Below, piece after piece: positions 1-64,000 of a DNA stretch of 64,000 bases; position 1 is the first letter of the stretch, and each line of letters starts with the position of its first letter. Made by a program: the position numbers and the translations under genes. This DNA is from Streptacidiphilus anmyonensis (GTDB lineage Bacteria; Actinomycetota; Actinomycetes; Streptomycetales; Streptomycetaceae): assembly GCF_000787855.1 (NCBI RefSeq), contig NZ_BBPQ01000025.1, positions 1 to 64,000 of the forward strand. The letters run 5' to 3'. The notes under the pieces are model-generated. The model saw only the letters and a list, made by a program, of their open reading frames with translations, was not told the DNA's origin and did not search any database.

Positions 1-240
1 CGGGGCGTTGACCTCCGCGGCAGGGATGTTGTCGGGGTCCGGGCCGGCCGGCAGACCGCACTTCGGGCAGTCCCAGACCTCCGGAACCACGGCCTCGATC
101 GCGAAGCTGGGCTGGCTGTGGTGGCCGTTGCCGCACCAGAACGACGTCGTGACGCGCGGGGCGAGGTCTCCGCGCTCCGGCTCCCCCAGCGGCCCCGAGC
201 CGATACGCGCGCCCCTGATGCCGGTCCGTCCCTGTGCCAT
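1..240 (-). CDS. RbpA-like RNA polymerase-binding protein (partial, cut by window edge)
   Basis: Only the first 80 codons are inside the window; the gene runs off the left end. The translation starts MAQGRTGIRG, has a basic N-terminal tail, and then carries a zinc-site pattern of C36, H40, C58 and C61 (WCGNGH and WDCPKCG), which is the layout of the RbpA core domain. RbpA binds RNA polymerase holoenzyme with the principal sigma factor and stabilises open complexes in actinobacteria. The sequence around the N-terminus (GPLGEPERGDLAPR) is closer to the second, shorter Streptomyces paralogue (RbpB type) than to the canonical protein, but this is from memory of the family. The C-terminal sigma-interaction domain cannot be seen. 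Confidence 0.82.
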   Translation of the reverse strand, partial: MAQGRTGIRGARIGSGPLGEPERGDLAPRVTTSFWCGNGHHSQPSFAIEAVVPEVWDCPKCGLPAGPDPDNIPAAEVNAP

Positions 241-535
241 GTTCGTTCTCCTCGGCCTGCCTCGATGTCCACGCCTCGGATGTGCATGGGAAGGGCAAGC
301 CTACGGTCATCACCCGGCGAAGGAACATCCGGCCCCCACCGAAGGCGCGGTCGGCCGACGAGTTCGGCTGCCTGAGGCTCTCGCAGCGCACCGCTGATTC
401 GCCGCAGCGCTTCCGGGTAGACGCGGCCTGCGGGTTCCCGACCTTGCGGCTCGGAACCCCGCCCCGCAGGGCCCAGGACCCCCCGCCTGGGCTCTGCGGC
501 CCTGCCCGAAACACCCCAACACCAGGAGCATCAGC

Positions 536-784
536 ATGTCGGACGACGCGGCCCGGACCAACCCCGAGACCAACCCCGATGCGCAGGTGACCGTCAGCCC
601 GGTGCACGACGACGGTTCGGGCGAGCCGACCCGTCGGGTGGACGTGGACGGAGTGCCGGTGGGCAACGCCTACAGCACAGGCGACGTCGCCGAGTTCATG
701 CGCCGAGCCGGCCTCGGCACCGCCTCGCTCGGCGACCCGGCCGTCGTGGAGTGGCGTCACGGCGGGCCCGACGTCTGGGAGTGA
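536..784 (+). CDS. Small acidic hypothetical protein (82 aa)
   Basis: I do not recognise this protein. The start is supported by an AGGAG ribosome-binding site about 9 bases upstream. The first half is polar and disordered-looking (SDDAARTNPETNPD), the second half is more ordered and ends in a tryptophan-containing tail (VVEWRHGGPDVWE). No membrane segment, signal peptide or metal motif is visible. It is divergently oriented from the RbpA-like gene with about 295 bp between them, so the two may have back-to-back promoters. Codon third positions are strongly GC, as expected for a real gene in this genome. Confidence 0.65.
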   Translation: MSDDAARTNPETNPDAQVTVSPVHDDGSGEPTRRVDVDGVPVGNAYSTGDVAEFMRRAGLGTASLGDPAVVEWRHGGPDVWE

Positions 785-812
785 GCGCCCAGGTAGTGGT
801 CCCGCGCGCCCG

Positions 813-1136
813 TCAGCGTCCGAGGGCGCTGGCCAGCTGGCGCTTGTTCATCTTCGAGCGCCCGTCGATGTTGCGCCTCTTGGCCTCCTCGTAGAGCTGG
901 TCGTACGTCGGGCCCTGGGCGCCGCTGTGGGAGCGCAGGCCGCCTCGACGCGAGGACGACATGTCCTTGAGCGAGGTGGGGCTGGCGGTCTTGGACTCGC
1001 CATGGCGTGCGCGTTCCTTGTTGACGGTCCGGGCCGCGATCTCCTTGGCCCGCTCGGTGCTCTCACCCCTGTCCTCCGCGCTCTGCTTGATGTGCTCGTA
1101 CTGGCGCTCGCGCTTGGGGGACGATCCTGCGGGCAT
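813..1136 (-). CDS. Small basic protein with C-terminal Rho_N-like motif
   Basis: A 107-residue, highly charged protein of the kind often labelled plasmid stabilization protein in Streptomyces. Residues 1-60 are rich in Lys, Arg, Glu and probably helical (KRERQYEHIKQSAEDRG). Residues 75-107 (TYDQLYEEAKRRNIDGRSKM then NKRQLASALG) match the short helix-extended-loop-helix of the Rho N-terminal domain, found in small nucleic-acid-associated proteins. The start at 1136 is set by an AGGAGG sequence 5 bases upstream. A longer in-frame reading exists upstream, but its composition is not protein-like. The role is unknown; RNA or DNA binding is inferred from the motif. Confidence 0.78.
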   Translation of the reverse strand: MPAGSSPKRERQYEHIKQSAEDRGESTERAKEIAARTVNKERARHGESKTASPTSLKDMSSSRRGGLRSHSGAQGPTYDQLYEEAKRRNIDGRSKMNKRQLASALGR

Positions 1137-1396
1137 GACGACCTCCTGACTCCTTGCGGCGGCACCTCCGCCGGCCGGGGTGCGCCTACCCGGATTTCCC
1201 GATGTCATCGCGCCGCCGGTTTCGTCCCGAGACAACAGGTCAGACCCGGCGAAGCTCCGCGCGCGACAAGGGGCCCGCCAAGGCTCACCAGGACCGGACC
1301 CACGGCGCCGGGCACCGGGCCCTGGGTGCGTGTCGCACGCCGGAACCCGGCGCCCGTGGCGCGCCTGGTCGGTTTCGCTCCCGCTCAGTCCGCCGG

Positions 1397-1699
1397 TCAG
1401 TCCACGCGACCGCGCAGGCCCAGCCAGGCCAGCCCCGCGAGGGCGACTGCCGCGCCGAGCCCGATCAACGCCTTGGTCCGCCCGGACACGTCGTGGCCGG
1501 CGGAGAGCGCAGCCCGGTCCGGCATCGCACGGCCGGCTCGGGCGGTGAGCGTGCCGACGGTGCCACGCGCGGTGCCCGTCTGATCGGCGGCCCGACGCGC
1601 CAGCCGGGCGGCGTGTTCGCGGACCGCGGCCGCGCCGTCGGTGACCGTGTGGGCCGCGGTGGCGGTCTTCTCCTTCGCCTGCGTGAATGTGCTGCCCAT
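1397..1699 (-). CDS. Small membrane-anchored hypothetical protein (100 aa)
   Basis: The N-terminal two thirds are Ala- and Arg-rich, soluble and probably helical (TFTQAKEKTATAAHTV). One membrane segment lies near residues 79-96 (ALIGLGAAVALAGLAWLGL), followed by a short RGRVD tail. The layout resembles small Streptomyces stress-associated membrane proteins of the DUF3618 or ElaB type, but no signature settles this. A strong GGGAGGG lies 7 bases before the ATG. It sits between two other small genes on the same strand and is probably transcribed separately. Confidence 0.72.
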   Translation of the reverse strand: MGSTFTQAKEKTATAAHTVTDGAAAVREHAARLARRAADQTGTARGTVGTLTARAGRAMPDRAALSAGHDVSGRTKALIGLGAAVALAGLAWLGLRGRVD

Positions 1700-1823
1700 G
1701 AGGAAGCCCTCCCTGACGGTGACGATGCACTTGCACAGTGCGCCTACCCGGGAACCCGCGAGTTATCGGATCCCGTGCGCGGGCTCGCCGGTGCGTACTC
1801 CGAGGACGTCAGGCAGGCGGCGG

Positions 1824-2057
1824 TCAGGCACGCGTCACTCGGGCGGGCGTGAGCGCGGGCACGAGGGCCGGGACAGCCGGGACGGCCGGGAGCGGGTCCT
1901 CGGCGTCGAGACGCCAGGCGCGGGACGCCGCGGCGGCGGCTGCGGCGTTGCGCTGGGCCTGCCGGTTCCATCCTCGCGGTTCGAGCGCGGCCAGGCCGCG
2001 GACCGCGTGTGCGCCGACCGCCCGTAGCACCTCCCATGCACCGGGCAGCGCGAACAT
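1824..2057 (-). CDS. Small alanine-rich hypothetical protein (77 aa)
   Basis: I do not recognise this short protein. It opens with MFALPGAWEVLRAVGAHAVR and continues into an alanine run before a Pro/Val-rich tail. A GAGAGGA ribosome-binding site lies 7-8 bases before the ATG, which is the main reason to accept it. Low complexity makes chance coding possible. It lies on the same strand as the two small genes downstream of it. Confidence 0.5.
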   Translation of the reverse strand: MFALPGAWEVLRAVGAHAVRGLAALEPRGWNRQAQRNAAAAAAASRAWRLDAEDPLPAVPAVPALVPALTPARVTRA

Positions 2058-2239
2058 GCGGGCATTCCTCTCGAGGTCCCGAAGTGGAGACGAGCGGTCC
2101 CGACGCTACCCGCCCTGAGCCGCCCCGCAGCCCGACCCGCCTCACGCTTGCTCCGAACGAGTCAGGTCAGGGCCCCGGCGGCGGCGTTTGCCGGGTGCGT
2201 GACCGGGCAGGGGTCTGGACCGGGAGAGGGAGGTGGGTC

Positions 2240-2908
2240 ATGCCTGCCGTCACTGTCCGGGAGGTCGTGGTCGCCGTCGGCGCGGGCGCCGAGGCCCTGC
2301 GCGGCGATCTCGCGCTGCCGTCCTCGCCTGCGTCGGTCGTGCTGTTCGCGCACGGCAGCGGAAGCTCCCGGTTCAGCCCGCGCAACCGCGCCGTCGCGGC
2401 GACCCTGCGACAGGCCGGGCTCGGCACCCTGCTGCTGGACCTGCTGACCGTGACCGAGGAGCGCATCGACGACGCCACCGGCCGTCTGCGCTTCGACATC
2501 CCGCTGCTGGCCCGGCGACTCGTCGCGGCGATCGACTGGCTCGGCGCAGAGCCCGACACGGCGGGCGCGCCCGTCGGGCTGTTCGGGGCGAGCACGGGTG
2601 CGGCCGCGGCGCTGCGGGCGGCGGCCGAGCGTCCGGCCCGGGTCCACGCGGTGGTCTCCCGAGGGGGAAGGCCCGATCTCGCGGGCGACGCGCTGCCGCA
2701 GGTGCGGGCGCCGGTGCTGCTGCTCGTCGGGGGCCGCGACGAGCAGGTCCTGGACCTCAACCGGGACGCCGCCCGGCGGATGGTCGCTCCCTGCCGGTTG
2801 GCGGTGGTCCCGGGAGCGACGCACCTCTTCACCGAGCCGGGCACGCTGGAGCAGGTGGCCGCGGCGGCCCGTGACTGGTTCCTCGGCCCCGGCGACCTGC
2901 CGCGGTGA
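2240..2908 (+). CDS. Dienelactone hydrolase-like alpha/beta hydrolase
   Basis: A 222-residue alpha/beta-hydrolase. The oxyanion region FAHGSGSSR follows the first core strands; the nucleophile elbow is GASTG, with the acidic residue in GGRDEQV and the histidine in GATHLF near the C-terminus, giving a Ser-Asp-His triad in the right order. Streptomyces proteins of this type are often fused to a phosphoribosyltransferase domain; this one is the hydrolase part alone, complete at both ends. The ATG at 2240 follows a GGGAGG about 6 bases upstream; longer upstream starts lack protein-like composition. Substrate is unknown. A hairpin begins a few bases after the stop, so it is probably monocistronic. 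Confidence 0.88.
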   Translation: MPAVTVREVVVAVGAGAEALRGDLALPSSPASVVLFAHGSGSSRFSPRNRAVAATLRQAGLGTLLLDLLTVTEERIDDATGRLRFDIPLLARRLVAAIDWLGAEPDTAGAPVGLFGASTGAAAALRAAAERPARVHAVVSRGGRPDLAGDALPQVRAPVLLLVGGRDEQVLDLNRDAARRMVAPCRLAVVPGATHLFTEPGTLEQVAAAARDWFLGPGDLPR

Positions 2909-2911
2909 CCT

Positions 2912-2945
2912 GCCGCCCCCCGGTCGGGGTTCGCCTCGGGGCGGC
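2912..2945 (+). terminator. Hairpin terminator after the hydrolase gene
   Basis: GCCGCCCC (2912-2919) pairs with GGGGCGGC (2938-2945) across an 18-base loop that itself has partial pairing. It starts 3 bases after the stop codon. There is no U-run, which is usual for high-GC actinobacterial terminators. Confidence 0.5.
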
Positions 2946-3115
2946 TGAACCTGAGCCGAACTCGGCGGCCAGTGCGGCCCGTTGACTTCCGTCGATCAGG
3001 CCGAGGATGGTGCCGCCTGGGCCCGCTTTGTCCCGATCGACACAGATCCCGAACGCGCCCGTGCGGATTTCCGGATAATTGCCCCGTCGACGCGGCGATA
3101 CAGAAGGGGCAGATG

Positions 3116-3535
3116 GTGACTGACGACACCTCACGGACGGGCCGAAGCGCCGCCGCGCCCGTGCCGAGCCTGCTGTGCGACGTCCAGGCCCTCGCGGCAG
3201 CAGCCCCTGACGCGGGCGCGGCCTCCGGAGCGGTGTGGCGGCTGGCCGAGTCCGGCCGCCAGTTGGACGCCAACCTCGTCCATCTGCCGGCCGCTCGCCG
3301 GATCGGCACGCACACCGAGCCCGACCTGGACGTGCTGCTCCTGGTCGTCTCCGGAACCGGCACCCTCGCCTCGTCCGAAGGTGCGCAGTCGCTGACGGCC
3401 GGTTCGCTCTGCTGGCTGCCGCACGGCTCCACCCGCGCGCTGACCGCGGGCGACGGCGGGCTCTCCTACCTGACGGTCCACCGACGACGTCCGGGCCTGC
3501 AGATCCGGTCCGGCCCGCCGCGGGGAACAGCCTGA
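3116..3535 (+). CDS. Cupin-domain protein
   Basis: A 139-residue single-domain cupin. The first cupin motif is seen as IGTHTEPDLDVLLLVVSGTG, and the second half as LTAGSLCWLPHGSTRALTAG. The usual metal-binding pattern (GxHxH plus Glu) is incomplete, keeping only one histidine and an Asp/Glu-rich stretch, so metal binding is doubtful. The GTG at 3116 is chosen because it sits 6 bases after AAGGGG, while the overlapping ATG at 3113 is too close. Function is unknown; proteins like this often bind small ligands or protect against stress. It is convergent with the anti-sigma genes that follow. Confidence 0.82.
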   Translation: MTDDTSRTGRSAAAPVPSLLCDVQALAAAAPDAGAASGAVWRLAESGRQLDANLVHLPAARRIGTHTEPDLDVLLLVVSGTGTLASSEGAQSLTAGSLCWLPHGSTRALTAGDGGLSYLTVHRRRPGLQIRSGPPRGTA

Positions 3536-3580
3536 AGCCCACACCCGACGCGTCAGCGGCCGGCTTCGCCGTCGCCGCGC

Positions 3581-4009
3581 TCAGGCGTGGTCGATCTCGA
3601 ACCAGACGACCTTGCCGCCGTTCCGCGCGTCGCTCCCCCAACGGCGGGCAAGCCGTTGGACCACCCGTAGCCCGTGACCGCCCGGGTAGGCGGGCGCGGT
3701 CAGCGGACGCAGCCGGGGGCGGTCCGGGTTGTCGTCGGCCACCTCGACCCGCAGCCGGTCACCCGCCGACGACACGGCGACCTCCTGGGGGCCGCCGGCG
3801 TGCAGGCAGGCGTTGGTGACCAGCTCGGACGTCATCAGCAGCACGTCCTCGACGACGGCGCGCTGCTCCTCCGCCGGGTCGTCGAGCCAGCCGCGCGACG
3901 CGAGGCTGGCGCTGACGAAGTCACGGCACCGGCCGACCACGCCCCTCGCTCCCCCGAGGCGCAGTCGGTCCACCCCGTCCGCACCCGTCGCACCGCCCGT
4001 GCCGTCCAC
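3581..4009 (-). CDS. RsbW-like ATP-binding protein (anti-sigma factor kinase fold)
   Basis: A 142-residue HATPase_c protein of the RsbW/SpoIIAB family. The N-box is visible as SELVTNACLHA and the G1 region as VADDNPDRPR, with a glycine-rich lid at YPGGHGLRVVQRLA. Such proteins bind a sigma factor or phosphorylate a STAS antagonist. The GTG at 4009 is chosen because GGAGG lies 6 bases upstream. It is downstream of the STAS gene on the same strand, so the pair forms a probable partner-switching module. The 65 bp between them contain repeated CTGCTCCG-like octamers. The target sigma factor is not in the window. Confidence 0.9.
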   Translation of the reverse strand: MDGTGGATGADGVDRLRLGGARGVVGRCRDFVSASLASRGWLDDPAEEQRAVVEDVLLMTSELVTNACLHAGGPQEVAVSSAGDRLRVEVADDNPDRPRLRPLTAPAYPGGHGLRVVQRLARRWGSDARNGGKVVWFEIDHA

Positions 4010-4074
4010 CGTGCGCCTCCGCTCCTCTGCTCCGACTGCTCCGCTCCGGCTGCTCCGCTCCGTCCCGACGTCGG

Positions 4075-4470
4075 TCAGTTCCCCGGGGCCGCCCCACCGG
4101 CCGAGCGCGCCTCGGCGACGGTCGCGTAGCGGGGGAACAGCGTCGCCGCGCCGGTGAGGTCGAAGACCCGGGAGACTCCGCGCCCGAGCCCGACCAGCTC
4201 GACGGCCGCGTCGCGCGCCTGGGCGCGGGCGCGGGCCTGCAGCAGCACGTTGAGGCCGGTGGAGTCGCAGAACTGGAGGTCGGAGAAGTCCACCAGGATG
4301 CGCGCCGCGCCGGCGGCCTCGCAGCGGTCGAGAGCCGTGCGCAGCGCGGGGGCCGTGTCGTGGTCGAGCTCTCCGGAGAGCCGGAGCACGGCCTCGGACG
4401 CGCTGACGTCCTCGGCCACGGAGAAGCGCTTCGCGGCGGTGTCGCCGGTTCCGTCCGTGCTGGACGTCAT
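4075..4470 (-). CDS. STAS-domain anti-sigma factor antagonist
   Basis: A 131-residue protein of the SpoIIAA/RsbV/BldG family. The domain spans about residues 16-120, and the phosphoacceptor serine is S70 in the motif CDSTGLNVLL. In the family, the unphosphorylated form binds the anti-sigma kinase and frees the sigma factor; phosphorylation at this serine turns it off. The ATG at 4470 is preferred over a GTG two codons upstream because GGGGAG lies 7 bases before it. The two SpoIIE-type phosphatases at 44.5-49.6 kb could dephosphorylate proteins of this class, but nothing here links them directly. Confidence 0.93.
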   Translation of the reverse strand: MTSSTDGTGDTAAKRFSVAEDVSASEAVLRLSGELDHDTAPALRTALDRCEAAGAARILVDFSDLQFCDSTGLNVLLQARARAQARDAAVELVGLGRGVSRVFDLTGAATLFPRYATVAEARSAGGAAPGN

Positions 4471-4611
4471 ATACACGCTCCCCGGACTCGAGCCGTCCCC
4501 TTCCGGCCATCATCTCCCAGCGGCCGGAAACGGGCAGCTCCTGCGGGGTTTGCCCGCGAGCGGGGAGGTTATCCGGACTCACAGACGCGTCTTTCCGTGG
4601 AGGTGGCCGCC

Positions 4612-6894
4612 ATGAGCGAACCGGAGCCGCGCACCGGCGGTCCCGAGCACAGAAGCGTCGGCGTCCGCAGCGTCACCGAGACGGTGAGGTACGCCCGCGA
4701 GGAGATGGGCCCGGTCCGCGGACTGCGGACGCTGCTCGCGCTCAACCAGGTCGACGGGTTCGACTGCCCGAGCTGCGCCTGGGCCGACCCGCCGCCAGGT
4801 GAGCGCAAGCGCGCGGAGTTCTGCGAGAACGGCGCCAAGGCCGTCGCCTGGGAGGCCACCCGCAGGCGCGTCGACCGTGCCTTCTTCGCCGCCCACTCGG
4901 TCGCCGAGCTGCGCGGGCACGACGGCCACTGGCTGGAGTCCCAGGGGCGTCTGGCCGAGCCGATGCACCTGGCCCCGGGAGCGACGCACTACGCCCCGAT
5001 CCCCTGGGACGAGGCCTTCGCGCTCGCGGCCTCGCGGCTGCGCGCGATGGACGACCCGGACCGGGCCGTCTTCTACACCAGTGGCCGCACCAGCAACGAG
5101 GCCGCCTTCGTCTACCAGCTGCTGGCCCGCCGCCTGGGCACCAACAACCTGCCGGACTGCTCGAACATGTGCCACGAGTCCAGCGGCGCCGCACTCGGCG
5201 AGACCCTCGGCGTCGGCAAGGGCGAGGTCACGCTGGAGGACATCACCGACCACGCCGCGCTGATCATGGTCGTCGGCCAGAATCCGGGCACCCGCCACCC
5301 GCGCATGCTCACCGCGCTGGAACAGGCCAAGCACCGCGGCGCCAAGGTCGTCGCCGTCAATCCGCTGCCCGAGGCCGGTTTCGGGCGCTTCCGCAACCCG
5401 CAGAGTCTGCGCGGCCTGGCCGGTCCGGGCACCCCGCTGACCGACCGCCACCTGCCGATCCGCGTCAACGGCGACCTCGCCCTCTTCGCGGGCCTCAACC
5501 GCGTCCTGCTGGAGGCCGAGGACGCCGCCCCCGGCAGCGTGCTCGACCACGACTTCATCGACCGGTACTGCGAGGGGTTCGAGGAGGCCGCCGCGGGCTG
5601 GCGGGCGCTGGACTGGGCGCGGATCCAGGAGCTGAGCGGTCTGTCCCGGCGCACGATCGAGTACACCGCCGCCGACGTCATGAACGCCGACAGCGTCATC
5701 GTCTGCTGGGCGATGGGCCTGACCCAGCACCGCAACGCCGTGCCGACCATCCGGGAGATCGTCAACTTCCTGCTGCTGCGGGGCAACATCGGCCGTCCGG
5801 GCGCGGGGCCCGCGCCGATCCGCGGGCACAGCAACGTCCAGGGCGACCGGACCGTGGGCATCTGGGAGAAGATGCCGGACGCCTTCCTGGACCGGCTCCG
5901 CGACGAGTTCGGCTTCGAGCCGCCGCGCGCCCACGGTCTCGACACCGTCGACTCCATCCGGGCCATGCGCGACGGCAAGGTCGACGTCTTCTTCGCACTC
6001 GGCGGCAACTTCGCCGCGGCGACCCCGGACACCGCCGTCACCGAGGCGGCGCTCGCCTCGTGCGCGCTGACCGTCCATGTGGCCACCAAGCTCAACCGCT
6101 CCCACCTGTGCCACGGCGCGGAGGCGCTGCTGCTGCCCTGTCTGGGCCGCACCGAGCGGGACGTCAGGGACGGCGTCGACCAGTTCGTCACCGTCGAGGA
6201 CTCGATGGCGACGGTCCAGGCCTCACGCGGCAGGCTGCTGCCGGGCTCGCCCGAGCTGCGCAGCGAGGTCGCGATCGTCACCGGCCTCGGCCAGCAGCTG
6301 TTCGGCGACGCGCTGGGCTGGAGCGAGATGGGCCGGGACTACTCCGTGATCCGCCGTCACATCGAGCACGTCGTGCCGGGCTTCCACGCCTTCGAGGCGC
6401 GGGCGGCGCAGCCGGGCGGCTTCATGCTGCCGCGCGGGCCGCACGACTCGCGCACCTTCCCCACGGCGTCGGGCAGGGCCCGCTTCACGGTCAACCCGGT
6501 CTCGGCGGCGGAGGCGCCGGAGGGTCGTCTGCTGCTGACCACGGTGCGCTCGCACGACCAGTTCAACACGACCGTCTACGGTCTCGACGACCGCTACCGG
6601 GGTGTGCGCGGCGGCCGTCGCGTGGTCTTCGTCAGCGGCGAGGACCTGCGCGAGCTGGGCCTGCACGACGGCCAGCTGGTCGACCTGGTGAGCGAGTACC
6701 CCGACGGCGAGCGCCGGGCTCCGGGGTTCCGCGCCACCCGCTACCCCACGCCGCGCGGGTGCGCCGCTGCGTACTTCCCGGAGGCCAACGTGCTGGTCCC
6801 GCTGGACTCGACGGCGGAGACCAGCAACACGCCGAACACGAAGTCCGTGGTCATCCGCCTCGAACCCGCGACCGGACCCGCCACCGCCGGCTGA
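4612..6894 (+). CDS. FdhF/YdeP-type molybdopterin oxidoreductase
   Basis: A 760-residue catalytic subunit resembling YdeP of E. coli, a member of the DMSO reductase/formate dehydrogenase superfamily implicated in acid resistance. The N-terminal cysteines C52, C55 and C71 (CPSCAW and EFCENG) fit a reduced iron-sulfur site. The candidate molybdenum-binding region is the CSNMCHESS segment, and cofactor-binding patches include QNPGTRHPRML and GHSNVQGDRT. The C-terminal molydopterin dinucleotide-binding domain begins near residue 620. The ATG has a GGAGGT ribosome-binding site. No electron-transfer partner or fdhD chaperone gene is adjacent, which is typical of this orphan subfamily. The true substrate is unknown. 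Confidence 0.92.
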   Translation: MSEPEPRTGGPEHRSVGVRSVTETVRYAREEMGPVRGLRTLLALNQVDGFDCPSCAWADPPPGERKRAEFCENGAKAVAWEATRRRVDRAFFAAHSVAELRGHDGHWLESQGRLAEPMHLAPGATHYAPIPWDEAFALAASRLRAMDDPDRAVFYTSGRTSNEAAFVYQLLARRLGTNNLPDCSNMCHESSGAALGETLGVGKGEVTLEDITDHAALIMVVGQNPGTRHPRMLTALEQAKHRGAKVVAVNPLPEAGFGRFRNPQSLRGLAGPGTPLTDRHLPIRVNGDLALFAGLNRVLLEAEDAAPGSVLDHDFIDRYCEGFEEAAAGWRALDWARIQELSGLSRRTIEYTAADVMNADSVIVCWAMGLTQHRNAVPTIREIVNFLLLRGNIGRPGAGPAPIRGHSNVQGDRTVGIWEKMPDAFLDRLRDEFGFEPPRAHGLDTVDSIRAMRDGKVDVFFALGGNFAAATPDTAVTEAALASCALTVHVATKLNRSHLCHGAEALLLPCLGRTERDVRDGVDQFVTVEDSMATVQASRGRLLPGSPELRSEVAIVTGLGQQLFGDALGWSEMGRDYSVIRRHIEHVVPGFHAFEARAAQPGGFMLPRGPHDSRTFPTASGRARFTVNPVSAAEAPEGRLLLTTVRSHDQFNTTVYGLDDRYRGVRGGRRVVFVSGEDLRELGLHDGQLVDLVSEYPDGERRAPGFRATRYPTPRGCAAAYFPEANVLVPLDSTAETSNTPNTKSVVIRLEPATGPATAG

Positions 6895-6926
6895 CGGCGG
6901 TCGGCCGGGGTTCACGCGCGACCAGT

Positions 6927-7193
6927 TCACGCCCGACCATGGGTGGTGAGCCGGGCGATCACCAGCACGATCACCGCGCCGAGGATCGACCACAGGATGC
7001 CGCTGGCGTGGAAGGTGTGCGACCAGTGGTGCAGCTGGAACTCGTCGCCGAGGAAGCCGCCGAGGAACGATCCCACGACGCCGAGCACGATCGTCCCGAG
7101 CACGCCGATGGGATCCCGGCCCGGAACGACCAGACGCGCGACGGCGCCGGCGACGAGACCGATGACGATGAGGTAGATCACATACGCAGCCAT
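6927..7193 (-). CDS. GlsB/YeaQ/YmgE family stress-response membrane protein
   Basis: An 88-residue protein with three membrane segments (roughly residues 3-22, 31-50 and 65-82) and the glycine-rich pattern of the transglycosylase-associated family, seen as GLVAGAVARLVVPGRDP and VGSFLGGFLGD. Members are induced by stress in many bacteria but have no settled biochemical role. Length is normal for the family. It is convergent with the YdeP-like gene, whose 3' end carries a small inverted repeat (ACCGCC at 6883-6888 with GGCGGT at 6896-6901). Confidence 0.93.
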   Translation of the reverse strand: MAAYVIYLIVIGLVAGAVARLVVPGRDPIGVLGTIVLGVVGSFLGGFLGDEFQLHHWSHTFHASGILWSILGAVIVLVIARLTTHGRA

Positions 7194-7284
7194 ACCGAGC
7201 GCCTGCCCCGTTTCCGCCGTCTCATGTGAACCGGCGTAAGCTGCCGGGGAACGCCGGGAAGCGAAGACGGGCCAGGGGGCGGGG

Positions 7285-8349
7285 TTGGACGGGGGTTTCG
7301 GCGTCGCGGGCGCGACGCTCGCCGGTCGCCTCGGCCGGCTGCGGCGCTACCGGTGGTGGCTCGCACGGCTCGTGGCGGCGCTGCCCGCCGTGGCGCTGCT
7401 GGCCTACGGTATGAGCGCCCCTCCCACGGCGGAGGGGGCGAGCTCCCCCGAATCCGTCTTCTGGCAGGACGACGCGCTCCCGTTCCTGCTGCTCGCCGCC
7501 ACTCTGACGCTGTGGCGGGCTCCGGAGGAGGGCCTGCCGGACGCGCTGCGCCTGCGGGACCTGCACCGGCGCGTGTGTCGACGCGCCGCGGTGGTGCTGC
7601 TGTTCGGGGCCTGCCTCGCGCTCGGCGTCGACCACTGGTACTCCTGGCATCCCGACCCCGCAGCGGCCAGCGCGGCGGCGGGAACCGGTCTGGCCCTCTT
7701 CTGGCTCGCGCTCGTCCCCGTGCTGCTGGAACCGGCGCTGTGGCCGCTGTGGCCAGCACCGATCCGCCGCGCGGTGCGGGCCGCGCGGACCGCCGAGGCC
7801 CTGTACCGGCCCGCACCGCGCCAACGGCTGGGCGGCGGCCAGTCCGTCTCCTATCCGGCGCCCGGCGCGATCACCGACTTCGACGCGGATCCGGGCGCGT
7901 CCGGGCGTCCGCGGCCGTTCCTCCACCAGGCCGCCGGGCCGCGCTCCTCCGGTAGGGCCACCGCCCCGTCCCGCGCCCGGCAGCGCCGGCAGGGGTCCTA
8001 CCTGCACTGGGACGGCACGAAGCTGATCTTCGACGACGGCAAGGGCGGGCCGCGAGCCGTCGCGCTCGCCGACGCGCGGCACGCCGAGGGCGTCGCCGAG
8101 CTGGTCTGGGTCACGCCCCGCGACCTCCTGTTCTTCGTCGACCGGGACGGTTACCGCGTCGGCCGACCCGTCTCCGGTCTCCAGGTCCTGCCCGGATCCG
8201 TCGGCCAGGTCGCCGCGGCAGCCGGACTTGCCTTCAACGCCTACGAGTTGAGCTCCCACGCCGGGACGCGCGGGGAGCAGGCAGGTCTGCTCTTCCCGAG
8301 GCGTCCGCGCCTCGTCCGCGCGTTCCGCCGCCGCCTCGCGCGGCGCTGA
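7285..8349 (+). CDS. Hypothetical membrane protein (up to 354 aa)
   Basis: I do not recognise a family. The N-terminal half has three or four hydrophobic segments (for example VALLAYGM, LPFLLLAATLTLW, AAVVLLFGACLALGV and LFWLALVPVLLEPAL). The middle is a Pro/Arg-rich linker, and the C-terminal part, from about residue 235, is a soluble beta-rich region (YLHWDGTKLIFDDG, LVWVTPRDLLFFVDRDG). This suggests a membrane anchor with a cytoplasmic sensory or binding domain. The start is uncertain: TTG at 7285 is the longest, and an internal GTG near 7369 would still keep most membrane segments. Confidence 0.75.
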   Translation: MDGGFGVAGATLAGRLGRLRRYRWWLARLVAALPAVALLAYGMSAPPTAEGASSPESVFWQDDALPFLLLAATLTLWRAPEEGLPDALRLRDLHRRVCRRAAVVLLFGACLALGVDHWYSWHPDPAAASAAAGTGLALFWLALVPVLLEPALWPLWPAPIRRAVRAARTAEALYRPAPRQRLGGGQSVSYPAPGAITDFDADPGASGRPRPFLHQAAGPRSSGRATAPSRARQRRQGSYLHWDGTKLIFDDGKGGPRAVALADARHAEGVAELVWVTPRDLLFFVDRDGYRVGRPVSGLQVLPGSVGQVAAAAGLAFNAYELSSHAGTRGEQAGLLFPRRPRLVRAFRRRLARR

Positions 8350-8394
8350 CTGCTCGCCCCTCGGGCACCCTGCGAGTCCGCCCGGCCGGGGCCG

Positions 8395-8405
8395 TTAGGC
8401 TCGCC
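8395..8405 (+). promoter_or_regulatory. Possible DmdR/DtxR iron-box half site
   Basis: TTAGGCTCGCC matches the distal half of the actinobacterial iron box (TTAGGCTCACC) with one mismatch. The other half is degraded. It lies about 150 bp upstream of the iron-type ABC transporter operon. Iron repression is an inference and the single half site is weak evidence. Confidence 0.28.
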
Positions 8406-8493
8406 CCGCCGTCGCCGCGCACGCCTCTGTCGCGCCCGCGTCCTGACGTTCGCCGCGCGTTCACATTCGGTTGGCCGGACGCGCCACTTCCGT

Positions 8494-8521
8494 TTGACCC
8501 GTTGCTCCACGGTTCTAACCA
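8494..8521 (+). promoter_or_regulatory. Candidate promoter of the iron-type ABC operon
   Basis: TTGACC (8494-8499) is followed after 16 bases by TAACCA (8516-8521), in an unusually AT-rich patch (TGTTACTTTTCACTTG) just before the substrate-binding protein start at 8552. This fits a housekeeping-sigma promoter with a short leader. No other such pair is visible in the 200-bp gap. Confidence 0.4.
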
Positions 8522-8551
8522 CTGTTACTTTTCACTTGTGCTGGAGCGAAC

Positions 8552-9631
8552 ATGTCTCTTCGAACCGCTGTGGGCGCGCGTAGACGGTCGGTCGGCGTCG
8601 TCGCCGCCGCAGGACTGGTGATGGCCGTGCTCTCCGCGTGTGGATCGAGCCAGAGCGCCGGGTCCGGCGGCAACGTCGTCGCCACCGGGGCCCCGGTGCC
8701 GCTGGTGGTGTACTCCGCCCAGGGCTACGACCAGGCCATGGTCACCGCGTTCCAGAAGGCCACCGGCATCCCCACCAAGCTCGTCGACGACAGCACCGGC
8801 CCGCTGCTGGCCCGCGTCCAGGCCGAGCGCGGAAACCCGCAGTGGGGCGTGCTGTGGGTCGACGGCGACGAGGCCTTCGCCGCGCTCGACCAGGCCGGGA
8901 TGCTGGTGAAGAACTTCGAGCCGAACGTGCAGCTGAACACGGCCGGCCAGGCCGTCGTGCCCAAGGACAAGAGCTACGTGCCGACGGGCCTGACCGTCAC
9001 CGCGGCGCTGGTCTACGACGCGAGCAAGACCGCGAACCCGCCGACCAGCTGGCAGGACCTGCTCTCCCCGGCCTGGAAGGGCGCGGTGGGCATGAACGAC
9101 CCGGCCGTCTCCGGCCCGACCTACCCGTTCGTGGCGGGCATGTTCAACCAGCTCGGCGGCGACAGCCAGGGCGAGGCCTTCTACAGCTCGCTCAAGTCCA
9201 ACGGGCTGCACGTCTTCCAGACCAACGGGGACACCCTGCACGCGCTGCAGACCGGCCAGATCAAGGTCGCGCTGATCCAGAGCTCCGCGGGCATCGCCGC
9301 AGGGATCAAGGACAAGAACATCAAGACCACCTACCTGCCCAAGGTGACCTCGCTGCCCAGCGTCATCGGCATCGACGGCAAGGTCTCCGCGCAGGAGCAG
9401 GCCGAGGCCGAGAAGTTCGCCTCCTTCGTGCTCAGCCCGAAGGGCCAGGAGGTCATGCTGACCGGCGACCGCAACGGCGACTCGCTGTACTGGCCCATCG
9501 TCCAGGGCGTCACGCCCGACCCGGAGCTGCCCGCACTGGCCTCGGTGCCCACCCAGGCGATCGACCCCTACGTCTGGGGCCCCAAGGAAGGCACCGTCAA
9601 CACCTGGTTCACCAACACGATCGTCCACTGA
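8552..9631 (+). CDS. Iron(III)-type ABC transporter substrate-binding lipoprotein
   Basis: A 359-residue extracellular solute-binding protein of the FbpA/thiamine-binding family. Residues 1-30 form a lipoprotein signal with RRR near the start and an LSAC lipobox, giving a predicted lipidated C30. The mature protein opens with the family pattern VVYSAQGYDQAMVTAFQKA and contains GVLWVDGDEAFAAL and NPPTSWQDLLSPAWKG. It would hold the ligand outside the membrane for the permease that follows 3 bases downstream. Ferric iron is the usual substrate of this family, but I could not place the tyrosine ligands with certainty; 2-aminoethylphosphonate or thiamine are alternatives. Confidence 0.88.
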   Translation: MSLRTAVGARRRSVGVVAAAGLVMAVLSACGSSQSAGSGGNVVATGAPVPLVVYSAQGYDQAMVTAFQKATGIPTKLVDDSTGPLLARVQAERGNPQWGVLWVDGDEAFAALDQAGMLVKNFEPNVQLNTAGQAVVPKDKSYVPTGLTVTAALVYDASKTANPPTSWQDLLSPAWKGAVGMNDPAVSGPTYPFVAGMFNQLGGDSQGEAFYSSLKSNGLHVFQTNGDTLHALQTGQIKVALIQSSAGIAAGIKDKNIKTTYLPKVTSLPSVIGIDGKVSAQEQAEAEKFASFVLSPKGQEVMLTGDRNGDSLYWPIVQGVTPDPELPALASVPTQAIDPYVWGPKEGTVNTWFTNTIVH

Positions 9632-9634
9632 CCC

Positions 9635-11428
9635 ATGACCGACACCACGCTCACCCCTGGTCCGCGCGCCGACGCGCGCGCGGACCAGGCGTCCGCGGCC
9701 GGGCCGCCGCGTCCCGGGCGGCACCTTCGTCCGCGGGCCACCGCGGCCCTGCGGCTGCTGCCCTGGGGGCTGTTCGCCGCGGTGCTGCTGCTCCCCGTCG
9801 CCGGGTTCCTGCTGGTCGCCGTCTCGCCGCGGCTGTTCGACCAGGGCGACGCCTGGTTCACCTGGGCCCCGTTCCAGCAGGTGCTCTCCGGGTGGACCGC
9901 GCACGCGCTGCTCGACTCCCTCGCCGTGGGCGCGGGCGCGGCGCTGCTGGCCACCGCCGTGGCGCTGGGGCTCGCCTGGCTCACCGAGCGCACCACGCTC
10001 GCCGGGCAGGGCCTGTGGCGGCTGCTGCTGTGGGCGCTGCTCCTGGCCCCCTCCTATCTGGAGTCGCTCGGCTGGACCTGGCTGGTGGAGCAACAGGGCG
10101 TCCTCGCCCGGCTGCTCGGGCACGACCCGGCCGCGCTGCGCTCGGTGGTCTTCGGGCCGGCCGGGGTGATCTGGGTGCTGGCCTCGCGCGGGGTCCCCTT
10201 CGCCTACCTGGCCGTCACCGCGCTGCTGCGGGGCCTGGGCCGGGAGTTCGAGGACGCCGCGCGCACGCACGGCGGCGGACGCCTCGCCACCGCCCGCGTC
10301 GTCCTGCCGATGCTGGCGCCCGCGCTGTGGGCCGCGTTCGCGATCGTCTTCGCCGAGTCGATCTCCGACTACGGCGTGGCCGCGACGCTCGCCTCGCAGG
10401 GGAACTTCCCGCTGCTGACCGGCGCGATGGAGCAGTCGATCTCCACCTTCCCCGCCGACTTCCCGCTCGCCTCGGCGATGGGCTGGCTGCTGCTGGCCCT
10501 GGTGGGCCTCGCCCTGCTGGCCCAGCGCCGCTCGCTGCGCGGGCGCAGCTACCAGGTGCTGTCCGGGCGCACCCGCCCCGCCCGCCGGGCCCGCCTCGGC
10601 GCCCTGCGTCAGGCGACGGCGCTCACGGCCGTCGGCGGCTTCTTCCTCGCCGCCGCCGGCGTGCCCGCCTTCGGCGCGGCGACGGCCTCGCTGCTGCCGT
10701 CCGGCGGCAAGGTGACCACGGCCTCGCTCAGCCTCGCCAACTTCCGGCACGTGCTGCGCTCGGGCGAGATGATGTCGGCGCTGGGCTACTCGGCGCGCCT
10801 CGCGGCGATCACCGCGTGCGCGGCCGTGGTCCTCGGCGCGGTCGCCGGACGGGCGCTGGCCCGTCAGGGCGGCGGCCGGGCCGGACGCCTGCTGGACCTG
10901 CTGCTGCTCGCCGCGATCGCGCTGCCGAGCGTGCTGCTGGCCAGCGGCTACATCTTCACCTACAACCTGCCGTTCGCCTCCGGCCTGGGCATCGACCTGT
11001 ACGGGACGACGACGCTGCTGGTCCTCGGCTATCTGGCGGGCGCGCTGCCGTCGGCGGCCCGGCTGCTGTCCGGACCGCTCGGGCAGGTCAGCGACTCGCT
11101 GCTGTGGGCGGCCCGGATCCACGGCCGCCGTGCGCCGGCCGCCTGGGCGGGGGCCGTGCTGCCGCTGGTGGCCGGCTCGCTGGTGTGGACCTGGCTGATC
11201 GCCTTCTGCGGCACGCTGCTGGAACTGCCGGTGTCGCAACTGCTCGCCCCGCCCGGCCAGGAGCCGCTGTCGGTGGCGATCACCCGGCAGTTGCAGGGGT
11301 ACGACCTCGGTGCGGGCGCGGCGATGACCGTCGTGGTCGTGGCCGGAGCACTGGTCCTGATCGGCCTCGTGCTGGGCGCGCTGCGCCTGTTCCTTCCCGC
11401 GGCCCGACGTCTGGAGGCCCTCGCATGA
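9635..11428 (+). CDS. ABC transporter permease, fused double domain (FbpB type)
   Basis: A 597-residue permease with two consecutive BPD_transp_1 domains, about twelve membrane segments, as in ferric-iron FbpB/SfuB proteins. The two cytoplasmic EAA-type loops that contact the ATPase are seen as GREFEDAARTHGGGRLATAR in the first half and WAARIHGRRAPAAWAGAVLP in the second. It starts 3 bases after the binding-protein stop and overlaps the ATPase gene by an ATGA, so the three are translationally coupled. The N-terminal 35 residues are hydrophilic and likely cytoplasmic. Confidence 0.93.
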   Translation: MTDTTLTPGPRADARADQASAAGPPRPGRHLRPRATAALRLLPWGLFAAVLLLPVAGFLLVAVSPRLFDQGDAWFTWAPFQQVLSGWTAHALLDSLAVGAGAALLATAVALGLAWLTERTTLAGQGLWRLLLWALLLAPSYLESLGWTWLVEQQGVLARLLGHDPAALRSVVFGPAGVIWVLASRGVPFAYLAVTALLRGLGREFEDAARTHGGGRLATARVVLPMLAPALWAAFAIVFAESISDYGVAATLASQGNFPLLTGAMEQSISTFPADFPLASAMGWLLLALVGLALLAQRRSLRGRSYQVLSGRTRPARRARLGALRQATALTAVGGFFLAAAGVPAFGAATASLLPSGGKVTTASLSLANFRHVLRSGEMMSALGYSARLAAITACAAVVLGAVAGRALARQGGGRAGRLLDLLLLAAIALPSVLLASGYIFTYNLPFASGLGIDLYGTTTLLVLGYLAGALPSAARLLSGPLGQVSDSLLWAARIHGRRAPAAWAGAVLPLVAGSLVWTWLIAFCGTLLELPVSQLLAPPGQEPLSVAITRQLQGYDLGAGAAMTVVVVAGALVLIGLVLGALRLFLPAARRLEALA

Positions 11429-12639
11429 CCGGCACGCAGCTGACCGCCACGACCCCTCCCGGCACGGGCAACGCCCTGGTGGTGGAGCGGCTCGGCAAGT
11501 CCTTCGGCGCGACCCGCGTCCTCGACGAGGTCTCCTTCTCGATCGAGCCCGGCCGGTTCCTGGTCCTGCTGGGCCCGTCCGGCTCCGGCAAGACCACGCT
11601 GCTGCGCTGCCTGGCCGGCATCGAGCGGGCCGACGGCGGCTCCATCCGCCTCGGCGACCGGACGCTCGCCGAGGGACGCACCCATCTGCCGCCCGAACGG
11701 CGGGAGTTGGCGATGGTCTTCCAGGACTACGCGCTGTGGCCGCACATGACCGCCGCCGAGAACGTCGCCTACGCGCTCAAGCGCAGGCGGCCGACGAAGG
11801 AGCGGTCCGCCGCCGAGGTGGCGGCGACGCTCGCGCGCGTCGGCCTCGACGAGCACGCCGAGCGCTACCCGCACCAGCTCTCCGGCGGCCAGCAGCAGCG
11901 CGTCGCCCTCGCGCGGGCCCTGGTCGCCCGGCCCGGCCTGCTGCTCTTCGACGAGCCGCTGTCCAACCTCGACGCGGACCTGCGCGAACGGCTGCGCGTG
12001 GAGATCGCGGCGCTGACCCGCGAGAGCGGAGCGACGGTCGTCTACATCACCCACGACCAGGCCGAGGCGTTCGCGCTCGCCGACACCGTCGGCGTGCTGG
12101 AGCAGGGCCGACTGGTCCAGCTCGCCGCGCCCGAGGAGGTCTACCAGCGTCCGGCCAGCCCGTTCGTCGCCCGCTTCACCGGCCTCGCGGGCGAGCTCAC
12201 CGGACGCGCCGACGGCACCCCGCATCTCGGCCGGGTCCTGTGTGCCACGCCCGCCGGCCCCCTGGTCGCCACCGGCATGGGCGCGCTCGACGACGGCGCG
12301 CCGGTCCACGTCCTGGTCCGCCCGGCCGCGGTCACGATCGCGGAGAACCCGGGCGAGGCGGCCGACGGCTCGCACAACCTGTCGGGCACCGTCGCCGACA
12401 CCGCCTACCGCGGGCGCGGCTACGACCACGTCGTGGAACTCGCCGACGGCTCCCGCCTGACCGGCGTCTTCGACCGGCGGGCCTGCCCGCGCGGCACGCC
12501 CGTCCGGGTCACCCTCGACCCCGACGGCTGCTTCGCCTACCCCTCGTCCTCGTCCTCGCCCTCGTCCTTTTCCCGGTCCGCCGGGTCCGGGCAGGACGCC
12601 GCCCCACTGTCCGAGCGCACCCCCGTGGAGGTCCCATGA
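11425..12639 (+). CDS. ABC transporter ATP-binding protein (FbpC/CysA-like)
   Basis: A 404-residue ATPase. Walker A is GPSGSGKTT, the Q-loop lies at [11 protein letters not shown], the signature is [15 protein letters not shown], Walker B is [12 protein letters not shown] and the switch histidine is in [11 protein letters not shown]-terminal TOBE domain covers about residues 290-370 ([12 protein letters not shown]), as in iron and polyamine importers. The last 30 residues are a serine-rich tail of low complexity ([12 protein letters not shown]), not part of the family core. The start ATG overlaps the permease stop as ATGA, and its own stop overlaps a 15-codon micro-ORF. Confidence 0.95.
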
Positions 12640-12683
12640 CCGTCCGTCGCCACTCCTGCCCGCGCCCTGGAGGTGACCGATGA
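12636..12683 (+). CDS. 15-residue micro-ORF bridging two operon genes
   Basis: ATG at 12636 overlaps the ATPase stop codon (ATGA) and the TGA at 12681-12683 overlaps the ATG of the next membrane-protein gene (ATGA). The product would be [23 protein letters not shown] lies 5 bases upstream of its ATG, and a second GGAGG inside it serves the next gene. It could simply relay ribosomes between the ATPase and membrane-protein genes, or be a true micropeptide or regulatory leader. It has no resemblance to a known leader family that I can confirm. Confidence 0.4.
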   Translation: MTVRRHSCPRPGGDR

Positions 12684-13453
12684 CGACCTTCGTGCTCTTC
12701 CTCACCGTCCTGCTCGCCTGCGCGGTGGAGGCCGTCGAGGCGCTCACGATCGTGCTGGCGGCCGGAACCAGCCGCCACTGGGGCTCCGCCTGGCAGGGGA
12801 CCGTCGCCGCGCTGCTGTCGCTGGCGGTGACCGTCGCCGTGCTCGGCCCCGCGGTCGGTCAGATCCCCCTCGGGGCGCTGCGCCTGCTCGTCGGCGCGCT
12901 GCTGCTGGTCTTCGGCCTCCAGTGGCTGCGCAAGGCCGTCATGCGCGGCTCGGGCTACAAGGCCCTGCACGACGAGACGCAGGCCTACGCCGACGAGGTC
13001 GCCGCCGCGTCCGGCGCCGCGCAGGGCGGCCGGGGCCGCGTCAAGGACTGGTACGCCTTCACGCTGTCCTTCAAGGGCGTCTTCCTCGAGGGCCTGGAGG
13101 TCGCGTTCATCGTCGTCACCTTCGGCGACAACCAGCACGACATCCCCGTCGCGGTGCTGGGCGCCGTCGTCGCCGTCGCGATCGTGACCGTCGCCGGGTT
13201 CGCGGTCCGGGCCCCGCTCGCGCGGGTGCCGGAGAACACCATGAAGTTCGTCGTCGGCACCATGCTCACCGCCTTCGGCGTCTTCTGGGCCACCGAGGGC
13301 GCGGGCGCGAACTGGCCCGGCTCCGACGCCGCGCTGCTGGTCATCGTCCCGGCCGTGGCCCTGCTGGCCCTCGGCTACACCTCCGTGCTGCGCCGCGCCC
13401 GCACCGCGGGCACGCTCGGCACGGCCCACTCCACCGAGGGGAGCCTCACATGA
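12680..13453 (+). CDS. COG4280-like membrane protein with two ExxE motifs, possible metal permease
   Basis: A 257-residue protein with about seven membrane segments. Two glutamate pairs sit in hydrophobic segments: E17-A-V-E20 near the start and E137-G-L-E140 (FLEGLEVAFIV) in the middle. The second closely resembles the REGLE motif of FTR1-type iron permeases, where the ExxE glutamates bind ferric iron. A charged cytoplasmic loop spans about residues 85-128. The ATG has a GGAGG 5 bases upstream and overlaps the micro-ORF stop. Being in one operon with an iron-type ABC importer suggests a second metal-transfer step, but this is inference; the family is not characterised to my knowledge. Confidence 0.82.
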   Translation: MTTFVLFLTVLLACAVEAVEALTIVLAAGTSRHWGSAWQGTVAALLSLAVTVAVLGPAVGQIPLGALRLLVGALLLVFGLQWLRKAVMRGSGYKALHDETQAYADEVAAASGAAQGGRGRVKDWYAFTLSFKGVFLEGLEVAFIVVTFGDNQHDIPVAVLGAVVAVAIVTVAGFAVRAPLARVPENTMKFVVGTMLTAFGVFWATEGAGANWPGSDAALLVIVPAVALLALGYTSVLRRARTAGTLGTAHSTEGSLT

Positions 13454-13683
13454 GCGTCGTCGCGCGCGCCGTCTCGGCGCTGCGGTCCTTCGGCCGCTTC
13501 TGGTACGACTTCGTCGTCGGCGACGACTGGCGGGTCGCCGTCGGCGTGGCCGTCGCACTCGCCGCCACCTGGGGGCTGACGCGTTCCGGCGTCAACGCCT
13601 GGTGGCTGGTGCCGATCGCGGTCGCGCTGCTGCTCGGTCTGTCGCTGCTCCGCGTGGCCAGGGCCGCCCGGCCCAAGACCTGA
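13450..13683 (+). CDS. Small two-helix membrane protein (77 aa)
   Basis: The ATG overlaps the preceding stop as ATGA, making this the last gene of the operon. Two membrane segments lie near residues 30-46 (AVGVAVALAATWGL) and 50-70 (AWWLVPIAVALLLGLSLL). The N-terminus is amphipathic (ALRSFGRFWYDFVVGDDW). I do not know its function. Tight coupling to the ExxE membrane protein suggests it is an accessory subunit of the same transport system. Confidence 0.78.
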   Translation: MSVVARAVSALRSFGRFWYDFVVGDDWRVAVGVAVALAATWGLTRSGVNAWWLVPIAVALLLGLSLLRVARAARPKT

Positions 13684-13689
13684 GCCCAC

Positions 13690-14345
13690 CCGCCTGAACC
13701 TCGCGGCCCACGGCGTCCGGCGCGGCCGGGCTGCACCTCCCCGGCCTTCGGCCGGGAGGAGAAGGCAGTGCCCGCAGAACCCCCGGCCGAAGGGCCGGGG
13801 GAAGCGTCGCAGACCGGAGGGCCCTAGCGGCCCTCCCCTTCCCGGCGTAGACGTGACCCGCGCCTGCGTCCGGCGGGAGCCGGACGGCACCTCAGGCAGC
13901 CCTCGGCCAGAGGCCGGGCCATGCCCCGGGGAACCCCCCGGCCGCAGCCTGGGGGAAGAGTCGCGGGCCGGCGGAAGCATGCGGCCGTAGAGGCCCGCCC
14001 GAGGGCTATAGCGGGTCTCCCCCTCCTCGGCGTAGACGTCCGGCGTAGACGTCCGGCGCAGCCGGGCAGCACGTCACTCAACCCTCGGCCGGAGGCAAGG
14101 CCGTGCCTCGGGAACCCCGGCCGAAGGGCCGGGGGAAGGGTCGGGGGCCGGAGGGCCCTAGCAGCCCTCTCCCTCCTCGGCGTAGACGCGACCCGCGTAT
14201 GCGTCCGGCGCGGCCGGGCTGCAACTCCCCCAGCCCTCGGCGGCAGGGAAGGCCGTGCCCCGGGCACCCCGGCCGAAGGCCGGAGGAAGGGTCGGGGGCC
14301 GGAGGGCCCTAGCGGCCCTCGCCCTCCTCGGCGTAGACGCGGCCG
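13690..14345 (-). repeat. Degenerate ~150-bp tandem array derived from the 3' end and terminator of the ChrB-like gene
   Basis: This stretch of about 620 bp beyond the ChrB-like stop has no gene of its own. Read on the minus strand it repeats the last codons of the ChrB-like gene (GTCTACGCCGAGGAGGG), a TAG or TATAG stop-like triplet, a GGCCCTCCGG block and a hairpin. The anchor cgtagacg occurs in plus orientation at 14332 (the real gene end), 14181, 14031 (doubled at 14044) and 13846, spaced about 150, 150 and 185 bp. Hairpins of the type CCCCGGCC(GAAG)GGCCGGGG lie near 13781-13801, 13937-13960, 14113-14135 and 14266-14283, with another at 13739-13756. Each unit may act as a terminator toward either side. 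Confidence 0.82.
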
Positions 14346-14863
14346 GCGTACTCGTCCAGGACCTTCGCGCAGCGTTCCAGCGCCGCCGCCGCGGCGGCCT
14401 TGCCCGAGGCGCCCAGCACGTCGCGTGCCTCGACCTTGGCGAACCAGTTCCGCAGCTTCACCAGGTCCTCGTCGTTCTCCTCGAGCTCCGCGTAGGTGAA
14501 GTGCTCGGCGCGGTACTCCTTCTCGATCTGCCCGAGGAAGTCCTCGCAGCGGTCGACGATCTCCTCGTACTCGTCGTTGCGCGCCGCGTTGAACTGCTGC
14601 TCCATCTCGGCTCCGCCGCCGAGGACGCCCGCGTCGAGGAGCGACGCGGTGCCGCCCATCTCGACGATCTCCTTGCGCAGCAGCCGCAGCGCCCGCTCCG
14701 CGGACGTGCTCGCCGGCAGGGCGGCCACCGAGTTCTGCAGGTAGATGGCGCCCATCCCCTTGATCTTCCGCCACACGCCGGCACGCAGCCGCGTCGGCTC
14801 GGCCGGGATCTTGTAGACCAGCACCAGCCAACGCAGGCCCTGGGCCTGCCCCTCCGAGGCCAT
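14309..14863 (-). CDS. ChrB N-terminal domain-like protein
   Basis: A 184-residue protein. Residues 8-90 match the ChrB N-terminal domain pattern: WLVLVYKIPAEPTRLRAGVW followed by RKIKGMGAIYLQNSVAALPA. ChrB proteins are linked to chromate sensing or resistance, but free-standing relatives are widespread in actinobacteria and their role is unknown. The C-terminal half is acidic and helical (NDEYEEIVDRCEDFLGQIEK). ATG at 14863 is chosen because the conserved part starts just after it; upstream GTG or TTG starts would add up to 15 residues. Its 3' end is duplicated in the downstream array, with no chrA transporter nearby. Confidence 0.8.
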   Translation of the reverse strand: MASEGQAQGLRWLVLVYKIPAEPTRLRAGVWRKIKGMGAIYLQNSVAALPASTSAERALRLLRKEIVEMGGTASLLDAGVLGGGAEMEQQFNAARNDEYEEIVDRCEDFLGQIEKEYRAEHFTYAELEENDEDLVKLRNWFAKVEARDVLGASGKAAAAAALERCAKVLDEYAGRVYAEEGEGR

Positions 14864-14942
14864 CTGCCCCACGTCCGTCCTCCCGCACACGCTTACTGCC
14901 ACCAGCAACGTTACTGGGTGGAAGAGTCCTGTTGCGGACGCC

Positions 14943-16367
14943 TCACCCCGCGCTCGGCACCGCCTGGGCCGGCGGCCGCAGCAGGTCCCAGCGGCGGTCC
15001 GCCTCCAACTGCGCTGCCAGGGAGACGAGTCGCGCCTCGCTCGCCGCCGGGCCGAGCAGTTGGCAGCCGATCGGCAGGCCCGTGGAAGTGAATCCGGCGG
15101 GCACGTTCACTCCGGGCCAGCCGAGGACGTTCCAGGGCCAGGCGTAGGGGCAGGTCGTGATCATCGTCCGGTCCATGGCGGCCGGTCCCAGCCCGTCGGT
15201 CGCGCCGACGCGCGGCGGCGGGGCGGCGGTGGTCGGCGTCAGCAGCACGTCGACCTGCTCGAAGACCGCGCCGATGCGCCGCTGCAGGGGGCGCTCGGCC
15301 GCGCGGGCGGCGCGCAGGACGGGGCCGTCGAGCAGTGCGCCCCGGCGGATGTTGCTGCGGGTGCGCGGGTCGAGCAGCGCGGCGTCGGGCACGCGCCGGG
15401 CCCACGCCCGGATGCCCGCGAGGGCGCGCGGCAGCTGCGCCGGCCCGACCAGCCCGTAGCGGGGGTCCGCCTCGACCACGTCGTGGCCCAACCGGGCAAG
15501 GGTCTCGGCGAGTTCGAGGGTGGCGGCGCGGATCTGGGGGTCCAGCCGCAGCGGGTGGACCGCCCAGGCGGTGTGGAAGGACAACCCGATGCGCAGGCGG
15601 CCCGGGTCGCGTCCGGCTGCGGGCAGCATCTCCTGCGGCGCGGGCCGGTGCGGGTCGCCCGGGGCGTTGCCGGAGGCGACGTCCAGCAGTAGGGCGGCGT
15701 CGGCGACGGTCCGCGCCAGCGGCCCGAGGACGGTCAGGCCGTGGAACGGCTCCGGCTCCGGCCAGGCGGAGATGCGGCCGCGCTGCGGCTTGATGCCGAC
15801 CAGATGCGTCCAGGCGGCCGGGATCCGGATCGATCCCGCTCCGTCGGACCCGATCGCGGCGGGCACGACCCCGGCCGCGACTGCGGCGGCGGCCCCGCCG
15901 GAGGAGCCCCCGGGGCTGCGGTCCAGGTCCCACGGGTTGCGGGTGGCTCCGAAGCCCCGGCCCTCGGTGAAGGCCCACTGGCCGATCTCGGGGGTGTTGG
16001 TCTTCCCCACGACGACGGCGCCGGCCGCCCGCAGCCGCCGCACCACCTCGGCGTCCGCCGCGGCGGACGGGAACGCCCCGGCGCACCCGAAGGCCGTGGG
16101 CTCGCCCGCCAGGTCGGTGTCGTCCTTGATCGCCACCGGCACGCCGAGCAGCGGCAGCCGCTCCCCGGCGGCGAGCCGCCGGTCCGCCTCCTCCGCCTCC
16201 GCGAGCGCGGCCTCGGCCCGCACCCGCCGGAACGCGTTCAGCGTCGGCTGCGTCGCCTTAACCCGCGCGAGCGCCTCCTCGACGGCCGCGCGGGAGCTGA
16301 GCTGACCCTCTCTCAGAAGTGCGGCGAGCTCGGCGAGTCCGGGGTGCGGGCGGTGCGCGGGGGTCAT
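14943..16367 (-). CDS. Amidase-signature family amidase
   Basis: A 474-residue amidase-signature enzyme with the Ser-cisSer-Lys triad: Lys in GVPVAIKDDTD (K81), the glycine-serine loop SPGGSSGG (151-158) and the nucleophile in GAGSIRIPA (S179). Family members hydrolyse amide bonds of small amides, amino acid amides or cyclic peptides, in the cytoplasm. Length is normal. It is not a GatA: no gatB or gatC is nearby and the substrate-side C-terminus is shorter. It is upstream of the ChrB-like gene with a gap of about 80 bp and could be cotranscribed. Confidence 0.93.
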   Translation of the reverse strand: MTPAHRPHPGLAELAALLREGQLSSRAAVEEALARVKATQPTLNAFRRVRAEAALAEAEEADRRLAAGERLPLLGVPVAIKDDTDLAGEPTAFGCAGAFPSAAADAEVVRRLRAAGAVVVGKTNTPEIGQWAFTEGRGFGATRNPWDLDRSPGGSSGGAAAAVAAGVVPAAIGSDGAGSIRIPAAWTHLVGIKPQRGRISAWPEPEPFHGLTVLGPLARTVADAALLLDVASGNAPGDPHRPAPQEMLPAAGRDPGRLRIGLSFHTAWAVHPLRLDPQIRAATLELAETLARLGHDVVEADPRYGLVGPAQLPRALAGIRAWARRVPDAALLDPRTRSNIRRGALLDGPVLRAARAAERPLQRRIGAVFEQVDVLLTPTTAAPPPRVGATDGLGPAAMDRTMITTCPYAWPWNVLGWPGVNVPAGFTSTGLPIGCQLLGPAASEARLVSLAAQLEADRRWDLLRPPAQAVPSAG

Positions 16368-16426
16368 CGTGGGGCGTCCGCTTCTGTCGCAGGGCGAGTC
16401 CTACCGAACAGTAACGGATCCGGCCG

Positions 16427-17425
16427 TCAGGGTCCCGCGACCTGTGCGACGGCGGCCTCGGCGATGTGCTCGACCAGGGAGATCCCGTCATCCATGGTCG
16501 GGTTGCCGTCCGAGAGCACGGCGACGAGGTAGGTGTGCCCGTCGCGGTCGACCTCGCCGATGCTGTTGATCACCCACAGGCCGGTGGCCGACCGGGACAG
16601 CCAGCCGTTCTTCAGCGCGTAGCCGTCGCCGGAGCCCGCCGCGGCGCTGACGCCCCAGTTCTGGTCCGCCTCCACCTCGCCCATCAGGGAACGCACGTAG
16701 TTCCTTGAGGCGGTGCTCAGTTTGGACGGCCGGGTGCCGAAGATCTGCTGAAGCAGCGTCAACTGGTCGACCGCTGTCGTGGTGGTCAGCCCCCAGTAGC
16801 CGCCGGTGCCCACGGTGGTGTGGTGCAGGCCGAACCGGGCGTTGATCTCGTCCAGCTCCTCCGGCCCGCCGACCTCGGCCAGCAGGCTGGTGGCTGCGTC
16901 GTTGTCGCTCTGCTCGATCATCCTGGTGGCGAGCTCGCGCTGGTCGGCGGTGAGCGTGGTGCCGGCGTCCTGGTGCTCGACCAGGAGCGCGGCCAGGATG
17001 TCCGCCTTGACGATGCTGGCGGTGTCGAACAGGTGCCCCGTGTCGCCCCGGCTGAGCGTCGCGCCGGTCGACAGATCGGCGACGGCCACGGCGGCGCTCC
17101 CCGCCGCGTCGGCGAGCGCGGAGTCCAGTTGCCGCGCCGAGGCGGCGTCCTGCGAGCCGGGGGCGTCGGCGGAAGCGGAAGGCGAGGGCGAAGGCGAGGG
17201 CGTGGTCGTGGACGGGCGCGAGCCGGCCGGGGAGGGCGTCGGCGAGCCGGCGGATCTGCTGGGAACGGGCGAGGGCGAACCGGTGCCGCCCGGGGAGATC
17301 CGGGCCGTCGCGGCGACGGCGGAACCGTGCGCGAGCGGGGAGTGCGCCACGAAGGCGCCGCCGACGAGGACGGCCGACACCGCCGCCAGGGTGAGGAATG
17401 CGCGCCGCGCGCCGGTCTGGGACAT
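16427..17425 (-). CDS. Secreted class-A beta-lactamase-like serine hydrolase
   Basis: A 332-residue exported protein. Residues 1-35 form a signal or anchor (RRAFLTLAAVSAVLVGGAF), residues 45-95 are a Pro/Ser/Thr-rich linker, and the rest is a penicillin-binding fold. The catalytic pattern is S137-I-V-K140, then S173-D-N175, then KNGW in place of the usual KTG. With N replacing T in the third motif and no clear Glu166 equivalent, true beta-lactamase activity is doubtful; a D,D-peptidase-like or wall-associated hydrolase is more likely. The linker suggests display outside the membrane within the wall. Confidence 0.9.
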   Translation of the reverse strand: MSQTGARRAFLTLAAVSAVLVGGAFVAHSPLAHGSAVAATARISPGGTGSPSPVPSRSAGSPTPSPAGSRPSTTTPSPSPSPSASADAPGSQDAASARQLDSALADAAGSAAVAVADLSTGATLSRGDTGHLFDTASIVKADILAALLVEHQDAGTTLTADQRELATRMIEQSDNDAATSLLAEVGGPEELDEINARFGLHHTTVGTGGYWGLTTTTAVDQLTLLQQIFGTRPSKLSTASRNYVRSLMGEVEADQNWGVSAAAGSGDGYALKNGWLSRSATGLWVINSIGEVDRDGHTYLVAVLSDGNPTMDDGISLVEHIAEAAVAQVAGP

Positions 17426-17527
17426 GGCGAGCGACGGTACGCACCGTGCATAAGACGGAGCTGGGAGTCACCTGGCCTTCGCCTTGAAGTCGTTCGACCA
17501 CGCTCCGCCCGCCTGGCCCCGCGCCTG

Positions 17528-17965
17528 TCAGGCCTGCGGCACGAGAGCGACCGGGCACTCCGCCTGATGCAGCACGCGCTGGACCACCCGGCCCAGCGGC
17601 GGCGCGAAGCGCGCATGCGCGCGTTGGGCTCCGAGCACCAGCAGGTCCGCCGGGTCCACGGCGCCGATCAGGCCGGGCAAGGGCGCGTCGTCCAGCAGGC
17701 TCGTCGTGACCACCAGTACGCCGTGCCCCTCGCGGGCCCGCCGCTCCGCGCCCTCGAGCAGGGTGCGGGCGGCACGCTCGGCGTCCTCCCAGGCGTGGTG
17801 GGTCGAGATCTCGGCGAGCCGCGACGCGCCGGCGCCGCGCGCGTGCACGATCCGCAGCGGCCACCCGCGCAGCACCGCCTCGTCCGCAGCCCAGTCGAGC
17901 GCGGTGGTGGCGTGCTCCGACGGGTCGACGCCCACCACGACCCGCGGTCCTTCCTCCGGCGTCAT
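17528..17965 (-). CDS. Universal stress protein, single domain
   Basis: A 145-residue UspA-fold protein. It starts with RVVVGVDPSEHATTALDWAA and ends VVQRVLHQAECPVALVPQA. The ATP-binding pattern GxxGxnG is altered to GAQRAHARFAPPLGRV, so nucleotide binding is uncertain. The ATG at 17965 is preferred over a GTG two codons upstream because AGGAGG sits 7 bases before it. It is the only single-domain Usp in the window; the four in the 50-63 kb block are double-domain. Confidence 0.9.
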   Translation of the reverse strand: MTPEEGPRVVVGVDPSEHATTALDWAADEAVLRGWPLRIVHARGAGASRLAEISTHHAWEDAERAARTLLEGAERRAREGHGVLVVTTSLLDDAPLPGLIGAVDPADLLVLGAQRAHARFAPPLGRVVQRVLHQAECPVALVPQA

Positions 17966-18079
17966 CCGCACGCCTCCTTCGGAGCAGCGTCAGGGCCCGC
18001 AGGGCGCCGGCCATCGCCGACGTCCCGGCTTCTCGATGCTATGGCCGCGGCGTCGGCGCCGCCTTCCGTCAGGCGCGGG

Positions 18080-18721
18080 TCACGGCGGGCCCACCGGCAG
18101 CCACCAGCCGTCGTCGGGGCGGCCCTGCGCCGGTTGCGGATCGTGCGAGAGGCCGATCAGGTCGTCCCGGTGGAGGCCCGGCCGGACCGCGTAGCGGATC
18201 GAGCCGCGGACGCTCACCAGCCCCAGCACCCGCCACAGGCAGCGCGCGTAGTGCTCGGCACGCTCCGCGCCGTCCCACTCGTAGACGCCCCGGTAGCGTC
18301 CGTGCTCGTCGGCGGTGAGCCACAGCTTGGACCGGAAACCCGGAAAGCCGACGAAGAGGGGCGTGTTGAGCATGCTCTCCCAGCGGAAGAGGGTGTGCCC
18401 ACGCCCGCGGACCAGGCGCAGCCGGAACGCGACGACGAGCGCGCACGCGTCCAGGGCGGTGCCGCCGCCGAGGCGGGTCTCGCGGTACACGAGCGCGGAG
18501 GTGCCGTCGGCGAAGCGCATCCGGCCGCCGACCCGTCCGTGCGTCAGCCGGACCTCTCGGCGGGCCAGCAGGCCCGCACTGGCGACCACGCAACGCGCCA
18601 CCGCCGGCCACGCCTGCCTCCGGGGCAAGGGCCGCTGCGGCGGCGTGCCGCCGAACGGCGGGTGGCGGGTGGCACCCGCGCGGTCCGTGGCCGCGGTGTG
18701 CCCGCCTCGCTGAAGGCCCAT
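18080..18721 (-). CDS. Hypothetical protein with a YdhR-like C-terminal part
   Basis: A 213-residue protein. Residues 1-65 are basic and not conserved-looking. The rest contains FRSKLWLTADEHGRYRGVYE and a following WDGAERAEHYARCLWRVL, the strand-helix pattern seen in YdhR-type or other dimeric alpha-beta barrel proteins. The start at 18721 has a GAGGAGAGG ribosome-binding site 3-4 bases upstream; a later start near residue 68 (MRFADGTSA) is possible. I cannot assign a function; a small-molecule binding or monooxygenase-like fold is only a structural guess. Confidence 0.72.
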   Translation of the reverse strand: MGLQRGGHTAATDRAGATRHPPFGGTPPQRPLPRRQAWPAVARCVVASAGLLARREVRLTHGRVGGRMRFADGTSALVYRETRLGGGTALDACALVVAFRLRLVRGRGHTLFRWESMLNTPLFVGFPGFRSKLWLTADEHGRYRGVYEWDGAERAEHYARCLWRVLGLVSVRGSIRYAVRPGLHRDDLIGLSHDPQPAQGRPDDGWWLPVGPP

Positions 18722-19180
18722 GGTCCTCTCCTCACGCAGATCGACGGTCAGCTCGGCGGCCGCCGCCCGGTGTTGGCCGCCGCGGACACCGACCGCTCTC
18801 GGGCGAGAGCTCGTCGACGGCCGACAGCCCGACAGCCCGACCGCGCCTTCGCGCGGCGACCGCCGGCCTCCGGGCTCCGCTGCGCCGGAAGGCGGCTCGA
18901 TGGGCGTCGGCACGTTCCGCGTCGGCGTCCCGGGTGGCGACCGGCCCGGACCTGGTCGCCAGGGCCCGGAGCCGGTCGTCCTCGGGACGGGGAAACGGTT
19001 CTGCACTTCCAGCGTCGGCGGCGCGCGGGCGCGGCGCAGCGGCCGGGCGGGCCAGAGGGCATGGGCCGATGGTCCCGGCGGTCAAGGGCGCGGCGGGCGC
19101 GGCGAGCGATCCGGAATGCGGTGCCGCCACACGCCGTTGTGGAAGGCGTGGCCCGAAGGGCCGTCGAGGAGGTGGGCATC
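18722..19180. other. Gap without a recognisable gene
   Basis: About 460 bp between a minus-strand and a plus-strand gene. Several open frames cross it on both strands but none has a ribosome-binding site with plausible protein composition. It contains a short tandem GACAGCCC at 18823-18838. It probably holds the divergent promoters of its neighbours. Confidence 0.45.
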
Positions 19181-19441
19181 ATGGGCACGAAGGCGGACGA
19201 CCCTCGGCGCGAGGGGTTCCTCACGGCCTGCGGGCGACGGATCCGCATCGGCGAGTTCCGCGTGGGCGGGGAGGCGGGCGTCGCCGGCCGTTCGCGCGTG
19301 ACCCTGGACGTCGGTCCGGAGCCGGGCGGGCAGTCGCGCGCCTGGGCGGGCCTGACGCCGGGCGAGGCTCGGGCGCTGGCCGCGCTGCTGCTGCGGCAGG
19401 CCACCCGGGCGGAGGCCGAGGCGGCGGCTCCCGGCCGCTGA
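19181..19441 (+). CDS. Small hypothetical protein (86 aa)
   Basis: I do not recognise the family. The protein opens MGTKADDPRREGFLTACGRR, has a central beta-rich part (IRIGEFRVGG, SRVTLDVGPEPGG) and ends with a helix typical of small Streptomyces proteins (LTPGEARALAALLLRQAT). GAGGAGG lies 9 bases before the ATG. No membrane segment. A longer in-frame start upstream is possible but lacks a ribosome-binding site. Confidence 0.68.
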   Translation: MGTKADDPRREGFLTACGRRIRIGEFRVGGEAGVAGRSRVTLDVGPEPGGQSRAWAGLTPGEARALAALLLRQATRAEAEAAAPGR

Positions 19442-19484
19442 CGCCCTCCAAGAGGGGGTTGCCCGGGTCGTGCGGACGCGCGCC

Positions 19485-19856
19485 CTACTCGGGCCGGTGG
19501 CAGACGGCCTCGATGTTGTTGCCGTCCGGGTCGCGTACGAAGACGGCGTAGTAGGTGTCGTGGTACTCGGGCCAGAGCCGCGGCCCGTGCAGCACCTCGA
19601 CGCCGGCCGCGACGGCGGCGCGGTGGAAGGCGTCGACGGAGGCGCGGTCCGGGGCGGCGAACGCCAGATGGCTCTCCCGGAAGCCCTGACCGGTGGTACG
19701 TGGACCGATCCAGAAGGTCGGCCTGCCGCCCACTCCGTAACCGACGACCTCACCGAAGTCCATCACCCGCGTCCCGCCGATGGTCAGCAGCACCGCGTCG
19801 TAGAAGGCCGCACTGTCCGGTTGGTCCGCGCACTGGATCGACACGTGATCGAGCAT
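19485..19856 (-). CDS. VOC family (glyoxalase/bleomycin resistance fold) protein
   Basis: A 123-residue protein with two beta-alpha-beta-beta-beta modules. The first starts MLDHVSIQCADQPDSAAFYD and the second has SHLAFAAPDRASVDAFHRAA, ending with the typical VFVRDPDGNNIEAVCH. Metal-site positions fit H4, H69 or so and E117, as in glyoxalase or dioxygenase relatives. The ATG at 19856 is supported by GAGG 8 bases upstream. Such proteins isomerise or bind small molecules; the substrate cannot be inferred. Confidence 0.93.
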   Translation of the reverse strand: MLDHVSIQCADQPDSAAFYDAVLLTIGGTRVMDFGEVVGYGVGGRPTFWIGPRTTGQGFRESHLAFAAPDRASVDAFHRAAVAAGVEVLHGPRLWPEYHDTYYAVFVRDPDGNNIEAVCHRPE

Positions 19857-19945
19857 GTGACCATCCTCGCTCACCTCGCCCGCGGCGGCGTCGGATCCAG
19901 CCGCGGCGCGCCGCGTGCAGGGCGAAAGGGATGCCGGGCGCCCGC

Positions 19946-20779
19946 TCAGCCGTAGGTGTTCTCGACCGCGGCCGCGGCGACCGTCGTCACGGTCTTGAAC
20001 GTGCGGATCATCGCGTAGGCGCTGTCCGCCGTGAACGCGACGCGACGCACGTCGGTACGCCGGACCGTCGGCACGGCGGCCGTGGCCGCCGCCAGGTGGG
20101 TGGCGTCGAACTCCACCTCGACCTCGAAGGTGCGGTCGGTGACGGGCTCGGCGCGGACGCAGAGCGCGGCCGCCCGCTCGGCCGCGGCGCGGATCAGTTC
20201 GAAGGTGACGGCGGGCGGACGGCAGACGGCCGCGTAGCGGCTCACGCAGTCCTTCACGGCCGCCGTGACAGCGTCGGGCGCGTACGTCGCGGCGTCGCGG
20301 CAGGTCAGGTCGTCACCGGTGACCAGGGTGACGGGCACTCCGAACTCGGCGGCGACCAGCGAGTTGAGGTATCCCTCGGAGGCCGGGACGCCGTCCACCC
20401 GGACGCCGGTGATCGAGTTGCCGAGGTAGGTGTGGGCGAGCACGCCCTCGGCCCCGGCGCCGGTGTGGTAGCCGACGAAGGCCACGCCGGACACGTCCGG
20501 GTGCTGGACGCCCTCGACCATCGTGAGGTCCTTGTGCCGGCCGGTGAGCATCTCCGCGCGCGGGTCCAGGTCCTCCAGCAGCAGGTTGCGCATGGTGGAG
20601 TGGGCCTCGTTGACGAGCACGGAGCTCGCGCCGCCGTCGAAGAAGCCCGCGACGGCGGCGTTCACGTCGGAGGTGAACAGCGCGCGGCAGCGCTGCCAGG
20701 CCGGGTTCCCCGGCTCGCAGTCGTCGGGCCAGGTCACGCCGGTGGCGCCCTCCATGTCCGCGGAGATCACGACGCGCAT
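19946..20779 (-). CDS. M55 family D-aminopeptidase (DppA-like)
   Basis: A 277-residue zinc D-aminopeptidase. The ligand set of Bacillus subtilis DppA is fully present at near-identical positions: D8 and E10 (SADMEG), H60 (NEAHST), H105 (GYHTGAG) and E135 (PASEGY), with the catalytic H116 (GVLAHT). These enzymes release N-terminal D-amino acids from D-Ala peptides in a decameric cytosolic complex. The ATG at 20779 is chosen because it begins directly at the conserved MRVVISAD. It is divergent from a diaminopimelate decarboxylase paralogue. A GAGGTACGG-type direct repeat (about 20797-20828) lies just upstream. D-amino acid or cell-wall peptide recycling is the likely job. Confidence 0.94.
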   Translation of the reverse strand: MRVVISADMEGATGVTWPDDCEPGNPAWQRCRALFTSDVNAAVAGFFDGGASSVLVNEAHSTMRNLLLEDLDPRAEMLTGRHKDLTMVEGVQHPDVSGVAFVGYHTGAGAEGVLAHTYLGNSITGVRVDGVPASEGYLNSLVAAEFGVPVTLVTGDDLTCRDAATYAPDAVTAAVKDCVSRYAAVCRPPAVTFELIRAAAERAAALCVRAEPVTDRTFEVEVEFDATHLAAATAAVPTVRRTDVRRVAFTADSAYAMIRTFKTVTTVAAAAVENTYG

Positions 20780-20932
20780 GTCCACCACCTTCGGCACGAG
20801 GTACGGGGTACGGAGTACGAGGTACGGGCCAGAGTCTCCCAGCCGTCACCCCGCGACGCGGGCGGGCGCGACGGAAACGTGCCTGAGCATCCACTTCCTC
20901 GACGCTCCCCCGGTCCCGGCCCCGTCGTTGCC

Positions 20933-20945
20933 TAGCTTCGGCGGC
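20933..20945 (+). promoter_or_regulatory. Leaderless promoter of the lysA paralogue
   Basis: TAGCTT (20933-20938) fits the actinobacterial -10 pattern TANNNT and ends 7 bases before the ATG at 20946. No Shine-Dalgarno sequence is present. This spacing is the classic signature of a transcript that starts at the initiation codon. No clear -35 is seen. Confidence 0.5.
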
Positions 20946-22217
20946 ATGGACAGCAAGAGCGTGATGGACCAGGTGTGGCCGCTGCGGACGGACTGGGCCG
21001 ACGGCGAACTGCGGCTCGGCGGCCTGGGCGTCGGGGATCTCGCGAGCACGTTCGGCACGCCGCTCTACGTGCTCGACGAGGACGACTTCCGCCGGCGCTG
21101 CGCCGCGTGGACGGACGCCTTCCCCGAGGCCGACGTCCACTACGGCGGCAAGGCGTTCCTGGCCCCGGCCCTGGTGGGCTGGCTGCGGGAGCTCGGCCTT
21201 TCGCTGGACGTGTGCAGCGGCGGCGAGTTGGCGGTGGCGCAGCGCGGGGGCATGCCGCCGGGGCGGGTCGTGTTCCACGGCAACAACAAGTCCGTCGCCG
21301 AGATCCGGCGCGCCGTCGAGTGGGGGGTCGGCTGCCTCGTGCTCGACTCCTTCGAGGAGTTGGCGCGCGTGGCAGGCGCGGCGCGGCGGCTCGGGGTACG
21401 GCAGTCGGTCATGGTGCGGGTGAAGCCGGGCGTGGACGCGGACACCCACGCCTCCTGGGCCACCGGGGGCGAACGCACGAAGTTCGGCCTGTCGCTCGCC
21501 TCGGGCGAGGCGGCGGAGGCGGTGCGCAGGGTGCTGGCGGAGCCGGCTCTGGAGCTGGTCGGGCTGCACTCGCACATCGGTTCGCAGATCTTCGACCTGG
21601 ACTCGTTCGCCACCGCCGCTGAGCGGATGGTCGCCTTCCTGCGCGAGGTGGAGCGCGAGCACGGCGTCGCCGTCGGCAGGCTCGACCTCGGCGGCGGCCT
21701 GGGCGTCCCCTACCTCATGGGCGAGCGCCCGGCCCCCTCCCCCGCCGACCTGGCCCGGGTCCTGCGCGCGGCGGTGCCGCAGGACGTGCGCATCGCCCTG
21801 GAACCGGGCCGCTCGATCGTCGCGCCGACGACCGTCGCGCTGTACGAGGTGGGCACGGTGAAGGGCCGTTACGTCAGCGTCGACGGCGGCATGAGCGACA
21901 ACCCCAGGCCCGCCACGTACGGGGCCGCCTACACGGCGGTCCTGGCCTCACGCGCGAGCGACGCGCCCCTCGCGGACTTCACGGTCGTGGGCAAGCACTG
22001 CGAGACGGGCGACATCCTCGTCGACGGAGTCGACCTCCCCGGCGACATCCGCCCGGGCGACCTGCTGGCCATCCCCTGCTCCGGCGCGTACCAGCGCTCC
22101 GCCGCGAGCAACTACAACCACGTCCCCCGCCCGCCCGTGGTCTCCGTCCGCGCCGGCCACGCCCGCGTCCTCGTCCGCCGTGAGACGGAGGAGGACCTCC
22201 TGCGTCTCTACACCTGA
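20946..22217 (+). CDS. Diaminopimelate decarboxylase family protein (LysA paralogue)
   Basis: A 423-residue fold-type III PLP enzyme: an alanine-racemase-like barrel with a C-terminal beta domain. The PLP lysine is in VHYGGKAFL; the phosphate-binding glycines are GGGLGVP; EPGRSIVAP, CETGDIL and the C-terminal SGAYQRSAASNYN are the usual active-site motifs from both subunits. All catalytic residues seem intact, so meso-diaminopimelate decarboxylation to lysine is the best call. Its genomic partner is a D-aminopeptidase rather than hom or thrC, which is the biosynthetic context, suggesting a role in handling diaminopimelate from wall peptides or a secondary product. Translation is probably leaderless. 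Confidence 0.9.
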   Translation: MDSKSVMDQVWPLRTDWADGELRLGGLGVGDLASTFGTPLYVLDEDDFRRRCAAWTDAFPEADVHYGGKAFLAPALVGWLRELGLSLDVCSGGELAVAQRGGMPPGRVVFHGNNKSVAEIRRAVEWGVGCLVLDSFEELARVAGAARRLGVRQSVMVRVKPGVDADTHASWATGGERTKFGLSLASGEAAEAVRRVLAEPALELVGLHSHIGSQIFDLDSFATAAERMVAFLREVEREHGVAVGRLDLGGGLGVPYLMGERPAPSPADLARVLRAAVPQDVRIALEPGRSIVAPTTVALYEVGTVKGRYVSVDGGMSDNPRPATYGAAYTAVLASRASDAPLADFTVVGKHCETGDILVDGVDLPGDIRPGDLLAIPCSGAYQRSAASNYNHVPRPPVVSVRAGHARVLVRRETEEDLLRLYT

Positions 22218-22231
22218 GCTTCATGGGCGAC

Positions 22232-22258
22232 CGCCCGCCGGACGGCCACCGGCGGGCG
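22232..22258 (+). terminator. Strong hairpin terminator after the lysA paralogue
   Basis: CGCCCGCCGG (22232-22241) pairs perfectly with CCGGCGGGCG (22249-22258) around a 7-base loop, 15 bases after the stop codon. It is the cleanest intrinsic-type hairpin in this part of the window. Confidence 0.72.
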
Positions 22259-22469
22259 CCGGACGGGGGCGAACGGCAAGCGCCGGGTCCGCTGACGACC
22301 GGGGCGTCGCGTTGGGTCCGCCGACATCCGCCGACCGAGGGTCAGAGGGTGTGCATTCCAGAACCCGGTGGACAGCGGGACGGCAACGGCCCAGGGTGGT
22401 CGCCATGCTGTCCCTTCGGAGCTTCCCTTCCACGTCCATCGCCGAAGCGCGCTCATCGGGGCGGAGCGC

Positions 22470-23053
22470 GTGAGCGTCCTCGACCGGTTCAACGCTGCCG
22501 TGCGTCGCCCCGACACGCACGGCGGGCTGGCGCGCCTGCCGCTGCTCCTCGATGCCCTCGCCGAGGGACAGGAACAGCCCGACGGGGCGCGGTGGATCGT
22601 GGACGACCACGCACGGGGGAACATGGCGGCGTTGCTGCGCTCCTGCTTCCCCCAGCCGGAGATCCACGTGGTGGCCGCGGAGTACGGCGCCGCGGCCCAC
22701 GAGCGTGGCTGGCTCCATCTCGATCGGACTCTGCGGGCTCACGAGTAAGCCCACCTCGTCGAGACGGCCGAGGGCTGGGCGGAGAGCGACCGCACGCTGG
22801 ACGATGTTCTGCGGTGTACGGGCGACCCTCCCCGGTCTTCGGCGCCCAGGATCCACGCTCGCCCAAGACACTCGGCTACGCGTCCGACGATCACGCCGCA
22901 CCGCTCGCGGTCTTCCACTTCGGCGCGGCGGAGGGAGCCCCCTCCGCACGCCTGCTGGCCTTCCGGAGCGGTGACGCCCTGTTCGAAGCGAGCCTGGGCT
23001 TCACGCCGCTCGGGGACGCCGTCGCCGACGCACACCTGCGGCGGCCCCGCTGA
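22470..23053 (+). pseudogene. Broken hypothetical gene with an internal stop and a frameshift
   Basis: An originally ~195-codon gene appears to be disrupted twice. It starts at GTG 22470 (VSVLDRFNAAVRRPDTHGG) and reads to a TAA at 22746. The same frame goes on in clearly coding style after the stop (AHLVETAEGWAESDRTLDDV) up to about 22813, where the reading switches to another frame (VYGRPSPVFGAQDPRSPKTL) and ends in TGA at 23051-23053. Amino-acid use and GC third positions stay coding-like across both breaks. I do not know the function. A sequencing error could explain one lesion, less likely both. Only the first 92 residues can be made as such. Confidence 0.75.
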
Positions 23054-23079
23054 CCCGTACGCCGGTTGGAGATCCGACT

Positions 23080-23099
23080 GCGCGCCCCGAGGGGCGCGC
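23080..23099. terminator. Bidirectional hairpin between convergent genes
   Basis: GCGCGCCCC (23080-23088) and GGGGCGCGC (23091-23099) form a near-perfect stem with a minimal loop. It lies between the pseudogene and the convergent 3' end of the LD-carboxypeptidase operon and can serve both. Confidence 0.62.
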
Positions 23100-23132
23100 T
23101 GTGCGGGTGTGTGACGGGTCGCGGATCGCGGG

Positions 23133-24074
23133 TCAGTCGCGGTCGGTCAGGACCTGGTCCAGGAAGGTGAGGGTGCCGTTGTCCGCGTCGAGGCGGGCGT
23201 GGACGCCGATGGGGAAGGTCTGCATCGCGGTGTTGTGGCCGATGTTGACGCCCGCGAGGACCGGGACGCCGAGGTCGGCGAAGCGGTCGGTGAGGAGGCG
23301 GTCGACGTGGGCCGGGTCGCCGCACTCGGTGAAGGTGCCCAGGACGATGCCGGCCACGCCGTCGAGGTAGGAGCGGGCGCGGCGCAGTTGGGTGAAGACG
23401 CGGTCGAGGCGGAAGGGGAGCTCGTCGACGTCCTCCAGGAAGAGGATGGCGTCGCGGGCCGGGTAGGAGGTGTCCGTGCCGAGGCCAGCGGTGAGCAGGG
23501 TGGCCGTGCCGCCCAGGGTCAGGCCCTCGGCGACGCCGGGGACGAGGGTCCGCGCCTTCGGGAAGGTCAGTTCGCGCACGCTCGCGGGCGTCAGCAGCAG
23601 CCGCATCAGCTGCTGGAAGTCGTACTCCTCCGGGCCCTCCCAGAAGCCGCCGCAGGCGACCATCGGGCCGAACAGCGAGACCCAGCCGAGCTTCGCCGCG
23701 AGGGCCTCCAGCAGCGCGGTGACGTCGGAGTAGCCGACGACGACCTTGGGCGCGCCCGCGTCGATGCGGCTCCAGTCCATCGCCTCCAGCGTCCGCTGCA
23801 TGCCGTAGCCGCCCTGGGCGAGCAGGACGCCCGCGTAGCGGGGGTCGGTCAGGGCGCGGGTGAGCTCCTCGGCGCGCTGGGCGTCGTCGCCCGCGAGGTA
23901 GTCGTACATGCTCCCGGTGTCGCGAGCGGTGGCGAACACGTCGGCCTTGAGGCCGACGGAGCTGAGGGCCCGCAGTCCGGACTCCAGGTGGTCCTGGTCG
24001 CCGACGGGCGAACTGCCGCACAGCACGGCGACGGTGTCGCCGGGGCGGAGGGCGGGAGGGCGCAGCAGGGTCAT
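23133..24074 (-). CDS. S66 family LD-carboxypeptidase (LdcA/MccF-like)
   Basis: A 313-residue serine peptidase. The nucleophile is S116 in VVGYSDVTALLEAL, the conserved GGYGMQRTLEAMDW lies before it, and the Glu and His of the triad are in FLEDVDELPFRLDR and NIGHNTAMQTFPIG. No signal peptide, so it acts in the cytoplasm. LdcA cleaves the terminal D-Ala from murein tetrapeptides; the related MccF cleaves peptide-nucleotide toxins. It is the last gene of the eight-gene Dpp operon and its start overlaps the DppF stop (ATGA), so it probably processes what the transporter imports. Confidence 0.93.
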   Translation of the reverse strand: MTLLRPPALRPGDTVAVLCGSSPVGDQDHLESGLRALSSVGLKADVFATARDTGSMYDYLAGDDAQRAEELTRALTDPRYAGVLLAQGGYGMQRTLEAMDWSRIDAGAPKVVVGYSDVTALLEALAAKLGWVSLFGPMVACGGFWEGPEEYDFQQLMRLLLTPASVRELTFPKARTLVPGVAEGLTLGGTATLLTAGLGTDTSYPARDAILFLEDVDELPFRLDRVFTQLRRARSYLDGVAGIVLGTFTECGDPAHVDRLLTDRFADLGVPVLAGVNIGHNTAMQTFPIGVHARLDADNGTLTFLDQVLTDRD

Positions 24075-25105
24075 ACCGTCTCCGTGAGGGGGTGGTTCGC
24101 GGGGTTCGTGTCGAGCAGGTGGCAGGCGGCGCCCGCGCTGTCGGACGCGAGGACGGGCAGCTCGCGGCGGTCGCAGGCGGCGTCGGCGCGCTCGGCCTCG
24201 GGCACCGCGGCCCAGCGGCCGCAGCGCGGGTGGAAGCGGCAGCCGGACGGGATCGCGGTCGGGTCCGGCGGTTCGCCGGTCAGCAGGGTGGGCCGCCAGT
24301 CCTCGGCGCCGCTGGGGACGACCGAGAGCAGGGCCCGGGTGTAGGGGTGCTTGGGGCGAAGCAGCACCTCCTCGACGGTGCCCTGCTCGACCACGCGGCC
24401 GAGGTACATGACGGCGACGCGGTCGGCGATGTTCCAGGCGAGGCCGAGGTCGTGGCTGACGACCAGCGCGGAGAGCCCGAGCTCGTCGCGCAGGCGCAGG
24501 ATCAGCTTGAGGATCTCGCCGCGCACGGAGGCGTCGAGCGAGGCGACCGGCTCGTCGGCGATCATCACCTGCGGGTCGAGGGCCAGTACGCCGCCGATGA
24601 CGACGCGTTGCTGCTGGCCGCCGGAGAGCTCGTGCGGGTAGCGGCTGACGAAGTCCTCCGGCGGGCGCAGTCCGGCGCGGGCGAGGGCGTGGTGCACGCG
24701 GTCGGGCAGCCCGTCGTGGAGCTTGTGCAGGCGCGGGCCGAGCGCGACCGCGTCGTAGACGTTCTGCTTGGGGTTGAGCGCGCCGCCCGGGTCCTGGAGC
24801 ACCAGCTGGACGTGGCGGCGGTAGGCCTTGAGGGCCTTCGCCGAGTAGTCCAGCGGAGTCCCCTGGTACCGCACCTGACCGTGGGTCGGCTTGGTGAGGC
24901 CGACCAGGGCGCGGGCCAGGGTCGACTTGCCGCAGCCGGACTCGCCGATCAGGGCCACGATCTCGCCCCGCCCGATGCTCAGGTTGACGCCGTCGACGGC
25001 GCGGGCCGGGCCGCGTCCCCGGGACGCCGGATGGACGACGGACAGGTCGCGGGCCTCCAGCACGGGTGTGTTCCGCGTGTCGTCAGGGCTGGCGGTGGCG
25101 GTCAC
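24071..25105 (-). CDS. Peptide ABC transporter ATP-binding protein (DppF/OppF-like)
   Basis: A 344-residue ATPase. Walker A GESGCGKST, signature [13 protein letters not shown], Walker B QVMIADEPVASLD and switch His in VVSHDLG are all intact. The C-terminal oligopeptide-transporter extension with its cysteines is present (GCRFHPRCGRW and later CDRRELPV). The GTG start at 25105 overlaps the DppD stop (GTGA) and has GGAGGT 5-6 bases upstream. It works as a heterodimer with the next gene upstream. Confidence 0.95.
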   Translation of the reverse strand: MTATASPDDTRNTPVLEARDLSVVHPASRGRGPARAVDGVNLSIGRGEIVALIGESGCGKSTLARALVGLTKPTHGQVRYQGTPLDYSAKALKAYRRHVQLVLQDPGGALNPKQNVYDAVALGPRLHKLHDGLPDRVHHALARAGLRPPEDFVSRYPHELSGGQQQRVVIGGVLALDPQVMIADEPVASLDASVRGEILKLILRLRDELGLSALVVSHDLGLAWNIADRVAVMYLGRVVEQGTVEEVLLRPKHPYTRALLSVVPSGAEDWRPTLLTGEPPDPTAIPSGCRFHPRCGRWAAVPEAERADAACDRRELPVLASDSAGAACHLLDTNPANHPLTETV

Positions 25106-26181
25106 GAGGCACCTCCGTGCGGGGCGTGCGGGGCGAGCTGGGTGTGCGGGACGAGTTGGGTGTGCTGGGCGCGGGCGTGCAGGCAGGCGGCGGAGCGGCC
25201 GGGGGTGGTGGGCCACAGCAGCAGTTCGCCGGTGCGGCAGGCGTCGTCGGCCTCCGGGCAGCGGGGCGCGAACGCGCAGCCGGCGTCGGTCTCCGAGGGC
25301 CGGGGCGGGTCGCCGGGCAGGCCGGCCGGCGCGCGACGGGAGGCCGGGTCGCCGATGGTCGGGAAGGCGCGGGACAGTGCCCGCGTGTAGGGATGCTGCG
25401 GGTTCTGCAGCACCTCGCGGGAGGGGCCGAGTTCGACGATCCGTCCCGCGTACATGACGGCCAGCCGGTCGCAGGTGTGCGCGAGCAGCGACAGGTCGTG
25501 GGTGATCATGATGACGGCGATCCGCGACTCGCGCACCAACTGGCCGAGCAGTTCCAGGATCTGGGCCTGCACCATGACGTCCAGCGCGGTGGTGGGCTCG
25601 TCGGCGATGATCAGGTCGGGGCGGCAGGCCAGCGCCATGGCGATCATCACGCGCTGCCGCTGCCCGCCGGAGAACTCGTGCGGGTAGCTGCGCATCCGCC
25701 GCGCCGGGATGCCGACGCTGTCCAGGAGTTCGGCCGCACGCCGCTCGGCCTGCTTCGGGCCGAGCCTGTCGTGCAGCACCATCGGCTCGACGAGCTGGTC
25801 GAGCACCGTGCGGACGGGGTTGAGCGCGCTCATCGCACCCTGGAACACCACCGACGCCCCGGCCCAGCGGACCGCGCGCAGCTTGGACCAACTGGTGGTG
25901 AGCAGGTTCTCGCCGTCGTAGAGCACCTCACCGGTGACCTTCGCGGCGTCGCCGTGCAGGCGCAGCAGGCTGAGCGCCATGGTCGACTTGCCGCAGCCGG
26001 ACTCCCCGGCCACGCCGAGGGTGTCGCCGGGCGCGAGGGTGAAGTCCACGCCCCGCACGGCCGGGACGGACCGGCCGCCCTGGCGGTAGGTGACGTGCAG
26101 GTCGCGGACGTCCAGCAGCGGGCCGTCCGACGGCGGGACCTCCAGCGGCCGGCACTCCACAGGGGTCGCTTCGGATGTCAT
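25102..26181 (-). CDS. Peptide ABC transporter ATP-binding protein (DppD/OppD-like)
   Basis: A 359-residue ATPase. Walker A GESGCGKST, signature FSGGQRQRVMIAMAL, Walker B LIIADEPTTALDV and switch MITHDLSL are intact. The C-terminal extension has the Cys pattern CAFAPRCPEADDACR, as in OppD/DppD iron-sulfur-type tails. The last 25 residues contain a short duplicated HTQLVPHTQLAPH. The ATG overlaps the DppC stop as ATGA. It pairs with the following DppF-like protein. Confidence 0.95.
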   Translation of the reverse strand: MTSEATPVECRPLEVPPSDGPLLDVRDLHVTYRQGGRSVPAVRGVDFTLAPGDTLGVAGESGCGKSTMALSLLRLHGDAAKVTGEVLYDGENLLTTSWSKLRAVRWAGASVVFQGAMSALNPVRTVLDQLVEPMVLHDRLGPKQAERRAAELLDSVGIPARRMRSYPHEFSGGQRQRVMIAMALACRPDLIIADEPTTALDVMVQAQILELLGQLVRESRIAVIMITHDLSLLAHTCDRLAVMYAGRIVELGPSREVLQNPQHPYTRALSRAFPTIGDPASRRAPAGLPGDPPRPSETDAGCAFAPRCPEADDACRTGELLLWPTTPGRSAACLHARAQHTQLVPHTQLAPHAPHGGAS

Positions 26182-27113
26182 CGCTTGTTCTCCATCCGCG
26201 GGTCGAGCACGTGCTCCACGGCGCGCCCGGTGAGGGTGAAGCCGAGGACGACGGCCAGGATCGCCAGGCCGGGCGGCAGCAGGTACCACCACGCGTTGGC
26301 GGTGAACGCGCCGCCGAAGAAGGCGTCGTGGATCATCTCGCCCCAGGTGACGTCGGTGGGGCTGCCGAGGCCGAGGAAGGTGAGCGTGGCCTCGGACAGC
26401 AGCGCGCCGGCGACGGTGAGCGTGCTGGACACCAGGATCAGCGGCATCACGTTCGGCAGCACCTGGCGCAGCATGATCTGCCGGTTGCCCGCGCCGAGCG
26501 CGCGGGCGCGCTCGACGAACGGGCGGGCCTCGACGGCGAGCGTCTGGGCGCGCACCAGCCGGGCGGTGGCGGTCCAGGAGGTGGCCGCGATCGCGATGGT
26601 GATCGACGCCTGGCCCTGCCCGAGCACGGCGGCCAGCGAGATCGCCAGCGGCAGGCTGGGCAGCGCGATGAACCAGTCGGTGACGTGCATCAGAGCCCGT
26701 CCGACGAAGCCGCCGAAGTGCCCGGCGACGATCCCGACGGCGCTGCCGAAGACGACGGTCAGCACGGTCGCGATGACGCCGATCTGGAGCGACTCGCGGG
26801 CTCCCCAGATCAGCAGCATCAGCACGCTGCGCCCTGCCTGGTCGGTGCCGAGCGGGTAGGAGGCGCTGGGCCCGGCCAGCAGCGGGCCGTTGACCTTGGT
26901 CACGTCGAGTTGGTCGGGGCCGATGAAGGCGGGGGCGGCCAGCGCCAGCACCGTGAACAGCAGCAGGATGCCGAGCCCGGCCAGGCCCGCCCGGCGGCTG
27001 CGGAAGGAGCGCGCGAACCGGCGCGCGCCGGCGAAGCGCGGCGGCGCGGCGGCGGCTGCGCCCGCAGGGGCGTCCGTCGCGGCGGCGGGGGTGACGGTCG
27101 GTGTGGTGCTCAT
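26178..27113 (-). CDS. Peptide ABC transporter permease (DppC/OppC-like)
   Basis: A 311-residue permease with an OppC N-terminal segment, then a BPD_transp_1 domain with about six membrane segments. The EAA loop is seen as VERARALGAGNRQIMLRQVL. The N-terminal 35 residues are Ala/Pro-rich and cytoplasmic. LGTDQAGRSVLMLLIWGARE is the family signature before the second segment. Its ATG overlaps the DppB stop as ATGA. Confidence 0.95.
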   Translation of the reverse strand: MSTTPTVTPAAATDAPAGAAAAAPPRFAGARRFARSFRSRRAGLAGLGILLLFTVLALAAPAFIGPDQLDVTKVNGPLLAGPSASYPLGTDQAGRSVLMLLIWGARESLQIGVIATVLTVVFGSAVGIVAGHFGGFVGRALMHVTDWFIALPSLPLAISLAAVLGQGQASITIAIAATSWTATARLVRAQTLAVEARPFVERARALGAGNRQIMLRQVLPNVMPLILVSSTLTVAGALLSEATLTFLGLGSPTDVTWGEMIHDAFFGGAFTANAWWYLLPPGLAILAVVLGFTLTGRAVEHVLDPRMENKR

Positions 27114-28165
27114 GAGGCACGCACCCTCGGGTCGAGGAACCGGTAGGCCAGGTCGGCCAGCAGATTCATGACGATCACACTCGCACTGAAGACGATGAAG
27201 GTGCCCTGGAGCACCGGCAGGTCGGGGATGGTCAGGGCCTGGTAGGTGAGGTCGCCGAGACCGGGCCAGGAGAAGATGGCCTCCACCGTGACCGCGCCGC
27301 TGATCAGGCCGCCCAGGTGCATGAAGATCATGGTGACCGAGGGCAGCAGCGCGTTGGGCAGGGCGTGGCGGCGGCGCACCGCGTCGTCGGTCAGGCCCTT
27401 GGCGCGCGCGGTGAGCAGGTAGGGGCTGCCCTTCTCCTCGATGATGGAGGACCGCATGATGGTGACGTACTGGGCGTACACGACCAGCACCATGGTCAGC
27501 GCGGGGAGCACCAGGTGCCGGGCGACGTCCAGATAGTGCGTCATACCGGTCTGCGGCAGCGACGAGTCGCTCATCCCGGCCGTCGGCAGGAACCCGTGGA
27601 TCGGGCCCACGCCGACGCTGAAGACGATCAGCAGGATCATGCCCAGCCAGAACGTCGGCACCGACCACAGCGTCAGCGCCGTGGCGGAGGTGACCTTGTC
27701 GAACAGGCTGCCCGCGCGCCAGCCGCTGCGCATGCCGAGCCAGAGCCCGAGCAGGACCGAGATGACGAACGCGGTGCCCATCAGCAGCAGCGTCGGCCCG
27801 AGGCGCTGCGCCACCAGGGAGGCGACCGACTGCTGGTACTCCCAGGAGTAGCCGAGGCGTCCGTGCAGGATGTCGTCGACGTAGGAGAGGAACCGCTGCC
27901 AGATCGGCTTGTCCAGGCCGAGCTGGATGCGCAGTTGGGCGAGCTGCGCCTCGCTGACGGGGCGGCCGCGGGTCATGGTGCGGACCGGGTCGGCCGGCAT
28001 CAGGTTGAACAGGACGAAGCCGATGACGAGGGTGACGCCGAAGCTGACGACGGCGGCGGCGAGCTTGCCGGCCAGGTAGCCGGGCCGCGGCACCCGGAGC
28101 GCCCGACGGGGGCGCGCCGCGGGTGCCGCGGTGACCGGACCTGCCGCGGTGGCAGGGCTACTCAC
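27110..28165 (-). CDS. Peptide ABC transporter permease (DppB/OppB-like)
   Basis: A 351-residue permease with about six membrane segments. The family motif FNLMPADPVRTM lies near residue 50, the first periplasmic region has ERF- or WQRFLSYVDD-like sequence, and the EAA loop is LLTARAKGLTDDAVRRRHAL. The GTG start at 28165 overlaps the last 8 bases of the binding-protein gene. It forms the channel together with the DppC-like subunit. Confidence 0.95.
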   Translation of the reverse strand: MSSPATAAGPVTAAPAARPRRALRVPRPGYLAGKLAAAVVSFGVTLVIGFVLFNLMPADPVRTMTRGRPVSEAQLAQLRIQLGLDKPIWQRFLSYVDDILHGRLGYSWEYQQSVASLVAQRLGPTLLLMGTAFVISVLLGLWLGMRSGWRAGSLFDKVTSATALTLWSVPTFWLGMILLIVFSVGVGPIHGFLPTAGMSDSSLPQTGMTHYLDVARHLVLPALTMVLVVYAQYVTIMRSSIIEEKGSPYLLTARAKGLTDDAVRRRHALPNALLPSVTMIFMHLGGLISGAVTVEAIFSWPGLGDLTYQALTIPDLPVLQGTFIVFSASVIVMNLLADLAYRFLDPRVRAS

Positions 28166-30008
28166 GGTCGTCCGCCCCCCGACGGCGGCGGACCACGACG
28201 GCGCCCGCTCCGACGACGACCACGGCGCCGGCGACTCCCGCCCACAGGCCGCCGCTGCCGCCGGAGGAGGCGGAGGCGCTCTGGGCGACCGGGGCGGCCT
28301 TGAGGTAGCTCCAGAAGCTGGTCTGGGCCGGGTAGAAGCCGTTCGTCTCCTGGCCGGTGATCAGCCCGGTGACCTTGCTGGACGCGGCGACCTTGGTGGT
28401 GGCGTAGTAGAACAACTGGTCCACGTCGGCCTTGTAGAGGATGTCCTGCATCTGGCCGACGACCTGGGCGCGCTGCGCCGGGTCGAAGACGGTGGCCTGC
28501 TGGTTGAAGAGCTTGTCGTAGGTCGGGTCGCAGAAGAAGGCGTCGGTGTTGCCGCCGGTGCCGTCGTCGTTGGGCAGCGTCGCGCAGCTCTGGATGCCGA
28601 GCAGGTAGGTCGGGTCGGGGCCGGTGGTCCAGGAGTCCATCAGCAGGTCGAAGTCGCCCTTGCCGAGGTCGCTGTTGAGGGCGGTCATGCTCATCGGCTG
28701 GATGGTGAGCTTGACGCCGATCGCCTGGAGCCAGCCCACCAGGTAGGTGGAGATGGCGGCGTCGTTGGCGCTGTCGGAGTGGATGCCCAGGCGCAGGTCG
28801 AGCGGCTTGCCCGTCTTCGGGTCGACGCGGACGCCGTCCGCGCCCTTCTTGTAGCCGGCGGCGTCGAGCATCTGGTTGGCGGCGGCCGGGTCGAAGGGCT
28901 GCTCCTCGCCGGCCGACGGGGTCCACTTCCACTGCGACCAGGCGGGCGGCAGGTAGCCGGTGGCGACCTGGCCCTGACCGTCGATCACCTTGGCCAGCAG
29001 CGTCTTCTTGTCGATGGCCTCGGCGATGGCGCGGCGCAGCACCGGGTCGGCGAGGGCCGGGTTGCCGGTGCCGATCGGCTTGCCGGAGCGGGTCCTGGCG
29101 CCCGGGTTGACCTCGACGCCGGTCCAGCCGTCGCCGGCGGCCTGCGCGGTGGTGATGCCGCTGCTGTGCTGGAGGGCGGAGAACTGGGTGGCGTTGACGC
29201 CGTTGATGTAGTCCAGCTGACCGGCCTTCAGGGCGGCGACGGCCGCGTCGGACTCCTTGTAGACCTGCTCGATCAGGTGGTCGTACTTCGGCGCGCCGAG
29301 GACGAAGGACTTGTTCGCGTCGAACTTGGCGTACTGGTCCGTCTGGTAGCCGGTGAGCACCCAGGGCCCGTAGCCGACGACCGGGAAGGAGTCGTTCTTG
29401 TCGTTCTTCAGGTCCGCGACGTGCGACTGCCAGATGTGCTGCGGCACGATCGGGATGCCCGAGAACGGGATGCTCACGTAGGTGACGTTGGCCTGCGGCT
29501 GCTTGGTCCTGATGACCAGCGTGGTGGCGTCGGGGGCCGTCACGGAGGCGAAGTTGGACACCAGCGTGCCGTTGGCCGTGCCCGCGACGGTGTTCGTCAT
29601 GATCAGGTTGAGCGTCCAGGCGGCGTCGGCGGCCGTCAGCGGCTGGCCGTCGCTCCACTTCAGACCGCTGCGGAGCTTGAACGTCCAGGTGAGGTGGTCC
29701 GGCGACAGGGTCCAGGAGGTGGCCAGGTAGGGGCCGGGCTTGCCCTGCTCGTCGATCGAGGTCAGCGTCGGGTAGATGCCGGCGAAGATGTCGAGCGCGC
29801 CGTTGAAGTAGGCGGTGAACGGGTTGAGGGTGTCCACGCCGGAGTCGCTCATCGCCACGCGCAGCGTCGTGCCGGAGGCGGACGACGAGTCGGCCCGCGC
29901 GGCGGTCGCCACGCCGAGGGAGGCGGGACCGGCCATCAGGCCCGCCGCGCAGGCGGTGGCCAGGGCCAGGCGGAATCTGCGGGATCTGCTGCTCTCGCGC
30001 ACAACCAT
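28158..30008 (-). CDS. Family 5 peptide-binding protein with a C-terminal membrane anchor
   Basis: A 616-residue SBP_bac_5 protein. Residues 10-40 form a Sec signal ending near ARADSSS; there is no lipobox cysteine. The core contains NPFTAYFNGALDIFAGIYPT, TWTFKLRSGLKWSDGQPLTA and the family motif DPVLRRAIAEAIDKKTLL. Unlike most Gram-positive binding proteins, it ends with a Ser/Gly linker, a membrane segment (GLWAGVAGAVVVVGAGAVVV) and RRRRGADDRE, a stop-transfer pattern. So it is tethered by its C-terminus instead of by lipid. The start could be ATG 30008 or GTG 30002; no strong ribosome-binding site distinguishes them. Confidence 0.93.
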   Translation of the reverse strand: MVVRESSRSRRFRLALATACAAGLMAGPASLGVATAARADSSSASGTTLRVAMSDSGVDTLNPFTAYFNGALDIFAGIYPTLTSIDEQGKPGPYLATSWTLSPDHLTWTFKLRSGLKWSDGQPLTAADAAWTLNLIMTNTVAGTANGTLVSNFASVTAPDATTLVIRTKQPQANVTYVSIPFSGIPIVPQHIWQSHVADLKNDKNDSFPVVGYGPWVLTGYQTDQYAKFDANKSFVLGAPKYDHLIEQVYKESDAAVAALKAGQLDYINGVNATQFSALQHSSGITTAQAAGDGWTGVEVNPGARTRSGKPIGTGNPALADPVLRRAIAEAIDKKTLLAKVIDGQGQVATGYLPPAWSQWKWTPSAGEEQPFDPAAANQMLDAAGYKKGADGVRVDPKTGKPLDLRLGIHSDSANDAAISTYLVGWLQAIGVKLTIQPMSMTALNSDLGKGDFDLLMDSWTTGPDPTYLLGIQSCATLPNDDGTGGNTDAFFCDPTYDKLFNQQATVFDPAQRAQVVGQMQDILYKADVDQLFYYATTKVAASSKVTGLITGQETNGFYPAQTSFWSYLKAAPVAQSASASSGGSGGLWAGVAGAVVVVGAGAVVVRRRRGADDRE

Positions 30009-30059
30009 CTCGATTCTCAGTGGGGGTGGGTGAGGTGGAAGGAGGGGTGCGGTGCCGCC

Positions 30060-31412
30060 TCAGGCGAACGCCCGGGGGTCGGTCATCAGGTAGCTGGTGA
30101 GCACGCTCGCGCCGAAGCCGAGGCTGTCGGTGAGCACGCGCTCGTCGACGCCGTGCACGTAGCGCCAGGCGTCGAAGTCGGCGGGGACGCGGCCGGGCAC
30201 GAAGCCGAAGCCGGGGATGCCCAGGGCCGCGAACGCCTTGGCGTCGGTGCCGCCGGACATGCAGTACGGCAGGACCAGGGCGTCCGGGTCGTGCGCCCGC
30301 AGCGCGGCGGCCATCGCGGCGAAGTCGGGGGCGGCCGGGTCGGCGCTGACGGGCGCCTGGTAGTCGCCGGTGCGGGTGAGGTCCGGGCCGAGCAGGGCGT
30401 CGACGGTGGCGAAGAACTCCTGCTCGGTGCCGGGCAGGAGCCGGCCGTCCAGGGCGGCGCTCGCCTCGCTCGGGATCACGTTGTGCTTGTAACCGGCGCG
30501 CAGCATGGTCGGGTTGGCGGAGTTGGCCAGGGTCCCGGAGACCAGGTCGGCGGCGGCGCCCAGCGGGCCGAGGTCGGCCGGGTCGATGTCGACGCCCAGG
30601 TGCCGGGAGAGGCCGTCCAGCAGCGCGGCGACGACGGGGACGAGCCGCACGGGCCACTCGTGGTCGGCGAAGCGCCCGATCGCTGCGGCGAGCTTGACCA
30701 GCGCGTTGTCGTCGTTGCGGCGCGAGCCGTGGCCGGCGGTGCCGCGCGCGGTGACGGTCATCCAGGCGCTGCCGCGCTCCCCGGCCGCGATCGGGTAGAG
30801 CCGTCCGCCGCCGGGGAGGTGGACGGTGGCCCCGCCCGACTCGCTGATCGCGGCGTTGACGCCCTCGAACAGATCGGGGTGCTGCTCGACCAGGAACCGG
30901 GCGCCGTACTCGCCGGTGTCCTCCTCGTCGGCGACGAAGGCGAGGACCAGGTCGCGCGGCGGGCGGGCGCCGGTGCGGGCGAGATGGCGGACGAACGCGA
31001 GCATCATCGCGTCCATGTCCTTCATGTCCAGCGCGCCGCGGCCCCAGACCGCGCCGTCGCGGACCTCGCCGGAGAACGGGTAGCTCGCCCAGTCCGACGG
31101 TTCGGCGGGGACGACGTCGAGGTGGCCGTGGACCAGCAGCGCGGGCGCGGCCGGGTCCTCGCCCGCGATGCGCACCACGGTGTTGGCGCGCCCGGGGGCG
31201 GATTCCAGCACGACGGGCTTGAGGCCGGCGTCGGTGAGCTCCCCGGCCACCCACTCGGCGCAGGCGCGTTCGCCGCGGCTCTCGCCGCCGCCGAAGTTGC
31301 TGGTGTCGAAGCGGATCAGGCGGGAGCAGAGCTCGACGGTCTCGGCCGCGAGCAGGGCGGCCTCGTCGGCGGTGGGGACGGGCGTCGCCAGGGAGACGAC
31401 GGGGTCGGACAT
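30060..31412 (-). CDS. M20 family metallopeptidase (dipeptidase/deacylase)
   Basis: A 450-residue M20 peptidase. Metal and catalytic residues are visible: H97 and D99 in HGHLDVVP, D129 in GALDMKDMD, the catalytic pair E163-E164 in ADEEDTG, and a late H in the C-terminal lobe. The dimerisation lid domain spans about residues 210-330 (TARGTAGHGSR). No signal peptide. Such enzymes split dipeptides or remove acyl groups from amino acids. It lies between the S9 peptidase and the binding-protein gene (51-bp gap) and probably degrades the imported peptides. Confidence 0.94.
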   Translation of the reverse strand: MSDPVVSLATPVPTADEAALLAAETVELCSRLIRFDTSNFGGGESRGERACAEWVAGELTDAGLKPVVLESAPGRANTVVRIAGEDPAAPALLVHGHLDVVPAEPSDWASYPFSGEVRDGAVWGRGALDMKDMDAMMLAFVRHLARTGARPPRDLVLAFVADEEDTGEYGARFLVEQHPDLFEGVNAAISESGGATVHLPGGGRLYPIAAGERGSAWMTVTARGTAGHGSRRNDDNALVKLAAAIGRFADHEWPVRLVPVVAALLDGLSRHLGVDIDPADLGPLGAAADLVSGTLANSANPTMLRAGYKHNVIPSEASAALDGRLLPGTEQEFFATVDALLGPDLTRTGDYQAPVSADPAAPDFAAMAAALRAHDPDALVLPYCMSGGTDAKAFAALGIPGFGFVPGRVPADFDAWRYVHGVDERVLTDSLGFGASVLTSYLMTDPRAFA

Positions 31413-31506
31413 GGCCAGCACCTCACGATCGCAAGGGGGGCGGACGGGTGGGGTTGCGCAGGGGGGTTGGCAGGAGGAGGTCAGGCGGGAGCGGACCGAC
31501 GGGTCG

Positions 31507-33627
31507 TCACGGCGCGCCCATGACGTGGGCGTAGAGGTCGAGTTCGGCCCGCAGGGACGCGGCGACGCTGGCGGAGCGGCGGAAGCCGTGCCCCTCGCCG
31601 GGGAACTGGAGGAAGCGGAAGCACAGGCCCGGCCCGTGCGCGGCGTCGACCGCCTCGACGAGGCAGCGGGCCTGGTCGGGCCGGCAGATGGTGTCGTCGA
31701 GGCCCTGGAGCATGACGAAAGGGACGTCGATCGCGGCGGCGTTCGCGAGCGGCGACACCGCACGCAGGCGCTCCTCGTCGTCGGGCAGCGCGCCCACCAG
31801 CGTCTCGATGTAGCGGCTCTCGAAGTCGTGGGTCTGGCCGCCGGACCAGGTCAGCGGGTCGCTGATCGGGTAGTAGACGGCGCCGCAGCAGAAGACGTCG
31901 GTGTGGGCGAGCGCGGCGAGGGCGGTCCAGCCCCCGGCCGAGCCGCCGCGGATCGCGGTGCGGGCGGGGTCGGCGAGCCCGGCCTCGGCCAGCGTCCGGG
32001 CCACGGCGACGCAGTCGTCCACGTCGACCGTGCCCCACTGGTGCCGCAGCCGGTCCCGGTAGGCGCGCCCGTAGCCGGTCGAGCCGCCGTAGTCGACCGA
32101 GGCGACGGCGAAGCCGCGGCTGGTGAACAAGGAGAGCTCCACGCTGCGGGTGCCGCCGGTCCGGGACGTCGGACCGCCGTGCACGTCGATCAGCAGCGGC
32201 GGGGCCTGGACGGCGTGCGCACCCCGGGATGCGTCGGTCGGGTACGGGGCGGCCGGGGATGCGTCGGTCGGGTACGGGGCGGTGGGCGGGTAGTAGGCGA
32301 AGGGCACCAGCCAGCCGCCGGGGACGGCGGCGGCGCGGTGCTGGGGCACGGACAGCCGTCCGTCGGACCGGTCGGCGCTCGTGACGGCGCAGCGGGCGAC
32401 GGCCGGAGTCGGCGCGTCACCGGGGTGACGGGGCGCCAGATCGATACGGAGCGGCGTCGCGGTCTCGGCCGGGCCGGCCGCGACCACGGCCACCGCTTTG
32501 GCGTCGCCGGACAGCCCGACGGCGAAGTCGGTCCACTCCCCCGCCAGGGCGGTCAGGGCGGGCGCGTCGCGCAGTTCGCCGGTGGCGGGGTCCCACAGGT
32601 GGAGGGTCTGGGCTCCCCGGCTGCGCCGCAGCACCACCCCGGCGTCGGTGACGGCGAAGGAGGTCGCGCCGACCCGCCACAGAGCGTGGGAGTCTTCGGC
32701 GTCGGCGCGCAGCACGCAGGCGGTCTTGGCCCCGTCGCCGACCAGGTCGACGCGGTGGAGGTTCCACCAGCCGTCGGGGTCCGCCATGGCGTAGAGCGTG
32801 TCCGCGTCCGCCCACTCGGCCTGCGGCACCGAGACCCCGTCGCCGCCGAGCACGCGCGCCGGCTCCACGGCGACGCCGTCGCGGATCCGGGCCACCATCA
32901 GCTCGCTGCTGTCCCAGGGCATGTCGGGGTGGTCCCAGCCGGTCCAGGCCAGGCGGGCCCCGTCCGGGCTCAGCCGGATCCCGGACAGGAAGTGGTGCGA
33001 GCGGGCCACGACGCGGACGGCCCGCGGGTCGTCGGCTCCCGCGCCGGACAGCGGCACGGCGACGACGTCGCGACGGGTGCGCGGCGCGGGATCGGCCGCC
33101 TCGTCGCCGGGGGCGGTGCGGGTCGTCTCGCGGACGCACCAGATCTCGGTCGCGTCCGGGCCGGGGATCGGGTCGGCGTAGGCGGTGCGGACGCCGTCCG
33201 GATCGGCCGGCGTCAGCGGAACGGGGGCGAGGGCGGGGGCGGGGGCCGACGCATCGGTGGCGGGGTGCAGCGGTGCGACGTCGGCCGCGTAGAGCCGCTG
33301 GTCGGCGGCGTGGGTGAAGACCAGCCGGTGCCGCCCGGTTCCGGGCAGGACGGCGTAGGGACGTCCGCCGTAGCCGATCGACCGGTTGCCGACGGACCAG
33401 GCGGGGTCCAGCACCTCCAGCACCGGCGCGCCCGGCGTCGCGCAGCGCAGCAGCCGGACGGAGGCTGACGCCGGGTCGGGAGCGCACCACCAGGTCTCCG
33501 GACCCACGATCGCCGGCCAGGACGGCGCGCCCGGCTGGTCGCCGACCGCCTCGGGGGTGATCGGCGAGGCCGCGCCGCCGTCGTGGCGGGCGCTCGTCCC
33601 CTTGTCGGGGCCGACCGTTCCGGTCAT
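31507..33627 (-). CDS. S9 family prolyl oligopeptidase-like peptidase
   Basis: A 706-residue serine peptidase: an N-terminal beta-propeller (about 1-430) and a C-terminal alpha/beta-hydrolase. The catalytic Ser is in RGGSAGGWTAL near residue 560, Asp in LQGLDDTICRP near 642 and His in PGEGHGFRR near 679. LIDVHGGPTSRTGG holds the oxyanion site. No signal peptide, so it is cytosolic. Probably the first gene of the operon. The ATG at 33627 is supported by GAGGAG 7 bases upstream. A 30-bp in-frame tandem repeat adds a second APYPTDAS unit before the hydrolase domain. Confidence 0.93.
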   Translation of the reverse strand: MTGTVGPDKGTSARHDGGAASPITPEAVGDQPGAPSWPAIVGPETWWCAPDPASASVRLLRCATPGAPVLEVLDPAWSVGNRSIGYGGRPYAVLPGTGRHRLVFTHAADQRLYAADVAPLHPATDASAPAPALAPVPLTPADPDGVRTAYADPIPGPDATEIWCVRETTRTAPGDEAADPAPRTRRDVVAVPLSGAGADDPRAVRVVARSHHFLSGIRLSPDGARLAWTGWDHPDMPWDSSELMVARIRDGVAVEPARVLGGDGVSVPQAEWADADTLYAMADPDGWWNLHRVDLVGDGAKTACVLRADAEDSHALWRVGATSFAVTDAGVVLRRSRGAQTLHLWDPATGELRDAPALTALAGEWTDFAVGLSGDAKAVAVVAAGPAETATPLRIDLAPRHPGDAPTPAVARCAVTSADRSDGRLSVPQHRAAAVPGGWLVPFAYYPPTAPYPTDASPAAPYPTDASRGAHAVQAPPLLIDVHGGPTSRTGGTRSVELSLFTSRGFAVASVDYGGSTGYGRAYRDRLRHQWGTVDVDDCVAVARTLAEAGLADPARTAIRGGSAGGWTALAALAHTDVFCCGAVYYPISDPLTWSGGQTHDFESRYIETLVGALPDDEERLRAVSPLANAAAIDVPFVMLQGLDDTICRPDQARCLVEAVDAAHGPGLCFRFLQFPGEGHGFRRSASVAASLRAELDLYAHVMGAP
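32226..32282 (-). repeat. In-frame 30-bp tandem duplication within the S9 peptidase gene
   Basis: GGGATGCGTCGGTCGGGTAC plus the next 7 bases occurs at 32226-32252 and again, identical over 27 bases, at 32256-32282. The period is 30, so ten residues (APYPTDAS core) are duplicated in the linker between propeller and hydrolase domains. Perfect identity suggests a recent slippage event. Confidence 0.85.
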
Positions 33628-33680
33628 GGCCGCACTCCTCACTCGAAGCCGCGCGGGTCCTCATGGGCACCGCCGACGGA

Positions 33681-33710
33681 CGCAGATGAACGCAGATGAA
33701 CGCAGACAAG
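33681..33710 (+). repeat. Tandem decamer CGCAGATGAA in the divergent promoter gap
   Basis: CGCAGATGAA occurs twice (33681-33700) followed by the variant CGCAGACAAG (33701-33710), preceded by a partial ACGGA. It lies in the 384-bp region between the two divergent peptide-utilisation operons, about 60 bp upstream of the S9 peptidase start. The rest of this region holds a GC-rich leader with several possible hairpins before the plus-strand operon, and no gene. Helically phased 10-bp repeats at such a position can be regulator sites, but the same decamer occurs as non-regulatory repeats in unrelated bacteria. Confidence 0.5.
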
Positions 33711-34011
33711 CGCGGGGATCCACGCAGGTCACCGTGGGCCGTGCCGTGGTGACGCCGCGGTGAGCCGTTATGTTGGCCTCGGGAAGCCGCCTGACCAGCA
33801 GCTGGGAAGGAAGTGGTGACTGAGCACCGAGCTTTTCGATGCTTCCGGGGAACGCCCTTGCGCCGGTGCAAGCTGGGGCCTCGTCCAGGGCGCCCCGGCG
33901 GGCCCCGCAGGGGGGCACCCCCGAACTTCGCCCCTCCTCCGGGCTCCCGCTCCGGGGCCCCTGGACCGGCGTCGGCGTTCTGACCGTCGCCCGAGACTCC
34001 CCGAGGAAGCC

Positions 34012-35373
34012 ATGCCCCCGATCTCCCCCTCGGTCCCCGCGCGTGCCTCCCGGCGGGACCGGGCCCTGCGCGCGGCCGCCGCACAAGGGCTGCTGGACCC
34101 CGCGCAGTCGCCCGTCGCCGCCTTCGTCGACCTCGCCGGGATCGGCGAGACCGCGCGGGCGCTGCGCGCGGCGTGGCCGCCCGAGCTGGACGTGCTGCAC
34201 GCCTTCGCCGCGAAGGCGAACCCGCTGGTGCCCGTGTTGGCCGCGCTGCGCGGTCACGGTCTGGGCTGCGAGGTCAGCAGCCCCGGCGAGCTCGCCCAGG
34301 CCCGCGCGGCGGGGTTCACCCCCGAGCGGCTGGTGCTCGACTCCCCCGTCAAGACGCGCGCCGAGCTGGCGGCGGCGCTCGCCGACGGCATCGCCGTCAA
34401 CATCGACAACTTCGAGGAGCTGGCGCGGGTGGACGCCCTCGTCGCGGGCGGTTCGGCCGCCGCGCGGGTCGGCGTCCGACTCAACCCGCAGGTCGGACTC
34501 GGGTCGATCGAGGCGATGTCGACGGCGGGCCGCACCACCAAGTTCGGGGTCGCGCTGGACGACCCCGGCAACCGCGAGCGCCTGCTCGCCGCGTACCTGG
34601 ACCGTCCGTGGCTGCGCTGGGTGCACGTCCATGTGGGCTCCCAGGGCGTTCCGTTGGAGCTCAACGCGGCCGGCGTCGGCGCCGCGGTGGCGTTCGCGCG
34701 GGAGGTCAACCGGCACCGGCCGGGCCAGGTCGTCGGCATCGACGTCGGCGGCGGGCTGCCGGTCGATGTCGCGCACGGCCCGGACACCGCCGACGCCGCC
34801 GAGTCCCCGACCTTCGCGGACCACGTCGCCGTGCTGCGCGCCTGCGTCCCCGACCTGTTCGACGGCTCGTTCCGGATCGTCACCGAGTACGGCCGGTCGG
34901 TGATGGCCCGCAACGGGTTCCTCGCCGCGCGCGTGGAGTACACCAAGACCTCGGGCGGACGCCGGATCGCCCTCACCCACGCGGGCGCGCAGGTCGCCGC
35001 GCGCACCGCCTACGCGCCGGAGTCCTGGCCGCTGCGCGTCCTCGCGTACGACGCCGACGGCAGGCCGAGCGCCGCCCGGCCGGAGCCCCAGGACGTCGCG
35101 GGGCCCTGCTGCTTCTCCGGTGACCTGCTCGCCAAGGAGCGCCTGCTGCCGCGCCTGGCCGAGGGCGACCTCGTCGTCGTGCCGGACACCGGCGCGTACT
35201 ACTTCTCCGCTCCCTACCACTACAACAGCCTGCCCATGCCGCCCGTCTACGGCTTCGAGACGGCCGACGACGCGGCGGACGAGGGCACGGTCCGCTTCAC
35301 GCTGCTGCGCGCCGCCGAGACGGTCGACGAGGTCGTCGCCCGCAGCGGCGGGGCCCTCCTGGAGTCGTCATGA
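34012..35373 (+). CDS. Y4yA-like PLP-dependent decarboxylase family protein
   Basis: A 453-residue fold-type III PLP enzyme related to diaminopimelate/ornithine decarboxylases. The PLP lysine is in HAFAAKANPLVPVL, the substrate-binding region in VHVHVGSQGVPLE, the phosphate loop in DVGGGLPVDV, TEYGRSVMARNGF follows, and the C-terminal CCFSGDLLA and DTGAYYFSAPYHYNSLP complete the site. Motifs such as YTKTSGGRRIALTHAGAQVA match the Y4yA subfamily, not bona fide LysA. The substrate is unknown; a D- or unusual amino acid is plausible. GAGGAAGCC precedes the ATG. Its stop overlaps the D-aminoacylase start (ATGA). Confidence 0.87.
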   Translation: MPPISPSVPARASRRDRALRAAAAQGLLDPAQSPVAAFVDLAGIGETARALRAAWPPELDVLHAFAAKANPLVPVLAALRGHGLGCEVSSPGELAQARAAGFTPERLVLDSPVKTRAELAAALADGIAVNIDNFEELARVDALVAGGSAAARVGVRLNPQVGLGSIEAMSTAGRTTKFGVALDDPGNRERLLAAYLDRPWLRWVHVHVGSQGVPLELNAAGVGAAVAFAREVNRHRPGQVVGIDVGGGLPVDVAHGPDTADAAESPTFADHVAVLRACVPDLFDGSFRIVTEYGRSVMARNGFLAARVEYTKTSGGRRIALTHAGAQVAARTAYAPESWPLRVLAYDADGRPSAARPEPQDVAGPCCFSGDLLAKERLLPRLAEGDLVVVPDTGAYYFSAPYHYNSLPMPPVYGFETADDAADEGTVRFTLLRAAETVDEVVARSGGALLESS

Positions 35374-36902
35374 CCGATCGTCACTTCGAGCTGCTGCTGC
35401 GCGGCGGCGACGTGGCGGACGGCACCGGCGCGCCGCTGCGCCGCGCCGACGTCGGCGTCGCCGACGGGCGGACCACGCTGCTGCCCGGCGACGCGCCCGC
35501 CACGGCCGCGCGGACCTACGACGCGTCAGGCCTGGTCGTCACCCCCGGGTTCGTCGACGCGCACACCCACTCCGACCTCACCACGCTCGGCGGAGCGGGC
35601 GACGCGCTGGCCCACGCCGCGGTCCTGCAGGGCGTCACGGTCGAGGTGTGCGGCAACTGCGGCGACAGCGCCTTCCCGGGGCTGTTCGCCGACTTCGACG
35701 CCTTCGCGCTCGCCCATGCCGCGGCGGGCCGGGCCAACCACCTGGCCTCGCTGGTCGGGCACGGCTCCCTGCGCGCCGCCGTCGTCGGCCACGAGGACCG
35801 GGCGGCGACGCACCCGGAGCTGAAGGAGATGTGCGCCGTTCTGGACGCGGCGCTCGCCGCGGGCGCGGTCGGACTGTCCTCCGGCCTCATCTACACGCCC
35901 GGCAGTTACGCCGACACCGCCGAGGTCACCGCGCTGGCGGCGGTCGCGGCCCGGCACGGCAAGCCCTACGTGACGCATCTGCGCGACGAGATGTCGCAGG
36001 TGGAGGCGGCCCTGGAGGAGGCGGTGCGGATCGCCCGCGACAGCGGAGCGCCGCTGCACGTCTCGCACCACAAGACCGCGGGCAAGTACGCCTGGGGCCG
36101 CACCGAGCGGACGCTGCCGTACCTGGAGCGGCTGCGCGCGGACGGCATGGACGTCACCTGCGACGTCTACCCCTACACGGCGGGCAGCACGGCCCTGGCC
36201 GCGATGCTGCCGCCGTGGGCGCACGACGGCGGCGCCGCCGCGCTGCTGAAGCGGCTGGCCGATCCGGAGCAGCGGACACGGATGCGGGCCGCGATCGCCG
36301 AGGGCGTGCCCGGCTGGGAGAACACGGTGGGCAACGGCGGCTGGGACCGGATCTCGGTCGCGGGCGCGGCCCGTCACCCCGGCCTCCAGGGCCGCACGAT
36401 CGCCGACATCGCGGCCGAGCAGGGCGCCGACCCGCTCGACGCGGTGGCGGAGCTGCTCCTGGCCGAGGACGGCGACGTCACGATCATCAGCCACTCCATG
36501 CGCGAGGACGACGTGCGGCGGGTGCTGGCCGCTCCGTTCACCATGATCGGCTCCGACGGCGTGCCCAAGCCCGGTCTCCCGCACCCGCGCTGGGCCGGGA
36601 CGTTCGCCCGGGTGCTCGGCCGCTACGCCCGCGACGAGGGCCTGCTCCCGCTCCCCGAGGCGGTGCGCCGCATGACCGGGGCGACGGCGGCCAGGTTCGG
36701 CCTGACCGACCGCGGCGTCCTGCGCGACGGCGCGCACGCGGACCTCGTGGTCCTCGACCCCGGCGAGGTCGCCGACCACGCCACGTTCGCGCAGCCGCTG
36801 CTGCCGCCGAGCGGGATCCGGCTCGTCGTCGTGGACGGGGCCGTGGTGGTCGAGGACGGCCTCGTCACCGACGCCCGTCCGGGCCGGGTGCTCGCGTGCT
36901 GA
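35370..36902 (+). CDS. D-aminoacylase (N-acyl-D-amino-acid deacylase, amidohydrolase family)
   Basis: A 510-residue zinc amidohydrolase. Metal-binding H65 and H67 are in VDAHTHSD, the metal-bridging Cys of D-aminoacylases is in VEVCGNCGDS, further ligands are in THLRDEM and HVSHHKTAGK, and the catalytic Asp in TMIGSDGVPKP. The enzyme removes acyl groups from N-acyl-D-amino acids, or D-residues from small peptides, in the cytosol. ATG overlaps the previous stop (ATGA) and its own stop overlaps the next gene by 7 bases, so the three genes form a tight operon. Confidence 0.95.
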   Translation: MTDRHFELLLRGGDVADGTGAPLRRADVGVADGRTTLLPGDAPATAARTYDASGLVVTPGFVDAHTHSDLTTLGGAGDALAHAAVLQGVTVEVCGNCGDSAFPGLFADFDAFALAHAAAGRANHLASLVGHGSLRAAVVGHEDRAATHPELKEMCAVLDAALAAGAVGLSSGLIYTPGSYADTAEVTALAAVAARHGKPYVTHLRDEMSQVEAALEEAVRIARDSGAPLHVSHHKTAGKYAWGRTERTLPYLERLRADGMDVTCDVYPYTAGSTALAAMLPPWAHDGGAAALLKRLADPEQRTRMRAAIAEGVPGWENTVGNGGWDRISVAGAARHPGLQGRTIADIAAEQGADPLDAVAELLLAEDGDVTIISHSMREDDVRRVLAAPFTMIGSDGVPKPGLPHPRWAGTFARVLGRYARDEGLLPLPEAVRRMTGATAARFGLTDRGVLRDGAHADLVVLDPGEVADHATFAQPLLPPSGIRLVVVDGAVVVEDGLVTDARPGRVLAC

Positions 36903-37693
36903 CCCGGCCCGCGCCTCCGCGGGAGGCCCTGCCGGGGACGATCGCCGTCTGCGTCCCCGGACACCCGGAGCTCGAACGGAACGCCGACGAGCCGCTGCCG
37001 CTGGCCAGCGTGGGCAAGCTGCTGCTGCTCGCCGAGGTCGCCCACGCCCTCGACGACGGCTCGCTCGACGCCGACCACCGCGTCGACCTGCGCCCGGAGG
37101 ACTACTGCGGCGGCTCCGGGCTGCTGACCGTGCTCTCGCACCGCCGCTGGACCGTCTCCGATCTGGCCCGGCTGACGGCGGCCGTCAGCGACAACACCGC
37201 CACCAACGCGCTGCTGCGCGTGATCGGTCTGGACCGCGTCAACGCGCGCGCCCAGCTGCTCGGCCTGGAGCGGACCCGGCTGCTGGACCGCCTGCGCGAG
37301 CCCCGGCTCGCGCACCACGCCCCGACCTTCGCCGTCGGCACGGCCCGGGAGCTCGCCGCGCTCGCGCGGCGGATCGCCGGGGACGAGCCGTGGGCCCGCC
37401 CGCTCCTCGGCTGGATGGCCGCCTGCTGCGACCGGAGCATGGTGCCGGCGCTGATCCCGCACGACCCGGAGGACAGCTCCGTGCGTCCGGTCGGTGACGG
37501 CGCCGGGCTGTGGGTCGCGAACAAGACCGGCACCGACAGCGGCACACGCTGCGACGTCGGCGTGGTGCGCGGACGCGGACAGGTCTGCTACGCGGTGCTC
37601 GCCTCCTGTCCGGCGGGAGGCGAGTTCGCGATGGTGCAGGCGATGCGCGCCCTCGGCCCCTCGATCGCGGAGGCGGCCCGCCAAAGCAGCTGA
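36896..37693 (+). CDS. Cytosolic class-A beta-lactamase-fold serine hydrolase
   Basis: A 265-residue penicillin-binding-fold protein. All three core motifs are intact: S38-V-G-K41, S98-D-N100 and K210-T-G212. There is no signal peptide or membrane segment, unlike secreted beta-lactamases. No clear equivalent of the Glu166 loop is visible, though E135 lies in roughly the right region. The GTG at 36896 overlaps the D-aminoacylase stop. Operon context suggests hydrolysis of an imported D-peptide, cyclic amide or lactam rather than antibiotic defence. Family name in databases is usually serine hydrolase. Confidence 0.9.
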   Translation: MLTRPAPPREALPGTIAVCVPGHPELERNADEPLPLASVGKLLLLAEVAHALDDGSLDADHRVDLRPEDYCGGSGLLTVLSHRRWTVSDLARLTAAVSDNTATNALLRVIGLDRVNARAQLLGLERTRLLDRLREPRLAHHAPTFAVGTARELAALARRIAGDEPWARPLLGWMAACCDRSMVPALIPHDPEDSSVRPVGDGAGLWVANKTGTDSGTRCDVGVVRGRGQVCYAVLASCPAGGEFAMVQAMRALGPSIAEAARQSS

Positions 37694-37705
37694 GCCGTCG
37701 TCGCC

Positions 37706-38647
37706 TCAGCCGCGCCCCTCGCCGGGCCGCAGCCGGTGCGCGACCGTCACCAGGTTCGAGGCGGAGCTGCCGAGGTAGGCGAGGAAGGTGCTCAGCAGCG
37801 GGTTGGGGTTGCCGGGCCGGGAGGCGACCGAGACCTTCCGGTACAGGCGCGGCCCCGACAGGCGCGTGGTCTGGAGGCCGGGTGTGTCGTTGATGCCCAG
37901 GCTCGGCACGAGGGCGATGCCCATGCCGGCGCGCACCAGACCGAGGATCACCTCGTAGTGGTCGCTGCGGCAGCGGATGTTGGGCACGAACCCCTCGAGC
38001 GCGCACGCCCGTTCGAGCACGGACAACACCGGCGAGCCGGTCCCGTAGGAGGTGATCCACTGCTCCCCGGCCAGCTCCTGGAGCCGGACCTGGGCGCGCC
38101 GCCCCGCCGGGTGCCCGGCCGGGACGACCAGGTGCAGCGGCTCGTTGAGCAGTTCCCGCACCTGGACCCCCTCCGGCGGCGTCCACGGGTCCAGCGGGTA
38201 CTCGAAGACGATCAGCGCGTCGATGGCGCCCTGCTGCACGCTCGCCGCCAGCTCGTGCGGCTGGCCCTCGACCAGGTCCAGTTCCACGGTGGGGTAACGC
38301 CCGGCGAACCGCGACAGCGCCTGCGGCAGCAGGCGGTATCCGGCGGAGGCGAAGAAGCCGATCCGCAGATGCCCGGAGTCGGCGCGCGCCTGGGCCCGCA
38401 GGTCCTTCTCCGCGGCGTCGAGGAGGGCGAGCACCTCCTGCCCGCGCAGCGACAGCCGACGTCCGGCGGAGGTCAGCCGCAGGCTCTGCGCCCCGCGTTC
38501 GACCAGGCTGACGCCGACCTCCTTCTCCAGCTGGGACAGCTGGTGGGAGACCGCCGAGGGGGACAACCGCAACTCCCGCGCGGCACCGGCGATACTCCCG
38601 AATCGGTCGATTTCAGCCAGGACGTGCAGGCGGTGCGTGTTGAGCAT
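37706..38647 (-). CDS. LysR family transcriptional regulator
   Basis: A 313-residue regulator. The winged helix-turn-helix covers residues 1-62 (GSIAGAARELRLSPSAVSHQ) and the effector-binding domain about residues 90-300 (GHLRIGFFASAGYRLLPQAL). It is tail-to-tail with the D-aminoacylase operon, 12 bases apart. LysR proteins usually regulate a neighbouring or divergent operon; the closest divergent gene is the flippase-like gene at 38916, but the peptide operons are functionally more fitting targets. The ligand may be a peptide breakdown product. Confidence 0.94.
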   Translation of the reverse strand: MLNTHRLHVLAEIDRFGSIAGAARELRLSPSAVSHQLSQLEKEVGVSLVERGAQSLRLTSAGRRLSLRGQEVLALLDAAEKDLRAQARADSGHLRIGFFASAGYRLLPQALSRFAGRYPTVELDLVEGQPHELAASVQQGAIDALIVFEYPLDPWTPPEGVQVRELLNEPLHLVVPAGHPAGRRAQVRLQELAGEQWITSYGTGSPVLSVLERACALEGFVPNIRCRSDHYEVILGLVRAGMGIALVPSLGINDTPGLQTTRLSGPRLYRKVSVASRPGNPNPLLSTFLAYLGSSASNLVTVAHRLRPGEGRG

Positions 38648-38915
38648 GCCCGCAGACTAGCCACCCCTGATCACGAAACGGTCTCGTGGTGGGAGCGCTC
38701 CCGCCCCTTACGGCGCGAGCGGCCCGCCGCGGGCGGGCGGGCTACGATCGAGAACGCGGCACGCCGTTCGCGTCGCGGAGGATCCGCGGGCCGCAGGCGA
38801 CTGCAGGAAGCCGACCGCCATGCACGTCGACGAAACGAAGGCCGCGGGACGCCCCGCATCCCCACTTCCGCTCCCGTCGCCCGGCTGAGCGGCCCCGGAC
38901 GGGCGGCGAGGGACG

Positions 38916-39974
38916 GTGTCCGGGCATCCGGAGACGGCCGGGCCGGGCGCCCCCGACCCCGATCCGGCGCGCCGCGCCTGGCGACGCTACGCGTGGTGGC
39001 TGAGCGCGGCCGCCGTCGCGGTGGCCGGCGGGCTGTTCGCCCTGACGCACCGGCGCGAGCTCGACGCCGCGCTGCGGCTGCTCCACCGGGTCGACCTGGA
39101 CCGGCTCGCGGTGGCGGGGGCACTGGAGGCGGTGTCGGTCGTGGCGCTGGCCGCCCTGGAGCGGTGGCTGCTGCGGGCGGCCGGCTCCCCCGTGCGGCTG
39201 GGCGTGATGACCGCCGTCACCGCGGGGGCGAACGCGATGTCCGGCGCCCTGCCGGGCGGGGGCGTGCTGTCGCTGGGGTGGACCGTGCGGCAGCTCCAGC
39301 GCCGCGCCGTCGCCTTCGCCACCGCCGCCGCGGCGCTGGCGGCGGCGGGCGCGGTGAGCATCGTCGTGCTGGTGCTGCTGCTGACCGTCGGCGCGCTGAT
39401 CGCCGATCCGGCCGGACCCGCCCCGCAGCTGCGCGAAGGCGTGCTGCTCGGTGTCGCCTCGGCGGCGGCGCTGGTGCTGCTGCTGGCCGCGCTGTCGCTG
39501 TGGCCGGGGCTGCGCGCCGCGGGCGGCCGTGCCTGGCGCCGACTCGGCACGGGCCGACCCGGCGTCGCGCGGTTCCAGGCCTCCGTCGAGGGCATCGGAA
39601 GCGAACTGCGCCGCCTCGGTCCCGACCCGCGCGGATGGGGTGAACCCCTGCTGCTCTCGGCCCTCAACTGGGGCTGCGACGCGGGGTGCCTGCTGTGCTG
39701 CCTGTGGGCGCTCCGGCTGCCCGTGCCCTGGCGCGGCTTCCTGCTGGCCTACACGCTCACCCAGCTGCTCAGCAGCCTGCGGGTGACGCCGGGCAGCCTC
39801 GGGATCACCGAGGCGTCCCTCGCCGCCCTGCTGGTGCTGTACGGCCTGCCGGCCGAGCAGGCCATCGCGGCGACGCTGCTCTACCGGGGGCTCAGCTTCT
39901 GGGTGCTTCAGCCGATCGGGTGGTCCTGCTGGCTGGCCGTCACCCTGCACCGGCCGAAGCCGTCGACGGCGTGA
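38916..39974 (+). CDS. Flippase-like domain membrane protein (LPG synthase TM region/YbhN type)
   Basis: A 352-residue protein with about eight membrane segments of the lysylphosphatidylglycerol synthase transmembrane family (UPF0104). Typical features are the early helix pair, the GANAMSGALPGGGVLSLGW stretch, and the late VTPGSLGITEASLAALLV motif. Members are thought to move lipids or lipid-linked molecules across the membrane. No mprF-type synthase domain is attached. The GTG start has GAGGGAC upstream. Confidence 0.9.
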   Translation: MSGHPETAGPGAPDPDPARRAWRRYAWWLSAAAVAVAGGLFALTHRRELDAALRLLHRVDLDRLAVAGALEAVSVVALAALERWLLRAAGSPVRLGVMTAVTAGANAMSGALPGGGVLSLGWTVRQLQRRAVAFATAAAALAAAGAVSIVVLVLLLTVGALIADPAGPAPQLREGVLLGVASAAALVLLLAALSLWPGLRAAGGRAWRRLGTGRPGVARFQASVEGIGSELRRLGPDPRGWGEPLLLSALNWGCDAGCLLCCLWALRLPVPWRGFLLAYTLTQLLSSLRVTPGSLGITEASLAALLVLYGLPAEQAIAATLLYRGLSFWVLQPIGWSCWLAVTLHRPKPSTA

Positions 39975-39975
39975 C

Positions 39976-40014
39976 GGCGCTGCGAGCCGGTGTCGCCGAA
40001 CCGCTCTCAGCGCC
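39976..40014. terminator. Possible bidirectional hairpin between convergent genes
   Basis: GGCGCTG (39976-39982) pairs with CAGCGCC (40008-40014), bracketing the 3' ends of the flippase-like gene and the HPF-like gene, with the second arm inside the last codons of the latter. Moderate stem with a 25-base loop. Confidence 0.35.
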
Positions 40015-41086
40015 GGAACCCGGCCGCGAGCAGCATCTCTCTGGCGAGCCGTGCGCTGCGCCTGACCTCGTCCGGGTCCGCGGGAGCCCCGGGCACGGCC
40101 TCCAGGCCCCAGGTCAGCCGGTCCAGGATCTCGGCCAGCGCCGCGATCTGGCCCTCCAGGACCTCCACACGCTCGCGCAGCGCCTCCTGGTCGTGCCCGG
40201 ACGCGGCGGGCATGGCAGTCGCGGCAGACGTCGCGAACGTGGCGCCGGCCGGCTCGGGGGCGGCGACGGGCGCAGGGGCGCCGGAGGGAACGGCGCTGAT
40301 CACGCCGTAGTGGCCGTCGTAGCGGGCGTACAGGACCGCGCCGCGTCCTGTCGCCGCGTCCTTGAAGAAGAGGAACGGGTAGTCCGTGGCCTCGAGCCGG
40401 TCCCTCGCCTCGTCCTCCGTCAGCACCGGCGCGGGGGTCTTCAGCACGCTCACCGGGAGCGAGAACGGCGCGATGCGCTCGGGGTGCGGCTCGACCTGCG
40501 CGAGCCGGAACGGCCCCGGCCCGAACCGGTAGACCACGCTGTCCTGCCCGCTGCCGGACTCGGTGAACAGGCTGAAGTCGTAGTCCATCATCTCCATGGC
40601 CAGCGCCGCCTGGTCCACCGTCTCCTCGGTCAGCGTGTAGTCCTTGCGCCGCACCACCGTCCGCTCGCCCTTGGGCACCTCCAGGCGCACCGGCCGCCTT
40701 ACCGCCTCGGTGCCGTCGCGCCAGTCCAGCGGTCCCGATCCGTCGACCTCGTACCCGGGCTCCCAGCGGCGGGCCCATTCCAGGCGGGTCAGCTGCACGG
40801 TCAGACGCCCGCGCAGCAGCGCGATGGCGTCCGTCATGGTGTGCGCGGCGACCTGCGCCCGCACCGTCCGCCCGTCGACCTCGACGAGCGCCTGCGCCAC
40901 GGCCGGACGTCCCTCCGTGCGCCGCATCCGGGCCAACCGGACCCGGGCGGAGCGCACCGGCAGCCGCGACTCCGCCAGCACCTCCTCCACGGTCGAACGC
41001 GCCAGGTCACTGGTCACCGGGGACAAGTCCCCGAGCACGGTCACCTGCAGCTCGGGCAGTCCCTGCGGACGGTCTTCGTGGTCCAT
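40007..41086 (-). CDS. HPF/RaiA-type ribosome-associated protein, DATIN (Rv0079)-like
   Basis: A 359-residue protein. Residues 10-105 form an HPF/sigma-54-modulation-like fold (LQVTVLGDLSPVTSDLARST). Two copies of the long-HPF C-terminal dimerisation domain follow: about 145-200 (EMMDYDFSLFTESGSGQDSV) and 225-275 (LEATDYPFLFFKDAATGRGA). An Ala/Pro linker and a C-terminal coiled coil (ALRERVEVLEGQIAALAEIL) end it. The layout recalls the dormancy-associated translation inhibitor Rv0079 of the M. tuberculosis DosR regulon. It probably inactivates ribosomes under low oxygen. The ATG at 41086 has GGGGG 8 bases upstream. Confidence 0.88.
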   Translation of the reverse strand: MDHEDRPQGLPELQVTVLGDLSPVTSDLARSTVEEVLAESRLPVRSARVRLARMRRTEGRPAVAQALVEVDGRTVRAQVAAHTMTDAIALLRGRLTVQLTRLEWARRWEPGYEVDGSGPLDWRDGTEAVRRPVRLEVPKGERTVVRRKDYTLTEETVDQAALAMEMMDYDFSLFTESGSGQDSVVYRFGPGPFRLAQVEPHPERIAPFSLPVSVLKTPAPVLTEDEARDRLEATDYPFLFFKDAATGRGAVLYARYDGHYGVISAVPSGAPAPVAAPEPAGATFATSAATAMPAASGHDQEALRERVEVLEGQIAALAEILDRLTWGLEAVPGAPADPDEVRRSARLAREMLLAAGFRR

Positions 41087-41283
41087 GACGTGTACCCCCG
41101 TGTGAGGTCGGGTCCCTGATACCACTGTGCGGCGTCCGCCGTCGCGCGGCACTCGGACGGCCCCGCGCGGGCGGCGTATCCCTGGAACAAAAGGGCAGGA
41201 ACCAGTCAGGAGTACGACCAGCTCGGAGCGATCACCGCCCACGACGACGCGGAGGCCGGACTCGCAGCGCGAAGGAGAAGACG

Positions 41284-42189
41284 ATGCGATCACGGTTCGC
41301 TCCCGACCGGCAGCTGACGGCACGGATGGTGTTCGTCCTGCTGCTGCTCGCGCTGGTGTACGCGGCGTTCGTCGCCGCCCTCGTGCTGCTGCTCAAGTCC
41401 GTCGTGGTCATCGTGGTCGTCGCCGCCGGGGTGCTGGTGCTGCAGTTCTGGTTCTCCGACAAGATGGCCATGTTCGCGATGCGCGCCCACGAGGTGTCCC
41501 CCGAGGAGGAGCCGCGGCTGCACGGCACCGTCGACCGGCTGTGCGCCCTGGCCGACATGCCGAAACCCCGGGTGGCGGTGTCCGAGACGGACCTGCCGAA
41601 CGCCTTCGCCACCGGCCGCAGCGCGGACCACGCGGTCCTGTGCGTCACCCGCGGCCTGACGCGGCGGATCGACGGCGACGAGCTCGACGGCGTCCTGGCC
41701 CACGAGCTGTCGCACGTCGCCCACCGCGACGTCACGGTCATCACCGTGGCCTCGTTCCTCGGGGTGCTCGCCGGCCTGATGGTGCGGATGGCCTTCTACT
41801 CCGAACTGCTCGGCGGACGCCGCCGTGACCAGAACACCGCCCTGCTGCTGGCCCTGGTGATGGCCGTCTCCGCGGCCGTCTACCTGCTGAGCCTGCTGCT
41901 GATCCGGGCCCTGTCCCGGTACCGGGAGCTGGCCGCCGACCGCTCGGCCGCGCAGCTGACCGGCCGCCCGTCGGCGCTGGCCTCCGCGCTGGTGAAGGTG
42001 AGCGGCGACATCGCCCGGATCCCCACCCAGGACCTGCGCACCGCCCAGGCGTTCAACGCCTTCCTGTTCGCCCCGGCCCTGTCCGGCGACTCCCCCGCGG
42101 CGTCGATCCTCTCCACCCACCCGAGCCTTCAGCGCCGCCTCGACGCCCTCGCCGAGCTGTCCAAGGAGCTGGGCGAGCCGTCCGAGTGA
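41284..42189 (+). CDS. M48 family (HtpX-like) zinc metalloprotease
   Basis: A 301-residue membrane protease. Two N-terminal membrane segments (MVFVLLLLALVYAAFVAALV and the next 20 residues) precede the zinc motif HELSH in VLAHELSHVAHRD, with the third ligand Glu in YRELAADRSA. A second hydrophobic pair lies between them (about 155-210). HtpX degrades damaged membrane proteins. The ATG is preceded by GAAGGAGAAG. It is divergent from the HPF-like gene across 197 bp. Confidence 0.94.
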   Translation: MRSRFAPDRQLTARMVFVLLLLALVYAAFVAALVLLLKSVVVIVVVAAGVLVLQFWFSDKMAMFAMRAHEVSPEEEPRLHGTVDRLCALADMPKPRVAVSETDLPNAFATGRSADHAVLCVTRGLTRRIDGDELDGVLAHELSHVAHRDVTVITVASFLGVLAGLMVRMAFYSELLGGRRRDQNTALLLALVMAVSAAVYLLSLLLIRALSRYRELAADRSAAQLTGRPSALASALVKVSGDIARIPTQDLRTAQAFNAFLFAPALSGDSPAASILSTHPSLQRRLDALAELSKELGEPSE

Positions 42190-42215
42190 GGCGGCCGGCG
42201 CTCAGGGTCGCTCGC

Positions 42216-43262
42216 TCAGGGCCGCTCGGTGACCACGCCGCCGCCGGTGAGGGCCGCCGTGGTGGTCCGCAGGGACGTCTCCAGGACCGTCAGCCGGTGC
42301 TGCGGCGCCATCAGGTTGGCGCCCATCGCGGCCAGGTCCTCCGGGCCGGGGACGAGCACGTGCACCAGGGCGCCGGCATCGCGCACCGCCACGGCCTCCC
42401 GCAGCAGGCGGGCGGTGGAGCCGCGCCGCAGCCGCCGCTCCACCCTGGCCGGGATGCTGTGCGGATGGTCGGTCTCGCGGGCGCAGGTGGGCGCGAGCAC
42501 GAACACCTCGTCCAGTTCCTCGCCCGCCAGCAGGTCCAGGTTGGTGTCCGACCAGGCGCAGCCGTCGACGTAGCGGCTGCCGTCGATGCGTACGGGCTCG
42601 AACCAGGAGGGCAGCGCGCAGGAGGCCGTCACCGCCGACGCGAGGTCGGTGGGCGGCGCGCCGGGCGTGCCGAAGAGCACCCGGGTGCCGGTGTCGAGGT
42701 CGACCGCGACGACCCGCAGCGCCGGGTTGTCCGGCCAGTGGTCGTCCATGCCGAGCTGGTGGAAGAGGTCGCGCACGCCGCCGAGACTGCCGCGGCCCGG
42801 AGGCGCGGCGGCCGCGAGCACGGTGGGCAGCGGCATCCGGTGCGGGTGCTCGGCCAGGTCCAGCAGGAGCTTCAGCGAGCCGACCCCGGGCCGGGGCAGC
42901 CGCGGCAGCGCCCCGCCCACCCAGGTGTCGTAGTGGAGCCGGACCCCGCCCAGCGGGCCGGGGACCTCGGCCTCGCCGCGCTGGTGGCCCAGCAGCTCCG
43001 TCGGGCTCGCCCCGAGCGCGAGCAGCGAGCCGACGATCGCGCCCGCGGAGGTCCCCAGGATGACGTCCGCGCTGCGTGGATCCCAGCCGCAGACGTCCTC
43101 CAGCGCGCACAGCGCGCCGACGGTCCAGGCCGCGCCGAGGCTGCCGCCTCCGCCCAGCACCAGTCCGCGGCGCGGCGCGGGGGCCCCGGAGGCCGCCTCG
43201 GATGCTTCCCTGTCCCCCGTATCCGCAGTCCGACCGGCCATGGCAGTCGCCGCCTTCCTCAT
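42216..43262 (-). CDS. Patatin-like phospholipase
   Basis: A 348-residue patatin-fold lipase. The oxyanion loop is GLVLGGGGSLGAAW, the nucleophile elbow GTSAG (VILGTSAGAIVG) and the second catalytic residue Asp in RYVDGCAWSD. Rssa-type proteins of this kind hydrolyse lipid acyl chains in the cytoplasm. The start is uncertain: ATG 43262 is preferred, with GGAGA about 8 bases upstream; ATG 43241 and GTG 43379 are alternatives, the last overlapping the next gene upstream. Confidence 0.9.
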   Translation of the reverse strand: MRKAATAMAGRTADTGDREASEAASGAPAPRRGLVLGGGGSLGAAWTVGALCALEDVCGWDPRSADVILGTSAGAIVGSLLALGASPTELLGHQRGEAEVPGPLGGVRLHYDTWVGGALPRLPRPGVGSLKLLLDLAEHPHRMPLPTVLAAAAPPGRGSLGGVRDLFHQLGMDDHWPDNPALRVVAVDLDTGTRVLFGTPGAPPTDLASAVTASCALPSWFEPVRIDGSRYVDGCAWSDTNLDLLAGEELDEVFVLAPTCARETDHPHSIPARVERRLRRGSTARLLREAVAVRDAGALVHVLVPGPEDLAAMGANLMAPQHRLTVLETSLRTTTAALTGGGVVTERP

Positions 43263-43375
43263 GCTCCCGGTCTCCGCCGACGCCGAGCACGCGCCGGACG
43301 GACAGCCGGGCTCACTCCAGCGTCCATGATCCGGCGCGCCCGCGCGAGCCAGGCACGCCGGAGCGTCGGCCCGGG

Positions 43376-44395
43376 TCACATGGTGAGGACCATGCGGAAC
43401 CGGGCGGATCCGGCCATCATCCTCTGGAACGCCTCGTCGGCCTGGGCGAGCGGCATGGTCTCGTTCATCGGGCGGATGCCGTGCAGGGCGCTGAAGGCCA
43501 TGGTGTCCTCGACGTCCTGGGCGGTCCCGGACGGGTGGCCGTGGACGGTCCTGGCGGGCATGATCAGCTGCCCCGGGGTGATCCGCAGGGGCGCCGCGTC
43601 GATGCCGATCACGACCAGCTCACCGCGCGGCGTGAGTCCGTCCACGGTCGCGCTGACGGCTTCGGAGTCGGTGGCGGTGGCCAGCACCACGTGGGCCCCG
43701 CCCAGCGCCTGGAGGGCCTGCGCCACATCCGTCGACCCGGTGCTGTCGACGTAGTGATGGGCCCCGAGCTGCTTGGCGAAGTCGGCCTTCGCCGGGCCGC
43801 GCGCGATGGCGATCGTCTCGAAGCCCATCGCGACCGCGTAGCGGACCGCGAGGTGCCCGAGTCCGCCGACTCCGAGGACCGCCACCCGGTCGCCCGGCCG
43901 GGCGGCGCTGCGCCGCAGGCCGTTGAAGGTGGTCACGCCGGCGCAGCCCAGCGGCGCGGCGTCCTCGGCCGAGAGCGCGTCGGGGATCCGGGCGAGGGCG
44001 TCGACGGGGGCCGTCACCGACTCGGCGTAACCGCCCTCGTAGGCCCCGCCGGGGACCTTCAGATTGCGGCAGACGATGAAGTCCCCCTGCCGGCAGGGGG
44101 TGCAGACCCGGCAGCTGCCGCCGAACCAGCCCACCGCCACCCGGTCGCCCACCCGCCAGACCTCGGGTGTCCCCTCGCCCACCTCGGCGATCCGCCCGGC
44201 GATCTCGTGGCCGGGGACCACCGGGAACCTCAGCCCGGGGAGCACGCCGCCGACGAAGTACGCGTCGCTGTGGCACACGCCGCAGGCCTCCACCGCGATG
44301 CGCACGTGCCCGGGGCCGGGCGGCGTCTGCTCCCGCTCGGCGATCGTGAACCGCTCACCCGCGGCCGCGACCTGCGCGACTCGATACGTGCCCAT
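43376..44395 (-). CDS. Zinc-dependent alcohol dehydrogenase (MDR family)
   Basis: A 339-residue NAD(P)-dependent dehydrogenase. Catalytic zinc ligands are in ACGVCHSD, VPGHEIAG; structural zinc cysteines in GSCRVCTPCRQGDFIVC; the cofactor-binding glycines in VLGVGGLGHLAVRYA. It oxidises alcohols or reduces aldehydes. Similar dehydrogenases sit in the S. coelicolor OsdR-controlled cluster, so a role in hypoxic redox balance is plausible. The ATG is followed directly by the conserved TYRVAQV. It is upstream of the patatin-like gene on the same strand, likely in one operon. Confidence 0.94.
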   Translation of the reverse strand: MGTYRVAQVAAAGERFTIAEREQTPPGPGHVRIAVEACGVCHSDAYFVGGVLPGLRFPVVPGHEIAGRIAEVGEGTPEVWRVGDRVAVGWFGGSCRVCTPCRQGDFIVCRNLKVPGGAYEGGYAESVTAPVDALARIPDALSAEDAAPLGCAGVTTFNGLRRSAARPGDRVAVLGVGGLGHLAVRYAVAMGFETIAIARGPAKADFAKQLGAHHYVDSTGSTDVAQALQALGGAHVVLATATDSEAVSATVDGLTPRGELVVIGIDAAPLRITPGQLIMPARTVHGHPSGTAQDVEDTMAFSALHGIRPMNETMPLAQADEAFQRMMAGSARFRMVLTM

Positions 44396-44519
44396 GGGTT
44401 TCCTTCCGTCGGGTCGTCCCCCGCGCCAGTAGACGCCCGGCCGCCCGGCCGCGCACGCCGGTCCCCGGTCCCGGGCCGTCCGTTCAGCCGTGCGTCCAGC
44501 AGTCCGTTCCGGCGTGCGT

Positions 44520-46646
44520 TCAGTCGTCCGTTCCCACGGCTGGAACGGACTGTTCCGCCCAGATGGTCTTGCCGCGCGGGATGTAGCGGGTGCCCCAGTT
44601 GTCGGCGAGCTGGGCGACCAGGAAGAGGCCCCGGCCGCCCTCGTCGGTGTCGGCGGCGTCGCGCAGATGGGGCGAGGTGCTGGAGCTGTCGGAGACCTCG
44701 CAGATGAGCGAGCCGTCGCGGATCAGGCGCAGGCGGAACGGCTCCCGGCCGTGGCGGATCGCGTTGGTCACCAGCTCGCTGACGATGAGCTCGGTCGACG
44801 GCACCGCCTCCTCCAGCCCCCAGGAGGACAGCTGGCGCGCGGTCTCGGCGCGGGCGTGGGAGACCTCGGCCGGGTCGGCGGACAGGTCCCAGGTGGCGAC
44901 GCGGTCGGGTGGCAGGACCCGGGTGCGCACCAGGACGAGGACGGCGTCGTCACCCGGATCGCGGGACTTCAGGGTGGCGTCGACGACGGTCCGGCACAGC
45001 TCGTCGAGCGTCCCGGCCCGCGAGGCGAGCCCGGCGAGGAGTCCCGGCACGTCGAGGCCGCGCTCCGGCTCCCGCACCTTGACCAGCCCGTCGGTCCACA
45101 GGGCGATCACGCTTCCGTCGGGCAGGTCGAGGTCCGTCGCCTCGAACGGGAGCATGGCCAGCCCCAGCGGCGGGCCGGGCGTGAGGTCGACGGGGCGGGC
45201 GCTGCCGTCCGGGCGGACGACGACGGGCGGCGGGTGTCCGGCGCTCGCGACGGTGGCGCGGCCGGTCACCCGGTCGTAGACCAGGCACAGGCAGGTGCCG
45301 CTGATCCCCGGCGTCTCCGGCTCGTCGGGGGTGCGGATGGCCGTCGGGGTGTCGATCTGACGGTGCACCAGCGCGTCGAGACGCCACAGCAGCTCGTCGG
45401 GCGGCAGGTCCTGGGTGGCCAGGGTGCGGATGGCGGTGCGCAACCGGCCGGCGCGGGCCACGGCGTGGATGCCCCGGCCGGTGACGTCGCCGACGACCAG
45501 GGCGACCCGCGCGCCGGAGAGCTGGATCACGTCGAACCAGTCGCCGCCCACGCCCGCGTGGGCCTCGGCGGGCAGGTACCGGTGCGCGGTCTCCAGCGGG
45601 CTCGGATCGGGCACGTTGCCGCGCAGCAGCAGGCTCCGCTGGAGGGTCAGGGCGGCGCGGTGCTCCTCGGTGTAGCGGCGGGCGTTGTCGATGCTGACCG
45701 CGGCGCGGCCGACGAGGTCCTGCGCCAGCGCCAGGTCCTCCTGGTCGAACGGGCCCGGCAGCCGCCAGCGGTAGAAGTGGGCGAGGCCGAGCGTGACCGT
45801 CCGTGCCTTCAGCGGCACGGAGATCAGCGAGTGGGTGCCGGCCTCCAGCATCTTCGCGGCCCGCAGCGGGTCCTGCGCGACCCAGTCCGCCGCCAGGTCC
45901 AGCACCGGGACCAGCAGCGACTGCCCGGACGCCAGGCAGCGGGCGTAGGGCGTGGAGGGGTGGTAGGTCATCACGGTGCCGGGCCGGACGGTCGCCTCGG
46001 GCGCCTCGGGGGTGACCGAGCGCAGCGCGGCCCGGCGCAGCACGGCCGTGCCGGAGACGGGTCCGAGCGGGGCGGGCGCTCCGCTGGCGACGCCGTCCAG
46101 GAGGTCGACGGCGACGAAATCGGCCAGCCGCGGCACGGCGACCTCCGTCAGCTCCTCGGCCGTGCGGGTGACGTCGAGGGTGGAGCCGATCCGGTCGGCG
46201 GCCTCCTTCAGCGCGAGCAGCCGTTCCCGGGCGTGGTCGCGCTCGGTGACGTCCACGACCGCGGAGGCCACCCCGAGGACGCGGCCGTCGGCGGCGGTGA
46301 GCCGGAACGAGGTGATCGCCCAGACGTGGTCGTGGTCGGGGTCCGCCGCCGTCCGCCCCCGGTGCTCGGTGGTGATCACGCGTGCGCCGGTGTGCAGGAC
46401 GGCGCTGAGCCGCGCCGCCATCCGCTCGCCCTCGGCGTTGGCGAACAGCTCCTCCACCCGCCGCCCGAGCACCTCCGCGGCGGGCGCGTCGAGGATGCGC
46501 TCCAGTGCGGCGTTGACCCGGACGAGGCGCAGCTCGGTGTCGTAGACGGCCAGGCCGTTGGGCGTCCCCTGGAAGACGCTGTCGAGCACCTCCGCGGTGG
46601 TGGCGCCGTGCAGGCCCGCCGCCCCCGGACGCCCGTGCTCGTGCAT
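44520..46646 (-). CDS. PAS-GAF-SpoIIE-HATPase multidomain phosphatase/kinase
   Basis: A 708-residue cytosolic signalling protein. A PAS domain covers about residues 15-125 (FQGTPNGLAVYDTELRLVRV), GAF about 135-320, a SpoIIE/PP2C phosphatase about 335-565 (GVGGDWFDVIQ, VGDVTGRG and GDDAVLVLV hold metal Asp residues) and an RsbW-like HATPase about 570-700 (SELVTNAIRHGREP). Such proteins dephosphorylate STAS anti-sigma antagonists, with the C-terminal ATPase able to rephosphorylate or bind them. It is divergent from a paralogue with the same core order. Start at ATG 46646 lacks a strong ribosome-binding site. GTCCGTTC-like repeats lie just downstream (about 44470-44530). Confidence 0.92.
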   Translation of the reverse strand: MHEHGRPGAAGLHGATTAEVLDSVFQGTPNGLAVYDTELRLVRVNAALERILDAPAAEVLGRRVEELFANAEGERMAARLSAVLHTGARVITTEHRGRTAADPDHDHVWAITSFRLTAADGRVLGVASAVVDVTERDHARERLLALKEAADRIGSTLDVTRTAEELTEVAVPRLADFVAVDLLDGVASGAPAPLGPVSGTAVLRRAALRSVTPEAPEATVRPGTVMTYHPSTPYARCLASGQSLLVPVLDLAADWVAQDPLRAAKMLEAGTHSLISVPLKARTVTLGLAHFYRWRLPGPFDQEDLALAQDLVGRAAVSIDNARRYTEEHRAALTLQRSLLLRGNVPDPSPLETAHRYLPAEAHAGVGGDWFDVIQLSGARVALVVGDVTGRGIHAVARAGRLRTAIRTLATQDLPPDELLWRLDALVHRQIDTPTAIRTPDEPETPGISGTCLCLVYDRVTGRATVASAGHPPPVVVRPDGSARPVDLTPGPPLGLAMLPFEATDLDLPDGSVIALWTDGLVKVREPERGLDVPGLLAGLASRAGTLDELCRTVVDATLKSRDPGDDAVLVLVRTRVLPPDRVATWDLSADPAEVSHARAETARQLSSWGLEEAVPSTELIVSELVTNAIRHGREPFRLRLIRDGSLICEVSDSSSTSPHLRDAADTDEGGRGLFLVAQLADNWGTRYIPRGKTIWAEQSVPAVGTDD

Positions 46647-46813
46647 GGTTCCCGTGTCCAATCGCCACCCAGCCGGCCGGCTGCGAGCCGCAGCGTCGGC
46701 CCGGGGTCGTGGGGCCCCTCCTCCATCGTGCACGCGGGTGAGGGGGCGCGCCCTTCCGGAGCCTCCGGGCGGGCCCGTTGGCCTCCCGCAGGCGGGGAGT
46801 GTTTCATAGGCGT

Positions 46814-49600
46814 ATGGCCCGGTTCTGGGGTCGATCGCGGGCCCCTGCGGGGTCCGGTTCCGTCGGCGGCAAGACCCCGAGGGACCGTGGCCGTCCTCGC
46901 CCGGGACGGGATCAGGAGAACGACGGGCGCCCGGACCCGCCACTTTCCCCCGAGCGACGCCGCCGGGCGATCCTCGGCATGCGCAGCGTGGCCGGGCAGG
47001 TGTTCATCCTCCAGGTGGTGATCATCCTGATCCTGGTGGTGGCGGCCGGGATCGACATCTTCGTCCAGGCCCAGCAGGACACCACCACCGAGGCCCGCAA
47101 CCGCTCGCTCGCGGTGGCCCAGACCTTCGCCAACTCGCCCGGGATCGTCGCCGCGATCGAGTCGCCGCACCCGACCGCGCTGCTCCAGCCGCGCGCCGAG
47201 GCCACCCGCAAGGCGACCGGAGTCGACTTCGTCGTGGTCACCGACGACCACGGGATCCGCTACACCCACCCGATCCCCAACCGGATCGGCAAGAAGTTCG
47301 TCGGCGACATCGGCCCGGCGCTGGCGGGCCAGGTGGTCACCGAGACCATCAAGGGCACCATCGGCCCGCTGGTGCAGGCGATCGTGCCGGTCTTCGACGC
47401 CCGTCACAAGGTGGTCGGCGCGGTCTCCGCGGGCATCACCCTCCAGAAGATCAGCAGCGCCTCCCAGCACCGGCTGCCGGTCGTCCTCGGCGCGGGCGCG
47501 CTCGCGCTCGGGCTCTCCACCGCGGGGACCTGGCTGGTCGTGCGGCGGCTGCGACGGCAGACCCACGGCCTCGGCCCGGCCGAGATGACCCGGATGTACG
47601 AGCACCACGACGCGGTGCTGCACGCGGTCCGCGAGGGGGTGCTCATCATCGGGGACGACGGCCGGGTGCTGCTCGCCAACGACGAGGCCTGCCGCCTGCT
47701 CGACCTGCCGATCGGCGCGCACGAGACCCCGCTCGTCACCTCCCTCGGCCTGGACCACCGCCTGACCGACCTGCTCGCCTCCGGACGCCCCGTCACCGAC
47801 GAGGTGGTGGGCGCCGGCGACCGGCTGATCGTGGTGAACGTCCGCACCACCGACCGCAACGGCGGCCCGCCCGGCGTCGTCGCGACCCTGCGCGACTCCA
47901 CCGAGCTGCGCGCCCTGACCGGCAAGGCCGACCAGGCCCGCAAGCGTCTCAAGCTGCTCTACGAGGCCAGCGGCGCGATCGGCACCACCCTGGACGTCAC
48001 CCGCACCGCCGAGGAGCTGACCGAGGCGGCCGTCCCGCGGTTCGCCGACTTCGCCAGCGTCGACCTGGCGGAGCCGCTGCTGCGCGGCGACGAGCCCGAG
48101 GGGGGCCGGGTGCTGCACCTGCGCCGCGCCGCGCTCCACGGCGTACGGCCGGGCATGCCGTTCTTCCAGGTCGGCGCATCCATCCCGCTGACGTCCGGCA
48201 CGCCGCACGCGCGAGCGCTCGACGGGCGCTCGGTCCTGGAGGCGGACGTGTCCGATCCGGCGTCCGACTGGCGCCGGACCGACCCCGCACGGACCGAGCG
48301 GCTCGTCGCCCAGGGCATCCACTCCCTGATCACGGTTCCGCTGCTGGCCCGGGGCGTGCTGCTCGGTGTGGCGCACTTCTACCGCGCGGAGAAGCCGGAG
48401 CCTTTCGACACGGACGACCTGTGGGTCGCCGAGGAACTCGGGGCGCGCACGGCGGTGTCCATCGACAACGCCCGCCGGTTCGCCCGCGAGCACCGCATGG
48501 CGGTCACCCTGCAGCACAGCCTGCTGCCCGGCGGCCTGCCCGAGCAGAGCGCGCTGGACGTGGCCTACCGCTACCTGCCCGCGCAGGCCGGGGTGGGCGG
48601 CGACTGGTTCGACGTCATCCCGCTGCCCGGCGCCCGGGTCGCGCTGGTCGTCGGCGACGTCGTCGGCCACGGCCTGCACGCGGCGGCCACCATGGGCCGG
48701 CTCCGCACGGCGGTGCACAACTTCTCGACCCTGGACCTGCCGCCGGACGAACTCCTCGGCCATCTCGACGTGCTGGTCAACCAGATCGACCAGGACAGCT
48801 CGGCCGCCGACGGCGAGACCGCCATCACCGGCGCGACCTGCCTGTACGCGATCTACGACCCCGTCTCGCGGCGCTGCAGCATGGCCAGGGCCGGACATCT
48901 GCCGCCCGCGCTGGTGCGCCCCGACGGCGCGGTGGAGTTCCCCGACGTGCCCGCCGGGCCCCCGCTGGGCCTGGTCGGCGTGCCGTACGAGACGGTGGAG
49001 CTGGACCTGCCCGAGGGGAGCCTGCTGGTGCTCTACACCGACGGCCTGGTCGAGGACCGCTCCTGGGACATCGACGTCGGTCTCGACCGGCTGCGCGCCG
49101 CGCTGTCCCAGCAGCCCGTCCGCACCCGGACACCGGAGGCCACCTGCCAGGCGGTGCTCGACGCGCTGCTCCCGGACCACCCCACCGACGACGTGGCCCT
49201 GCTGGTGGCCCGGACCCGGGCCCTGCCCTCCGACCAGGTCGCGACCTGGGACGTGCCGGCCGACCCGGCGGCGGTCGGGCGGGTCCGGGCGGACGTGGCC
49301 GAGCGGCTCGCCGACTGGGGACTGGACGTGCTGGCCTTCACCACCGAGCTGATCATCAGTGAGCTGATCACCAACGCGATCCGCTACGCCACCGGTCCGA
49401 TCCGGGTGCGCCTGCTGCGTGACCGCGCCCTGGTGTGCGAGGTGGCCGACGGCAGCAGCACCTCCCCGCATCTGCGTTACGCGGCCGCCACCGACGAGGG
49501 CGGTCGCGGGCTGTTCCTGGTGGCGCAGCTGTCCGAGCGGTGGGGGACCCGGTACACGGCCGACGGCAAGGTGATCTGGGCCGAGCAGCTCCTGCCGTGA
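46814..49600 (+). CDS. Membrane sensor: sCache-PAS-GAF-SpoIIE-HATPase protein
   Basis: A 928-residue protein. TM1 is about 62-84 (VFILQVVIILILVVAAGIDI), an extracytoplasmic CitA/DcuS-like sCache domain about 85-200 (RYTHPIPNRIGKKFVGD is the dicarboxylate-sensor-like signature), TM2 about 210-232, then PAS, GAF, SpoIIE phosphatase (GVGGDWFDVIPL, VGDVVGHGLHA, PTDDVALLVA) and RsbW-like ATPase (ELITNAIRYATGP). So an external ligand, possibly a carboxylate, may control an anti-sigma pathway. The ATG at 46814 is tentative; GTG 46799 or TTG 46778 are alternatives. It shares core sequence with its divergent neighbour. Confidence 0.92.
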   Translation: MARFWGRSRAPAGSGSVGGKTPRDRGRPRPGRDQENDGRPDPPLSPERRRRAILGMRSVAGQVFILQVVIILILVVAAGIDIFVQAQQDTTTEARNRSLAVAQTFANSPGIVAAIESPHPTALLQPRAEATRKATGVDFVVVTDDHGIRYTHPIPNRIGKKFVGDIGPALAGQVVTETIKGTIGPLVQAIVPVFDARHKVVGAVSAGITLQKISSASQHRLPVVLGAGALALGLSTAGTWLVVRRLRRQTHGLGPAEMTRMYEHHDAVLHAVREGVLIIGDDGRVLLANDEACRLLDLPIGAHETPLVTSLGLDHRLTDLLASGRPVTDEVVGAGDRLIVVNVRTTDRNGGPPGVVATLRDSTELRALTGKADQARKRLKLLYEASGAIGTTLDVTRTAEELTEAAVPRFADFASVDLAEPLLRGDEPEGGRVLHLRRAALHGVRPGMPFFQVGASIPLTSGTPHARALDGRSVLEADVSDPASDWRRTDPARTERLVAQGIHSLITVPLLARGVLLGVAHFYRAEKPEPFDTDDLWVAEELGARTAVSIDNARRFAREHRMAVTLQHSLLPGGLPEQSALDVAYRYLPAQAGVGGDWFDVIPLPGARVALVVGDVVGHGLHAAATMGRLRTAVHNFSTLDLPPDELLGHLDVLVNQIDQDSSAADGETAITGATCLYAIYDPVSRRCSMARAGHLPPALVRPDGAVEFPDVPAGPPLGLVGVPYETVELDLPEGSLLVLYTDGLVEDRSWDIDVGLDRLRAALSQQPVRTRTPEATCQAVLDALLPDHPTDDVALLVARTRALPSDQVATWDVPADPAAVGRVRADVAERLADWGLDVLAFTTELIISELITNAIRYATGPIRVRLLRDRALVCEVADGSSTSPHLRYAAATDEGGRGLFLVAQLSERWGTRYTADGKVIWAEQLLP

Positions 49601-49630
49601 GGTCCGGGTCCGCGCGGCCCGACAGCGGCA

Positions 49631-49665
49631 GGGACCGGCAGGGACACGCGGGGACGGACAGGGAC
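49631..49665 (+). repeat. Four helically phased GGGAC repeats
   Basis: GGGAC occurs at 49631, 49641, 49651 and 49661, exactly 10 bp apart, so all face the same side of the helix. It lies in the 449-bp gap between the sensor phosphatase and the Usp gene at 50050. GGGAC is also the half site of the 15-bp palindrome seen upstream of other genes in this block. The remainder of the gap shows no gene. Confidence 0.6.
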
Positions 49666-49666
49666 A

Positions 49667-49704
49667 GGTGCCCCTGACGGGCCGCTCAGCGCGAAAGGGG
49701 CACC
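49667..49704 (+). terminator. Hairpin terminator after the membrane sensor phosphatase
   Basis: GGTGCCCCT (49667-49675) pairs perfectly with AGGGGCACC (49696-49704) around a 20-base loop, about 70 bp after the stop codon of the preceding gene. Confidence 0.55.
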
Positions 49705-50049
49705 CTCACGCCCCGGGCCGCCGCCCGCGGCGTGCCCACGGGAACCGGCGTCCGGCGCGGCGGGACCGCGCGCCGCGTGGCCCGGCACCGCTCGGACGCC
49801 GATCCGGGCGCCGGCCGATCCCGACGCCCCTGCAGGGCCGGGGGAACCCTGCGCTCACGATCCTTCCCGCCGTTCCGGACCGGCGTATGGGCCTCCCGGT
49901 CCTCCCCGGCCGCCGGACGGCCCCAATCCGCTCCGCCGGCCCCGAAAGCGCCGCGGAGGCCGGAGGCATGCGGATGCGGGCCGGGTGCACCGGGTCGAAG
50001 CTGGAGACGCCGGACCGGAACCGGAGCCCACCCGTGACGGGAGCCAAGG

Positions 50050-50910
50050 ATGAGCACTGCGCCGACGAAATCCGTCCTCGTCGGACTCGACCAGTCCGAC
50101 GGGGCGAGAGCGGCACTGGACTGGGCCGCCGCCGAGGCGGCGCTGCGGGGTGCGCGGCTGACGATCGCCACCGCCTGGAGCGGCCTGGAGCACGAGGGCC
50201 CCGAGGAGTACCAGCCGAACATCGCCGAGCCGGTCCACCGCGCCGCGACCGAGTTCCTCGAGGACGCCGCCGCCGACATGCGCAAACGCCATCCCGGCCT
50301 GGACGTCGACACCTCGCTCATGGGCGACGAGCCGGTCGAGGGGCTCATGCGGCTGGCTGAGGACGCGGGGCTCGTGGTGGTCGGACGTCGCGGCATGAAC
50401 AGCGTGCTGCGGGTGCTGATGGGCTCGGTGAGCCAGCAGCTCGTGGCCCACTCCCCGGTGCCGGTCGTCGTGGTGCCCGAGTCGACCACGCCGGTCGTCG
50501 AGCGCGGACCGGTGGTCGTCGGCGTCGCGCGCGAGGTGTCGGAGCCGCTCGCGTTCGCCTTCGCCGAGGCGGAGTTCCGTGGTGCGCCGGTGCTCGCCGT
50601 GCGGGCGTGGACGCTCTCCAACCCGTACGTCGCCAGCAACCAGGAGGCCGTGAACGGGATCGAGGAGGAGCAGGACCGGGAACTGCGCTCGCTGGTGGAC
50701 GGGATGCGCCCGGAGCACCCCGACGTCGAGGTCAGGACCCAGGTCGAGTTCGCCACCGCCGAGGCGGCGCTGATCAACGCCTCCGACGGGGCCTCGCTCG
50801 TGGTGGTGGGCCGCCACCGCCGGCACTCCCGCTACGGACTCCCCTTCGGCCGGGTCCCGCACCGGGTCCTGCACCTGTCGGATCTGCCGGTGGCGGTCGT
50901 GCCGAACTGA
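50050..50910 (+). CDS. Universal stress protein, double domain
   Basis: A 286-residue tandem UspA protein. Domain 1 (about 7-143) has SVLVGLDQSDGARAALDWAA and the nucleotide motif VVGRRGMNSVLRVLMGSVSQ; domain 2 (about 150-286) has VVVGVAREVSEPLAFAFAEA and ends VLHLSDLPVAVVPN. The GxxGx9G(S) pattern is intact in domain 1 and changed in domain 2 (GRHRRHSRYGLPFGRV). Such proteins are hallmarks of the DosR/OsdR hypoxia regulons. The start follows GGAGCCAAGG. It is closest in sequence layout to the Usp at 62166. Confidence 0.93.
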   Translation: MSTAPTKSVLVGLDQSDGARAALDWAAAEAALRGARLTIATAWSGLEHEGPEEYQPNIAEPVHRAATEFLEDAAADMRKRHPGLDVDTSLMGDEPVEGLMRLAEDAGLVVVGRRGMNSVLRVLMGSVSQQLVAHSPVPVVVVPESTTPVVERGPVVVGVAREVSEPLAFAFAEAEFRGAPVLAVRAWTLSNPYVASNQEAVNGIEEEQDRELRSLVDGMRPEHPDVEVRTQVEFATAEAALINASDGASLVVVGRHRRHSRYGLPFGRVPHRVLHLSDLPVAVVPN

Positions 50911-50942
50911 GCCGCGGGGCTCTGAGGTGCTGTACTGACCCT

Positions 50943-51668
50943 GTGATCGGGATCGAGAGCCTGGCCGGGGCCGTGTTCGACACCGACGGCGTGCTCACCG
51001 ACACCGCGGCGCTGCACGCGATGGCGTGGAAGGCCGCCTTCGACGACCTGCTGCGCCGGTTGCCGCAGGGCGCCGCGGAGGAGTCCCGGGCGCCGTTCGA
51101 CATCGCCACGGACTACCCGCGCCACGTCGACGGCCGCTCCCGCGAGGACGGAGTGCGGGCCTTCCTCGCCTCCCGGGCCCTGACCGGCCTCGATGCCGAG
51201 GCCATGGAGCGGCTCGCCTCCCGGAAGGACCGGATCTACCTCGCGCTGCTGCGGCACGAGGGCGCGCCGCCGCGTCCGGGCGTGGTGGACCTGCTGGTCG
51301 CGCTGCGGGAGCAGGGCGTCGCGACGGCGGTGGTGTCGGCCAGCAGGCACTGCGCGCTGGTGGTGGCCGCCGCCGGGCTGACGGATCTCTTCGACGCGCG
51401 GGTGGACGGGGTCGACGCCGAGCGGCTGCGTCTGGCGGGCAAGCCGGATCCGGCGCTCTTCCTGGAGGCGGCCCGTCGGCTCGGCGCCGCTCCCGACCGA
51501 ACCATGGTGGTCGAGGACGCGCTGGTGGGCGTCGAGGCCGGTCGACGCGGCGGCTTCGCGCCGGTTGTCGGGGTGGACCGGGGCGCGGGCGCGGACGGTC
51601 TGCGGGAGCACGGCGCCGACGTCGTCGTGAAGGACCTCACCGAGCTGAAGCCGCTGCTGGGCCTGTGA
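50943..51668 (+). CDS. HAD hydrolase of the beta-phosphoglucomutase family
   Basis: A 241-residue HAD protein. D13 (nucleophile) and D15 (acid/base) are in AVFDTDGVLTDTA, motif II is in AVVSASRH, the Lys in LAGKPDPALF, and the acidic motif in VVEDALVGVEAG. These match beta-phosphoglucomutase, which turns beta-glucose 1-phosphate into glucose 6-phosphate. The GTG start is 32 bp after the Usp stop, so they may be cotranscribed. The GH65 enzyme nearby would supply beta-glucose 1-phosphate, making a disaccharide phosphorolysis pathway. Start codon GTG at 50943 begins directly before the core strand. Confidence 0.92.
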   Translation: MIGIESLAGAVFDTDGVLTDTAALHAMAWKAAFDDLLRRLPQGAAEESRAPFDIATDYPRHVDGRSREDGVRAFLASRALTGLDAEAMERLASRKDRIYLALLRHEGAPPRPGVVDLLVALREQGVATAVVSASRHCALVVAAAGLTDLFDARVDGVDAERLRLAGKPDPALFLEAARRLGAAPDRTMVVEDALVGVEAGRRGGFAPVVGVDRGAGADGLREHGADVVVKDLTELKPLLGL

Positions 51669-51823
51669 GCAGCGGTCCGGTCACGCACAGGGCGGACGCC
51701 GGAGGTCACTGGCCGGGCAGTCGGGCTGTCGGGCTGAGCTGTCGGGTCGGGCTGTCGGGCCGGGCTCTCGTGCCTCGCGGCGAGGGCGCAGGCCAAGGTC
51801 GCAGGCCGACGTCACGCGCCGGG

Positions 51824-52897
51824 TCACTGCCGGAGGTCCAGCACGGCCACGCCCGTCACCCGGTCGCCGGCCAGGTCGGCGAGCGCGCGGTCCGCGTCGG
51901 CGAAGGCGTAGCGGACGGTGTGCACCCGCAGCGGAAGGCCGGACACCTCCGCGAGGTAGGCCCGCCCGTCCTCGCGGGTGTTGGCGGTGACGCTGCGCAG
52001 GGTCCGTTCCTGGAACAGGTGGTCGGCATAGTTCAGGCTCGGGATGTCGCTCAGGTGGATGCCGGCCACCGCCAGTGTGCCGCCGCGATCGAGGGCGGCG
52101 AGGGCGACCGGGACCAGGTCGCCGACGGGCGCGAAGAGGATGGCCGCGTCCAGGGGTTCGGGCGGGGCGTCGTAGGCGTGGCCCGCCGAGGCCGCGCCGA
52201 GCTCCAGCGCGAGGCGCCGCGCCTCCTCGGCGCGGGTGAGCACATGGACGGTCGCGCCGCGCGCCAGCGCCAGCTGGGCGGTCAGGTGGGCCGAGGCGCC
52301 GAACCCGTAGAGGCCGAGCCGTCCGCCCGGCGGCAGGTCGGCGCGTTCCAGGGCGCGGTAGCCGATGATGCCGGCGCACAGCAGCGGCGCCAGCTCGGCG
52401 TCGTCGCGCGCGTCCGGCGGCAACGGGTAGACGTAGCGGGCGTCGGCGAGCAGGTACCGGGCGAAGCCGCCGTCGCGGTCCCAGCCGGTGTATCGGGACT
52501 CGGGGCACAGGTTCTCGCGGCCCGCCCGGCAGTAGCGGCAGACTCCGCAGGTCCCCGCGAGCCAGGCCACGCCGACCCGGTCACCGATCCCTGGGCGCGG
52601 CGCGCCCCAGGCGTCGGACGGGTCGAGGGCGTCGGGCATGTCGGACGGGTCGGGCCCGGCGGCGACCACCCGCCCGACGGCTTCGTGCCCGGGGGTGCGG
52701 CCGTGGGCGCGCGGTGCGAGGTCGCCTTCCGCCAGGTGCAGGTCCGTGCGGCACACGCCGCACACGTCCACCTCGACCAGCAGCTCGCCCGGGCCGGGAT
52801 CCGGCACGCCCTTGTGGACCAAGCGGAGCGGGTGCGTGGCCATGGGGCCCGGCCGTTCGACGACCCAGGCGTCGGTCTCCCGTCCCGTAGCGACCAT
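51824..52897 (-). CDS. Zinc-dependent alcohol dehydrogenase (AdhA-like)
   Basis: A 357-residue MDR dehydrogenase. Catalytic zinc ligands are in [11 protein letters not shown] and TPGHEAVG; the structural zinc cysteines in [15 protein letters not shown]; cofactor glycines in [16 protein letters not shown]. The sequence [20 protein letters not shown] is typical of the zinc-binding alcohol dehydrogenase family that includes mycobacterial AdhA. It lies divergent from the GH65 gene. Between its start and that gene lies a GGGACCGTCGAAGG-like half site on the minus strand (about 52925-52947). It probably handles aldehydes or alcohols in oxygen-limited cells. Confidence 0.93.
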
Positions 52898-53086
52898 CCG
52901 CCCACCTGCTCCCGCTCACAGTCGGCCTCCTTCGACGGTCCCCCGGTCGGAGGAACGCCGCAAGCGCGCGGGAGCGGCCTTCGGCGCCGAGGTGCGACCG
53001 GTCGCGTCGGCGGGGACGATGAGGTCGGCGGGGAGGATGAGGGCATCCCCGGGCAGCACCCGGAGCCGGCAGCACCTGGAGCCACC

Positions 53087-55510
53087 GTGAACGGCGACGC
53101 CTGGACCCTGCGGTACGAGGGCCTCGACCCGGACGACGTGGGTCTGCGCGAGGCGCTGTGCGCGGTCGGCAACGGCTACTTCGTGACCCGCGCCGCCGCC
53201 CCCGAGGCGTCCGCCGACGGCGTGCACTACCCCGGCACCTACCTCGCGGGCTGCTACCACCGCGCGAGCTCCACGGTCGCAGGCCGGACGGTCGTCAACG
53301 AGGACCTGGTCAACGGGCCGAACTGGCTGCCGCTGACCTTCCGGGCCGCCGACGGGGAAGGTGACCACGCCGAGGGGCCCTGGTTCGGCGAGCCGGGCTT
53401 CACCGTCCTCGGGCAGCGCCTGGAGTTCGACCTGCGGCACGCGGTGCTCACCCGTCGCCGCCGGTGCCGCGACGGCGCCGGGCGGACCACGGACCTCGTC
53501 CAGCGGGTCTTCGCCCACATGGGGCGGGCGCACCTCGGGGTGCTGGTCACCCAGCTGACCCCGGTGGACTGGTCGGGAACGGTCAAGGTCCGCTCCGGCC
53601 TGGAGGGCCGCGTCGTGAACGACGGCGTCGCCCGCTACCGGGGCCTGACCGCCCGTCATCTCGTGCCCGCCGGGCAGGGGGCCGAGGGTGACGTCCTCCG
53701 GCTCGAGGTGGCCACGCGGGACTCGGGCCTGCGGATCGGGCTGGCCGCGCGCACCCGCCTCCGGGCGGGCGACACCACGCCGCACGCCGAGGTCCAGGAC
53801 CTGCTCGACGTGGCGGGGCGCGTCGACCGGACCTTCACCGTGGCGGTCCGTCAGGGCCGCACGCTGACCGTGGAGAAGACCGTCGCGTTGTTCACCTCCC
53901 GTGACGGGCTGGCCGCCGATCCCGCCGTGAGCGCCTCCGGCCTGGCGGCCGACGTCGAGGACGCCGCCGAGCTGGAGCGCCAGCACCGGCTGCGCTGGCA
54001 GGAGCTGTGGCGTCGCTGCCGCGTGGGCGCGGACTTCGAGGGCGCCGGGACGGTCCACCTCTACGCCCTGCACCTGCTGCAGACCTTCTCGCCGAACTCG
54101 GTCGACCTCGACGTCGGACTGCCCGCCCGGGGTCTGCACGGCGAGGCGTACCGGGGCCACGTGTTCTGGGACGAGCTGTTCGTCCTGCCGTACTTCAACC
54201 GCCACCTGCCGGAGCTCAGCCGCGCGGTGCTGCGCTACCGCCACCGACGCCTGGACCGGGCCCGGCACGACGCGGCCGCCGCCGGCCGACGCGGTGCCAT
54301 GTTCCCCTGGCAGAGCGGCAGCGACGGCGGCGAGGAGACCCAGGAGCTGCACCTGAACCCCGGCTCGGGCCGGTGGCTGCCGGACCACAGCCGGCTCCAG
54401 CGCCACGTCGGCTCGGCCATCGCCTACAACGTGTGGCAGTACCACCGGACCACCGGCGACCAGGAGTTCCTCTCCCACACGGGGGCGGAGCTGGTCCTGG
54501 AGGTCGCCCGGTTCTGGGCGGACGTGGCCGAGTACGACGAGAGCCTCGGCCGCTACCGGATCCGCGGCGTCGTGGGCCCGGACGAGTACCACGACGGCTA
54601 CCCGTGGAGCACGCGTCCCGGCCTTGACGACAACGCCTACACCAACGTCATGGCGTCGTGGACCCTGCACATCGCCCGCGAGCTGCTGCGGGAGCTCCCG
54701 GCGTACCGGCGCGCCGAGCTGCTCGAGCGTCTCGGGGTCGACGCGGCGGAGCTGGCCGGCTGGGACCGGATCGCGCACCGGCTCCACGTCCCCTTCCACG
54801 ACGGAGTGATCAGCCAGTTCGACGGCTACGAGCGGCTGGAGGAACTGGACTGGGACGCGTTGCGCGCCCGCCACGGCGACATCCGCCGACTGGACCGGAT
54901 CCTGGAGGCCGAGGGCGACTCGGTCAACCGCTACCGGGCCTCCAAGCAGGCCGACGTGCTGATGCTCTGGTACCTGTTCCCGCCGGCCGAGGTGCGGCGG
55001 CTGCTCACCGGCCTCGGCTACCGGGTCGAGGGCGACCTGATGGAGCGCACGGTCGACTACTATCTCGCCCGCACCTCCCACGGGTCGACCCTCAGTGCCA
55101 TCGTCCACGCCTGGGTGCTGGCCCGCCGCGACCGGCGCGCCTCGTGGCGGTTCTTCCAGGAGGCCGTCGCCGGCGACGTCCACGACATCCAGGGCGGCAC
55201 GACGGCGGAGGGCGTGCACCTGGGCGCCATGGCGGGCGTGGTCGACCTGCTGGAGCGCTGCTACTCGGGTCTGTCGCTGCGGCGGGAGGCGCTGGTGCTC
55301 GACCCGGCGCTGCCGCCCCAGCTCGGGCAGCTGGATCTGACGCTGTACTACCGCGGCCACGGCGACGTCCTGGTCCGGCTGGCGCACCAACACGCCTCCG
55401 TCACCGTGCCGCCCGGGACCGCGCCGCCGATCCACGTCGTCGTCCGCGGCACGGGGGCGACGCTGCGGGCGGGCGAGGTCGTGCGGGTCGACCTCCCCGG
55501 CGGCGGATGA
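53087..55510 (+). CDS. GH65 family glycoside hydrolase / disaccharide phosphorylase
   Basis: An 807-residue GH65 protein: N-terminal beta-sandwich (about 1-280), an (alpha/alpha)6 barrel (about 320-700) and a C-terminal beta cap. The general-acid Glu is about E500 in VVGPDEYHDGYPWS; the substrate motif FWDELFVLPYFN and the phosphorylase-type KQADVLMLWYL are present. GH65 enzymes mostly phosphorolyse maltose, trehalose, kojibiose or nigerose to beta-glucose 1-phosphate; some hydrolyse them. The nearby beta-phosphoglucomutase favours phosphorolysis, saving ATP. The GTG start at 53087 has a GGAG 5 bases upstream. Confidence 0.93.
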   Translation: MNGDAWTLRYEGLDPDDVGLREALCAVGNGYFVTRAAAPEASADGVHYPGTYLAGCYHRASSTVAGRTVVNEDLVNGPNWLPLTFRAADGEGDHAEGPWFGEPGFTVLGQRLEFDLRHAVLTRRRRCRDGAGRTTDLVQRVFAHMGRAHLGVLVTQLTPVDWSGTVKVRSGLEGRVVNDGVARYRGLTARHLVPAGQGAEGDVLRLEVATRDSGLRIGLAARTRLRAGDTTPHAEVQDLLDVAGRVDRTFTVAVRQGRTLTVEKTVALFTSRDGLAADPAVSASGLAADVEDAAELERQHRLRWQELWRRCRVGADFEGAGTVHLYALHLLQTFSPNSVDLDVGLPARGLHGEAYRGHVFWDELFVLPYFNRHLPELSRAVLRYRHRRLDRARHDAAAAGRRGAMFPWQSGSDGGEETQELHLNPGSGRWLPDHSRLQRHVGSAIAYNVWQYHRTTGDQEFLSHTGAELVLEVARFWADVAEYDESLGRYRIRGVVGPDEYHDGYPWSTRPGLDDNAYTNVMASWTLHIARELLRELPAYRRAELLERLGVDAAELAGWDRIAHRLHVPFHDGVISQFDGYERLEELDWDALRARHGDIRRLDRILEAEGDSVNRYRASKQADVLMLWYLFPPAEVRRLLTGLGYRVEGDLMERTVDYYLARTSHGSTLSAIVHAWVLARRDRRASWRFFQEAVAGDVHDIQGGTTAEGVHLGAMAGVVDLLERCYSGLSLRREALVLDPALPPQLGQLDLTLYYRGHGDVLVRLAHQHASVTVPPGTAPPIHVVVRGTGATLRAGEVVRVDLPGGG

Positions 55511-55531
55511 CTCCGGTCGGCGGGCCCGCCG

Positions 55532-56362
55532 TCAGCTCGGCACCGGCACCACGGCCACCGGGCAGCTCGCGTGCTGGACGACGGCCAGGCTGACCGAGCC
55601 GAGCCGTCCGAGCGGTCCGGAGCGGTGCCCCTGCCGCCCGACGACGACGAGGTCGGCCTCGGCCGAGAGCGAGACCAGAGGCTTGGCCGCACCGGACTTG
55701 ACGCTGTCGAAGGTCACCGGCACCGAGGGGTAGTCCTCCCGCCAACCGGCCAGCACCTCGGCCAGCGTCCGTTCCTGTTCCGCCTCGACGTGGCCGCGCT
55801 CGTAGACGGGCGGCATGCCGCGGCCCTGCGTGATCAGCGGATAGCGCCACGCGTGGACCGCGCGAAGCGAGAGCTCCCGGCGTTCGGCCGCCTGGAAGGC
55901 GAAGCGCAGGACCGCCTCGTCGGGGTCCTTGGCGTCGACGCCGACGACCACGCCCCCGGTCCGCTCCCCGTCCGCGTCGCCCCGGTCGGGGACGACGACC
56001 ACGGGACAGCCCGCGGTGCCGGCCGTGTGCAGGCTGGTCGAGCCGACCAGCAGCCCGGGGAACCCGCCCGAGCCGCGGGCTCCGACCACGAGCAGTTGCG
56101 CCGTCTCCGCCGCGGCGACCAGCGCCTCGCGGGCGTCGGCGTCGGAGACCTCAACGGAGACCGCCAACACGCCGGGGCTTCTCTTGCGCACCACCTCGGC
56201 GAGCTCGTCGACGGCCTGGCGGGCGTAGTCGACCACGGCTCCGGCACTCGCGACCAGCAGTCTCAGTTCGGCTCCGCGCAGGGCGGCCTCCGACTCGGCC
56301 CAGGCGACGGCTGGTCCGTCGTCGGCCTCCTCGTCCACGCCGAGGACGATGGGACCAGCCAT
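55532..56362 (-). CDS. Universal stress protein, double domain
   Basis: A 276-residue tandem UspA protein. Domain 1 starts PIVLGVDEEADDGPAVAWAE with the motif VVGARGSGGFPGLLVGSTSL; domain 2 starts VVVGVDAKDPDEAVLRFAFQ with VVGRQGHRSGPLGRLGSVSL. Both ATP-binding patterns look intact. The ATG at 56362 is set by GGAGGAAG 2-3 bases upstream, itself the edge of a 14-bp tandem repeat. It is convergent with the GH65 gene and downstream of the Acg-type nitroreductase gene. Confidence 0.93.
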   Translation of the reverse strand: MAGPIVLGVDEEADDGPAVAWAESEAALRGAELRLLVASAGAVVDYARQAVDELAEVVRKRSPGVLAVSVEVSDADAREALVAAAETAQLLVVGARGSGGFPGLLVGSTSLHTAGTAGCPVVVVPDRGDADGERTGGVVVGVDAKDPDEAVLRFAFQAAERRELSLRAVHAWRYPLITQGRGMPPVYERGHVEAEQERTLAEVLAGWREDYPSVPVTFDSVKSGAAKPLVSLSAEADLVVVGRQGHRSGPLGRLGSVSLAVVQHASCPVAVVPVPS

Positions 56363-56369
56363 GGCTTCC

Positions 56370-56397
56370 TCCCAAAGGTGAACTCCCAAAGGTGAAC
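56370..56397 (-). repeat. Perfect 14-bp tandem repeat in the Usp 5' leader
   Basis: TCCCAAAGGTGAAC occurs twice without a gap (56370-56383 and 56384-56397), directly upstream of the ribosome-binding site of the Usp gene. On the coding strand the unit reads GTTCACCTTTGGGA. It might affect translation or be a protein site; nothing known matches it. Confidence 0.8.
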
Positions 56398-56501
56398 CTG
56401 CCCGTGCCGGGGACCGGCAGTTCCAGTGTGCCTCCCCTCGGCGGCGCCACCAGCGCAGGGACGCGCCGCCGCGCGTCGGGCCGGCGGGCGGTGCCGCGGG
56501 C

Positions 56502-57509
56502 TCAGTCGAGCCGGAGGATCTCCTCCACCGGTCGGCGCGGGGTCCGTGCTCCGGGCGGGCCGTAGCCGAGGCGCAGGATGACCTGGACGTAGCCGGGGCC
56601 GGTCTCCGGGTCGCGCAGCTGCCAGCGGGTGTCGGGCCATTCGACGGCCTGGTGCAGCACCGAGCCGCGCAGGCCGTTCACGGTGGCCACCAGCCAGACC
56701 CGCTCCAGGGCCATGCCGGTGCGCACCCAGGCGCTGCGGTCGTCGTGCGCGGTGGTGAAGGTGGCGAGCTGCGGCAGCGCCTCGAAGCGCACCGATCCCG
56801 GGCCGCCGTGAGGAGGGTGCCCGGTGAAGCTGCGCACCGGGACGCGGGCGTCCCGGTCGAGCGGGCCGAGGGCCTCGACCGGGATGCCGTCGGTGGCGAG
56901 AGCCTCCACGCGGACCCAGCTGCGCGTCTCCGCCTCGCGCGCCAGATCGGCGGCGGTGCGTCGCTCGGCGTCGGCGGTGAGCGCGAGGATCCGCCGGGTC
57001 TCGGCCTCCTCCAGCACCGCCAGCACGACGCCCTCGTGGTCGGCGGCCGCGATCAGCTCCGCGACGAGCCGCTCGGGCACGTCGCGGTTGGTGAACGCCT
57101 GCCGGCTGCTGTGGCGCTCGGCGATGGCGGGGTAGAGCTCCGCGTCGGGGTTCGGCGGCGCGTCCGGCGGGCGCCGGTCGAACGCGAGGGACGCGACCAG
57201 GTCCGGCCGCTCGGGATCCGGCAGCAGTCGCAGCCGGCACTCCAGGCCGAGCGAGGCGGCGGCGGCGCGCAGGTTGAGCACCGCCGCGCCGAGCGAGACG
57301 TGCAGCGCCCGCCCCATCGGGTCGGTGACCGGCACGGCACGGGACGGGTCGCGCTCGACCAGCAGCCCGCGCCGGTCGCCGGTGGCGCGGAACCGCCAGG
57401 GCTGGCTGTTGTGCAGCGACGGCGCGGCTCCTCCGGCGGCCGCCAGGAAGGCGAACCGGTCCGGCGTCAGGGCCTCGGACGCGTAGCTGGTGCGGGAGTC
57501 TTCGGTCAT
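56502..57509 (-). CDS. Acg-type nitroreductase family protein
   Basis: A 335-residue member of the Acg/NADPH nitroreductase-like family. Features include the FMN-region motif APSLHNSQPWRF near residue 32, HSSRQAFTNRDVP in the middle and GYGPPGARTPRRP near the end. In M. tuberculosis, Acg and related Rv3127/Rv3131 proteins are in the DosR regulon and may sequester flavin rather than reduce nitro compounds. Here the set of neighbours (Usp, PNPOx, kinase) repeats that context. Length is normal for the family. Confidence 0.92.
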   Translation of the reverse strand: MTEDSRTSYASEALTPDRFAFLAAAGGAAPSLHNSQPWRFRATGDRRGLLVERDPSRAVPVTDPMGRALHVSLGAAVLNLRAAAASLGLECRLRLLPDPERPDLVASLAFDRRPPDAPPNPDAELYPAIAERHSSRQAFTNRDVPERLVAELIAAADHEGVVLAVLEEAETRRILALTADAERRTAADLAREAETRSWVRVEALATDGIPVEALGPLDRDARVPVRSFTGHPPHGGPGSVRFEALPQLATFTTAHDDRSAWVRTGMALERVWLVATVNGLRGSVLHQAVEWPDTRWQLRDPETGPGYVQVILRLGYGPPGARTPRRPVEEILRLD

Positions 57510-57621
57510 GTCGGCCGCCTCCGGATCTCGGACGGGGTTCCTGGGTTCAGCGGTCGACGGGCGTCACGACGCCGTCGGCGACACGGACGACGGCTTCCGT
57601 CCATGTCCTGCGCCTCCGTTC

Positions 57622-58392
57622 TCACCGGCTGTCCTCGGTCGGGTGCTCGGTCCTGTCGTTGGTCCGGTGCTCGGTCGGACCCTCGGTCCGCGCCGCCGGG
57701 CGGGGCCGGAGCTCGCGTCCGGTGATCCGGCTCGGACGGATCCGCACGCGGAGGTCGCGTGCGGAGCCTGCCCAGGGGTGGGGCCCGTCGTCGCCTTCGC
57801 CGGGGCGGTCCGCGTCCCGGCGGTCCGCCTCGGCGGGGCCGCTGACGAGCACGCTCCACCCGAGGGCGAGGACGTCGTCGAAGCGGTCGACCTCCAGCAC
57901 GACCCGCCGTCCCACGGCTTCGGACAGCGCGCCCGCCTCCTCGGTGCGGAAGACCACGTCGCCGTCCACCACGCGGTAGTTGACGGGTCGGACGACGAGT
58001 GCGCCGGCTGCCTCGAACACGACCCGGCCGATGCCGTGGCGGCCGATCCGCCTGCGGCACTCGACCGGCGTCAGCGCCACGGAGACGGTCCGCCGGTCGG
58101 CGCCGGTCCGGCCGGGCGCCACGTCGCGGTCGGCGCCGAGCAGGTCCGCCCGGGTCGTCTCGAGCGCGGCGGCGAGGCGCGCGAGCTCGCCGGGGCCGAG
58201 CTCGGCCGGGCTGGTCTCGACCCAGTCGACGAAGCCCGGTGTCATTCCGGCCCGCCGGGCCACCTCGGTGACCTTGAGGCCGAGTTCCTGCCGGCGCCGC
58301 GTGATGCGGCGTCCCAGGTCGCCGGGGCGGCCGTGCTCCGGGGTCCGCCGGGGCACGTCGACGGGTCCCGCTGATGCCCATGCTGCGAACAT
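57622..58392 (-). CDS. XRE helix-turn-helix fused to a pyridoxamine 5'-phosphate oxidase-like domain
   Basis: A 256-residue fusion. Residues 22-88 form an XRE-type helix-turn-helix (LGRRITRRRQELGLKVTEVA, then RRAGMTPGFVDWVE). Residues 100-235 are a PNPOx-like split barrel (ECRRRIGRHGIGRVVFEAAG, VVRPVNYRVVDGDVVFRTEE) that could bind FMN or F420. The C-terminus is a charged repeat (TEHRTNDRTEHPTE). It may be a flavin-responsive regulator. It follows the Usp gene upstream by 31 bp on the same strand, likely in one operon. Confidence 0.88.
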   Translation of the reverse strand: MFAAWASAGPVDVPRRTPEHGRPGDLGRRITRRRQELGLKVTEVARRAGMTPGFVDWVETSPAELGPGELARLAAALETTRADLLGADRDVAPGRTGADRRTVSVALTPVECRRRIGRHGIGRVVFEAAGALVVRPVNYRVVDGDVVFRTEEAGALSEAVGRRVVLEVDRFDDVLALGWSVLVSGPAEADRRDADRPGEGDDGPHPWAGSARDLRVRIRPSRITGRELRPRPAARTEGPTEHRTNDRTEHPTEDSR

Positions 58393-58423
58393 GATCGGTA
58401 CTCCCTCTTCGGCCGATGCCGGG

Positions 58424-59281
58424 TCACCAGTGCGGAACGACGGCGACCGGGCAGGGGGCGTGGTGCAGGACGGCGTGCACGACCGGTCCGAGTGCGGAGA
58501 CCGGGCGGTGCCGACGGCGGCCCACGACCAGCAGCGACGCCTTCTCCGCCTCCTCCACCAGGACGGCGGCCGGGTCGCCGGCCAGCTCGGCGGTCGTCGT
58601 CTCCGCCGCCGGGAAGCGGTGGTGCGCGGCCGTCACCGCGTCGTGCAGGGCGACAGCGTGGTGCCGCTCCAGCTCGCGCCGCTCGGCCTCGCCCGGCTGG
58701 ACCGGGCCCGCTCCCCACAGCAGCGGCGGTTGCCAGGCGTGGACCGCGCGCAGCACCACACCGTGGTCCTGCGCGTAGCCCAGGCCGAAGTCGAGCACCG
58801 GGCGGCAGTCGCAGCCGGGATCGACCCCGACCACGACCCGGTAACCGGGCTCGGCGGCCGCCGCACGACTCGGCACCAGGACGACGGGGCGCTGCGACCT
58901 GGCGGCCACCGACTGGGCCGCCGAGCCGAGCATCAGTGCCTGGAAGCCGCCACTTCCCCGGGTGCCGAGGACCAGCGTGCCGCCGTCGGCGTCGGCGCTG
59001 CGCAGCAGCATCAGGTCCACCGGGCCGGTCACGGGCTCGATGTCGACGCGCAGCCCGGGGTGCACCCGCCGCAGCTCGGCGGCGAGGCCCGTCATGGCGT
59101 GGAGGGCCTGGAGTTCGGCCTCCTCGGCCCGCTCGTCCCCCGCGAGGATCCAGAGGCCTTCGGGCCGGACATGGACCAGCCGTAGGTTGCGGCCGGTCGC
59201 GGCCGCCTCCCGGCCGGCCCACTCGGCGGCGGCGAGACTCGCGTCGGAACCGTCGACTCCGACGATCAGCGGAGGAGGCAT
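58424..59281 (-). CDS. Universal stress protein, double domain
   Basis: A 285-residue tandem UspA protein. Domain 1 has LIVGVDGSDASLAAAEWAGR and the nucleotide motif VLGTRGSGGFQALMLGSAAQ; domain 2 has VVVGVDPGCDCRPVLDFGLG and VVGRRRHRPVSALGPVVHAV, which has lost the glycines. A 15-bp palindrome-like box lies 75-90 bp upstream of the ATG. It is probably the first gene of an operon that includes the XRE-PNPOx and nitroreductase genes. Confidence 0.93.
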   Translation of the reverse strand: MPPPLIVGVDGSDASLAAAEWAGREAAATGRNLRLVHVRPEGLWILAGDERAEEAELQALHAMTGLAAELRRVHPGLRVDIEPVTGPVDLMLLRSADADGGTLVLGTRGSGGFQALMLGSAAQSVAARSQRPVVLVPSRAAAAEPGYRVVVGVDPGCDCRPVLDFGLGYAQDHGVVLRAVHAWQPPLLWGAGPVQPGEAERRELERHHAVALHDAVTAAHHRFPAAETTTAELAGDPAAVLVEEAEKASLLVVGRRRHRPVSALGPVVHAVLHHAPCPVAVVPHW

Positions 59282-59355
59282 GGCGCTGGTCCTTCCGTGC
59301 GGCGCGGGCAGGGTGGGTCACCTCCCAGCGTTCGCCCCGCGCGGCGCGGCGGACA

Positions 59356-59370
59356 GGGCCGACCGGTCCC
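59356..59370 (-). promoter_or_regulatory. Candidate OsdR/DosR-like operator
   Basis: GGGCCGACCGGTCCC on the plus strand; its reverse complement GGGACCGGTCGGCCC differs at one position from the box at 63082-63096 upstream of the response regulator gene. Both lie 75-100 bp upstream of start codons of genes of this block. It is an interrupted GGGAC-type palindrome, similar in half site to the mycobacterial DosR box. Confidence 0.5.
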
Positions 59371-59468
59371 CACCCGGTCCCGCCGCGTGCCGCCCGCACC
59401 GCTCCGCGGTGGGCCGCTCAGTCCCCGGCGACGGGCCGAACGGCCCTCCTGCGGGACCCGGGCGGCGT

Positions 59469-59506
59469 CGAGGGGCCCTCCCGGGCTGTCCCGGAAGGGC
59501 CCCTCG
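59469..59506 (-). terminator. Strong hairpin after the four-helix membrane protein gene
   Basis: CGAGGGGCCCT (59469-59479) and AGGGCCCCTCG (59496-59506) form a perfect 11-bp stem around a 16-base loop. It is about 35 bp beyond the stop codon of the minus-strand gene that ends at 59541. Confidence 0.75.
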
Positions 59507-59540
59507 GTGTGCTCGGCGACGAGGCGGGAGGATCCCCGGC

Positions 59541-60020
59541 TCACTCGCCGACGGACCGACGGCGCCGGAAGTGCCAGGCGAGCAGCAGGCCCAGGAGGGC
59601 GGCGCCGGCGCCGACCGCCTCGGCGATCAGCGACGCCGTCTTCTCCGGGTACCAGACGGGCTCGTACATGTTGGGCAGCGGCCCGAGCGTGCCGACGTCG
59701 ACGTAGCGGTACAGCAGCACCGCGCCGACGCCTCCGGCCGTGACCGCGAAGGCGGCCGCCCACGCCGCCCGTCGGCGGTGGGCCGCCAGCAGCACCAGCG
59801 CGGCCAGGGCCGCGAGGGCCGCCTCGATCCGGAACAGGTCGCCCTGACTGACGCTTGCCGTGACGCCGTCGTAGGTGGGGGCGAGATCCGCGTGCACGTA
59901 GGCGTCCACCGCCAGGGCGGCCGCGGTGACCAGGGCCAGGAACCACAGCACCCCTGCCTCCGCGACGCGGCTCCCTTGCCGCACCGGGGGTGCGCTCACC
60001 GTCGTGTCCGCCGTCGACAT
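59541..60020 (-). CDS. Four-helix hypothetical membrane protein
   Basis: A 159-residue protein with four membrane segments (about 23-42, 66-82, 88-106 and 130-150). The loop after segment 1 has DLAPTYDGVTASVSQGDLFR and the one after segment 3 has NMYEPVWYPEKTA. I do not recognise a named family, though similar proteins accompany Usp genes in Streptomyces. ATG at 60020 is preferred over GTG 60029 because GGAGG lies 8 bases upstream. Confidence 0.8.
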   Translation of the reverse strand: MSTADTTVSAPPVRQGSRVAEAGVLWFLALVTAAALAVDAYVHADLAPTYDGVTASVSQGDLFRIEAALAALAALVLLAAHRRRAAWAAAFAVTAGGVGAVLLYRYVDVGTLGPLPNMYEPVWYPEKTASLIAEAVGAGAALLGLLLAWHFRRRRSVGE

Positions 60021-60088
60021 CCTGACCACCTCCGCTGGACTCCACCGGCCTCCGCTGTCCGGGTCTTCCCTGGGCTACGCACCCCGGG

Positions 60089-60130
60089 GCGGATCGGTTC
60101 AGCCGTGCGGCGGATCGGTTCAGCCGTGCG
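60089..60130. repeat. Perfect 21-bp tandem repeat
   Basis: GCGGATCGGTTCAGCCGTGC plus G occurs twice without a gap (60089-60109 and 60110-60130), between the 3' end of the histidine kinase gene and the start of the four-helix membrane protein gene. The GATCGGTTCAGCC core has no internal symmetry. It could be a regulator-binding repeat or a replication slippage product. Confidence 0.8.
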
Positions 60131-60141
60131 CGGGGCGGGCC

Positions 60142-61893
60142 TCAATCCTCCAGGCGCAGCGGGGCCCGCCAGGTCAGTCGGGTCCCGCCGCCGGGGTTCT
60201 CGTCGAGACGGAGCGTCCCGCCGTGCTCGGCGGCCCGCTCCTGCAGGTTGGCCAGACCACTGCGGCGCCGGCCCGCGGGGAGGCCGACGCCGTTGTCGGC
60301 GACGGTCAGCACCACCTCGGGGGCCGTGCCTCCGGTGACCCGGGCGAAGACGTCGACGGCCTTGGCGGAAGCGTGCCGCGAGACGTTGCTCAGCGCCTCC
60401 TCCAGCACCGCGAGCACGTCCTCGGCCAGCTCGGGCGGGACGTCGGTGTCGAGCAGTCCCTCCAGCCGCAGCGACGGCGTGAAGCCGAGGGTGGACACGA
60501 ACCGCGAGACGGTCTCCACGAGCCGCGCCCGCAGCCCCGCCGACTCCTGAGTGGAGGCGCGCGACCGCAGCCCGAAGATCGACGTGCGGATGATCTTCAC
60601 GGTCTCGTCGAGGTCGTCCACCGCCCGGCCGACCCGCTCCGCGGCCCGCGGGTGGTCGATGAACCGCTGCGCGCTCTGCAGCGTCATCCCGGTCGCGAAG
60701 ATCCGCTGGATGGCGAGGTCGTGCAGGTCCCGGGCGATGCGGTCGTGGTCCTCCAGCAGCGCGAGCTGTTCGGCGTCGCTGCGCCGGGCGGCGAGCTCGA
60801 GCGCGAGGGCGGCCTGGTCCGCGAACGCCTTCAGCGGGGCGACGTCGGCCGGCGAGAACGAGGAGAGCCCGGCCCGCCGGGCGAGCATCAGCACGCCGCG
60901 CGGCCCCGAGGGCCCACGGCCCAGCGGCACGGCGACGGCCGCGCCGAGTCCCTGCCAGCGCGGCGGTCCCGCCGTGACGCGCGGGTCGTGGGCGATGTCG
61001 GTGCTGGTGATCGGCTCGGCGGCGACGAAGGCCGCGCCCATGAAGGTGCCCTCCAACGGCAGGAGCAGGCCGCGGTGCAGCTCCGCGTCCAGCCCCTCGG
61101 CCAGCTGGACCGCCAGACCCGTTCCGCCCGCCGTCGGCAGCGTGAGCGCGATGACCCCCAGGTCCGCCTCCAGGATCTCCAGCGACGCCTGGACGAGCTC
61201 GGCGAGGACGTCCTGTTCGGCGGCGCCGGACAGGAGCCGGCTGGTGATCTCGCCGCTCGCCACCAGCCACCGTTCCCGCAGCCGTGCGTCCCGGTAGAGG
61301 CGGGCGTTGTCGATGGCGACCCCGGCGGCGACGGCGAGCGTCTGCAGGACCGACTCGTCCTCGGCGTCGAACTGGCCTCCGCCGCGCTTCTCGGTCAGGT
61401 AGAGGTTCCCGAACACCTCGCCGCGCACCCGGATCGGCACGCCCAGGAAGCTGTGCATGGGCGGGTGGTTGGCGGGGAAGCCGACGGACGCGGCGTGCTC
61501 GCCGATGTCGCGCAGGCGCAGCGGCTCGGGGTGCCGGATCAGCTCCCCCAGGATGCCGTGGCCGGTGGGATACGGTCCGATCGCCTTGACCTGCTCCGGC
61601 GTCAGGCCGGTGGTGAGGAACTTGGCCAGCAGCTCGTTCTCGCCGATGATGCCGAGAGCGGCGTAGCGGGCCTCGACGAGGGTCGCGGCGGTCTCGACGA
61701 TCTGTTGCAGCGCCTGCTCGAGGTCGAGCTCGCGCCCGACCGTGAGGACGGCCTCCAGCAGCGCGTGCACCCGGTCCCGGGTGCCGCGGGCGACGTCGAG
61801 CCGGGCCTGCAGTTCCTCCAGGAGCTGGTCCAGGCGCAGGTCAGGGAGGCGCAGCGAGGCCGCGTCCGACTCCGGCAGCGGTTCCTGGGACAC
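60142..61893 (-). CDS. GAF-GAF histidine kinase, DosS/DevS/OsdK-like
   Basis: A 583-residue sensor kinase. GAF-A spans about 45-200, GAF-B about 215-365, the HisKA_3 dimerisation helix carries the phosphoacceptor H391 in RIARDLHDLAIQRIFA, and the HATPase has EEALSNVSRHA and VADNGVGLP. GAF-A keeps the DosS segment FPANHPPMHSFLGVP, whose H143 corresponds to the proximal heme ligand H149 of M. tuberculosis DosS. It therefore probably senses oxygen, NO or redox state through heme. No membrane segments. The cognate regulator is the NarL protein at 63181, separated by a Usp gene on the other strand. Confidence 0.93.
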   Translation of the reverse strand: MSQEPLPESDAASLRLPDLRLDQLLEELQARLDVARGTRDRVHALLEAVLTVGRELDLEQALQQIVETAATLVEARYAALGIIGENELLAKFLTTGLTPEQVKAIGPYPTGHGILGELIRHPEPLRLRDIGEHAASVGFPANHPPMHSFLGVPIRVRGEVFGNLYLTEKRGGGQFDAEDESVLQTLAVAAGVAIDNARLYRDARLRERWLVASGEITSRLLSGAAEQDVLAELVQASLEILEADLGVIALTLPTAGGTGLAVQLAEGLDAELHRGLLLPLEGTFMGAAFVAAEPITSTDIAHDPRVTAGPPRWQGLGAAVAVPLGRGPSGPRGVLMLARRAGLSSFSPADVAPLKAFADQAALALELAARRSDAEQLALLEDHDRIARDLHDLAIQRIFATGMTLQSAQRFIDHPRAAERVGRAVDDLDETVKIIRTSIFGLRSRASTQESAGLRARLVETVSRFVSTLGFTPSLRLEGLLDTDVPPELAEDVLAVLEEALSNVSRHASAKAVDVFARVTGGTAPEVVLTVADNGVGLPAGRRRSGLANLQERAAEHGGTLRLDENPGGGTRLTWRAPLRLED

Positions 61894-62165
61894 CGGCTTC
61901 CTCCACCCCCGATGGCGCGTCGTCCGGGTTTCCCGGTCAAGGTCACGGTACCCAGCCCGTGCTGCGGACGCACCAGCTTCTGGTCCGGCGCGTGTTCGGG
62001 CCGGGTCCGGGCCGGGTCCGGGTCGGGGTTCCGGCGCTCGGCTTCCGGCGCGGGCGGGGACAGCCGCACGGTGTCAGCCTGGAAGCAGCAGCGTCGGCGA
62101 GGCCCGGCGGCTCCGTCGTCATGCGAGGTCGTCGTGCGAGGTCGTCATCCGAGCAGGAGGCACTG

Positions 62166-63038
62166 ATGAACAGTTCGCCGATCGGGGCCGTCGTCGTCGG
62201 CCTCGACTCCTCAGAGAACTCCCGCACCGCCCTGGACTGGGCCGCGGAGGAAGCCCTTCTGCGCGGCGCGGTGCTGCGCGTCGGCCACGCCTGGAGCATG
62301 CAGGCCTACCGCCTGCCGGAGGCCTACAACGCGGAGATGGTCGACGAGGCGCGCAAGGCCGCGTCGGCCTTCCTCGAGAACGCCGCCGAGGAGACACGCA
62401 AGCGCCACCCGGGCCTGCGCGTCGAGCCCGAACTGATCGAGGAAGGAGCCGTCGAGGGGCTGCTGCGGATGGCGTCTCCCGGCACCAGCATGCTGGTCAC
62501 CGGCCGCCAGGGGCTCAACACCTTCCTGACGGTCCTGCTCGGGTCGGTGAGCGGGGGCGTGATCGCGCACGCGACCGTGCCGACCGTCCTGGTGCCGGTC
62601 GGCGGCGTCCCCGCCGCACAGGGCCCGGTCGTCGTCGGCGTCGCCCCGGGCGAGCCCGAGCCGGTCGGGTTCGCCTTCGACGAAGCCGAACGGCGCGGTG
62701 TCCCGCTGCGGGTGGTCCGCTCCTGGATGTACCCGCAGGCGTTCCCCGGTCACATGTCCGTCCCGCCGCAGGAGCAGGCCCGGCGCGAGGCCGAGGAGAC
62801 GGACGAGCTCGCCCACCTGCTGGCTCCGGCCCGGGCCGCGCACCCGGCCGTCGCCGTCGACGTCCGGGTGGAGCTGGGCCCGGCGGAGGAGGCCATCGTC
62901 AACGAGTCGGCCGACGCGTCGCTGGTGGTCGTCGGCGCGCACCGCAAGCACACCCACCACTTCAGCCAGCCGATCGGCCGGGTGCCGCACCGCGTCCTGC
63001 ACCTCTCCCACGCGCCGGTGGCGGTGATCCCCCGCTGA
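62166..63038 (+). CDS. Universal stress protein, double domain
   Basis: A 290-residue tandem UspA protein. Domain 1 starts AVVVGLDSSENSRTALDWAA with the intact motif VTGRQGLNTFLTVLLGSVSG; domain 2 starts VVVGVAPGEPEPVGFAFDEA and ends VLHLSHAPVAVIPR, with a changed nucleotide motif (GAHRKHTHHFSQPIGRV). The ATG at 62166 has GGAGG 5 bases upstream. It lies between the kinase (divergent) and response regulator genes. A GGGCCGGGTCC tandem occurs upstream near 61998-62020. Confidence 0.94.
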   Translation: MNSSPIGAVVVGLDSSENSRTALDWAAEEALLRGAVLRVGHAWSMQAYRLPEAYNAEMVDEARKAASAFLENAAEETRKRHPGLRVEPELIEEGAVEGLLRMASPGTSMLVTGRQGLNTFLTVLLGSVSGGVIAHATVPTVLVPVGGVPAAQGPVVVGVAPGEPEPVGFAFDEAERRGVPLRVVRSWMYPQAFPGHMSVPPQEQARREAEETDELAHLLAPARAAHPAVAVDVRVELGPAEEAIVNESADASLVVVGAHRKHTHHFSQPIGRVPHRVLHLSHAPVAVIPR

Positions 63039-63081
63039 CCCCCCGCTGACCCCGCGTCGCGGATGATCGGGACCGGTCAAA

Positions 63082-63096
63082 GGGACCGTTCGGCCC
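63082..63096 (+). promoter_or_regulatory. Candidate operator upstream of the response regulator gene
   Basis: GGGACCGTTCGGCCC, 84 bp before the ATG, matches the box at 59356-59370 (opposite orientation) at 14 of 15 positions. A further half site GGGACCGGTC lies at 63069-63078. Autoregulation by the NarL-type protein is the natural inference. Confidence 0.5.
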
Positions 63097-63180
63097 TACC
63101 GGGCGGCCTCGATCCGCGGGACGATCCTGGACAGCGCAGATCGATCTCCGGACGCAGATCTCAAGACATGGGGTAATGGC

Positions 63181-63903
63181 ATGACCGCCGACACGATCCG
63201 GGTCTTCCTGCTGGACGACCACGAGGTGGTCCGCCGGGGTGTGCACGACATGCTCGACGCCGAGCCGGGCCTGGAGGTCGTCGGAGAGGCCGCGACCTGC
63301 GCGCAGGCCCTGGCCCGGATCCCGGCGCTGCGCCCCGACGTCGCGGTGCTGGACGTGCGCCTGCCCGACGGCGACGGCATCACCGTCTGCCGCGAGCTGC
63401 GGTCCCAACTGCCCGAGCTCGCCTGCCTGATGCTCACGTCCTTCGACGACGAGGACGCCCTGCTCGACGCCATCATGGCCGGGGCCTCCGGCTATGTCCT
63501 CAAGCAGATCAGCGGCACCGACCTCATCTCCGCCGTCCGCACGGTGGGCGCCGGCCAGTCCATGCTCGACCCCGGCGCGACGACCCGGCTCCTGGCCCGG
63601 CTGCGTGGCCAGTCCCCGCAGGCCCCCCAACCGCCGGACGCCCTCGCCGGGCTGACGGACCGCGAGCGCGACATCCTCGCCCTCATCGGGGACGGACTGA
63701 CCAACCGTGAGATCGGCCAGCGCCTCTTCCTCGCGGAGAAGACGGTCAAGAACCACATCTCCCGCATGCTCGCCAAGCTGGGCGTGGAACGCCGCGTCCA
63801 GGCCGCCGTCATCGCCTCCCAGGCCGCCGAGCACGCGGCCGCCGCGCAGGCCTCCGGCGCCGGCGGCCCCGCCCGGCCCGACAGCCGGTACGGCGGGGAC
63901 TGA
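63181..63903 (+). CDS. NarL/DevR-type response regulator (OsdR-like)
   Basis: A 240-residue regulator. The receiver domain covers residues 5-125 with acidic pocket D12-D13, phosphoacceptor D58 in [11 protein letters not shown] and the conserved Lys in GYVLKQISG. The LuxR-type helix-turn-helix is about residues 155-215 ([20 protein letters not shown], then [16 protein letters not shown]). An Ala-rich tail of about 20 residues ends it. Sequence style and gene neighbours match DosR/DevR and Streptomyces OsdR. It is probably phosphorylated by the GAF-GAF kinase at 60142-61893. Confidence 0.95.
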
Positions 63904-63958
63904 ACTCAGCCGTGGTTCGGCCGCGTCAGCTGCGGCCGTCAGCTGCGGCGGAGGCGGA

Positions 63959-64000
63959 TCAGCGGCGGCGCGACCAGAGCGGCTCGTACAGCAGCCACTC
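63959..64000 (-). CDS. C-terminal end of a gene entering from the right (partial)
   Basis: The last 13 codons of a minus-strand frame ending in TGA at 63959-63961 read EWLLYEPLWSRRR, a protein-like C-terminus. Too short to identify. A GTCAGCTGCGG direct repeat lies between this stop and the response regulator. Confidence 0.4.
   Translation of the reverse strand, partial: EWLLYEPLWSRRR

Follow-up and report, generated by a model that had tools for sequence, protein, structure and literature searches.

In a Streptacidiphilus genome of 9.39 Mb (G000), the 625 bp that lie between the reading frame of a chrB-like gene and that of the small gene converging on it are nearly all taken up by an array of four head-to-tail direct copies of a segment that begins with the end of the chrB-like gene itself. 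The array lies on the minus strand, the sense of the chrB-like gene, at 13719-14357 of the window, as we call the whole stretch of 64,000 nucleotides that was analysed. The head of its first unit (U0) is the final 49 nt of the gene, stop codon included, the heads of U1, U2 and U3 are degenerate copies of it, and the gene has stayed intact despite the amplification of its tail. We think it probable that the array is a local, lineage-specific tandem amplification, tolerated in the convergent gap, in which hairpins were multiplied incidentally. The features of the locus are as follows.

12680..13453, plus strand: OFeT_1-type iron/lead permease gene of the opposing operon (PF16955, Pfam)
13450..13683, plus strand: small gene of 77 aa at the end of the opposing operon (gene call)
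13714-13718, minus strand: GGACG 5-mer directly after U3, a candidate short direct repeat (the sequence itself)
13871-13719, minus strand: U3, 153 bp, frameshifted, with three stems of 8-9 pairs
14054-13872, minus strand: U2, 183 bp, the most diverged unit, frameshifted, with a 30-column insertion after the stop site
14206-14055, minus strand: U1, 152 bp, the best copy, 87% identical to U0, with tail frame and TAG kept
14357-14207, minus strand: U0, 151 bp, the true gene tail with its stop TAG (self-alignment, stem scan)
14309..14863, minus strand: chrB-like gene of 184 aa with a ChrB_N domain (PF20229, Pfam; gene call)

The gene that the sequence-only reading had called ChrB-like does match PF20229 (ChrB_N), with an E value of 3.8e-47 and 160.6 bits against a curated cut-off of 23, and it is assigned to that family by its N-terminal domain alone, its function as ChrB being putative. 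The protein is 98% identical to its counterpart in S. neutrinimicus, 95% in S. melanogenes and 94% in S. pinicola, and the gene ends in TAG (14311-14309) here and in TGA in the relatives. Behind it on the minus strand, facing the operon, are genes for an amidase (PF01425), a beta-lactamase-like protein (PF13354) and a universal stress protein (PF00582). The convergent membrane-protein operon was likewise confirmed by Pfam as a plus-strand permease operon, which encodes an ABC permease (PF00528), an ABC ATPase (PF00005), the OFeT_1-type permease and the 77-aa protein, the last without a match in Pfam or NCBIfam; a search of three neighbouring proteins against NCBIfam gave no match. A sigma-70 promoter scan of the array locus found none, and a search of 13400-14600 against Rfam at a loose threshold returned a single match, to mir-207, with an E value of 0.45 and far under the gathering score. 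In another member of the genus (G007:C4:1521941-1522470, from an assembly that is 76% complete), the chrB-like gene matches as two overlapping pieces, as would come from a frameshift or a sequencing error.

The array had been described as four degenerate copies, about 150 bp each, at 13690-14345, and this description stands with slightly shifted limits: its units measure 151, 152, 183 and 153 bp and are 69-87% identical to one another. Tandem Repeats Finder (TRF) gives 13690-14345 a score of 494, and of 300 dinucleotide-preserving shuffles of this stretch none yielded any array with a period of at least 60, so that the periodic self-similarity exceeds what GC content gives and the array is a tandem repeat, putatively of VNTR type. 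The pairwise identities are 87.4% for U0/U1, 80.7% for U0/U3, 80.1% for U1/U3, 77.9% for U0/U2, 77.3% for U1/U2 and 69.3% for U2/U3. Given that U3 is closer to U0 and U1 than to its neighbour U2, the order of the copies is no simple stepwise series, and because the copies diverge by 13-31%, an assembly artefact is unlikely. The 5-mer GGACG opens all four units (invariant columns 1-5), and conservation between the copies is 85% in the columns of the coding tail, 85% in those of the stem at the stop codon and 76% in the remainder.

A further statement was that the tail of the gene can still be recognised in the open frames of the copies. This is the case for U1, the head of which translates to DAYAGRVYAEEGEGC followed by the stop, but not for U2, in which a 2-nt deletion shifts the frame and TATAG stands in place of the TAG of the other units, nor for U3, which is frameshifted by a 1-nt deletion. 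The tail copies in U1-U3 are non-coding, since not every unit length is divisible by three, and frames and stops have been lost.

The claim that arrays of gene tails are unusual held in part. When the last 60 nt of each of 1702 genes in 2.06 Mb of the genome were compared with the 800 nt downstream on the same strand, the chrB-like gene had the top score, 68, followed by 48, 44 and 42; however, in a permuted control a single, unexplained score reached 120 while the rest were 38 or lower, and two gene starts, when matched to the DNA upstream of them, reached 70 and 64. Duplicated gene ends are therefore rare, yet not unique to the chrB-like gene. At C149:161165-161315 (the same as L199:1165-1315), two 72-bp units in a divergent gap overlap a gene by its initial 50 bp, and this array may be the counterpart, at the head end of a gene, of the tail array.

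Comparison with related genomes places the array in the lineage of the source genome. When 11.0-17.5 kb were compared by BLAST with four relatives, collinear flanks reached to about 14311 on one side and started from about 13670 on the other, and the distance between these flank matches, 634-640 bp here, is 101 bp in S. neutrinimicus, 84 bp in S. melanogenes, 48 bp in S. pinicola and 71 bp in S. fuscans, at flank identities of 88-92% for the first two, 84-86% for S. pinicola and 80-88% for S. fuscans. Used as a query against 14 genomes of the genus, the array has a match in seven, the source genome included; those at the chrB locus span 41-59 bp, covering the coding tail and no more than about 10 bases beyond it, and two further matches measure 30 and 34 bp. 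Of 394 genomes sampled evenly from the family, 29 match at 1e-4, again counting the source genome, and the matches in the other 28 are 27-85 bp long, with two first-look candidates scored per genome. No array with a period of at least 60 was found at 78 loci around relatives of the gene in public genomes (up to 3 kb on each side, some shorter). The non-coding part of the unit, about 105 bp, has no significant homology to the gaps of three relatives: in nine comparisons, the lowest fraction of shuffles scoring as high was 0.026, which is not significant for nine tests. Among the genomes searched, the array is thus particular to the source lineage.

The divergence between the units bears on the age of the array. 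At four-fold sites of the chrB-like, permease and amidase genes, 117 of 606 positions (0.193) differ from S. neutrinimicus, and against this figure U0/U1 lies below (0.126), U0/U3 is equal (0.193) and U2/U3 lies above (0.307). The excess of U2/U3 (31%), with U0/U3 at 19% beside the four-fold 19%, counts against a lineage-specific origin. It is likely, however, that non-coding DNA changes faster than four-fold sites under GC3 bias, an explanation that we favour because the gaps of the relatives are without significant similarity to the unit; that part of the array predates the split from S. neutrinimicus and was lost in the relatives is the less favoured alternative.

Two origins had been put forward for the array, a remnant of repeated slippage and a strengthening of termination, and the former, understood as local tandem duplication, fits best with an array that is lineage-specific, non-coding and confined to one locus, and that has a short direct repeat at its boundary. 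The duplicated segment of about 150 bp would have taken in the final 49 nt of the chrB-like gene and extended almost to where the small converging gene ends. We infer that short direct repeats such as GGACG mediated the first duplication, through slippage of a strand or through unequal exchange, although this boundary repeat is weak evidence because the phase of the units was chosen by the analyst. Slippage or unequal exchange between the 150-bp repeats themselves could then have produced the later copies, giving four units, which would have decayed through substitutions and indels into the differing copies observed. The array may have survived because a convergent gap contains no promoter, start signal or ribosome-binding site to damage. 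As a side effect, several strong stem-loops would now stand where there was about one, and read-through might be lower in either direction.

This last point leads to the hairpins, which had been read as an amplified terminator. A stem spanning the stop codon is present in U0 (14302-14320), in U1, with one G-U pair, and in U3, and each of these three units has another stem, of 8-9 pairs, about 30 nt further on (14267-14285 in U0); U2 has lost the stop stem. Stems of at least six pairs number two in U0 and three in each of U1, U2 and U3. The recurrence of the stems is thus real, but no stem followed by a T-run occurs on either strand within 13400-15000, and the array contains no canonical Rho-independent terminator. 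The missing T-run says little here, because Streptomyces intrinsic terminators are U-poor with long, stable hairpins, as described in the portion of PMC12207403 consulted. Stable stems soon after the stop, which characterize clustered-hairpin and U-poor terminators, are present, partly as expected from base composition. In the part of PMC8355165 drawn on here, clustered hairpins are proposed to outperform single ones in termination, and tandem hairpins after the gyrA gene of M. smegmatis are cited.

A gain in termination from the multiplied stems is plausible, and the array might have been retained by selection as an insulator, its clustered hairpins stopping both converging transcripts more reliably, with the two kinds of terminators just mentioned as precedents (PMC12207403, PMC8355165, both known in part). 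As an account of the array, we hold this to be unlikely, if the most serious of the rivals. The whole array has seven stems of at least eight pairs against 2.8 in shuffles (none of 100 as high) and nine of at least seven pairs against 5.6 (3 of 100 as high), and its coding-tail and stop-stem columns are the better conserved ones. However, the copies share descent, so the array-wide count is not independent; there is no excess of stems of at least six pairs (12 against 10.0, with 25 of 100 shuffles as high), and unit by unit, U0, U1 and U2 fall within shuffles and only U3 is unusual. Folding tells much the same. On the gene strand, the z scores of U0-U3 are ordinary (+0.23, -1.82, -0.29 and -1.75), and on the plus strand (-0.72, -1.77, -0.66 and -3.94) U3 folds better than shuffles; the mean is -1.24 in 40 array-free convergent gaps and -0.23 in 45 coding stretches, and among the first units of 11 convergent arrays, the chrB array included, 10 lie above -2. 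The stems as drawn pair in 93% of cells against at most 72% for slid versions, and pair counting over the four rows found one compensated cell, the same as in shuffles, so that covariation beyond shuffles is absent; the stop stem, moreover, is lost in U2. In S. neutrinimicus, one 8-pair stem lies about 28 nt after the chrB stop, in S. melanogenes an 8-pair stem at about the same distance is joined by a 7-pair stem further on, and in S. pinicola no stem was found downstream of the stop in the stretch scanned; on the one hand, the array has more stems than these species, and on the other, the relatives manage without it. The idea of strengthened termination accordingly stays a proposal, and the amplified terminator is supported in part, by the recurring stems, their single-unit folding being ordinary.

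For local tandem amplification, the rest of the genome is informative. In a sample of 2.062 Mb that includes the window, with 1778 genes from a purpose-built, unvalidated codon log-odds caller, TRF found 21 arrays (period at least 60, score at least 120), six of them coding, one at a block edge. The 15 non-coding arrays comprise 11 in convergent gaps, three in co-directional gaps and one in a divergent gap. Convergent gaps make up 51,252 of 310,148 intergenic bp (16.5%) and 323 of 1769 gaps, and the enrichment has a binomial p of 1.8e-6 by bases and 4.9e-6 by gap number. It persists at other thresholds, and if the chrB array, which prompted the count, is left out, 10 of 14 non-coding arrays are convergent. 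The convergent share is 0.30 for units of 10-30 bp, 0.34 for 30-60 bp and 0.73 for 60 bp and more. The ten further convergent arrays, all from TRF and with periods of 64-270 bp, are the following.

C138:15432-15614 (= L225:15432-15614)
C138:30494-30963
C149:69985-70208 (= L194:9985-10208)
C149:162275-162596
C151:116209-116395
C152:321929-322394
C152:375479-375823 (= L189:15479-15823)
C153:439810-440370
C153:467771-467950
C153:550091-550213

The TRF match levels of the non-coding arrays range from 63 to 97%, which is what continuing birth and decay would give. When all 21 arrays were compared, coding ones included, most units were mutually dissimilar; the chrB array and C153:439810 have an exact match of 17 bp in common.

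Gaps that hold four other convergent arrays were compared with four relatives (G008, G006, G002 and G004) by match positions, each length here being taken between the same flank-match ends.

C152:321929: 119 bp in G008 (836 here), 112 bp in G002 (975 here), 1,098 bp in G006 (832 here), split over contigs in G004
C153:467771: 156 bp in G008 (342 here), 166 bp in G006 (280 here), 30 bp in G002 (343 here), 126 bp in G004 (340 here)
C149:69985: 183 bp in G008 (343 here), 13 bp in G006 (288 here), uninformative in G002 and G004
C138:15432: 8 bp in G002 (323 here), 64 bp in G004 (319 here), and, less certain owing to a dispersed unit, 55 bp in G008 (180 here) and touching flank matches in G006 (140 here)

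The gap is shorter in the relative in 12 of 13 scorable comparisons and longer in one (three of 16 were unscorable), in a set of loci chosen for having arrays here and so biased towards long gaps in the source genome. The expansion of convergent gaps by arrays is thus frequent in this genome and differs between species, and it may be limited to part of the genus. In G006, the gap orthologous to C152:321929 lies at G006:C107:112198-113295, so that it is long in two species. In one 400-kb block of another species of the genus (G003), with genes called using the codon table of the source genome, there were no non-coding arrays among 59 convergent gaps, where about two would be expected at the source-genome rate. 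This result, the longer gap in G006 and the dispersed units in three of the 11 convergent arrays were counted against the tandem-amplification reading.

A broader possibility is that the convergent gene ends of this Streptacidiphilus are mutational hot spots, where head-on transcription or replication stress at hairpin terminators has given rise to tandem duplications again and again, and that the resulting hairpin clusters, sometimes carrying a coding end, are kept as two-way insulators. We regard this combination as rather improbable.

Integrative elements that target the 3′ ends of genes leave a duplicated tail and stop as their trace, and the array could in principle record repeated integration of such an element, with the tail restored each time. 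The duplication of tail and stop would suit this, as would the TAG stop in place of the TGA of the relatives; nevertheless, the units are joined directly without cargo, the whole 150-bp unit repeats and not just a tail core, Pfam found no integrase family among nine neighbouring proteins, and no match was found in the phage and plasmid collections, so that we give this origin a very slim chance. Equally improbable is a dispersed repeat of a REP- or MIRU-like family that sits at this gene end by chance. Dispersed units are indeed involved in the arrays at C138:15432 and C152:375479, and partly in that at C149:69985, but the chrB unit has a single location in 2.06 Mb, none of the 59 additional matches of the array in the whole genome exceeds 54 bp (scoring covered 40 of 213 first-look candidates), and the unit begins with the conserved coding tail of the gene itself. 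A coding repeat, or a chance likeness of GC-rich DNA, is scarcely credible: long open reading frames do overlap the array on both strands, as is usual at such GC content, but the periods are not all in frame, frameshifts separate the copies, the gene caller finds no gene inside and, as noted, shuffled sequence gives no array.

As for the dispersed units themselves, C138:15432 and C152:375479 have one in common that has many matches in four related genomes and occurs at eight places in the 2.06 Mb, six in convergent and two in co-directional gaps. The array at C149:69985 matches this unit over 49 bp, and its own unit region, matched by many stretches of about 50-120 bp at other places in four related genomes, is thus partly a dispersed repeat; all three places of that unit in the 2.06-Mb sample are convergent gaps.

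The closest precedent that we found for the chrB array is the mycobacterial MIRU-VNTR between rnc and fpg1, as far as PMC2734929 could be consulted in part. There, the gap of the M. tuberculosis complex is 279-358 bp long and that of other mycobacteria 1-54 bp, so that a lineage-specific tandem array swells a short gap between conserved flanking genes as it does here. The mycobacterial array differs in lying upstream of fpg1, in beginning 40 bp beyond the rnc stop and in consisting of direct repeats of 16-37 bp, whereas the chrB array lies between convergent genes, has a unit of about 150 bp and includes a coding tail with its stop. Several GC-rich stems after a stop without a U-run are also what the consulted parts of PMC8355165 and PMC12207403 describe for clustered-hairpin and U-poor Streptomyces terminators, but the chrB cluster, a putative terminator, was apparently made by tandem duplication that carried coding DNA along.

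REP and BIME elements are palindrome-rich extragenic repeats near gene ends. The chrB array resembles them in these respects, and its unit differs from them and from the MIRU family in occupying a single locus of the 2.06 Mb and not being dispersed. In the open-licence literature, as far as it could be consulted in part, on convergent-gap arrays, Streptomyces REP, Streptacidiphilus repeats, the string GCGCAGTTCC, MIRU and stop codons, and U-poor terminators, we found no description of this type of array, and the portion of PMC4681348 consulted contains nothing on arrays.

The chrB array is a real and well-bounded form of a known type of locus, unusual in its particulars, and also a pointer to convergent gaps. 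It most probably arose as a side product when DNA was duplicated at a place where insertions do little harm, tandem duplication being tolerated in convergent gaps because these carry no promoters. It provides a clean natural case in which the coding end and stop of a gene have been amplified within an intergenic array and the gene itself is left undamaged, and it makes two ideas separable: tolerance, where there is no promoter to disrupt, as against active formation or selection through transcription conflict or terminator reinforcement. More generally, the count over 2.06 Mb suggests that, in this GC-rich chromosome, tandem duplications with long units survive mostly between converging genes.
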